Below, one piece after another: positions 1 to 35,296 of a stretch of 35,296 nt of DNA. The stretch is taken from positions 1 through 35,296 of the forward strand of contig CAMJAG010000003.1 of the NCBI GenBank assembly GCA_946403545.1, given 5' to 3'. The translations under genes were made by a program, and so were the position numbers. Each line of letters begins with the position of its first letter. Within the stretch, counting starts at the first letter, position 1. Source of the DNA: an uncultured Caryophanales bacterium (GTDB lineage: Bacteria; Bacillota_I; Bacilli_A; RFN20; CAG-826). Below the pieces are notes generated by a model. It saw nothing but the letters and a program-made list of their open reading frames with translations, searched no databases and was not told the origin of the DNA.

Positions 1-64
1 TAACAAATATAATAAAAAGGCTGGTTCCAAGAACCAACCTGTTGAAGCTAAAGAGCTTGATTAA
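1..64 (+). CDS. 3' end of a CDS truncated by the window edge (frame reads NKYNKKAGSKNQPVEAKELD*)
   Basis: Open frame from base 2 to TAA at 62-64; convergent with and overlapping the stop codon of the 61..747 CDS. Confidence 0.5.
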   Translation, partial: NKYNKKAGSKNQPVEAKELD

Positions 65-747
65 TATCCTCTAAGTTCAACCTTAGACATATATTTCTCC
101 AAGATTGATTTAAATTTATTAGCTTGGTCTTCACTTACACAGTGGAGACCTTTTTTTAAACATCCTTCTCTTTCTACAAATTTTTGTAGGTACATTTTAG
201 GAGTGTCTTTGAAAGATTCCCCTATTGCTTCTATGTCTTCACTAGTGAAGAACTCATCCACTAAAGTTGTACGAAGTTCAAAATCTATTCCACTATTAAG
301 TAAGATTTGGTAAGTTTCGTATACTTTATCAAAGAAATTGATTTTTGTATCAGTGGTTACTGGATATTTATTTTTAGAATTTTTAATATCCATAGCGACA
401 TAATCTAAAAGATTATCCTTTAACAAATCCTTGATAACTTCAGGATTTGTCCCATTAGTGTCCACTTTAATCAAAAAGCCTAGAGATTTAACTTGTTTAA
501 TCTTTTCTTTTAGATCTGGCATAAGAGTGACTTCACCACCAGTGAACACTACTGCATCTAGAATACCTTTTCTAGTATTTAGATAATCTAAAACGTGTTC
601 CCAAGAGATTTCATCGTCGCTATTTAAGACTGTTAAACCATTGTGGCAATATGGACATCTAAAATTACAAGGTTTGCAGAATAAGACTGCACTTACCTTG
701 TCTTCATAATCTAATAGAGATAATTTATCCATTCCGACGAAGTTCAT
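61..747 (-). CDS. nrdG: Radical SAM anaerobic ribonucleotide reductase activating protein-like (NrdG family)
   Basis: CKPCNFRCPYCHN = CX3CX2C radical SAM motif, followed by FTGGEVTL and KVDTNGTNP. Confidence 0.8.
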   Translation of the reverse strand: MNFVGMDKLSLLDYEDKVSAVLFCKPCNFRCPYCHNGLTVLNSDDEISWEHVLDYLNTRKGILDAVVFTGGEVTLMPDLKEKIKQVKSLGFLIKVDTNGTNPEVIKDLLKDNLLDYVAMDIKNSKNKYPVTTDTKINFFDKVYETYQILLNSGIDFELRTTLVDEFFTSEDIEAIGESFKDTPKMYLQKFVEREGCLKKGLHCVSEDQANKFKSILEKYMSKVELRGY

Positions 748-882
748 GTAAATATTATAATCCTTTTTAATTATTATTTATATTATATATAAACTTTTAT
801 TTGAATTTCAAAAAAAAGTATTTTTAAATTAGTTCGATATTATGTATAATTTATTAGAACATTTTTTTATAGGAGAAAAATT

Positions 883-2091
883 ATGAAATGTCCAGCTTGT
901 GGTAAAGAAAACAAAGATGGCGATTTATATTGCTATCGCTGTGGGGCAAAGCTAACAGGTGAAGATGTTACAGATACTATTGGGGAAGTTGATGTAGCAA
1001 AGCCTGTAAATCAAAAGAAATCAGTTTTTAAATACGTTTCTTTTGGTCTTATTTGTTTAGCAATCTTATTGATGTTTGTTGGTTGGTTCGGAGACACCAT
1101 ATTGGCATACACTAATATGTCATATGCAGGTTCAAGTCAAAATTCATTAATCGGTTGTGGTATCAAATACTTTTTCCAAAAGGGTTTTGAAGACATAAAA
1201 GTATATCAAAGTTATCAAGAACCTTACGCATACAATCTTGCAGTAACTACTTTAGTAATTAATTTAATTACTTATATAGGATTATTAGTAACTATCCTAT
1301 TATGTGGAACATTCGCTGTTCTTGCTTCAGGAAGAAAAACTTTTGGTAAAAAGTATATTCATAATCCTTTATATTATGTAAGATTCATTTTCATCGCTGC
1401 ATTTATTCATATTGGTTATTCATTAATGACTAACCATGGTTTTGAGAAAGCTAATATCTATGGAGCAACAATGAACGTTGGAGTCTTATTAGGTTGGGGT
1501 GCTATTTTAGTAATTATTGGTTTAATTATTGCGGTTGTTGCATCATATTTAGAAAAACTTGGTGATGGATGGCAAGAATTAGATGTTAAATCAAAGATTT
1601 CTGATCTTATGCATTATGGCGCTTTAGCGGCATTAATGATTGCGATATTATTAGTTTCTTGTGGTTCTTTGTATGCTGATCTTATGAGCGCAGGACAAGA
1701 TGGTTATGTAATTAATACACCTTATGGTTACCTATCATCCATTACTCTTAGGATATCTTATGGTGCAAGTTCTGATGGTTTTGCATTGTTTGTATCCGCT
1801 CTTGGATTCTTATTCCAACTTATTACATTAGGATTTGTAGTTATTGGATACTTCAAACTAAAACATAGAGAAAAGGCAACAGGACCAAGATTCTTCATTG
1901 CAGGTTCAATTACTTATCTTGCATCTATTATTTGTGGTATTATCGCTGGCGCTAAATACTACGATGGCGCTGCATCAATAAGTGTATTACTATCTACATT
2001 TGCATATCTTGCACTCTTCTTCCTTGCAATCGGAACTGCTTTAGCATATGTTTCTAAAAGTTTCTTTTGCAAAGCAAAGAAAAACGCATAA
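883..2091 (+). CDS. Zinc-ribbon domain multi-TM membrane protein
   Basis: N-terminal CPACGKENKDGDLYCYRCGAKL zinc ribbon, then several hydrophobic segments; SD ggag upstream. Confidence 0.75.
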   Translation: MKCPACGKENKDGDLYCYRCGAKLTGEDVTDTIGEVDVAKPVNQKKSVFKYVSFGLICLAILLMFVGWFGDTILAYTNMSYAGSSQNSLIGCGIKYFFQKGFEDIKVYQSYQEPYAYNLAVTTLVINLITYIGLLVTILLCGTFAVLASGRKTFGKKYIHNPLYYVRFIFIAAFIHIGYSLMTNHGFEKANIYGATMNVGVLLGWGAILVIIGLIIAVVASYLEKLGDGWQELDVKSKISDLMHYGALAALMIAILLVSCGSLYADLMSAGQDGYVINTPYGYLSSITLRISYGASSDGFALFVSALGFLFQLITLGFVVIGYFKLKHREKATGPRFFIAGSITYLASIICGIIAGAKYYDGAASISVLLSTFAYLALFFLAIGTALAYVSKSFFCKAKKNA

Positions 2092-2103
2092 AATATAAAA
2101 GGT

Positions 2104-2127
2104 GGCCTTTAAAAATAAAGGCCTTTT
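2104..2127 (+). terminator. Intrinsic terminator/attenuator-like hairpin between the tandem zinc-ribbon genes
   Basis: GGCCTTT-AAAAAT-AAAGGCC followed by TTTTC. Confidence 0.6.
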
Positions 2128-2143
2128 CAAAGGAGTTTTTATT

Positions 2144-3496
2144 ATGAAATGTCAAAAATGCGGAAGCGAAATTGATGACGATTCTTTATTTTGCTCTAAG
2201 TGTGGAGCAAAGGTTGAATCAGTTGTCGAAGAAAAATTCAAATGCCCAAAATGTGGCAGCGAAGTCACAAAAGACAGCAAATTCTGCCGTAAATGTGGTA
2301 ATGAATTAATCTGGGATAATGTTGATTATGATCACATTCCAGTTCCAGTAAAAGCAGAGGAAGAAACAGCTCCAGCTGCTCAAACTGTTCAAGCTGCTCC
2401 AAGAAAACGCGCTGATGTAAATAAAATCTTTGGTTTTATTTCATTAGGTTTAATCTCTTTAGCAGTACTACTACTCTTCATCGGATGGTTTGGAGACACA
2501 TTAAGTTTAAATGGTTCCTCTTTATTAAGAAGCTATGCCGGTGATTCATCTGCTGCACGTGTTGATATAACATGGTTCTTTGGTAGATCTTTTGATAGCA
2601 TTAAATCTCTTAAAGAATATGAAGGACAAGGCGCTTATGTATTTGCTTTAATATTCACAATTTTAAATACACTTACTTATGTACTTATGCTTGTTGGAAT
2701 ATTGGCATTTGGTACTCTTGCTATTCTTAACGCAGTTAAAAAGGTACAAGGAAAGGAAGTTAAATCAACATATATTGGTGGTTTAATCGCCACAACTCTT
2801 CCTCATATTGTTTATACATCTATGCTCTATTCAACTGTAATGTCTGTTACAGGCTCAGGCCGTAGCGAATCTATAAATATTGGTCTTGGTTGGGGTAGCA
2901 TCTTAGTTATCAGCGCTTTAATCTATTTATTTGCAGCTTCCGTTCTCGAATTATTTGCAAAAGAATCCAAAGGATTCAATAAGAAGAGATTGGTTTCATC
3001 AATTACTTATACAGTTAGTTTGATTACTGGTTTAGTTATGCTTCTTTGCTTATCAGGTTCAATCCTTTCTATGACAGAAAAAATGACCTCTAATAGCAGT
3101 ATGACAGCAGCAACTACACCATACGCATTCACACTTTCTACAATTACACAAATGTGCTCAGATACAACAACTGAAGTACCTTATTTATACTTACCAATCC
3201 TCAGTTTCTTCTTCCATATCTTAGCAATGATTATTGCTGTTCCAACATTCTCTGGTTTAGTAAAGAAAAACGATTCCGCTAATATTGTTGGATTTGCATG
3301 TGGTATCTTCTTCTTTATTGCATCTGCAATCTTCGGAATAATCGGCATGAATCAATCTATTGATCCATCACAAAGAGAAGCAGTGTCCTGTGGAATGGGA
3401 CCTGCTGCTATCGTCGCAATTGTCTTTGCAGTTATCACTTTTGCATTAATTGCAGTTTCATTAAGTTTCAAAAAGAAATCAGAACAAATCGCTTAA
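2144..3496 (+). CDS. Double zinc-ribbon multi-TM membrane protein, paralogous to 883..2091
   Basis: ORF track starts at GTG 2102 inside a hairpin; ATG 2144 has SD aaaggag. Two CxxC...CxxC ribbons; FGFISLGLISLAVLLLFIGWFGDTL parallels FKYVSFGLICLAILLMFVGWFGDTI. Confidence 0.75.
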   Translation: MKCQKCGSEIDDDSLFCSKCGAKVESVVEEKFKCPKCGSEVTKDSKFCRKCGNELIWDNVDYDHIPVPVKAEEETAPAAQTVQAAPRKRADVNKIFGFISLGLISLAVLLLFIGWFGDTLSLNGSSLLRSYAGDSSAARVDITWFFGRSFDSIKSLKEYEGQGAYVFALIFTILNTLTYVLMLVGILAFGTLAILNAVKKVQGKEVKSTYIGGLIATTLPHIVYTSMLYSTVMSVTGSGRSESINIGLGWGSILVISALIYLFAASVLELFAKESKGFNKKRLVSSITYTVSLITGLVMLLCLSGSILSMTEKMTSNSSMTAATTPYAFTLSTITQMCSDTTTEVPYLYLPILSFFFHILAMIIAVPTFSGLVKKNDSANIVGFACGIFFFIASAIFGIIGMNQSIDPSQREAVSCGMGPAAIVAIVFAVITFALIAVSLSFKKKSEQIA

Positions 3497-3547
3497 TTAA
3501 ACATATATTATTGAAATAATATATAAATTTGATAAAATACTTGTATT

Positions 3548-4021
3548 ATGATAAAAAGTAACATTTCATGGGATGAATACTTCATGGGTATTGCTTCTTT
3601 AAGCGCTCTCAGAAGTAAGGATCCTAACACAAAAGTCGGAGCATGCATTGTAGATGATGATAAGAAAGTCGTTTCTATCGGATATAATGGTATGCCAAAA
3701 GGTCTTGACGAAGACCAACTTTCATGGAACAAGGGTGAAGGTTTAGATAGCAAGTATTTATATGTTTGTCACGCTGAGATGAACGCAATTTTAAATACTA
3801 GAAACGGAAGTGCTTTGAAAGGATGCACATTATATGTCACCTTATTCCCATGTGAGAATTGCGCTAAAGCAATTATCCAATCTGGTATTAAAGAAGTTGT
3901 CTATTTAGACAACAAATACGCTGACACTATCGGTGCTCAAGCTAGTTTAAAGATGTTCCAATTAGCAGGAACAGTATTAAGACAATACAAAGGTAGAGTC
4001 TTAAACGAATTCGTTAAATAA
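3548..4021 (+). CDS. dCMP deaminase family protein (ComEB-like)
   Basis: CHAEMNAIL and PCENCAK zinc/catalytic motifs; SKDPNTKVGACIVD. Confidence 0.88.
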   Translation: MIKSNISWDEYFMGIASLSALRSKDPNTKVGACIVDDDKKVVSIGYNGMPKGLDEDQLSWNKGEGLDSKYLYVCHAEMNAILNTRNGSALKGCTLYVTLFPCENCAKAIIQSGIKEVVYLDNKYADTIGAQASLKMFQLAGTVLRQYKGRVLNEFVK

Positions 4022-4023
4022 TT

Positions 4024-4815
4024 ATGACTATTAAAGAATACGTTGCACTTAGAAAACAAGAGATGAAGCAAGAAGTTTTAGATATGCCTAAAAAGCCTTG
4101 CATCGCTATTGTTCAAATAAACGAAGATCCAGCAAGTTACGCTTACATTAAAGGTAAACTTAAAGATGCTGCAGAACTAGGAATTGATGCAGAATTAATT
4201 AAACTACCTTTAGAAACAACTGAACCTCAATTATTAAACGTAATTGATCGTTTAAATAAAGATAGCGTTCATGATGGATTCATCGTTCAAATGCCTCTTC
4301 CAAAGCAAATTAATGAAGAGACAGTTAAGCTTGCAATCGCTCCAGAAAAGGATGTTGATGGATTCCATCCACTCTCATCTTTAGCACCTTGTACACCAAA
4401 AGGAATCATGAATTATTTGAACTATATTAAAACTGATTTCACTGGTAAAAACGCTGTTGTTATCGGTCGTTCCAACATAGTTGGAAAACCAATGGCGAAA
4501 TTACTACTAAAAGCAAATTGTAATGTTACAGTACTTCATAGTAAAACTAGCCAAGAAGATATGGCTAGATATATCAAATATGCAGACATCATCGTAGTCG
4601 CTATTGGTAAAGCTGGTTTCTTAGATAATCGATTCGAATATAAACCAAGCGCTATTGTTGTTGATGTTGGTATTTCAAGAGATGAGACAGGTCTTCATGG
4701 AGATGCAATTCCAGGATTACCTGTTACACTACAAACACCAGTTCCTGGAGGTGTAGGACTTATCACTAGATTGGCCCTTTACGAAAACCTCTTGGAAATC
4801 GTAAAGGCAAAATAA
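4024..4815 (+). CDS. folD: Bifunctional methylenetetrahydrofolate dehydrogenase/cyclohydrolase
   Basis: YIKGKLKDAAELGI, KDVDGFHP, GRSNIVGKPMA, PVPGGVG motifs. Confidence 0.95.
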   Translation: MTIKEYVALRKQEMKQEVLDMPKKPCIAIVQINEDPASYAYIKGKLKDAAELGIDAELIKLPLETTEPQLLNVIDRLNKDSVHDGFIVQMPLPKQINEETVKLAIAPEKDVDGFHPLSSLAPCTPKGIMNYLNYIKTDFTGKNAVVIGRSNIVGKPMAKLLLKANCNVTVLHSKTSQEDMARYIKYADIIVVAIGKAGFLDNRFEYKPSAIVVDVGISRDETGLHGDAIPGLPVTLQTPVPGGVGLITRLALYENLLEIVKAK

Positions 4816-4842
4816 AATCGGATTCGAAATCCGATTTTTTTA
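4816..4842. terminator. Bidirectional terminator between folD and the crp/fnr-like gene
   Basis: AATCGGAT-TCGAA-ATCCGATT followed by TTTTT. Confidence 0.75.
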
Positions 4843-5427
4843 TGCTCTTTTTATTACATTTCCTTTTCTCTTTATTAGATGTTTCTTTTCTAATCGAGAC
4901 AAACATCTAGATAAGGATTCTCTAGTCATACATAATGTTGCAGCTAGATCAGTAACAGATTTAATAGTGATTTGGTTATCATTCATTCCTAAGTAAACTA
5001 ATAATCTATCTTCACTACTTTCGTATGAGAGAACTTTAATCTTACTATTTAAAGCTTTAGAGAAATCTGATTGTTTGTTTAAGTATTCTAATAAGAAGTC
5101 TTGGTTAGTTTGTAAGATGTTAATTAAATCCGCTTTCTTGATAATTGCGACAGTGGATTTTTCTTTTGCCACTACATCGCCCTTATATTCTTTTTCACTA
5201 GAGAAGACTAAGTTAGCACCAAAAAGATTTCCAGGTGTAATTGAGTTATACACTATTTCTTTTCCTTCTATAGAATAAGAGACAATGTCAATCTCACCAC
5301 TAACGACGATTCCGATAGAATCACATGTATCGCCTTCCTTAAAAAGAGAGTAACCCTTTTTAATAGAAAGTCCTTTAACTAATTTACGTTGTTCTTTGCT
5401 TAAGCAAGATAATAATTTAATTTCCAT
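4840..5427 (-). CDS. Crp/Fnr-family transcriptional regulator (no N-terminal Cys cluster)
   Basis: cNMP-binding-like N-terminus (FKEGDTCDSIGIVVSGEIDIV) and C-terminal HTH (SVTDLAATLCMTRESLSRCLSRLEKKHLIKRKG). Confidence 0.85.
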   Translation of the reverse strand: MEIKLLSCLSKEQRKLVKGLSIKKGYSLFKEGDTCDSIGIVVSGEIDIVSYSIEGKEIVYNSITPGNLFGANLVFSSEKEYKGDVVAKEKSTVAIIKKADLINILQTNQDFLLEYLNKQSDFSKALNSKIKVLSYESSEDRLLVYLGMNDNQITIKSVTDLAATLCMTRESLSRCLSRLEKKHLIKRKGNVIKRA

Positions 5428-5436
5428 ACCTATATC

Positions 5437-5450
5437 GTGATTTTAATCAC
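5437..5450. promoter_or_regulatory. Palindrome GTGATTTTAATCAC, candidate Crp/Fnr-type site
   Basis: GTGATT-TT-AATCAC, 10 bp upstream of the regulator start. Confidence 0.55.
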
Positions 5451-5468
5451 ATACTAATTATAACACCG

Positions 5469-5483
5469 TGTAATAGAATTACA
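5469..5483. promoter_or_regulatory. Palindrome TGTAATAGAATTACA in the divergent promoter region
   Basis: TGTAAT-AGA-ATTACA; overlaps a minus-strand -35 (TTGTAA) spaced 16 bp from TATAAT. Confidence 0.5.
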
Positions 5484-5504
5484 ACGGAAAGAAGGAAATT
5501 CAAA

Positions 5505-6437
5505 ATGAAAAAAGTATTACCACTATTATCAACACTAGCACTCCTCGCTGGATGTGCTTCTAAAGGACCTACAAACTTAGAGGTCTCAGTATTGTGCCCA
5601 ACAGGTGCTCCTGCTTTAGCTTTCTATAATTATGCTACTGATACAAATTTTGAAACTAACGCTAACGCATCCGAAGGTATTCTCCCTTTAATGCTTAAAG
5701 GTGAAAAAGATGTTGTAATTTTACCTACAAATGCAGGTGTACAAGCAATTACAAAAAAGAGTGCTCCATACAAATTAGCAGCAACAATTACATTCGGTAA
5801 TGTCTATTTAGCATCTACTGGACATGATGCTGATAACACTCTTAATGATGGCGACTACATTATCTTATTCTCACAAGGCCAAGTACCTGATTTATTATTC
5901 CATTATGTATTTGGAGATACATTAGATTCTAACGCTCATTATGTTTCTAACGGAACTGATGCTGCTAAATGCTTAAAGCAAGGTAAAAATATTACAAGCA
6001 ATAACGAAGATGTTGACTATGTTTTAATCGCAGAACCAGCTCTTCAAAATGTTTTAAATACAACTCCAAACGTTAAAATTGCCAAAAATATTCAAGAAGA
6101 ATATAAAGCAAAATCAAATGGTTTAGATATTTTCCAAGCATCAGTGTTTATTAACAATAATCTTGATAACTCCAAGGCAAAATCATTCTTAAAGCAACTT
6201 GAAAAAGATGTTAAAGATGGGTTAAAAGATGTTAATAAAGTCAAAGAAGGTCTCGCAAAAGCTGAGAACTTAACTTCTAAATATGGCGTCCCTTCTGTTG
6301 AGGTTGTTGAACAAACATTTGCAAACAACAATAGTATGGGTTTAGGTTATAAAAACGCAAAAGAAAATAAAGCTGCAATTGATAACTTCTTATCATTATT
6401 TAATATAGCGGAGACCAATGAAGAAATTTATTTCTAA
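5505..6437 (+). CDS. ABC transporter substrate-binding lipoprotein (NitT/TauT/NMT1-like)
   Basis: Lipobox LALLAGC; SBP-like fold signals; overlaps the following permease gene. Confidence 0.7.
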   Translation: MKKVLPLLSTLALLAGCASKGPTNLEVSVLCPTGAPALAFYNYATDTNFETNANASEGILPLMLKGEKDVVILPTNAGVQAITKKSAPYKLAATITFGNVYLASTGHDADNTLNDGDYIILFSQGQVPDLLFHYVFGDTLDSNAHYVSNGTDAAKCLKQGKNITSNNEDVDYVLIAEPALQNVLNTTPNVKIAKNIQEEYKAKSNGLDIFQASVFINNNLDNSKAKSFLKQLEKDVKDGLKDVNKVKEGLAKAENLTSKYGVPSVEVVEQTFANNNSMGLGYKNAKENKAAIDNFLSLFNIAETNEEIYF

Positions 6438-7182
6438 TAAGTACATATTATTTGGTTTAGGTATAGTGTTATTCATCCTCCTTTGGTGGGTGATTTCACT
6501 ATTCTTTGACATCAATAAAATGGTAGTTCCGTCTCCATTAGACACTACTGTCAGGATGTTTGAACTACTAAGAGATCCATATACATTTAAATGTTTAGGA
6601 ATTACCCTACTTAGAGTGTTAATAGGATTTGGTATTTCTTTTGCTGTAGCATTCATTTTAGGTGTGCTTGCAGGTAACTCAAAGATTTTTGCAGGTCTAT
6701 TAAAACCAACTATGGTAGTTATAAAAAGTATTCCTACTGCTACCGTAGTATTCTTATTTGTTATTATGGTATCTCCTAAAGATGCGCCAATCTTAGTTAC
6801 TACATTAATTAGTTTCCCAATTCTATTTGAAGCAGTTACATCAGGTATTGCTAATGTAGATAAGGAAACTTTAGAAGCTAGTAAAGTTGATGGAGCAGGT
6901 TACTTAAAAAGAAATATATTTATTAAGATTCCACTATCTCTTCCTTATATTGGTGTAGGTGTTTTAGCTAGTTTCTCTTTATCTTTTAAAGTTGAAATTA
7001 TGGCAGAAGTCATCACTGGCAATACAGATGCAGGTCTAGGAAACGTTATAAGAGCAACTCAAGGCGCTGATCCAACTGATATGGTTACAATATTTGGTTA
7101 TTCCTTTATTGCAGTTATATTAGTTTTAATAATTTCAATTACTGCAGATGTTATTAAAGATAAACTTAAAAGGATATCGTAA
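6418..7182 (+). CDS. ABC transporter permease (SsuC/TauC-like, BPD_transp_1)
   Basis: Multi-TM; EASKVDGAGYLKRNIFIKIPLSLPYIGVG (EAA loop). Confidence 0.85.
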   Translation: MKKFISNKYILFGLGIVLFILLWWVISLFFDINKMVVPSPLDTTVRMFELLRDPYTFKCLGITLLRVLIGFGISFAVAFILGVLAGNSKIFAGLLKPTMVVIKSIPTATVVFLFVIMVSPKDAPILVTTLISFPILFEAVTSGIANVDKETLEASKVDGAGYLKRNIFIKIPLSLPYIGVGVLASFSLSFKVEIMAEVITGNTDAGLGNVIRATQGADPTDMVTIFGYSFIAVILVLIISITADVIKDKLKRIS

Positions 7183-7196
7183 TCCCTAATACAAAG

Positions 7197-7228
7197 AAAA
7201 AAGCACTTCATCCGAAGTGCTATTTTTT
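7197..7228 (+). terminator. Intrinsic terminator after the SBP-permease operon
   Basis: AGCACTTC-ATCC-GAAGTGCT then T-tract. Confidence 0.75.
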
Positions 7229-7234
7229 TAAATC

Positions 7235-7310
7235 TGGTGGCTCAGGCCGGGAGCGCGCCGGCGACACTCAGATTTTCAGTCTGATGCTCTACTAACTGAG
7301 CTACCGAGCC
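7235..7310 (-). tRNA. tRNA-Phe (GAA) with non-canonical T-loop
   Basis: Acceptor GGCTCGG/CTGAGCC, D-stem GCTC/GAGC, anticodon arm TCAGA-CTGAAAA-TCTGA, T-stem GCCGG/CCGGC, encoded CCA; T-loop reads CGCGCTC rather than TTCRANY. Confidence 0.85.
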
Positions 7311-7360
7311 AGCAAACTTTTTTTCTAATATAATATCTTATAAAAGAAAAGCGCTAATAA

Positions 7361-7436
7361 TGGCGGACCATACGGGAATCGAACCCGTGATCTTCTCCGT
7401 GACAGGGAGACATGTTAACCGCTACACCAATGGTCC
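7361..7436 (-). tRNA. tRNA-Asp (GTC)
   Basis: Acceptor GGACCAT/ATGGTCC, anticodon arm TCTCC-CTGTCAC-GGAGA, canonical T-loop TTCGATT, encoded CCA. Confidence 0.95.
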
Positions 7437-7510
7437 ACTTGCAGCGCTTTATTATTATCTTAAAAATTTAAACAAATTGCAATAGTATATTTCAAAATAA
7501 TATAAAAAAA

Positions 7511-7537
7511 TGACTCCACTACGTGGAGCCATATATT
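7511..7537 (-). terminator. Terminator downstream of rubrerythrin
   Basis: GGCTCCACGTAGTGGAGTC hairpin followed by T-tract on the minus strand. Confidence 0.65.
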
Positions 7538-7549
7538 TTTTAATAATTT

Positions 7550-8089
7550 TTAGTAATTTTTAACTTCCATTTCAAAGTAGCTATCTGGGTGAGCACATGT
7601 TGGACAGACCTTAGGAGCAAATTTACCGATATGAATATGTCCACAGTTTCTACATTTCCATACTACTACATCATCTTTGATGAAAACTTTATTACCTTTA
7701 ACGTTTTCTAATAATTCGAGATAACGTTTTTCGTGATTTGCTTCAATCTTACCTACTAATTCAAATTTAGCAGCGATTTCATTGAATCCTTCTTCTCTAG
7801 CTTCAGCAGCCATTCTTTTATACATATCTGTATGTTCGAAGTTTTCACCTTCTGCTGCTGCTTTTAAGTTAGTTGCAGTATCACTTACTGCACCACCATT
7901 AAGGTATTTGAACCACATTTTTGCATGTTCTTTTTCGTTTTCAGCAGTTTCTAAGAAAATAGCAGCGATTTGTTCATAACCTTCTTTTTTAGCTTGGCTA
8001 GCGAAATAAGTATACTTATTTCTTGCTTGGGATTCACCCGCAAATGCTTCTTGTAAATTCTTTTCAGTTTTACTACCTTTTAATTCCAT
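7550..8089 (-). CDS. Rubrerythrin
   Basis: Ferritin-like ExxH motifs (AFAGESQARNKYTYFA, ETAENEKEHA, IEANHEKRY) plus C-terminal rubredoxin-like CRNCGH...CPTCAHP. Confidence 0.93.
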   Translation of the reverse strand: MELKGSKTEKNLQEAFAGESQARNKYTYFASQAKKEGYEQIAAIFLETAENEKEHAKMWFKYLNGGAVSDTATNLKAAAEGENFEHTDMYKRMAAEAREEGFNEIAAKFELVGKIEANHEKRYLELLENVKGNKVFIKDDVVVWKCRNCGHIHIGKFAPKVCPTCAHPDSYFEMEVKNY

Positions 8090-8152
8090 AAATTTCTCCT
8101 TTATATCTACTTCAATTAAAGTATAGATAATTATTTGTTTTATAGCAAAGCA

Positions 8153-11100
8153 TTATGCTTTTCTATTGTTTTTATTGCTTGCAAGCTTCTTTTCTAAAGC
8201 AGCTTGTTGAGCGTGTTTGACATTCTTTTCTAGATACATCATCTTATCTGCTTTTTCAGTAACTTTTTCAAAGTTTTCATCTGGCCATTCCATAATAGAG
8301 GAACCAACAGAAACACTAACTCTTGTATCTTCGATAACTAAGTTAGATTGTGCTTTAATTTCTTCCATGTATTTTTCACAATCTGCTTTATCACTACCAG
8401 GAACGATAATTAAGAATTCGTCACCACCTAAGCGGAAGAATTCTGAATTATCTGGGAATGATGTAGTTAAAATACCAGCAGTAGCTTTAATAAATCTGTC
8501 ACCAGCTTTATGACCGAATGTATCGTTAACGTGTTTTAATCTATCACAGTCTGCCATAAAGACACCAACTGGATATAAGACGTTTGGAAGAGTATGTTTA
8601 ACATACTCATCGAGTTTAGAACGGTTACCGAAACCTGTTAATTCATCAGTTTCTGCAACTTTTCTAAGTTTTTCTTCGATAGCGATCTTTTCAGTAACAT
8701 CATTAATTTGACCAACAATACCTATAATCTTGCCATTTTTATCTCTAACTGGACGTTTTATTAATTCAATATATTCTGGTTTTGTTGGATCGATATTAGC
8801 TTTAATGACATATTGACTTGGTCTACCTGTCTTCACAATCTTTCTATCTTCATTAAACGCTTTTTTAGCGTTATCTCTATCAATACGGACTTCTAAGTCT
8901 GTCTTGCCACGGATTGAGAAGTTTTCACTTCCATCAGTTTTAATTTGTTTCCAAATTTGAGAACAGAAGACATATCTACCTTTAGTATCTTTAAAGAAGA
9001 TATTACTTGGTAATTCTTTAAGAATTCTTTCAAGTTCTTCATAAGTAAGACCATTATTTGGATCAATAGTTTTATTTTCTTCTGTTTTACTAGAAATTTT
9101 TGAAGTAACTTTCTTCTTCTCGGAAGTAGTCATATATTTACCCATGTTTTGTTTGCAATCAAAGAATTTAGTCTTAACTGCTTCAAAACAATAGATTAAC
9201 TTTTCAGAATATGCACCACATTCTCCATTGAGAATCATATCGAAAGCTTCTTCATTTGTGTATGCTTCTTTATATGGTCTCTCACTCGTGAGAGCGTCAA
9301 AACAATCTGCGATAGAAACGATTTGAGCAGAAATTGGAATTTGATCTCCTTTTAGACCTTTAGGATATCCTCTTCCATCCCATTTTTCATGATGATACTG
9401 GCAAATATCAATTGCGGTTTTTAAGTAATCGTCATCCCAAATATCAGTTAGTTTTTCAAGTAACTTAGCACCTTCCACTGTATGAGATTTCATGGTTTCG
9501 AATTCTTCATTAGAGAGTTTTCCAGGTTTAAGTAAGATAGCATCTGTAATAGCAATCTTTCCTAAGTCATGGAGTTTACTTGCTAAAGCAAAAGTTTCAA
9601 CATCATCATCTGTTAATTTGTATTCAGGACATTGTTTTTTAACTTCTTTAGTTAAGATACGAGTAAACATAGCAACACGCTTAACGTGTTCACCAGAAGT
9701 TTTATCTCTTCCTTCAACTGTTTCCGCTAAAGCTTCAAAGATACCTTCGTTAACTGCTTCAAGTTCTTCATTGGACTTATTGAGTTCTTTAGTTCTTTCT
9801 TCGACAAGTTCTTCAAGGTGTTTTTGTTCGTTTTGAGTTTTTTTAACTTCACCATCAATATTAACAACACCAATAGCAGCGCTGTTTTCATTTTCACCTT
9901 TAACAATGACAAGTTTAAACCAGAGAACACTTCCCATAGAGATGTCTCTATATTTGATTTGGAATTCATCAGTTTCTCTGAGTTTTTGTCTGATGTATTC
10001 AGTTTTACAAACTTCTAACATCATTTCTCTATCTGGTTCAAAGACTTCTTCTTCTATGAAGTCTTCAAAATAATCATCAAAGTTTTCTAATTCGATAAAT
10101 CCATCAGCGTATTCATTGTGTCTCTTATAGATAGCGAATGCATTTTCATCTAAATCTAATAAGTACGCTGAATAATAGATATCTGCGAATAATTTATTAA
10201 AAGATTGAATTCTTCTTTGTTCAACTTCAAGTTCTTCAACCTTATTCTTAATTTTAATATCTTTATCAATGCTACCGATGGATGCAATAAGACCAATAAT
10301 GTCGTTACCCTTCTTATCAGCGGTAAATCTCATTTGATAGAATAGTTCTTCACCATTAATAATTGCTCTAAATGGAACAGTATATTCAGAGTCATAAGAC
10401 AATGAATCAATAACATCATTAAAGCTTACTGATTTTCTGAATGTAGATTGTTCTTTTGGAGAAACGATAGATAAAGTAATTTCATCTAACTTATCTTTAA
10501 AATATTTAGTTTTTGCTAAACTTGGCATGATTTTAGTAAAAGTTTCACTAATAATGTATGGTGAATCTTTTGCCTTGGTTGGATCTTCGTTATCATTCAT
10601 CCTTAAATAAGTAATGAAGTCATAACTTGATGTTAAGTTAGTCAAGATAGCTTTGTTTTTAACATTTGTGAATTCTTGGATTTCAAAATCGTGTTCAATA
10701 TTTTCTACTGACACAATCCAATGAAGCTTATCAATAGTTGCAGAAGCAACCATTCTTGTATGAGTAATCATTCCATTAATCAATAATCTGAATGAGAAAA
10801 CAACAGAATCTTTTTCTTTAAGTTTATTTTCAAGATTCTTCTTATTTAAGAATTGTGTGAACGCAAGAGTGTCTTCAGGATGAATAAATTTCTTTGCTCT
10901 TCTAATAGCTTCGCCAAAGAAATCATTACCATTAAATTCTAATTCAAAATGTTCTAAACCTTTTGCAGGTTTATAAATCAAATATTCATTATTATTTGGG
11001 TTAACATAGAAAATAATTTCTACTTGTCTACCTAATGCTGAAGCAATATCTTCAAGAATTCTACCTTTTTTAGCATCTTCTTTATCAAGGAATTCGCTAG

Positions 11101-12067
11101 TAATATCCTTAAGGATTCCTTCCATTCTATAATAGTTATCTTTTTCAGCAATAGATTTAGCAGCTGCTCTAAAATATGCAGTTGATCCATCTTTTCTCTT
11201 CCATGGATACTCTAATCTATAGACAGCTTCACCTTTAATCAATTTATCGATGTGAATCATCATCTCATCTAAAGCTTCTGGATCGATTCTTTCAAACCAT
11301 GCTCTATATAGTTTTTCAGGAGTTAAATTATCATTTTCAAATCCTAAAATTTTCAAACATTTTTCATCAGCATACATTCTTGGAGCGAAACCTTGGCCCA
11401 TTTCAATCGCATGGTTACCAATTGAATCATCATCTTCAAGAACTTCTTTAGCGATATTTTTAGCGCCAATTGATCTTAAAACACTATCATCTTGTTTTTC
11501 ACTAACAGTGTAATATTCCTTAAATGGTTGTAAATAAACTTCGTCATCCGGTAAACCAAGACCACTATTCATGTAAATTTTTGTCATAGCACTGCTAGCT
11601 CTAATAAATGCAGCAATAACAGTGAAAGGATCCTCAATGATTCCTCTTTCTTTGAAAGATTGACTTAAAATCTTATATGCATCAGTTTGTTCTAAGAACA
11701 CCCTTACTCTTTTAAGAACATCTTTAGGGAAGAAATTCATTGTATAACTAAAAGCAATTAAGAAATCTAATATAGGTTGCGCGTGCTCGCTCATTTCCTT
11801 AATTCTTTTAACACTTCTAACAAAGAAGTTTTCTACACTAGTATAATTTTTCTCCCCAAGAAGATAATGAGAACAGACATCTCTTAAAGTATCGACAAAA
11901 AGATCGTATTTGGATGGAAAGTTATCACGAACAAATTCTCTATCAACGCCTGCGCGTTTTGCAATTTCATCTAAACTGGTTAGTTCGTAACCCTTACTAC
12001 CGAACTCTAAGAGAGCGATGTCAAAAACTCGTCTTAAAGCGATTCTGCTTACATCTGTATCTTTCAT
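8153..12067 (-). CDS. TetR-like HTH / PAS / HD-GYP / PAS / GGDEF multidomain protein (predicted c-di-GMP turnover)
   Basis: N-terminal GYELTSLDEIAKRAGVDREFVRDNFPSKYDLF (TetR_N-like); HDLGK (9557-9571) and HHEKWDGRGYP (9362-9394); C-terminal FRLGGDEF (GGDEF codons 8414-8428). Confidence 0.85.
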   Translation of the reverse strand: MKDTDVSRIALRRVFDIALLEFGSKGYELTSLDEIAKRAGVDREFVRDNFPSKYDLFVDTLRDVCSHYLLGEKNYTSVENFFVRSVKRIKEMSEHAQPILDFLIAFSYTMNFFPKDVLKRVRVFLEQTDAYKILSQSFKERGIIEDPFTVIAAFIRASSAMTKIYMNSGLGLPDDEVYLQPFKEYYTVSEKQDDSVLRSIGAKNIAKEVLEDDDSIGNHAIEMGQGFAPRMYADEKCLKILGFENDNLTPEKLYRAWFERIDPEALDEMMIHIDKLIKGEAVYRLEYPWKRKDGSTAYFRAAAKSIAEKDNYYRMEGILKDITSEFLDKEDAKKGRILEDIASALGRQVEIIFYVNPNNNEYLIYKPAKGLEHFELEFNGNDFFGEAIRRAKKFIHPEDTLAFTQFLNKKNLENKLKEKDSVVFSFRLLINGMITHTRMVASATIDKLHWIVSVENIEHDFEIQEFTNVKNKAILTNLTSSYDFITYLRMNDNEDPTKAKDSPYIISETFTKIMPSLAKTKYFKDKLDEITLSIVSPKEQSTFRKSVSFNDVIDSLSYDSEYTVPFRAIINGEELFYQMRFTADKKGNDIIGLIASIGSIDKDIKIKNKVEELEVEQRRIQSFNKLFADIYYSAYLLDLDENAFAIYKRHNEYADGFIELENFDDYFEDFIEEEVFEPDREMMLEVCKTEYIRQKLRETDEFQIKYRDISMGSVLWFKLVIVKGENENSAAIGVVNIDGEVKKTQNEQKHLEELVEERTKELNKSNEELEAVNEGIFEALAETVEGRDKTSGEHVKRVAMFTRILTKEVKKQCPEYKLTDDDVETFALASKLHDLGKIAITDAILLKPGKLSNEEFETMKSHTVEGAKLLEKLTDIWDDDYLKTAIDICQYHHEKWDGRGYPKGLKGDQIPISAQIVSIADCFDALTSERPYKEAYTNEEAFDMILNGECGAYSEKLIYCFEAVKTKFFDCKQNMGKYMTTSEKKKVTSKISSKTEENKTIDPNNGLTYEELERILKELPSNIFFKDTKGRYVFCSQIWKQIKTDGSENFSIRGKTDLEVRIDRDNAKKAFNEDRKIVKTGRPSQYVIKANIDPTKPEYIELIKRPVRDKNGKIIGIVGQINDVTEKIAIEEKLRKVAETDELTGFGNRSKLDEYVKHTLPNVLYPVGVFMADCDRLKHVNDTFGHKAGDRFIKATAGILTTSFPDNSEFFRLGGDEFLIIVPGSDKADCEKYMEEIKAQSNLVIEDTRVSVSVGSSIMEWPDENFEKVTEKADKMMYLEKNVKHAQQAALEKKLASNKNNRKA

Positions 12068-12169
12068 ACTATATACAATCCTTAATATCTTCTTGTGGTT
12101 TTATCATATCATACGCATACATTAATAAAATGACGTACTTACGAATTGATAAAATTTTGTTGTTTTTTT

Positions 12170-12214
12170 CAATTTTTATGACAATCTTGCGATGAGTAAA
12201 ATTTGAGATTTATC
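12170..12214 (-). repeat. Copy B of a repeated hairpin motif (GATAAATC...ATCGCAAGATTGTCATAAAA)
   Basis: Shares GATAAATC and ATCGCAAGATWGTCATAAAA with copy A; flanks can form a partially paired outer stem. Confidence 0.5.
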
Positions 12215-12333
12215 ACTATTAATAGCAAAATAGTCGATTTTTGTAAGTTTTTTGGATTTTTTGGCAATTTTCGATTATGTCAAATTTGTGTATAAAAATG
12301 TCGTTAATTTGGAATTTTAAAGATTTCAAAAAG

Positions 12334-12373
12334 CCCTATTTTATGACTATCTTGCGATAGATAGGGATTTATC
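12334..12373 (-). repeat. Copy A of a repeated hairpin motif (GATAAATCCCTATCTATCGCAAGATAGTCATAAAATAGGG)
   Basis: CTATC-GCAA-GATAG hairpin inside an outer stem CCCTAT/ATAGGG. Confidence 0.55.
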
Positions 12374-12407
12374 TTTAACTTTCGTTTGTTTTCATTTAAT
12401 CAAAAGA

Positions 12408-12435
12408 AAATGCGCACCATTACTGATGCGCATCT
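12408..12435 (-). terminator. Terminator after the ABC exporter operon
   Basis: ATGCGC-ATCAGTAATG-GTGCGCAT then TTTTCTTTT on the minus strand. Confidence 0.65.
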
Positions 12436-12455
12436 GTTTTGGGGGTCAATTTCAA

Positions 12456-13316
12456 CTACTTTACATCCCTCTTCACGAATAGGTGAGCACCTAGTGCGAA
12501 GAAGCCAAGTGAGTATACTAAGTTGACAATTATGCCTCTGATGAAGACGTCATTTGCGATTGTGATGTTATAAAGCACCACTGCATTTTCATCTGCAGGA
12601 TTGAATGAACTCATATCAATTTCCTTAGCAAAGCATACTAATGAATGGAATGGATTGATATAGCTTAATACATTAGTGAAATCTTCCATACCAGGGATTG
12701 AAGCAAAGATCATTGGGAACATGCCGAATACCATGATATAGATAATTGTGATTGGAATACATGGTCCAACATTTCTAAATACTGTCGCAACACATACTGA
12801 TATAGATGTGATTGTAACGTAAGAGAGTAATGTAATTATTAAGAGTTTTAAGATGAAATGGCCATACATTGTTCCAAATGCAGTCATTCCAAATACTTGA
12901 CCATTAGGATTGAATCCACCGATAGCACAGCCAAATCCGAAGCAAACTGCAATATACATTGCCATTAACGCTAATGCAAATACTAATCCAGAGATAAATA
13001 ATGATGCATAAATCTTAAATTTGGAGTTACCTGCAATAATCTTGTTTCTAATTGTGCCACTAGTGAACTCTAAAACAATAAAGATACAAAGGTTAATTGG
13101 CACTGAATAGCCAAATCCTTCTGCTGGGTTAACAGCGATTGCAAGCAAGCTTTGACCTGTGCAAACACTGAAAGGAACACCAGATTGACCAGTTTTTTCA
13201 ATCATTAAGAAGAGTAATGACATCATTAATGCAACACCTGCACCAATGATTAATGTGATTTTAAATGTTAAATCTCTAAACAATTTATAGCCGAAGGCTT
13301 TTAATAACTTTCTCAT
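12456..13316 (-). CDS. ABC-2 type permease (lantibiotic/bacitracin-exporter-like)
   Basis: Multi-TM; translationally coupled (TAATG) to the upstream ATPase. Confidence 0.75.
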   Translation of the reverse strand: MRKLLKAFGYKLFRDLTFKITLIIGAGVALMMSLLFLMIEKTGQSGVPFSVCTGQSLLAIAVNPAEGFGYSVPINLCIFIVLEFTSGTIRNKIIAGNSKFKIYASLFISGLVFALALMAMYIAVCFGFGCAIGGFNPNGQVFGMTAFGTMYGHFILKLLIITLLSYVTITSISVCVATVFRNVGPCIPITIIYIMVFGMFPMIFASIPGMEDFTNVLSYINPFHSLVCFAKEIDMSSFNPADENAVVLYNITIANDVFIRGIIVNLVYSLGFFALGAHLFVKRDVK

Positions 13317-14227
13317 TATTCAATACCTCCCACTAAATTTAAGTAATAATCTTCAACTGATTTATCATTACTATTACATAGTAAGATATCAATATCTGCT
13401 TTAACTAAGGACTTGATAATGTCTTTAGTTTCTACTTTGTCATAGACTTTAATTTCTCCACTTGGAAGTGTTTGAATATCTTTGCAACCCAATTTCTTTA
13501 AGATTTTTAAGGCTGCATCTTCATCACTAACTTTTAAAGTTAATGATTTCTTGCACTTTTCAAGAAGTTCGTTAGCGCTTACTTCTTCAATAAGTTTACC
13601 TTGTTTGATAAATCCATAATGAGTAGCGACCTTTTCAAGTTCTGAAAGAATATGAGAAGAAACGAGAATTGAAATACCTTGTTTTTGGTTTAATTCAATC
13701 ATTAATTCTCTAAGTTCTGCGATACCTTGAGGATCTAAACCATTAAGAGGTTCGTCTAAGATAAGGATTTGTGGGTCATTCATAAGCGCCATTGCGATAC
13801 CAAGACGTTGCCTCATACCCAAGGAAAAGTCTTTGACTTTTTTCTTTCCGACATCTTCAAGATGTACGAGTTTTAATACTGAATTTGCTTTTTCATCAGT
13901 TAATTTTAATCCTAAATATAAACTTGCATAAGTTAAGTTCTCTTTTGCAGTAAAAGTTGGGATTAAAGAAGGAGCTTCAACAATAGCAGAGATTTTTTGT
14001 CTTATTTTATATATTTCTCTGGATTTGTTATTAGCACCACAGATAGAATATGTGCCCTTAGTAGGATTTGCTAAGCCAGTTAACATACGCATGATTGTGG
14101 TTTTTCCACTACCATTTTCACCAACAAAGCCATAAATAGCTTTTTCAGGAATATGCATGTTTACTGAATCAACAACATTTCTATCGCCATACTTTTTTGT
14201 TAATCCATTTGTTTCGATTAAGAACAT
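13316..14227 (-). CDS. ABC transporter ATP-binding protein (BcrA-like)
   Basis: GENGSGKTT Walker A, SLGMRQRLGIA signature, ILILDEP Walker B. ORF track start 14359 is probably too long; ATG 14227 follows a ggagaaaaagt SD. Confidence 0.9.
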   Translation of the reverse strand: MFLIETNGLTKKYGDRNVVDSVNMHIPEKAIYGFVGENGSGKTTIMRMLTGLANPTKGTYSICGANNKSREIYKIRQKISAIVEAPSLIPTFTAKENLTYASLYLGLKLTDEKANSVLKLVHLEDVGKKKVKDFSLGMRQRLGIAMALMNDPQILILDEPLNGLDPQGIAELRELMIELNQKQGISILVSSHILSELEKVATHYGFIKQGKLIEEVSANELLEKCKKSLTLKVSDEDAALKILKKLGCKDIQTLPSGEIKVYDKVETKDIIKSLVKADIDILLCNSNDKSVEDYYLNLVGGIE

Positions 14228-14394
14228 ACTTTTTCTCCTTTTCGAGATAATTATACATAAAAATACATAACAATACAAATATATTCGTGAAAATCGTAAA
14301 ATCTTAGATTTTAGACTATATATTATTAATAATAAGGATATATATGGACTTATTTTCATATCAGTTTAAAATAAATAGCAGGAGGCTTTTTTAT

Positions 14395-15420
14395 ATGAAT
14401 AATAAAAAGACAGTTTTGTTCTTACCGATATTTACATTACTTCTTTCAAGTTGTTCCGCTAGTGGAAAACATTATGAGTGTAAAGAATATGTCGCTGGAA
14501 CATTAAAGTTTAAAGAGGACTTTAGAATCCTTCAAATGACAGATGTTCATTTGGGTAATAAAGATATCTTAGAAAAACATTTTGATTTTATGAGTAAGAC
14601 TATTAATGAAGCTCATGCAGATTTAATCGTTGTTACAGGAGATGTATTTACATTTGCTGATAAAAACACCGCAAAATCTGTATTTAAATTCTTTGATAGT
14701 TTCAATACACCTTGGACAATGACATGGGGAAACCATGATGAACAAACATATTATGATATCGATTGGATGACAGGTTATTTAAATAACTATGGCAGTAATT
14801 GTATCTTCAAAGATCTCCAAGATGATGATGTTTATGGTAACGCTAACTTTGTTATTAATTTAACTGAAGATGGCACTGCTACCAGTGCTGTTAAGCAACA
14901 ACTTATCATCATGGATTCAAATAGATACTGCTACAAAGCATTCTCTGGATATGATGCAATTCATGAAGACCAAGTTAAATGGTATGAAGATATGGTTAAC
15001 TACACAACTGCACAAAATTCAGGTACAGTTGTCCCTTCTTTAGCGTTCTTCCATATTCCTTTCGTAGAATTCCAAGATGCTTATAAGAAAGCAAAAGAAG
15101 GAACTGATCCAAAAGTCAAATTCGTGGAAGGTGTTGGAAAAGCTGATCTTTTAAACGAAGATATTTGCTCACCAAGTTTCAATTATGGTGAGGGATTATA
15201 TAAATCTATTAAGAAATTAGGAAGCACTAAGGGTGTTTTCGTTGGTCATGACCATATCAATACATGTTGTGTTGATGATGATGGACTTTATTTATGTTAT
15301 GGAATTAAGGCTACTACAAGAGTTTACTATGATGAAGAACTTATGGGTGGCCAAGTAGTATCTATGGATTCTACCAATAAAATATCTATTGAAAGATATT
15401 TCCACACATATGATGAATAG
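14395..15420 (+). CDS. Metallophosphoesterase (calcineurin-like) lipoprotein
   Basis: Lipobox LLLSSC; MTDVHLGN, VVTGDVF, WGNHDE, GHDHIN motifs; aggagg SD before ATG 14395. Confidence 0.88.
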   Translation: MNNKKTVLFLPIFTLLLSSCSASGKHYECKEYVAGTLKFKEDFRILQMTDVHLGNKDILEKHFDFMSKTINEAHADLIVVTGDVFTFADKNTAKSVFKFFDSFNTPWTMTWGNHDEQTYYDIDWMTGYLNNYGSNCIFKDLQDDDVYGNANFVINLTEDGTATSAVKQQLIIMDSNRYCYKAFSGYDAIHEDQVKWYEDMVNYTTAQNSGTVVPSLAFFHIPFVEFQDAYKKAKEGTDPKVKFVEGVGKADLLNEDICSPSFNYGEGLYKSIKKLGSTKGVFVGHDHINTCCVDDDGLYLCYGIKATTRVYYDEELMGGQVVSMDSTNKISIERYFHTYDE

Positions 15421-15432
15421 GAGGGAACTACA

Positions 15433-16323
15433 ATGAGTAAGAAATTATCTATTATCGTTTTAGTTTGCTTAGCATTAGTAGGTTCATTTGTTTCCTTCTA
15501 TGCTACTAACTTATTTATGTTTGATGTTGGAATGAAACTCAATATGTTTTCAGAGTTATCTCCAATTAGTACACTACCATTATTTATGATTGCTATAACT
15601 TTGGTTATAGGTGCAATGTTTATTCTTAAACTTCAAAAATACCCTAATAGCAAAAAGCAATTAGTTAAAATTTATTCTTTAATTATTGTTGTATTAGCAT
15701 TTGTTGGATTTATTACATCTATTTTAAGTGGAACAATTATCTATGGTTCTTTAGTGGCTAAATACCCATTCCCAGGATATTGCTTAATCTGTTTAATTGT
15801 TAACGCTTTAGTGTTAATCGCTGCTTTATTAGTGAGATTCTACTTTGTTAAGAAACTCCCAGATGACACTGAAACAAACAAAATTAAAGTCAGTACTGTA
15901 TTTAAAGCACTTGGTTTACAATTCGTAATTTATTACGCATTTGAAAGATTCGGCGCTGTTATGTGGTCACCAGTTTATGCTCAAGCAAGAACTCTTTACA
16001 TGACTTGGATATTCTACGTTTATTTATTAGTACCAATGGCTACAGGTATCTATCTTGCACTAAATTACTTTGGAAAAGGCGCAAAAGATAGCAAATTTAC
16101 AAGAATTTATATTCTTCCAGTTATCGCAGTCCATGTTATCTTTGGAGCGTTAACACTTGTGTTAGGCGCAACAAATACACTATTTGTTTCCGCTGTTAGT
16201 AATGCAATGGGTCTTGAAAGACTTGCTAGTATGCCAATCGTTATCTTATTAACAATTGTTGGTTATACAGCATTCTTCGTAGTGCAAATTTTTAAATCAA
16301 TAAAATTCAAAAAAACAAAATAA
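15433..16323 (+). CDS. Multi-TM membrane protein of unknown function
   Basis: Several hydrophobic segments; 12 nt downstream of the phosphoesterase gene. Confidence 0.6.
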   Translation: MSKKLSIIVLVCLALVGSFVSFYATNLFMFDVGMKLNMFSELSPISTLPLFMIAITLVIGAMFILKLQKYPNSKKQLVKIYSLIIVVLAFVGFITSILSGTIIYGSLVAKYPFPGYCLICLIVNALVLIAALLVRFYFVKKLPDDTETNKIKVSTVFKALGLQFVIYYAFERFGAVMWSPVYAQARTLYMTWIFYVYLLVPMATGIYLALNYFGKGAKDSKFTRIYILPVIAVHVIFGALTLVLGATNTLFVSAVSNAMGLERLASMPIVILLTIVGYTAFFVVQIFKSIKFKKTK

Positions 16324-16331
16324 AAGAAAAG

Positions 16332-16357
16332 GCAACTTGAAAAAGTTGCTTTTTTTC
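16332..16357 (+). terminator. Intrinsic terminator
   Basis: GCAACTT-GAAA-AAGTTGC followed by T-tract. Confidence 0.8.
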
Positions 16358-16398
16358 TTGCATTTATCAATAAATGTTAATAAAATTATCAGCAAAAT

Positions 16399-18228
16399 AT
16401 GAAGAAGAAAATTTTATTAACTGTCTCAATGATAAGTCTATTACTCGTAGGCTGTGGAACTAATAATTCTAACAATGATAGCGTTGTTGGTTTTTCTAGT
16501 GAATCTTCACTTACTAATATTGCTGTAACTTCAGTTAGTTTTGATAGCAATAGCGTTGAATTAGACGTGGATGAAACCACTACTCTTACATATAAGGTTT
16601 TTCCTGAAAACGCTACTAACAAAAATGTAATATTTGTAAGCGATAATAATGACATCGTAGAAATCCAACAAAACGGCGTTATTAAAGCAAAATCTAAAGG
16701 AATCGCACATATTACAATAACTACAGAAGATGGCAACAAAACTGATACATGTTCAGTTCAGGTTTATGGTGATAATCTAAATAAAACTAGACTTAGATAT
16801 AACTATAACGACTACTCATGGTACGTTGAGGATAATATATTATCCACTCCAACAATAGGAGATCCTAAATTATTAATTGTCCCTGTCTGGTTCACCGATT
16901 CTTCTGATTTCATTACTAATAATGAATATAAAAAGAATGTTAGAGAAGATATTCAAAAGGTCTATTTAGGCACAAACGAAGACACTGGATGGAGAAGCGT
17001 TTCTTCATTTTATGAAGAAGAATCATCTGGAGATTGCGTTATTACAGGAACTGTTACTGATTGGTATGAAGTAGGAAAATCATCCAATGACTTTAAGAGT
17101 ACTGATTCAGGTAGAATGAATACTCACTTGTTAGTTAATGAGGCAGTTGATTGGTATTTTGCAAACAATCCAGATGATGACATTATGGATTACGACACAA
17201 ATGATGATGGCGCATTAGATGGAGTTATTCTTATCTATGCAGCTCCAGATTATTTTGCTGCAGGCGGTACAACAATGAATAATTTGTGGGCTTATTGCTC
17301 ACACGCAAATACAAGCGCAATAAAAGGTAGCCATGCAAAACCTAAAGCATGCCCATATTTTTGGGCGAGTTACGATATGATTTATGGCAGTAATGTTGCG
17401 AAATCAAGAACTGGTAGCGCATTCCATGGCGGAGAAACTGACCATTGCTTACTAGATTCCCATTCATTTACGCATGAAATGGGTCATATGCTAGGTTTAG
17501 ATGACTATTATGACTATGGTCCAAAAGGATATTCTCTTGCAGGCGGGTTTTCTATGCAAGATTTAGTCTCTGGTGGTCATGATCCATTCTCAGTCGCAGC
17601 GTATGGATGGACTAGACCATATATTCCTGAAGAAACATGTACTTTGTGCATAAATGATTTCCAATCAAGTAAAGATATAATTCTTCTATCCCCAAATTGG
17701 AATGATGATTCATCACCATTTGACGAATACTTATTATTAGAATTATTCTCTCCTACTGGATTAAATGAAATGGATTGTAAATATCAATATTCTGATTATG
17801 ATGCACAAGGTCCAAACGAAATAGGAATACGTTTATGGCACGTTGATGCTAGATTAACTTGCAAATTAATTAATGGAAATAAATACTCTCAAGACTTATT
17901 CAATGTTCCTAACAAATTAAATACTCGTCTAGCGTTTAATAATACATTCAATAACGGCACATCATTATTAGGAGATGAATACGATAACCACGCACTTCTT
18001 CAACTAATTAGAAATAACAGCAATGATACATACTTGCCTAAATCACATTTAAAAGCGGAACATCTCTTCAAAGCCGGAGAGACATTCACTATGAGCGAGT
18101 TCAAAAGACAATTCATTAAAAATGGAAAACTTAATTCTGGTGAAGAATTAGGTTGGTCCTTCTCAGTAGATTCCATCACTAATAAAGATGGTAAAATTAA
18201 AGCAAGAGTTACTTGCACTAAAGAATAA
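16399..18228 (+). CDS. Secreted lipoprotein: Big_2-like Ig domain plus M6-like metalloprotease
   Basis: Lipobox LLLVGC; VTSVSFDSNSVELDVDETTTLTYKVFPENATNKNVIFVSDN (Big_2); HEMGHMLGLDDYYD (HExxHxxGxxD). Confidence 0.8.
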   Translation: MKKKILLTVSMISLLLVGCGTNNSNNDSVVGFSSESSLTNIAVTSVSFDSNSVELDVDETTTLTYKVFPENATNKNVIFVSDNNDIVEIQQNGVIKAKSKGIAHITITTEDGNKTDTCSVQVYGDNLNKTRLRYNYNDYSWYVEDNILSTPTIGDPKLLIVPVWFTDSSDFITNNEYKKNVREDIQKVYLGTNEDTGWRSVSSFYEEESSGDCVITGTVTDWYEVGKSSNDFKSTDSGRMNTHLLVNEAVDWYFANNPDDDIMDYDTNDDGALDGVILIYAAPDYFAAGGTTMNNLWAYCSHANTSAIKGSHAKPKACPYFWASYDMIYGSNVAKSRTGSAFHGGETDHCLLDSHSFTHEMGHMLGLDDYYDYGPKGYSLAGGFSMQDLVSGGHDPFSVAAYGWTRPYIPEETCTLCINDFQSSKDIILLSPNWNDDSSPFDEYLLLELFSPTGLNEMDCKYQYSDYDAQGPNEIGIRLWHVDARLTCKLINGNKYSQDLFNVPNKLNTRLAFNNTFNNGTSLLGDEYDNHALLQLIRNNSNDTYLPKSHLKAEHLFKAGETFTMSEFKRQFIKNGKLNSGEELGWSFSVDSITNKDGKIKARVTCTKE

Positions 18229-18231
18229 AAA

Positions 18232-18259
18232 ATCTAAGCTTTCCGGCTTAGATCTTTTC
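18232..18259. terminator. Shared terminator overlapping the minus-strand stop codon
   Basis: ATCTAAGC-TTTCCG-GCTTAGAT with T-rich flanks. Confidence 0.65.
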
Positions 18260-19624
18260 TTCTTGTGTTTCTTGTTTAGGTTCACTGAGTTGTTTAATTT
18301 CAGCGTCTAATTCATTTATTTCTTCGCTTAATGGTTTATGCTCTATTTTCATAATGTCATATCCCATAATAACGATAATAAATAAGTTAATTAAGGATGC
18401 AATTGTAACTACATCTTCTCCTAAAATATCGAAGAGGTATTTACCATATCTAGCTAGATAGTGATAATACACTATCGCGGAAGATACTTGCATGAGTATA
18501 AGAAGATATATCTTCTTTTTATCAATCAATGCATAGATGATTAATAAGCAATCAACGATAAGGAAGTATCTTTCGTGTAATCTTGGAAGTAAGAAGATTG
18601 TAACCATTGTAAGGAAGATACCTACTTTAAACATATCTTCTTTCTTCTCAATCTTAGGATTTCTAAGTAATAAGAGAGCAAGTACACCACCGATACCTAA
18701 GATAGAAATCCATGGAGCATTATTTCTTAAAGTTGCAGATATATTATCAAATTCGAAGAATTTCCATATTGTAGCAGCACCATAAGTTAAATTGCTTTGG
18801 CCTTGGAATTGTCTAGTTAAGTATTTAAATGGTTCTCCAAGAGAAGCTCCACAGAAGAATGCTGGTAGGAATGTTGCAAAGTACACTAATGGGACAAGAA
18901 TAATATTCCATAATTTGAGTTTTCTCTTAAATAAGAGATAAACAAGGAATGGTAATATGAATATTGCTTGTAACTTATTAGCAAACGCTAATCCAAAAAA
19001 GACAAACGCTAATTCAGATTTTCCTTTAATAGCGAAATAGAATGAGTATAAAAGGAATGTAACATAGATAATGTCAGCGTTACCCCATATTGTAGAGTTC
19101 ACGAATAATGAAGGTAAAATTGTCGCTAAAATGTATGCAAAAGTGGCTTTTGTTTTATCTTTTGTGATTTCTTTTGCTAAGAAATACATTCCAATAGCGA
19201 ATGCAATTGCAAACACAAATAGCATTGTTTTGAAATATATCATTCTATTTTCATAGAAATCGAAATAATAGTTATCGACATTGATTTGTTTACCTTTAGG
19301 TAACAATGTCATTATTGCTAAGACAAATAAGAATAATGGAGAGTAGTCACTATTAATTGTGTAGAAATTAGAGAACCCTACGTTATCAATCTGAATCATC
19401 CATGGTTGATCATAAGCAACATACATTGGCTCTTCTACACCAAGAATAAATGCAACTGTGTCACCAGTTGGATATAAAACGAAAACATATCTAACTACTA
19501 AAGCAACGATAGTTACTAAAGCCATTGCGATAATTAAATAGTATTTTTGGAAGAATTTTAGAAAGTTTAAACCTGCTAATTTCCAACCTTTACTTACTGT
19601 ATTTGTAAATTCCTTGAATTTCAT
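18248..19624 (-). CDS. GT-C-like membrane glycosyltransferase
   Basis: Many TMs with NKLQAIFILPFLVYL and LLPRLHERYFL motifs typical of polytopic GT-C mannosyltransferase-like proteins. Confidence 0.6.
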   Translation of the reverse strand: MKFKEFTNTVSKGWKLAGLNFLKFFQKYYLIIAMALVTIVALVVRYVFVLYPTGDTVAFILGVEEPMYVAYDQPWMIQIDNVGFSNFYTINSDYSPLFLFVLAIMTLLPKGKQINVDNYYFDFYENRMIYFKTMLFVFAIAFAIGMYFLAKEITKDKTKATFAYILATILPSLFVNSTIWGNADIIYVTFLLYSFYFAIKGKSELAFVFFGLAFANKLQAIFILPFLVYLLFKRKLKLWNIILVPLVYFATFLPAFFCGASLGEPFKYLTRQFQGQSNLTYGAATIWKFFEFDNISATLRNNAPWISILGIGGVLALLLLRNPKIEKKEDMFKVGIFLTMVTIFLLPRLHERYFLIVDCLLIIYALIDKKKIYLLILMQVSSAIVYYHYLARYGKYLFDILGEDVVTIASLINLFIIVIMGYDIMKIEHKPLSEEINELDAEIKQLSEPKQETQEEKI

Positions 19625-19669
19625 AGCGTGATTAAATTATATATTAGTTACCTTTATTAATCAAAATAA

Positions 19670-19699
19670 AAAGAACCTTTTTAATAGAAAGGTTCCTTT
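19670..19699 (-). terminator. Intrinsic terminator
   Basis: GGAACCTTTCTATTAAAAAGGTTC then TTTTT on the minus strand. Confidence 0.65.
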
Positions 19700-19718
19700 T
19701 AGTCATATTATTTTACAA

Positions 19719-20447
19719 TTAGATTTCTTGGAAAATAATGTAGCTTTCCAAATCGAAGACGAAACGATAGTATGGGTTTTCGAATGAAACCATATCGTTA
19801 CCACCTGTTAAGTCAAGGACTGGAGCGAGAACGCAATATCTGCTTTCGCTTGTATCTAAGCCCATTTCTTCAGCTGTTCTGCTATCAGCGATATCGACTT
19901 GGAATGAGTTAAGTTTAACTGTAACACCTCTGTCGTGTTCTTTACCTGCTGCTTCTTTATTATTTAAAGAAGTATCAGCACCACTTGAGCTGTATTTACA
20001 TTTAACAACCATTTGGTAAGCACCTGCTTTAGGAGCTTTAATCCAGTAATCAACATAGCTTCCTGCTGATGTAGCGGAACATTTACCATCACTACCAATT
20101 GTATTTGTGGATGATGGGTTGAAGTCTGCGACTTTAATCTTAACGCCTGCTTTATTTGCTGTAGCGTCGTTAAGTGGAATGTAGTCTTTACCTTCTAAGT
20201 TTTGTGCTGGTGTTCCTTCTGTGTAGTTTCTTTCAAGAACTGTTAATGGAGCGCCTTCAGTTGGAGTACGACTTGTTGGTTCTGTCCAATTGCTTGGTGG
20301 AGTCTTACTGACTGGAGCCTTGGAAACAGGAGCCTTGGATGTTGCTGGAGCTTTAGAATTTGCTGGAGCAGCACTCTTTGCTTCACCACAAGCTGTTAAA
20401 GCCATTGCAGCTAAAACAAAGAAAAGTGAATAAACCTTCTTTTTCAT
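19719..20447 (-). CDS. Lipoprotein with SKAP/SKTP low-complexity linker and a C-terminal beta-rich (CBM-like) domain
   Basis: Lipobox AMALTAC; SKAPATSKAPVSKAPVSKTP; GSYVDYWIKAPKAGAYQMVVKCKYSS resembles carbohydrate-binding-module sandwiches. Confidence 0.6.
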   Translation of the reverse strand: MKKKVYSLFFVLAAMALTACGEAKSAAPANSKAPATSKAPVSKAPVSKTPPSNWTEPTSRTPTEGAPLTVLERNYTEGTPAQNLEGKDYIPLNDATANKAGVKIKVADFNPSSTNTIGSDGKCSATSAGSYVDYWIKAPKAGAYQMVVKCKYSSSGADTSLNNKEAAGKEHDRGVTVKLNSFQVDIADSRTAEEMGLDTSESRYCVLAPVLDLTGGNDMVSFENPYYRFVFDLESYIIFQEI

Positions 20448-20582
20448 ATATAAATCCCCTTTTATATGCCTTTATTATATAATTTTAAAATTATACTACA
20501 AGTAGATATTAGTAAATATTCATAGAAATATGCAAAACAAAAGAGATTTTTTAGCTATATGAAATTATTGGATAAATAAAAA

Positions 20583-20601
20583 GGAACCCGAAAGGGGTTC
20601 C
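20583..20601 (-). terminator. Terminator after the mscS-like gene
   Basis: GGAACCC-CTTTC-GGGTTCC then TTTTT on the minus strand. Confidence 0.75.
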
Positions 20602-20623
20602 ATTAAAATATAAATAAGAGGAT

Positions 20624-21691
20624 TTATTTATCTGCTTTAATATCGATTGCTTTTGATAATTCTTTTTGTTCTTCAACGAATTCTTCAGCTTTCTTAATTT
20701 CGTTTTTAGAGAGTTCGCTTGGTTTATCATTTTCACCCATATGAACAACAATTTGGTTGAATGGAATAGAAATACCATTATTATCAAATAAGATTTTAAT
20801 TTCACGGTTCAAATCTCTTTGAACTTGATAGATATCATTTTCGTTACACTTAGCAACGAATAATAAGTTAACTGAGCTTTCAGCAAGTTCACTGACACCT
20901 TTATAGAAAGGACCTTCAACAATAAGTGGTACTCTTTCTTTTAACTTATCAATATTATCAGAGATAATAGCTTCGACTTTTTCAATACGATCAGCATATG
21001 AAATCGCGACAGTACATTTTGCCAAAGATAATTCTTTAGTTTGGTTAATAATTGTTTTAATTTCACTGTTATTCACGATTTTTACGTTGAAACCAGCATC
21101 AATTAATCTTGTAGTTCTAATACCAATAACTTGGACTTCACCTCTCCAACCATCAATTATGATGATATCACCAACTTGGAAGTCTCCTTCAAAAACGATG
21201 AAGATACCGGCAAGGATATCTGCGATTAAAGTTTGAGAACCAAGACCAATGATAAGAGTTAAGACACCAGCACTAGCAAGGAGCATTGTTGTATTTGCAC
21301 CCCAGCTTGCCATAATGCAGAACGCACCAGCAATAGCGATTGTCCATTTTAAGAAGTTACATACTAATTTGAGAATTGTAACTGCTTTTTTGTCTTTCAT
21401 GTTTAACTTAGATAAACAATTTAGTAATACCGCACCGATTAAGCAGAATCCAATGATTTGGATTGTCCTTAAAATGCCAGGTAATACTAATGTAAATAAT
21501 GTGAAGAGTAATGTGTTGAATTGTCCGACATCTCCACCACAGTATTTATTTACCCATTCAGTTTTGGAGAGTTTGAATACATTAAAAATGTAATCTCCAA
21601 AAATGGTAAATAGGATGGCAGCAAGTGCAAAGATTGCAAATACTGACCATAACACAATTTTCTTAACAAATTTTTTGTCGTTGTTTTCCAT
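20624..21691 (-). CDS. MscS-family mechanosensitive ion channel
   Basis: LLASAGVLTLIIGLGSQTLIADILAGIFIVFEGDFQVGDII (pore helix/MscS signature). Confidence 0.92.
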   Translation of the reverse strand: MENNDKKFVKKIVLWSVFAIFALAAILFTIFGDYIFNVFKLSKTEWVNKYCGGDVGQFNTLLFTLFTLVLPGILRTIQIIGFCLIGAVLLNCLSKLNMKDKKAVTILKLVCNFLKWTIAIAGAFCIMASWGANTTMLLASAGVLTLIIGLGSQTLIADILAGIFIVFEGDFQVGDIIIIDGWRGEVQVIGIRTTRLIDAGFNVKIVNNSEIKTIINQTKELSLAKCTVAISYADRIEKVEAIISDNIDKLKERVPLIVEGPFYKGVSELAESSVNLLFVAKCNENDIYQVQRDLNREIKILFDNNGISIPFNQIVVHMGENDKPSELSKNEIKKAEEFVEEQKELSKAIDIKADK

Positions 21692-21707
21692 AATAAATCC
21701 TCCTTTG

Positions 21708-24700
21708 TTATCCGTTAGATACCTCTACGGTAAATTGTGTATGTAAAGCTACAGTGACATATTGATAATCTTGAGAATAATATGTGCTGTATCTTAATGT
21801 AACGTTGACTTCATTGCTAGAAAGGAACGATAGCAATCCAGGTAAATCATCTACTCTATTTAATCTTAATGAATATGTTTCATTGACATTGTCAAAATTC
21901 ATCAAGCTTTCTTCTGTCATAGAAACTTCATATCTTTCATTTTCGTTACTATCAGAAGAGAAGATGATTGTATATTCACTAGCACTATAAGTGAGATAAC
22001 GTCCATAAATATTAAATTGTAATATTGGACTAGAGTATTGAATTGTTGTGTTTGTTAAAGAGCATGCGACAATATCAGTACCATCACGTAAATCAAGTGT
22101 AATAGTAGCATTTCCTATTACGTCAAAAGTTTGTCCTTTGACTGTTGTTGAAATTCCATATTCAAGGCGGAGATCTAAAGGATATCCATTAGCATCGGCC
22201 GAATCAACAGAAGCTCCTGGATTAGCAGTTTTATAAGCTTGTAAAGCGCTTGTGATATTAACATATTGATATCCACTAACTTTATTTAATGTAATTTCTT
22301 CACTAAATGCTCCAGATTGTGAAGTGGAATTAGAAATTGTTAAAGTCCAATTGCCAACAGAATTAGTGTTATCAACATAGTTGATATATGCAATACCATA
22401 ATATTGATCACCACTTCTAATAACGCTGCTATAGAAGTTTGCATCATAGATTTCATAAGCACTTTGGAATGTTTGAATGCCTTCATAGTACTCAGAGCCT
22501 GTTCTAGCGTCAGTGTAGAATACTTTATAGCTCACTTCTGTGGCTTCAGAGAAATATAATTCGTATTGGCTAATATCAATTGTTTGAGCAGATAATGTCT
22601 TTGTTAACCCAAAGTTATACTCTTGTGGATCCATTTGGTCAGCTCCATAAGAAACATATAGAGTTAAGGAGAAGTTACTTAAGTAACCATAATCATCAGC
22701 ATAGTCTAATGTAAGAGTAATTACACCTTCCATTTGATCAATGTATGGATCGAATGTAACGCCTCTGAATTCAGTAACTCTATTTTGAATATCAGTGAAT
22801 GTTATTGTTTCAGCACCTTCTAATGTTCTAAAACTATTAAGTTCGTAATAATGGAGTTCATATTGGAATTCTTGACTTAAGTCAAAGTAATTTCCAATGG
22901 AATATCCCCATCCACTATGTAAATCAACTGCTTGTTTTTCTGTTGTAGCTTCAAGACTAAATGATAAAACGTATGATTCGAATTTAAGGTCTACATAGAA
23001 ACTTCTAAATTCATTTAATTCATTATCAAAATCAAGTGTTACATAGATAATTGCGTCTTTAAAGTCTGCTTGAGAATCGAATGTAATGCCTCTAAATTCT
23101 TGTTTAGCACCACTGTTATCTGTGAATGTAACGTTCCCTGTTGATTCGATAGTTTTTCCTTGCTTTCTATCATAATATGTGAACTTATAAGAGAATGTCC
23201 CATGCATATTGTAATCAGTTAAAAGTTGACCAGAAGTAGACTCATAATCATCAGGATTTAAAACTTCTAATGTTTGTTTAGATGTAGTTGGAGCTAAATC
23301 ATAGAATAATTGGCAATTGCCTTGTTTAGCAATTTGGAGTCTAAAACTTGAGAAATAGCCATAATCATTGTCCATATCTAATGTGACACTGAATGTTTTA
23401 TTCAAGTAGTTTGCTTCAGGATCAAAGACAATGCCTCTAAATTCACTAACGGCGCCGCTTTCATCATAGAAAGTAACTGGATTTTGAGAATCAACTTGGA
23501 CTAAATCGCCTTTATTTGAATATGTTAAAACATATCCAAAAGTATCATCTAGGATTAATGTTTCTAATAATTCATCACTTGGATGGCCACCTTCAATAGT
23601 AGCGTCTCTTAAGTAAATAGTTTGTTTTTCAGTTGTTGCTCTTAAATCAAATGTCATCATTGGTTGGTTTTGACAAGATAACATTAATGTAAAGTTGGAG
23701 AAATGTAGGTAGTCGTTATCAAAATCAAGTGTGACATAGAAGTATTTTTCAATGAAGTTAGCGTTTTCATGGATTGTAATACCTCTAAATTCTTGAACAG
23801 CACCACTGACATCTTCAAATACCATTGGTTGCTCAGATTCAACTGATTTAGTTTCTCCTCTTTCTTTATAGGTAAGCGTGTATGAGAAAGCAGTATCTTC
23901 TAAAACGATGTTAGATGTATTGCCTCCTTCTTCACCTTGAATAGCACTGCTTAACTGAAGCGCTTGCTTTTCAGTAGTTGTTTCTAAGTTAAATGTATAT
24001 GTTGGAGTTGTTTGAGAAGTTAAAGTAAATACGAAGTCAGATAAGTGGCCTAAATCATTATCAAAATCAAGTGTGACGTAAATCACATTTCTTAAGAAAT
24101 CAGCTTCATTACTGAGTTCTACCCCTCTAAATTCTTGTTTTGCACCACTATTATCAGTGAATCTAACTGTACCTTTTTCAGCTTCAATTAGTTCATTATT
24201 AAATACGTAAGTTAAGGAATAACCATATTCATTACCAAGAGTGAAATCGAATTCTACTTCATCTTGGTTTTGAGAATAACCACTTAATGTTTGTACAGCA
24301 GTTGTTTTCTCTAAGTTATAAACACGAACACCTTCTTGACCGGTTAATGTGAATTTAAAGTCAGAGAATTCTCCAATTGGATCATCATAGAACATGGAGA
24401 TTTCAAACGAATTTGTTCTAAAGTTAGCGGTTTTATCAAAAGTAAAGTCTTTAAATTCAGCATATGTCTCAGGTTCTGGTTCAGGAACATATTCACTTAA
24501 TGTAGTGACATATTCGGTTGCGTGGATAGTTTTATCTAAATCCGCACTTCTAATGTTCAAAACATACTTTGTTTCAGGTTTAAGGAATAGGAACTCGTCT
24601 TTATTTAGGCCTTCTTCAAGAACTCTTGTGTCAATTACTTGGTCATCTTCAAAAGAAAGAAGTTCAAGATAGAAAGGAACTTCATCAGTTTCTTCTAGTT

Positions 24701-25109
24701 CAATACCATAAAAAATACTATGCGTACTTGCGTCTAAATAAGTAAATTCTGCTCTAACGTTTTGAAGAATACTTGCACCGATAACAGAACCGACCACAGG
24801 AATAACAACAACTGTAGCAGCACCAGCAACAACCGCACCGGCAGAAGCACCGGCAGAAGCGTTAGTTATTTGTTTGACTGTTTCAGTATTTTTTTGTTGT
24901 TGACTCTTGTTTTTGTAGTTAGGATTATTTCTTCCGATTAACCCATTTTTCTCTCTATCATCATTGATAATTTCGACATCATTTATATTGGATTTGCAAG
25001 GTTCTGGATTACCTTTAAATTCAGAAAATTCAGTCTTTTGAGTCTTACCAAATTCTGAGCCTTCAAAATCATTTTTGATTTTTACATTGTTATACTCATC
25101 GTATCTCAT
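21708..25109 (-). CDS. Large single-TM repeat protein (tandem ~110-120 aa beta-sandwich-like repeats)
   Basis: Charged N-terminus, one Gly/Ala-rich hydrophobic segment (ASAGASAGAVVAGAATVVVIPVVGSVIGASI), then repeats of EFRGxxFD..ADF....YVTLDFDNDyG.fSxFxxxL...TTEKQ. Confidence 0.75.
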   Translation of the reverse strand: MRYDEYNNVKIKNDFEGSEFGKTQKTEFSEFKGNPEPCKSNINDVEIINDDREKNGLIGRNNPNYKNKSQQQKNTETVKQITNASAGASAGAVVAGAATVVVIPVVGSVIGASILQNVRAEFTYLDASTHSIFYGIELEETDEVPFYLELLSFEDDQVIDTRVLEEGLNKDEFLFLKPETKYVLNIRSADLDKTIHATEYVTTLSEYVPEPEPETYAEFKDFTFDKTANFRTNSFEISMFYDDPIGEFSDFKFTLTGQEGVRVYNLEKTTAVQTLSGYSQNQDEVEFDFTLGNEYGYSLTYVFNNELIEAEKGTVRFTDNSGAKQEFRGVELSNEADFLRNVIYVTLDFDNDLGHLSDFVFTLTSQTTPTYTFNLETTTEKQALQLSSAIQGEEGGNTSNIVLEDTAFSYTLTYKERGETKSVESEQPMVFEDVSGAVQEFRGITIHENANFIEKYFYVTLDFDNDYLHFSNFTLMLSCQNQPMMTFDLRATTEKQTIYLRDATIEGGHPSDELLETLILDDTFGYVLTYSNKGDLVQVDSQNPVTFYDESGAVSEFRGIVFDPEANYLNKTFSVTLDMDNDYGYFSSFRLQIAKQGNCQLFYDLAPTTSKQTLEVLNPDDYESTSGQLLTDYNMHGTFSYKFTYYDRKQGKTIESTGNVTFTDNSGAKQEFRGITFDSQADFKDAIIYVTLDFDNELNEFRSFYVDLKFESYVLSFSLEATTEKQAVDLHSGWGYSIGNYFDLSQEFQYELHYYELNSFRTLEGAETITFTDIQNRVTEFRGVTFDPYIDQMEGVITLTLDYADDYGYLSNFSLTLYVSYGADQMDPQEYNFGLTKTLSAQTIDISQYELYFSEATEVSYKVFYTDARTGSEYYEGIQTFQSAYEIYDANFYSSVIRSGDQYYGIAYINYVDNTNSVGNWTLTISNSTSQSGAFSEEITLNKVSGYQYVNITSALQAYKTANPGASVDSADANGYPLDLRLEYGISTTVKGQTFDVIGNATITLDLRDGTDIVACSLTNTTIQYSSPILQFNIYGRYLTYSASEYTIIFSSDSNENERYEVSMTEESLMNFDNVNETYSLRLNRVDDLPGLLSFLSSNEVNVTLRYSTYYSQDYQYVTVALHTQFTVEVSNG
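22560..24480 (-). repeat. Tandem protein-coding repeats (about six clear units) inside the 1133-aa protein
   Basis: EFRG codons recur near 24124, 23791, 23431, 23091 and 22762 (spacing about 330-360 nt), plus a more divergent unit (EFKDFTFD) near 24450. Confidence 0.8.
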
Positions 25110-25140
25110 AGCAAATATATTAACATATCTTCAAATAAAA

Positions 25141-25163
25141 AGAGATAGAAATCTATCTCGTTT
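25141..25163 (-). terminator. Intrinsic terminator
   Basis: GAGATAGATTTCTATCTC then TTTTT on the minus strand. Confidence 0.65.
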
Positions 25164-25188
25164 TTAATAATTATATTTAAATTTATTG

Positions 25189-25815
25189 TTATTTTTCGCC
25201 CTTATTAGTGAATTGTTTAATCTTGTTTTTAATCAGTTTTTTGAATTCCTCAAATCTAAGATTTTGCGCTTCTTTAACCTCTTTTAATTTAGTAGCAAGG
25301 TGCACCGAGTAAGAGAAATCAACGAGCATCATCCCCATAACAGCACCTATAAAATAGGTGTATATGAGGTTTTCGCTTATCCAGGTTATACCATTAACAA
25401 GTAATGGATTTAAGAAGAAATAGTATAAAGAACCCACTACTAACCAGATAAGCGAAAAGGCTGGACATATAATACCCATAATGTTTCCTTTTCTATCCGA
25501 ATAATCCCATAGTTTTGCTTTAAACCCTTTTATAAAGATAAGTCCAGCGATGAATTCTATGAGGGTCATTCCTGCTCCGATTAATAGGATTCTAATAATT
25601 GCGTTTACTATTTGATTAGAAATTGGAATATCAATACTACTTAAAACAAATAAAACTACGACACCACATCCGTAAATTGGTAAATATGGACCAGTTAAAA
25701 AACCTGGGTTAACCCATTTCTTTTGAGATACAAATCTTCTAAAGAATAGTTCGATTATCCAGCCAAGTAGGCTTCCTATAACGAATAACGTAGATCCAAT
25801 AACTAAATACTTCAT
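25189..25815 (-). CDS. Putative ABC transporter permease-like membrane protein (ABC_trans_CmpB family)
   Basis: LGWIIELFFRRFVSQKKWVNPGFLTGPYLPIYGCGV motif; multi-TM. Confidence 0.75.
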   Translation of the reverse strand: MKYLVIGSTLFVIGSLLGWIIELFFRRFVSQKKWVNPGFLTGPYLPIYGCGVVVLFVLSSIDIPISNQIVNAIIRILLIGAGMTLIEFIAGLIFIKGFKAKLWDYSDRKGNIMGIICPAFSLIWLVVGSLYYFFLNPLLVNGITWISENLIYTYFIGAVMGMMLVDFSYSVHLATKLKEVKEAQNLRFEEFKKLIKNKIKQFTNKGEK

Positions 25816-25869
25816 AAATCTAATAGTGACATGTCACTACATTTATTTTACTACCATTAAAATAAAAGA

Positions 25870-25888
25870 AAAGCATGTCTTTAGACAT
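25870..25888 (-). terminator. Terminator after the EAL gene
   Basis: GCATGTC-TAAA-GACATGC then TTTTC on the minus strand. Confidence 0.7.
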
Positions 25889-25891
25889 GCA

Positions 25892-28156
25892 TTACTTTCT
25901 AGCACCTGAGAAGATTATGTCTTTTGAGAGGAGATATTCTCCTTCTTCAATCTTCTTCATAAGGTCTTCATAGCTTAGTGGTTTTCCATATAGATAACCT
26001 TGTAATCTACCACAGCTAGCGGATTCTAAGAATTCTGCTTGTTCTTTTGTTTCAACACCTTCACATAATGTCTTCATACCAATTTTAGCAGCCATATCGA
26101 TGACAGATTTAATTAAACTACGAGCCTTTTCGTTCCCATCAAATCCAACTAAGAATTTCATATCAAGTTTTAAAACATCGAAGTCATAGTCTTTTAAGAC
26201 ATTAAATGAAGAATAACCACTGCCAAAGTCATCTAACCATGTAGCATAGCCATTTTGATGTAACTTAATGATCGTATCTTTAAGTAAGTCTTCATCCTCC
26301 ATCAAAGCACTTTCAGTGATTTCAACATGTAATAAATCTTTTGGAATATTGTATCTTTCTACAGTTTTATTAACGACATCTACGATGTCAATTAGACCAA
26401 AGTCTGCTCTAGAGAAGTTAATAGAGACTGGTAAGACTGCTAGATTGTTATCTAAGTTATATCTAATGTCTTGGCAAACAACTCTAATAATTTCCATATC
26501 CAATTTATGGATTAATTGAGCGTTTTCTAATGCTGGAACGAATTTAGCAGGACTTAAGAAGCCATATTTTGGATCAATCCATCTAGCTAAAGCTTCTGCT
26601 CCGCAGAGTTCTCTACCTTTAGACCAAACAACTGGTTGATAGTATGCTTTGATATAACCATTTTCAACAGCTTCATCGATATGATTAACAATATATTGAA
26701 CCATCAAGTAGTCATCATGCATTTGATTATCGTAATACATAAATTCTTTACCTTGATGTTTATGTTTAAGTTCTGAATAAGCATATCTTGCTTTTTCCAC
26801 TGATGCGTGAGGATCTTCAATAGGATTATAGATTGGGAAAATTCCTGCTTTTAAGCCTGGTTTAATATCTAAATCCATTGCTCTAATTCTTTCGTTTGCG
26901 ATATGGAATTTTTCTTCTACTTCCTCATTCTTTGTAAAAATTACAAAGTGATCATCGCTTTGACGGCTTATGTAGCTATCAGTATAGACCTTATTAAGTT
27001 CTTCACCAACTTCTTTTAAGAAGAGATTACCTCTATCAAAACCTTTTTGGTCATTATAAATTTTGAAGTTAGTGATATTTATGAACAAATATGCCCATTC
27101 ATCTTGTTGAATATTATCTTTTGCTATCCTCTCTTTACAAAGAATAGTGAAATATTCAAAAGAATATAAACCTGTTAATTTATCTTTTGTCGCTAACTCT
27201 TCGAGTTCTTCATCTTTTCTAGCTTCACTAACACGTTGGTTGAAGATAGAAATACACACCATTGTAAGGGAAATATAGAAAGTTAAATAATTAACTTTAT
27301 CTCCTTCAGGGAACACTCTTTGTCCTAAATTAGCAGCGCCAGTAATAGCAAAATAGAATCCTAAGAATAATGTTCCTAATAATCCTATAGATATTAAAGG
27401 GTTCCAAATTAACAAACAACCAACATAGATTGTGAACATCAAGAAGCAAATAATTTCTTTGTTCTCATACATTACAGAGTTTGGGTCTGTTGGCATTGTT
27501 ATCTTGTTACCAGCACTATCATAAACAGCTTTAACACTGACAAAGTCGCCATAAGAAACCATTATGCCAAAGATTAAACAAACAAAAGCAAATAAAGAGA
27601 TAACTAAAACCGAACCAACGGAAGCTCTTTTTCCACCTTTATATTTATATAAAGAAGCAAAAATAATTCCTATGTCAAAGAATATTACAGAAGCATAGAA
27701 AATTATTTTAAATATACCTTTTATAGTGTTGACACTAGATGTGAATTTAATTGATTTATATTGAAACTCTAAAGGTAATAAAGCACAAACAACCAAAGAA
27801 AGCCCAGCAAACACAATAGTTGAAATGAGTCTAGATTTAGTTTTTTTCTTAGATAAGTATTGTAATGAATAAATAAACATTGCAAAACCCATCGACATTA
27901 GTAAGAAAAAGTTTGATGTGTTTGTAAATATTACCCTAAAAACTGAATATGTGTTATTTGGATCTTGAAGAGTTGGGACAATGTATTTTTGAGTTTGTCT
28001 AAGAATTAACCATATTTCCAAAACAAAAATGACCGCAGACATAAAGATAGCGCTTCTCATGTTTGCGTCGTTTAAATAATTCTTTACATATTTACTATTT
28101 TTGCGGATACCAAAAATAGTTAAAAAATTATCCCAAAATTGTTTCAAAAGTTTCAT
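25892..28156 (-). CDS. Membrane-bound degenerate GGDEF + EAL protein (predicted c-di-GMP phosphodiesterase)
   Basis: N-terminal multi-TM; degenerate GGDEF position (SRQSDDHFVIF); intact-looking EAL motifs (GAEALARW, EITESAL, LDDFGSGYSS, LKLDMKF, CEGVET, QGYLYGKPL). Confidence 0.9.
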   Translation of the reverse strand: MKLLKQFWDNFLTIFGIRKNSKYVKNYLNDANMRSAIFMSAVIFVLEIWLILRQTQKYIVPTLQDPNNTYSVFRVIFTNTSNFFLLMSMGFAMFIYSLQYLSKKKTKSRLISTIVFAGLSLVVCALLPLEFQYKSIKFTSSVNTIKGIFKIIFYASVIFFDIGIIFASLYKYKGGKRASVGSVLVISLFAFVCLIFGIMVSYGDFVSVKAVYDSAGNKITMPTDPNSVMYENKEIICFLMFTIYVGCLLIWNPLISIGLLGTLFLGFYFAITGAANLGQRVFPEGDKVNYLTFYISLTMVCISIFNQRVSEARKDEELEELATKDKLTGLYSFEYFTILCKERIAKDNIQQDEWAYLFINITNFKIYNDQKGFDRGNLFLKEVGEELNKVYTDSYISRQSDDHFVIFTKNEEVEEKFHIANERIRAMDLDIKPGLKAGIFPIYNPIEDPHASVEKARYAYSELKHKHQGKEFMYYDNQMHDDYLMVQYIVNHIDEAVENGYIKAYYQPVVWSKGRELCGAEALARWIDPKYGFLSPAKFVPALENAQLIHKLDMEIIRVVCQDIRYNLDNNLAVLPVSINFSRADFGLIDIVDVVNKTVERYNIPKDLLHVEITESALMEDEDLLKDTIIKLHQNGYATWLDDFGSGYSSFNVLKDYDFDVLKLDMKFLVGFDGNEKARSLIKSVIDMAAKIGMKTLCEGVETKEQAEFLESASCGRLQGYLYGKPLSYEDLMKKIEEGEYLLSKDIIFSGARK

Positions 28157-28340
28157 CTATGCTTTTATGATACAACAAATTTATTTTAATTAAAATTCAA
28201 ATAAGTAAGCCACTAGTTTCTTCCAGAAAGTAATATATTAATATATTAAGGAAATTCAAAAAAATGCAATTTTATGTCAATCTTTAGCATTTCATTCTAC
28301 TTAGTTGCGTAAAAACACAGGCAAATAATTACAAAAAAAG

Positions 28341-28362
28341 AGCTGTTTGTACAACTCTTTTT
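28341..28362 (-). terminator. Terminator after the zinc-ribbon gene
   Basis: AGAGTTGTACAAACAGCTCT then T-tract on the minus strand. Confidence 0.6.
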
Positions 28363-28381
28363 CTTAATTATTTAACCTAAA

Positions 28382-28855
28382 TTAATAAATGGATATATTT
28401 GCGTTTCTTAAAATCTCTTCTATTTCTTTCATTCTTGCTCTATCTCTTCTGTTCATACCGAGTTTAACAAAGAAAGAAACTATTAAAACTCCTGCCATGA
28501 TTACCATAACGATTGGTGCAGCCATCATTTTAAAAGATGCACCACCAAATTCATTCACCGTATTAATCATTATAAGAGAAATAGGTAACATGAAAGTGAG
28601 AAGGATACCAGCAAATATTAAATTAATGAATGCTGGGACTTTAAGTCTTTTTCTACATTCTTCATATTCTTGAAGAAGTTGAGCGTATTTAGGATCTTTT
28701 CTTAATCTTTCCTCCGCCATATCTTCTTCGACGGTTTGTTGAGCGTAGTAATCTTTAGGATCATAGTAAGGATTATTACAGCCACAGTATTCGCATTTTT
28801 TATCCGCAGTTGTTAGATTAGCACCACAATATGGGCATCTGATTTTTTCACTCAT
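28382..28855 (-). CDS. Zinc-ribbon protein with two TM segments
   Basis: CPYCGANLTTADKKCEYCGCNN plus two hydrophobic helices. Confidence 0.7.
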   Translation of the reverse strand: MSEKIRCPYCGANLTTADKKCEYCGCNNPYYDPKDYYAQQTVEEDMAEERLRKDPKYAQLLQEYEECRKRLKVPAFINLIFAGILLTFMLPISLIMINTVNEFGGASFKMMAAPIVMVIMAGVLIVSFFVKLGMNRRDRARMKEIEEILRNANISIY

Positions 28856-28952
28856 AACACTTACCTCCTAAACTTCTTATTTGGCATATATTTTTGCCAA
28901 TTAGAATTTTAGTTTATTATATTGTTATAATCAATATAAATCGGAAAAATCG

Positions 28953-29861
28953 TTACTTGTCTAATTTGAAAGTATGTCCTAGCCATGTAGTCTTAGATTC
29001 TATATTAGTAATTGTGATATATTTTTTAACTTCTTTTACAGCACCTTTAGGTAGCCAAGGATTAAAATGATTGAATACTATTTCAACTTTTTTGTTTTCT
29101 AATATTTCTTTGTTTTTAATAACAAATTCTCTCATTGGTCCACACATTTTGAAAACCCAAATTGGAGTTACTAATATGACTTTGTCATATTTATTCAAGT
29201 CTACATCTATAGGAAGGAGTTCCATTGGCCATTTGTGCATGCCAAATCTGCCACACCACCAAAAGCCCAATGTTCCTTCAGTTCTTTCTTTTGTTTTAAT
29301 TTCTAAAATATCTGCGGATTCTTTATCTGCTTTTACATAGGCAATTCTTTTAGTGAATTTCATTCTAGAGAAATAAACAACGAGGGTTTTACTATGGTTA
29401 TTGATGTTTTTATAGTCTTTTTCATCAAATTTGAAGTTAACTTGGTTGTAGCTAACTAGTGCTACATAGCCACAGATAAGTTGAAGTACTCCGAATGTGA
29501 AATAAGCAATATCTAAAACATTTAAAGGGAATATTATAAATTGAATAATAATCCACAGCATTAAAGTAAAGCCAAATATTGTACCTAAAGCATAACCAAT
29601 TCTTTTATTTCTTAATATTAATAAGAACGCAACAACGTTACTGATTCCATTAACAATAATTAACGCAATACCAGGAAAAATGTAGTTTTGGAACAAAACA
29701 TCAGCGAAAGGGAGGACTTGGAAATAAGGTAACATTGCTTCCATTTTCAATAAGCTTCCATCTGGTTTAATAAGCATGCATATGCCACCTACAAAAGCAC
29801 CTACTCCTATAAAAGCAGTCCAAAACAAAAGTAATCCTTTAAAAATCTTTAATCTTTTCAT
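28953..29861 (-). CDS. Membrane protein (about 4 TMs) fused to a flavodoxin-like domain
   Basis: C-terminal KTLVVYFSRMKFTKR...DKVILVTPIWVFKMCGPMREFV resembles flavodoxin; N-terminal TMs. Confidence 0.65.
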   Translation of the reverse strand: MKRLKIFKGLLLFWTAFIGVGAFVGGICMLIKPDGSLLKMEAMLPYFQVLPFADVLFQNYIFPGIALIIVNGISNVVAFLLILRNKRIGYALGTIFGFTLMLWIIIQFIIFPLNVLDIAYFTFGVLQLICGYVALVSYNQVNFKFDEKDYKNINNHSKTLVVYFSRMKFTKRIAYVKADKESADILEIKTKERTEGTLGFWWCGRFGMHKWPMELLPIDVDLNKYDKVILVTPIWVFKMCGPMREFVIKNKEILENKKVEIVFNHFNPWLPKGAVKEVKKYITITNIESKTTWLGHTFKLDK

Positions 29862-29867
29862 AATTAT

Positions 29868-30455
29868 TTATTCCTTCATTAATTGATTTATTAAATCTTC
29901 TATATATTTGTTTCTATCTTTCTCTTTAGAGAAGTCTAGTCCTAAAAAGTGAGTGTCAGTTAGCGATCTTAAAAATGCCGCTTGCATTAAACTTGCTAAA
30001 GAAAAGGCAAATCTCTCTCTATCTTTTATATCAACAATTGCATCTTTAACTTGATACATAATTGCCTTAAGGCAATAATTTGAATTACTATCTTCAGAAT
30101 AATTATTAAAATCTCCTAAAATAGATACTTTAGAAATAGACGGATGAGTAAATAAGAAATCAAAAACTTGTTTTGCGGTTTGGGTCACTCTTGCCTTAGC
30201 TTGTTCAAATTTAGAAGAGTTAGGATCAATATCAAGAATTGGTTGGAATGAATAAACAACATTCCCCACTATTCTTTGGACACATTCTGTAATTAAGTTA
30301 TCTTTGTTTCCAAAATGATAATTGATTAATCCAACAGAAACGCCACTTTTGTTAGCGATGTCTCTAATTGTGACTTTGTCTACATCACCTTTATTCTCTC
30401 TAATTAATGTTGTAGTTATTTCAATTAACTCTTCTTTACAGTTTTTTGTATTCAT
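29868..30455 (-). CDS. TetR/AcrR-family transcriptional regulator
   Basis: VTIRDIANKSGVSVGLINYHFGNKDNLI HTH; ORF track start 30476 overlaps promoter elements, so ATG 30455 is preferred. Confidence 0.88.
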   Translation of the reverse strand: MNTKNCKEELIEITTTLIRENKGDVDKVTIRDIANKSGVSVGLINYHFGNKDNLITECVQRIVGNVVYSFQPILDIDPNSSKFEQAKARVTQTAKQVFDFLFTHPSISKVSILGDFNNYSEDSNSNYCLKAIMYQVKDAIVDIKDRERFAFSLASLMQAAFLRSLTDTHFLGLDFSKEKDRNKYIEDLINQLMKE

Positions 30456-30462
30456 GTCTATT

Positions 30463-30491
30463 ACTATACTAAACATTGTTCAGTTTTGCAA
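30463..30491 (-). promoter_or_regulatory. Promoter TTGCAA-17-TATAGT with a TetR-type operator (TGAACAATGTTTA) in the spacer
   Basis: Minus strand: -35 at 30486-30491, -10 at 30463-30468, near-palindrome at 30470-30482. Confidence 0.6.
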
Positions 30492-30521
30492 TTTATAAAA
30501 TAATCAATTTATAATAATTAC

Positions 30522-30872
30522 ATGAATGATTTTCAAAAAGTCATAGCAAACATTAAGAAAGAATATCCTACTGTAAGACAAATGTTTGAACATTACGCTC
30601 AAATAGATTTCGATATTTTGTTTGATCCTTGGAACTTTATGTTTATTGGAATTTACGAAGAGGATGGAAAAATAATTCTTACAGATAACGCTCAATATGT
30701 TGAGACTTGTCAAATTGAAGATGAAGATTATCCAAATGTCGCTAAGATTTGTGAAAAGCATGGATTAGTATTTAATAATTGGCATATTGAATGCGATTAT
30801 AATTCCAATAAAGACATTAAGAAATATCTAGATTGCTTATACGAGTTACAAGAAAAATACGCAAAAAAATAA
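30522..30872 (+). CDS. Conserved-looking hypothetical protein
   Basis: 116-aa ORF followed directly by a terminator; divergent from the TetR gene. Confidence 0.55.
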   Translation: MNDFQKVIANIKKEYPTVRQMFEHYAQIDFDILFDPWNFMFIGIYEEDGKIILTDNAQYVETCQIEDEDYPNVAKICEKHGLVFNNWHIECDYNSNKDIKKYLDCLYELQEKYAKK

Positions 30873-30895
30873 TGGCCACAAGGCCATTTTTTTAT
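30873..30895 (+). terminator. Intrinsic terminator
   Basis: ATGGCC-ACAA-GGCCAT then T-tract. Confidence 0.8.
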
Positions 30896-30909
30896 AAAAA
30901 GAGTCATTG

Positions 30910-31200
30910 CTATTTCTTTAAATCTGAAATAACAAGACGGATCAAATCATTAATCTCTTCTGGATCTTCAGAGTCTACGATATACATTGGTTTTGCACAA
31001 GGATAAGGAATTGCTTCTTTTAGATTATAAGAGAGTAATGATTTGCTCTTTTTGATGAGGAATCTATTATCGTAGATTCCACCAAAAATTATTCCATCCT
31101 TGTATAGGATGTATTCACCCATCATCTTCTTATAAGTGATACCTTTTACTTCTCTAAGAAGTTCTAATACATATAGTAGATATTCGTTATTAGTGGCCAT
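30910..31200 (-). CDS. TfoX N-terminal domain family protein
   Basis: ITYKKMMGEYILYKDGIIFGGIYDNRFLIK matches TfoX_N; start MATNNE at 31200. Confidence 0.75.
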   Translation of the reverse strand: MATNNEYLLYVLELLREVKGITYKKMMGEYILYKDGIIFGGIYDNRFLIKKSKSLLSYNLKEAIPYPCAKPMYIVDSEDPEEINDLIRLVISDLKK

Positions 31201-31202
31201 AA

Positions 31203-31364
31203 CTAACAATCTCTTTCTCTTTCAAATGTGATGACTACTCCGTGTCCAACAGCGATGTTTGGAGAAACTGTGACAACCTTCCATCCAATTTTACCTAATT
31301 TATTCATTTCATTTTCTGCTTCTTTTACAGGAGCTACAACAACTTTATATTCGTACATATTCAT
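31203..31364 (-). CDS. Small DUF4177-like protein (53 aa), absent from the ORF track
   Basis: MNMYEYKVVVAPVKEAENEMNKLGKIGWKVVTVSPNIAVGHGVVITFERERDC*; SD gaggt upstream; abuts the TfoX-like gene. Confidence 0.65.
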   Translation of the reverse strand: MNMYEYKVVVAPVKEAENEMNKLGKIGWKVVTVSPNIAVGHGVVITFERERDC

Positions 31365-31390
31365 ATACCTCAAAAATTATTTTAGATATA

Positions 31391-31424
31391 AAAAACTGAG
31401 ATAGCAAACGCTACCTCAGTTATT
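31391..31424 (-). terminator. Terminator after the GGGtGRT gene
   Basis: AACTGAGGTAGCGTTTGCTATCTCAGTT then TTTT on the minus strand. Confidence 0.75.
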
Positions 31425-31439
31425 AGTAATAAATATAAA

Positions 31440-32444
31440 TTATTTATTTAATGCTTCAGCGACAGAAACTGCGACTGCAACAGTAGCACCAACCATTGGG
31501 TTGTTGCCCATACCGATGAGGCCCATCATTTCGACGTGAGCTGGAACGGAAGAAGAACCAGCGAATTGAGCGTCACTGTGCATTCTACCCATTGTATCTG
31601 TCATACCATAGCTTGCAGGACCTGCTGCCATGTTATCTGGGTGAAGAGTTCTACCTGTACCACCACCAGATGCAACTGAGAAGTATTTCTTACCGAGTTC
31701 GTTACATTCTTTTTTGTATGTACCTGCGACTGGGTGTTGGAATCTTGTTGGGTTTGTAGAGTTACCTGTAATGGAAACATCAACACCTTCTAAGTGCATA
31801 ATTGCAACACCTTCTCTAACATCATCAGCACCATAGCAACGAACTGCTAATCTGTCAGGATTGTTACCATATTTTGTTTCTTTAACAATCTTAACTTTAC
31901 CTGTGAAGTAATCGAATTCTGTTTCAACATGAGTGAAACCGTTGATTCTAGAGATAATCTTAGCAGCGTCTTTACCAAGACCGTTTAAGATAACTCTTAA
32001 TGGTTCTTTTCTTACTTTGTTAGCTTTTTTAGCAATACCGATAGCGCCTTCTGCAGCAGCGAAGGATTCGTGTCCTGCTAAGAAGCAGAAACATTTTGTT
32101 TCTTCACTTAATAACATAGCGCCTAAGTTACCATGACCTAAGCCGACTTTTCTATCATCTGCGACAGAGCCTGGGATACAGAAGGATTGTAATCCAACAC
32201 CGATCCATTTAGCAGCTTCTGCAGCATCTTTAGCGTTGTTTTTAATTGCTAAAGCAGCACCGACAGTGTATGCCCAGCAAGCATTTTCAAAGCAAATTGT
32301 TTGAATATCTTTAACTGCTTGATAAACGTTTAAACCTTTATCTTTACAAATTTGTTCTGCTTCTTCGATGGATTTAATACCATTGTCGTTTAAGCATTTA
32401 TTAATTTGTGCAATTCTTCTTTCATAACCTTCAAAAGTAATCAT
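31440..32444 (-). CDS. GGGtGRT family protein
   Basis: Contains VASGGGTGRTLHPDNMAAGPASYGMTDTMGRMHSDAQFAGSSSVPAH; next to a NifU-like scaffold gene. Confidence 0.85.
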   Translation of the reverse strand: MITFEGYERRIAQINKCLNDNGIKSIEEAEQICKDKGLNVYQAVKDIQTICFENACWAYTVGAALAIKNNAKDAAEAAKWIGVGLQSFCIPGSVADDRKVGLGHGNLGAMLLSEETKCFCFLAGHESFAAAEGAIGIAKKANKVRKEPLRVILNGLGKDAAKIISRINGFTHVETEFDYFTGKVKIVKETKYGNNPDRLAVRCYGADDVREGVAIMHLEGVDVSITGNSTNPTRFQHPVAGTYKKECNELGKKYFSVASGGGTGRTLHPDNMAAGPASYGMTDTMGRMHSDAQFAGSSSVPAHVEMMGLIGMGNNPMVGATVAVAVSVAEALNK

Positions 32445-32449
32445 ATTAA

Positions 32450-33142
32450 TTATTCCTTTCTTGGGTCAATGAACTTGACACCATCGTTGTATCTACCATA
32501 TTGGCCTTTAGCTTTTTCTAAAGCTTCTTCAGCAGATAATCCTTTTTTCATGAAATCTGTGAATTTGCCAATTGATAAGTATTGATAACCAATGATTTCG
32601 CCATCTGCATCTAATGCCATAGATGTGATGTAACCTTCGGTTAATTCAAGGTATCTAGGACCTTTTTCTTTTGTAGAATAAATTGTACCAACTTGGCTTC
32701 TGAGGCCTTTGCCTAAATCTTCAAGACCTGCACCAACTGGTAAACCGTTTTCTGAGAAAGCACTTTGTGTTCTACCATAAACGATTTGTAAGAATAATTC
32801 ACGCATTGCAGTATTGATAGCGTCGCAAACTAAGTCAGTATTTACTGCTTCTAATAATGTTTTGCCTACTAAAGCTTCACTTGCCATAGCAGCACTGTGT
32901 GTCATACCAGAACAACCGATTGTTTCGATTAATGCTTCTTCGATGATACCGTTTTTAACGTTTAATGAGAGTTTACATGCGCCTTGTTGTGGAGCACACC
33001 AACCAATACCGTGTGTGAAACCGTTAATATCTTTGATTTCTCTGGAATATACCCATTTTCCTTCTTCAGGAATTGGAGCACAACCATGAGATGCACCGCA
33101 TTTCACTTTACACATGTTTTCAACTTCTTTTGTGTAATTCAT
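32450..33142 (-). CDS. Iron-sulfur cluster assembly scaffold-like (NifU/IscU-related) protein
   Basis: IETIGCSGMTHSAAMASEALVGKTL and CAPQQGACKL; 5 nt from the GGGtGRT gene. Confidence 0.8.
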   Translation of the reverse strand: MNYTKEVENMCKVKCGASHGCAPIPEEGKWVYSREIKDINGFTHGIGWCAPQQGACKLSLNVKNGIIEEALIETIGCSGMTHSAAMASEALVGKTLLEAVNTDLVCDAINTAMRELFLQIVYGRTQSAFSENGLPVGAGLEDLGKGLRSQVGTIYSTKEKGPRYLELTEGYITSMALDADGEIIGYQYLSIGKFTDFMKKGLSAEEALEKAKGQYGRYNDGVKFIDPRKE

Positions 33143-33160
33143 CTTTTCTCCTCCGTATTA

Positions 33161-33232
33161 GATATTTTTTAATATCCCACCACTTTAGATGTCATAAGTG
33201 GTTTTAAATTTATTTAGGAGTGACATCACTCC
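33161..33232 (-). promoter_or_regulatory. Structured leader/operator region upstream of the scaffold-GGGtGRT operon
   Basis: Perfect-arm palindrome GGAGTGACATCACTCC (33217-33232), hairpin ACCACTT/AAGTGGT (33179-33202), hairpin GATATT/AATATC (33161-33176); TGGTATGAT extended -10 just upstream. Confidence 0.55.
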
Positions 33233-33331
33233 AAAAGAAATCATACCATTTTTTTATTATAATAAAAGATATTTTTATCACTAGATTGTAACACCATCTC
33301 TAATTTATAGGTTTTCAAAAATAAACAAAAA

Positions 33332-33357
33332 CAGTACCGATTGCTCGATACTGTCTT
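33332..33357 (-). terminator. Terminator after the ABC exporter operon
   Basis: ACAGTATCGAGCAATCGGTACTGT then TTTTT on the minus strand. Confidence 0.7.
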
Positions 33358-33365
33358 TAAATTAT

Positions 33366-34049
33366 TTAGAAATCAACTTTTGCTAACCTCTTTGAAGAAA
33401 TTTTATAAACCAATAAATGGAGCAGGAAAGAGAGTATGATTGCGCCTGCTAAGATAGCAAATTGGATTCCAATATGTAAATTGTTGAAAAACTCAAGTCC
33501 AGGTATATATGGCAAAACGATTGTAAATATTCCAATGTATAGAACAAATCCTATGATGGTAAACAATGATGACATCACAATGGACTTACCTTTTTTGTAA
33601 TAAATTGGGAAGAAGATAAGGTCCGCAACAGCGTAACCAATGATACCAAATGCTAGTAAAAGCACAAAACTGTTAAGTCCTAAACCAGGGATAAAGTATT
33701 TTTCTGGATCCTTAGCATTTTGAATAATTACTTCATTAATAACTCTTGCTAAAGGATATAAAGCGGTCAATAAAAGAATATAAGTTACTTGCATTAAAAT
33801 AACAGTAATAATTCTTGCTAAGACTATGTCTTTCTTTCTAACTGGCAATAAAACAGAATAAAGTAAATCGTTGCTTTGTTGTCCCTTATTAGCACCCAAG
33901 AAAAGAATTGGATAGCAAGTTAAGATATAAATGAAGCCGATTCCTATTGGATAAGCAGGAATTAGAATCATTAACGGAAACATAGCGATGAATACATAGC
34001 AGATAGGATGCATCGCTAAGCGGAGTTCTTTATAAAGTAAAGCTTTCAT
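33366..34049 (-). CDS. ABC-2 type permease
   Basis: Multi-TM; overlaps the ATPase gene by 20 nt. Confidence 0.75.
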   Translation of the reverse strand: MKALLYKELRLAMHPICYVFIAMFPLMILIPAYPIGIGFIYILTCYPILFLGANKGQQSNDLLYSVLLPVRKKDIVLARIITVILMQVTYILLLTALYPLARVINEVIIQNAKDPEKYFIPGLGLNSFVLLLAFGIIGYAVADLIFFPIYYKKGKSIVMSSLFTIIGFVLYIGIFTIVLPYIPGLEFFNNLHIGIQFAILAGAIILSFLLHLLVYKISSKRLAKVDF

Positions 34050-34899
34050 TGTTGTGACTCCTTTCTAGATAGACCATAATTTCTTCTAAATCTGGTTCTC
34101 TTGGTTTGATATCGTGTTTGATAAAAACGTCTTTGTTATCAACACTGATGAGGCCTTCGATGTGGTCATCTAATTCTTTATAAGCGATATATTCTTTTTC
34201 TAAGTCTTTATTCTTAGTTTTGTCTATGACAAATAAATAAGAATTAACAAAATCTTTTTTCTTACCAGTAAAGACAATTTCACCATTTTGGATATAAGTA
34301 ATATTGCTTGCACATTTATCTAAGTCACTTGTGATATGTGTGGAGAAAAGAATAGCGCGGTCACCACTTTTAACGATTTCTCTAAAGATGTCTAAAACTT
34401 CTTCTCTAGAGACTGGATCTAAGCCTGATGTTGGTTCATCTAAGATTAAGAGTTCCGCTTTATGGGATAAAGCTATAGCCACAGAGTATTTAACTTTCAT
34501 ACCACTTGATAACTCTTCGAGTTTTTTATTCACATCAAGGTTAAAAAGTTTACATACTTCTTCAAACTTCTTTTCATCAAAGTTCTTGTAGAAACGTTTA
34601 GTAACATTCATTAATTGCTTAATTGTACGGTTTGGATGGTAATTAAGCTCACTTAACGCAAAACCAATTCGTTGTTTGTTTTCTAATTCGTTATCGGTCA
34701 TATCTGTTTCAAAAGCTTGGATAGAACCACTTTCATAATGCAATAAATTCATAATGCATTTAAGTGTTGTGGTCTTACCTGCACCATTACGACCAATAAA
34801 ACCCATGATTTCTCCAGGTTTGATGCTAAAGGAGACATTTTTTAGGGAAAATGATGGATATTTTTTATTAACATTTTCCAATCTTAATATTTCTTCCAT
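34030..34899 (-). CDS. ABC transporter ATP-binding protein
   Basis: GRNGAGKTT Walker A, ELSSGMKVKYSVAIAL signature, LLILDEPTSGLDP Walker B. Confidence 0.9.
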   Translation of the reverse strand: MEEILRLENVNKKYPSFSLKNVSFSIKPGEIMGFIGRNGAGKTTTLKCIMNLLHYESGSIQAFETDMTDNELENKQRIGFALSELNYHPNRTIKQLMNVTKRFYKNFDEKKFEEVCKLFNLDVNKKLEELSSGMKVKYSVAIALSHKAELLILDEPTSGLDPVSREEVLDIFREIVKSGDRAILFSTHITSDLDKCASNITYIQNGEIVFTGKKKDFVNSYLFVIDKTKNKDLEKEYIAYKELDDHIEGLISVDNKDVFIKHDIKPREPDLEEIMVYLERSHNNESFTL

Positions 34900-34901
34900 A
34901 A

Positions 34902-35105
34902 TTATTTTTTATCTCCCATTAAGGCATAAAATGCATCGGATTTCATAATCGCTAATCCACCTCTACTTTTATCGCCCATAACTAATAACGTTTCGCCTTC
35001 TTTGATGTCAAACATATCTCTTGCTTCCTTAGGAATTGTGATTTGACCTTTAGGTCCTACTCTGACACTGACGATGAATCTATCATTTTCAATTACTTCT
35101 TTCAT
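34902..35105 (-). CDS. AbrB/SpoVT-like (AbrB/MazE swapped-hairpin) DNA-binding protein
   Basis: VRVGPKGQITIPKEARDMFDIKEGETLLVMGD. Confidence 0.88.
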   Translation of the reverse strand: MKEVIENDRFIVSVRVGPKGQITIPKEARDMFDIKEGETLLVMGDKSRGGLAIMKSDAFYALMGDKK

Positions 35106-35177
35106 AATTCTTACTTTTCTTACCTTTCTTACTTTATTATATTCCTTATTTTAGAAATTAAAAGTAATTTTAAATAA

Positions 35178-35207
35178 AAAAACAGCTCTAACATTAAATT
35201 AGAACTG
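35178..35207 (-). terminator. Terminator downstream of tRNA-fMet
   Basis: ACAGTTCTAA-TTTAATG-TTAGAGCTGT then T-tract on the minus strand. Confidence 0.7.
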
Positions 35208-35218
35208 TAATTAACGAT

Positions 35219-35294
35219 TGGTTGCGGAGGTAGGATTTGAACACTACGACCTCCAGGTTATGGGCCTGACGAGCTACCACTGCTCTACTCCGCG
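35219..35294 (-). tRNA. Initiator tRNA-fMet (CAT) with a one-nucleotide bulge in the T-stem
   Basis: C1/A72 mismatch (CGCGGAG/CTCCGCA), A11:U24, CAT anticodon (CCCATAA loop), encoded CCA; T-stem GTAG-T-G / CCTAC. Confidence 0.88.
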
Positions 35295-35296
35295 AT

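Follow-up and report, generated by a model that had tools for sequence, protein, structure and literature searches.

Few parts of tRNA are as highly conserved as the TPsiC loop and G18, and the ribosome, RNase P, and other readers of the elbow use the G19-C56 platform. The staphylococcal peptidoglycan tRNA-Gly, which are extra isoacceptors, have altered bases in the D- and T-loops. In a normal tRNA, U54.A58 forms a trans Watson-Crick/Hoogsteen pair that is stacked on G53-C61, while G18 and G19 are the partners of U55 and C56, respectively (PMC7912444). Natural departures from this arrangement have been described. The eukaryotic initiator tRNA carries A54.A58 instead of T54.A58 (PMC7912444), and tRNA-Pyl and the type II mitochondrial tRNAs are natural tRNAs without G18 and the TPsiC sequence, in which G19-C56 or the D/T-loop contact is lost and other parts are altered (PMC7609411). 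Here, we analyzed a tRNA-Phe gene in a window of 35,296 nucleotides (the whole stretch of DNA under study) from an uncultured Caryophanales bacterium, in which the two contacts beside G19-C56 are both changed.

The tRNA-Phe gene and its elbow

ARAGORN and Rfam RF00005 agree on a tRNA-Phe(GAA) at the position given in Table 1. The Rfam match scored 58.4 bits, with the gathering threshold at 29. All 21 of the 21 stem pairs form, G6-U67 among them, and the minimum-energy structure obtained by RNA folding is the cloverleaf. The gene is normal at U8, A14, G15/C48, G53-C61, G57, A73, and the CCA end. Its D-loop, AGTTAGTA, contains A18 and keeps G19. Compared with the loops usual in relatives (AGTNGGTA and TTCGATC), the window tRNA-Phe differs at 18, 54, 55, and 58, and these four changes are exactly both partners of two tertiary pairs; four random changes among the 15 D- and T-loop positions would hit those four with a chance of 1 in 1365, a post hoc figure. 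The canonical elbow set G18, T54, U55, and A58 is absent, and G19-C56 is present. The initial annotation had described paired stems, A18, and a CGCGCTC T-loop, with both partners of each contact changed and G19-C56 kept; ARAGORN, Rfam, and a base-by-base reading of the positions bear this anatomy out, and reading the neighboring tRNA-Asp likewise agreed that it is canonical.

The spacing from tRNA-Asp to tRNA-Phe is 50 nt, and the Asp-Phe tandem order is found in most relatives. A third tRNA of the window, with a CAT anticodon (Met), lies right at the contig end (35222-35294, minus strand), where the Rfam model finds it and ARAGORN misses it.

Table 1. Features at and around the tRNA-Phe gene, in window coordinates.
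Feature	Position	Strand	Remark
tRNA-Phe(GAA), encoded CCA, remodelled D-loop/T-loop elbow	7235..7310	-	ARAGORN, Rfam, folding
Position 18, A for G; partner of 55	7293	-	covaries with G55
Position 19, G unchanged; partner of C56	7292	-	
T-loop CGCGCTC (C54 G55 C56 G57 C58 T59 C60), replaces TTCRANY	7251..7257	-	
tRNA-Asp(GTC), canonical	7361..7436	-	upstream in tandem pair with tRNA-Phe
Terminator-like hairpin and T-run	7202..7221	-	directly 3' of tRNA-Phe; plus-strand reading also possible

Paired variation at 18/55 and 54/58

Order-wide, we read both pairs in 65 distinct tRNA-Phe genes. The combination at 18/55 was G/U in 56, A/G in 7, and G/C in 2, while that at 54/58 was U/A in 52, A/U in 9, and C/C in 4. 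None of the 65 genes had A18 without G55 or G55 without A18, and none had a one-sided change at 54/58. The 18/55 association gave a Fisher value of 1.4e-9 in a simple test that is inflated by relatedness. These counts, like the other frequencies given here, are those of samples. A scan of public genomes for A18 tRNA-Phe, with one genome per species, revealed 68 loci from Bacilli, Mycoplasmataceae, Omnitrophota, Planctomycetota, and Alphaproteobacteria. G55 was present in 35 of the 37 distinct A18 tRNA-Phe genes called by ARAGORN, a fraction that gives G55 given A18 rather than an overall frequency, as the scan was conditioned on A18 and a fixed D-stem. The clear exceptions were three Bacteroidales records with A18 and TTCGATT. 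G19-C56 was retained in the A18 tRNA-Phe genes of both the public scan and the order sample. In a class-wide sample, all tRNA-Phe matches listed outside the order (about 150) had G18 and TTCRANN.

The A54/U58 form of tRNA-Phe (ATCRTYC), with G18/U55 kept, was observed at L035, L042, L043, L183-L188, and L195, in the genera g3, g7, and g9. A tRNA-His(GTG) with an A18-type D-loop and TGCGACT occurs in the window's genome and two relatives (L197-L199; G000, G012, G015), and the tRNA-His of other relatives is canonical. At two loci with an Omnitrophota-type A18 tRNA-Phe (L065 and L117), tRNA-Thr(CGT) also has A18, with TGCAANT, so the A18/G55 combination is not limited to tRNA-Phe. T-loops with C55 (TCCRANN) and G18 kept were seen in tRNA-Thr(GGT) (L023 and G191) and in some tRNA-Met, tRNA-Ala, and tRNA-Asn (L031, L036, L038, L122, L151). 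The two covariation rules, for 18/55 and for 54/58, could be used by tRNA finders and by models of the tRNA fold.

We hypothesize that the elbow is probably preserved through substitution of its contacts, as judged by comparison with known pair geometries. Within the trans Watson-Crick/Hoogsteen family, UA and CC are isosteric, as shown for sarcin-ricin motifs rather than for tRNA T-loops (PMC8450098). This isostericity would account for U54.A58 becoming C54.C58 as a unit, with C54.C58 taking the place of the reverse-Hoogsteen pair; the A/U form at 54/58 is outside the explanation that the UA/CC isosteric group offers. A18.G55 would stand in for the G18-Psi55 contact, and G55 may hold the turn of the loop in the same way that G supports the turn in GNR turns (PMC12550061). 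The outer platform that G19-C56 forms would be retained for the readers of the elbow. Our search, covering part of the literature, turned up neither A18.G55 nor C54.C58 as described features of tRNA, and none of the papers searched gave the geometry that an A18.G55 contact takes in tRNA. The gene thus read would be a natural experiment on what an elbow needs, with G19-C56 and pair geometry placed over base identity or modification.

Conservation, history, and probable role in translation

Among 39 relatives, two other genera of the family carried the identical 76 nt, and two further genomes, one from another family, had close versions. In the order sample, which comprised 281 genomes whose tRNA-Phe genes were then read, the identical 76-nt gene was present in genera g1, g5, g16, g38, g43, and g44, and a near-identical tRNA-Phe in g8 and in g31, the latter belonging to another family. 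An identical or near copy thus occurs in no fewer than six more genera of the family, as well as in one genus elsewhere, and public records titled uncultured Bacilli, Bacillales, or Erysipelotrichaceae also carry such a tRNA-Phe. The DNA flanking tRNA-Phe is unrelated between genera. The initial annotation had considered a decaying copy or an assembly error. The window's assembly is fragmented (87 contigs), but the same sequence recurs in many independent assemblies, and the perfect stems, the encoded CCA, and the terminator-like hairpin also oppose such an origin. Conservation across genera with unrelated flanks excludes both possibilities, to which we assign practically no credence; comparison of the locus in relatives revealed one gene shared across genera and no one-off mutation.

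The genome G030 (L031), which belongs to another family and has a very divergent RpoB, contains a 96% identical tRNA-Phe inside its own tRNA cluster, while its tRNA-Asp is only 79% identical. The G030 allele appears to reflect horizontal replacement or convergence, and for this genome the comparison is suggestive of recent horizontal spread. Because flanks are unrelated everywhere, an ancestral allele that was strongly conserved is a possible account inside the main clade. In the RpoB tree, the A18 forms fall in one clade of 15 genomes, together with two canonical genomes, in addition to the distant G030, and the A/U form at 54/58 has two placements. Between the sisters G190 and G191, positions 54 and 58 are the sole differences along the whole tRNA-Phe, with CC in one and UA in the other. 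Since canonical genes exist alongside intermediates with TGCGATC or TGCAANN and the end form CGCGCTC, 18/55 probably changed before 54/58; G18.U55 would have become A18.G55 first, followed by U54.A58 to C54.C58. Alternatively, the changes may have been reversed, or the allele may have spread between genera.

The window's genome, which is 87% complete, yielded 27 tRNAs, one of them a tRNA-Phe. One tRNA-Phe hit each was obtained in the carriers G004, G015, G030, and G007, by searches able to detect a canonical tRNA-Phe too. The full tRNA set was read in one carrier, the sister G191, which is of the TGCGATC rather than the CGCGCTC type; its 44 tRNAs cover all amino acids and include a single tRNA-Phe, with A18 and TGCGATC. 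Its tRNA-Thr(GGT) has C55, and the remaining non-Phe tRNAs are canonical at 54, 55, and 58. Neither the window's genome, at the completeness given above, nor the carriers examined nor G191 showed a further tRNA-Phe isoacceptor next to a canonical one, and in each of them the gene is the only isoacceptor found for Phe codons. The gene has the GAA anticodon and A73 expected of a tRNA-Phe and keeps the bases that serve Phe identity: G34, A35, A36, and A73 are common to all studied Phe identity sets, with U20 and U59 as determinants (PMC9976931), and all six are retained.

Taken together, the copy number and the identity bases indicate that the window gene is most likely the organism's only translational tRNA-Phe. 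We estimate a probability of roughly 85% that it is an ordinary essential elongator with substitute elbow contacts. The clade apparently reads all Phe codons with a tRNA-Phe that has no G18, T54, U55, or A58. The initial annotation had raised a specialized, non-translational role like that of the staphylococcal peptidoglycan tRNA-Gly, which would fit the loss of T54, Psi55, and G18. Such a role is highly improbable, since each genome has just one tRNA-Phe as far as the searches reached and the Phe identity bases are intact; the retained G19-C56 also speaks against it, and we rejected it on single-copy status. Of that earlier interpretation, the anatomy and the paired changes stand, while the specialized role, the decaying copy, and the assembly error do not.

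Possible causes of the remodelling and comparison with known tRNAs

Judged from its gene, the window tRNA-Phe cannot carry Psi55, m5U54, or m1A58. TruB was found in 29 of the 29 genomes tested (in G194 by a partial match), so Psi55 was lost through the sequence and not through loss of the enzyme; TruB loss was rejected as the cause. For TrmFO (TIGR00137), no match over the curated cut-off was found in any of the 15 A18.G55 genomes tested, G030 included, or in 6 of the 17 genomes without A18.G55 (Fisher 1.1e-4, a test that relatedness inflates). In the window's clade, TrmFO had no match over the cut-off, and such matches were observed in other members of the order.

The remodelling may have arisen because small genomes underwent compensatory drift, which the loss of TrmFO made easier, or by selection specific to tRNA-Phe. 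Loss of TrmFO may have relaxed the constraint on the elbow: without the enzyme, U54.A58 would be weaker and substitutes would be tolerated. The distribution over the 15 A18.G55 genomes and the others is consistent with such drift, which we regard as a rather unlikely explanation. Against it, 3 of the 4 A/U genomes tested possess TrmFO (G006, G129, and G002), and G181, G021, and G011 lack it and are canonical. The presence of TruB throughout also argues against drift after loss of T-loop modification. Moreover, the change at 54/58 is confined to tRNA-Phe, and TrmFO loss does not account for the change of one isoacceptor alone.

This confinement, which holds among the tRNAs sampled, would be expected if tRNA-Phe had been remodelled repeatedly to escape an agent that reads its elbow or its gene, such as a toxin or nuclease that attacks tRNA, or an integrase with an attachment site in the T-arm; paired changes would alter the recognized surface yet maintain function. 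Consistent with escape, one order contains both A/U and C/C, hence two forms or more, besides A18.G55, while tRNA-Phe is canonical in all matches listed in the wider class sample. The tRNA-Phe varies while the neighboring tRNA-Asp is identical (G014, G181), and G030, of another family, has its 96% identical allele inside its own tRNA cluster. Against escape, the analysis brought up no candidate agent. A search of the window's genome for partial copies of the 3' end of tRNA-Phe gave nothing at E <= 0.001, on which an attachment-site remnant was rejected, and no integrated element was seen adjoining the gene. A phage origin was rejected, as the matches to the window tRNA-Phe in a phage collection had only 79-88% identity and none of them spanned the full length with high identity. 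We therefore consider escape unlikely as the driver, and it is to the same degree doubtful that the lineage replaced both elbow contacts besides G19-C56 under agent-driven diversifying selection on the tRNA-Phe elbow.

The gene that we read as an ordinary elongator with substitute contacts resembles canonical bacterial tRNA-Phe(GAA) in its cloverleaf, arm lengths, anticodon loop (CTGAAAA), variable loop (GTGTC), U20, U59, A73, G19-C56, and tandem arrangement with tRNA-Asp. It differs in having A18, C54, G55, and C58 instead of G18, T54, U55, and A58, and hence has no sites for m5U54, Psi55, and m1A58. With the eukaryotic initiator tRNA it shares a natural exchange of the 54.58 pair for another, but it is an elongator, the pair is C.C, and 18.55 is replaced as well. 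Like the staphylococcal peptidoglycan tRNA-Gly, it has altered D- and T-loop bases; those are extra isoacceptors, whereas the window gene is the only tRNA-Phe found. Unlike tRNA-Pyl and the type II mitochondrial tRNAs, it retains its arm lengths and G19-C56, and its changed positions covary.

Follow-up and report, generated by a model that had tools for sequence, protein, structure and literature searches.

The window, that is, the whole stretch of 35,296 nucleotides analysed here, is one contig of a MAG of 970 kb that is 87% complete. Its minus strand carries the gene of a 1304-aa protein in which a TetR-type N-terminus is followed by a PAS domain, PAS-like repeats, HD-GYP, a further PAS and GGDEF (Table 1). 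TetR_N, PAS_3, HD_5/HD, PAS_4 and GGDEF were each found above the Pfam cut-off. The reading proposed for this DNA in an earlier note, a TetR_N helix-turn-helix at the N-terminus with PAS on both sides of HD-GYP, was thereby borne out, as was the extent of the open reading frame, for which the note was silent on strand. The sub-threshold stretches between PAS_3 and HD-GYP are probably PAS domains with approximately the boundaries listed; those at ~465-600 and ~620-740 are conserved in a sister genus described below. A hydrophobic stretch resembling a transmembrane segment was absent from the protein (highest 19-residue Kyte-Doolittle mean 1.14), in agreement with the soluble polypeptide claimed before.

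Table 1 Features of the fusion gene and its upstream region, and two related fusions of genome G582 (window positions unless another locus is named)
Feature	Position	Strand	Basis or remark
Whole gene, 1304 aa: TetR-PAS-PAS-like repeats-HD-GYP-PAS-GGDEF	8153..12067	-	ORF translation, Pfam
TetR_N helix-turn-helix, residues 12-62 (Pfam 18-58)	11882..12034	-	32.3 bits, cut-off 24; matches solved TetR structures
Predicted TetR C-terminal (dimer/ligand) domain, residues 63-187	11507..11881	-	Profile match to free-standing TetRs, columns 10-192
PAS_3, residues 231-318	11114..11377	-	Pfam 45.3 bits
PAS-like stretches, ~residues 335-458, 465-600, 620-740	9848..11065	-	Sub-threshold in Pfam
HD-GYP phosphodiesterase domain, residues 772-972 (HD_5 797-945)	9152..9754	-	HD_5 108 bits; aligned to PmGH 4mcw, 4r8z
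PAS_4, residues 1017-1127	8687..9019	-	Pfam 33.9 bits
GGDEF diguanylate cyclase domain, residues 1138-1283	8219..8656	-	Pfam 97.6 bits; 5llw alignment; active-site motif intact
Direct repeat copy 1, TTTTATGACAATCTTGCGAT	12174..12193		Possible regulatory site
Direct repeat copy 2, TTTTATGACTATCTTGCGAT	12339..12358		Possible regulatory site
Terminator-like hairpin after upstream ABC-2 permease gene	12408..12435	-	1 found, shuffles mean 0.3
TetR-HisKA-REC-GGDEF, 916 aa	L082:6488-9238	-	G582
TetR + PAS-like repeats, 605 aa, no recognised output domain	L083:4538-6355	-	G582

The hairpin lies between the genes of the ABC-2 permease and the fusion protein, which suggests that a promoter of its own drives the fusion gene. 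On the same strand, 63 bp downstream, a rubrerythrin gene follows; this neighbourhood is known from one MAG, and the window's genus was represented by one genome. Elsewhere in the window, 25892-28156 (-) encodes a protein with GGDEF and EAL whose N-terminus has a weak acyltransferase-like match. Its gene lies in a run on one strand together with those of a CmpB-type permease (25189-25815), an MscS-like channel (20624-21691) and a 1133-aa protein (21708-25109) that contains internal repeats and has no match in Pfam or NCBIfam. A search of the window against Rfam gave only tRNAs and no riboswitch upstream of the fusion gene. The c-di-GMP-I riboswitch had no match in the window's genome, nor in the control genomes, which deprives this negative of weight. 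A search for PilZ proteins, in which the control worked, gave none in the 87% complete genome.

The H/HD/H/HH/D ligands of the HD-GYP domain were aligned with those of PmGH (4mcw), whose metal-ligand identities we take to be those established for that structure. One Glu of the trinuclear site was replaced by Thr; the domain, which the earlier note called intact-looking, carries most of the metal ligands. Since Thr stands in place of the Glu ligand, a binuclear metal site is more likely. In one relative, a ligand His of HD-GYP was replaced by Asn. The GGDEF domain contains the motifs RLGGDEF and DCDRLKHVND, so the substrate and metal motifs are present, and inspection of the sequence revealed no RxxD at its I-site; an intact GGDEF of this kind had been proposed, and the motifs together with the Pfam score agree with it. 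Judged by these motifs, the protein would both synthesize c-di-GMP through GGDEF and hydrolyse it through HD-GYP.

Profiles of the TetR part were aligned over ~180 columns with free-standing TetR proteins of 202-211 aa from the same family, and also with solved TetR structures. The match thus extends beyond the helix-turn-helix, and residues 1-187 appear to form a complete TetR-type regulator. In the fusion proteins, the Tyr that is canonical in helix 3 of TetR is Val or Ile. This substitution would be expected if the TetR fold had been reused as a sensor or dimeriser, serving to bind a small ligand or to bring the enzyme into dimers and no longer binding DNA, and such a role would also suit the GGDEF domain, the catalysis of which requires dimers. 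However, the same Tyr is missing from some free-standing TetR proteins, which makes its absence uninformative, and the reading of a degenerate helix-turn-helix was dropped. The conservation pattern in the relatives, described below, bears more directly on this reading.

In a search of 58 genomes, a single long homologue turned up, which belongs to a different genus within the same family, and an initial contig scan with the full-length 1304-aa protein as query gave no match. For the order, a profile built on residues 1-330 was run against 279 genomes, and long TetR fusions were found in four of them only (G000, G015, G185 and G186). The last three belong to one sister genus and are MAGs named 'Bacilli bacterium'; their recorded origins are horse feces (L063) and yak omasum (L064), and for the third (L065) the title gives only isolate RUI143. 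The sister-genus homologues have 1326-1331 aa, share 27-28% identity with the window protein and keep the same domain order, with a REC domain added before GGDEF. Because the architecture was found again in independent MAGs, it is neither a chance product nor chimeric, and an assembly artefact was ruled out. Two further TetR fusions (Table 1) were detected in a third lineage, genome G582 of another family and order, which was drawn from a sample of 395 genomes of the class; the 605-aa one can be aligned to the sensor half of the fusion family. No other such fusion was seen in 90 genomes of the order of G582 or among 392 genomes drawn from the phylum. The architecture, previously called unusual, is thus rare in the order and yet not unique, as at least three lineages of Bacilli fuse TetR to signalling modules.

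Long-frame TetR matches in G572, G628 and G520 were rejected as an ordinary TetR of 185 aa or as TetR proteins of 433-484 aa in which GGDEF or HD-GYP motifs were not seen. TetR_N-like proteins with long C-terminal extensions, of 484 aa (L112:1387-2841, minus strand) and 433 aa (L113:1847-3148, minus strand), adjoin ABC-2 permease-like genes and represent a different kind of TetR fusion.

The sister-genus fusion gene is preceded on its own strand by a FIST hybrid kinase gene and a gene for a 115-aa HPt protein, the frame of which is visible in the DNA alignment in the third genome; two genomes carry a second hybrid kinase gene in the same 5' region. With hybrid kinases and HPt adjoining and REC within the fusion, it is likely that a phosphorelay feeds the REC domain of these proteins.

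Within the sister genus, the helix-turn-helix was 78-84% identical (78-82% in deeper comparisons), and its recognition helix did not vary (100%). For the TetR C-terminal domain, the closest pair shared 68% and the two deeper comparisons gave 34-35%, alongside 56-57% for HD-GYP and 68-69% for GGDEF. In these deeper comparisons, the helix-turn-helix was better conserved than any other part of the protein, and selection on the recognition helix in these relatives is shown by computation. In the interval from HPt to the fusion gene, the best conserved block consisted of the -10 box and a palindrome that follows and overlaps it. This palindrome, TACTAAA-N6-TTTA(C/G)TA, overlapped the fusion gene's -10 box in each of the three genomes, and its half ACGTTTASTAAAY occurred exactly once in each, at the fusion promoter. 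An invariant recognition helix together with a diverged C-terminal domain is the opposite of what reuse of the fold without DNA binding predicts, and the promoter palindromes also speak against that reading, which we consider unlikely. Together, these features support real DNA binding by the sister-genus fusion and regulation of its own gene. Of the two options left by the earlier note, the relatives thus favour DNA binding and disfavour a TetR fold reused only as sensor or dimeriser.

Exact matches to TACTAAA-N6-TTTASTA were also found at the promoter of the 605-aa gene in G582, where the recognition helix of the fusion resembles the sister-genus one, and, at loci fetched by a related pattern, near the rubrerythrin gene in two sister-genus genomes. 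Tandem operator-like sequences, CGTTTAGTAAA, sit at matching places (~1501-1535) in L135 of G186 and L142 of G185, flanked by a permease gene and by the 3' end of a rubrerythrin gene. The occurrence of the palindrome pattern between these two genes in two sister-genus MAGs, together with the close same-strand rubrerythrin neighbour in the window, could point to a regulator of rubrerythrin in oxidative stress with c-di-GMP turnover as a secondary output. This appears very improbable to us: the sister-genus sites are located past the 3' end of the rubrerythrin gene and not at its promoter, and in the window's genome the neighbourhood comes from a single MAG.

To look for a broader regulon in the sister genus, matches with up to 2 mismatches were counted elsewhere in the genomes; they were no commoner than in a backward-read control, and among the 11 that were inspected, 7 lay inside ORFs and 4 were intergenic. 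Near matches at the control level and mostly in coding positions favour autoregulation over a broad regulon, although a few other targets may exist. The same observations are compatible with an autoregulated enzyme and nothing more, in which TetR represses its own gene and thereby caps a bifunctional diguanylate cyclase/phosphodiesterase, the diffusible c-di-GMP acts elsewhere and the two halves are uncoupled. The overlap of the relatives' self-operator with the -10 box, a classic position for repression, and the lack of a clear regulon agree with it. However, it leaves unexplained why divergent homologues keep the fusion instead of two genes, and we regard it as rather doubtful.

Upstream of the window gene the picture is different. 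The recognition helix of the window protein differs from that of the relatives, the window lacks their palindrome even with 2 mismatches allowed, and the best palindrome upstream of the gene was within the range of shuffles. Instead, two direct repeats of 20 bp, 165 bp apart and identical at 19 of 20 positions, were found (Table 1), an identity unmatched in 200 simulated regions; no other site in the genome has fewer than 2 mismatches to the repeat. Read on the strand of the gene, both copies contain the core ATC-GCAA-GAT. Since the helix differs, the palindrome is not shared and only direct repeats are available as a candidate site, we infer DNA binding and autoregulation of the window protein by homology, with the direct repeat as the one local feature besides.

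These facts are best explained, in our opinion and with moderate confidence, by a cytoplasmic DNA-binding c-di-GMP enzyme that acts like a trigger enzyme and is most likely autoregulated. In the proposed mechanism, the TetR-type regulator of residues 1-187 would dimerise and bind a short operator, for which the promoter of the enzyme's own gene is the most likely place. The PAS domains, with ligands that are presumably internal, would sense a cue inside the cell, and in the sister genus a relay of hybrid kinase, HPt and REC could add a second input. The signal would set the balance between c-di-GMP synthesis by GGDEF and hydrolysis by HD-GYP, and the state of these two domains may be transmitted through the dimer and alter operator occupancy. 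This last coupling, by which the turnover or binding of c-di-GMP in the HD-GYP/GGDEF-TetR molecule itself would set operator occupancy and make the protein a self-regulating DNA-bound switch, is possible and is put forward tentatively. With both c-di-GMP domains placed on a TetR regulator and an operator predicted in the relatives, the question can be tested with purified proteins and short DNAs. The arrangement further hints at a way in which a bacterium of ~1 Mb genome size could tie c-di-GMP to transcription without PilZ proteins.

Several known systems share parts of this architecture. PmGH (4mcw) and PA4781 (4r8z) have HD-GYP domains whose H/HD/H/HH/D ligands align with those of the window protein, but they contain no TetR domain, and the PmGH Glu discussed above is Thr in the window protein. 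PAS-GGDEF diguanylate cyclases likewise have PAS adjoining an intact GGDEF; in the window protein, this pair comes after TetR, PAS-like repeats and HD-GYP. LtmA of Mycobacterium smegmatis is a c-di-GMP-responsive TetR regulator which binds c-di-GMP made by other proteins (PMC10519070); it resembles the window protein in linking a TetR-type helix-turn-helix regulator to c-di-GMP, but in the window protein the TetR domain is fused to the domains for synthesis and hydrolysis. In the open-access literature, no report of a TetR-GGDEF or TetR-HD-GYP fusion was recognised, and within that literature the combination of TetR, HD-GYP and GGDEF would be a new form of fusion between a helix-turn-helix and c-di-GMP enzymes. 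The closest precedent is PdeL (YahA) of E. coli, a trigger phosphodiesterase with a LuxR-type helix-turn-helix and EAL, whose target is an imperfect palindrome in the promoter of its own gene and whose autoregulation depends on the c-di-GMP level (PMC5052742). As in the window protein, a DNA-binding domain and a c-di-GMP phosphodiesterase are joined in one polypeptide, and the predicted architecture fits trigger enzymes of the PdeL/PdeR type. The function of PdeL has been tested, whereas the window protein is known here from its sequence, and PdeL combines LuxR-type DNA binding with EAL instead of TetR with HD-GYP; GGDEF, PAS and REC are not described for it. If the DNA-bound switch is real, trigger enzymes would include HD-GYP and GGDEF besides EAL, and the sister proteins would add phosphorelay input.
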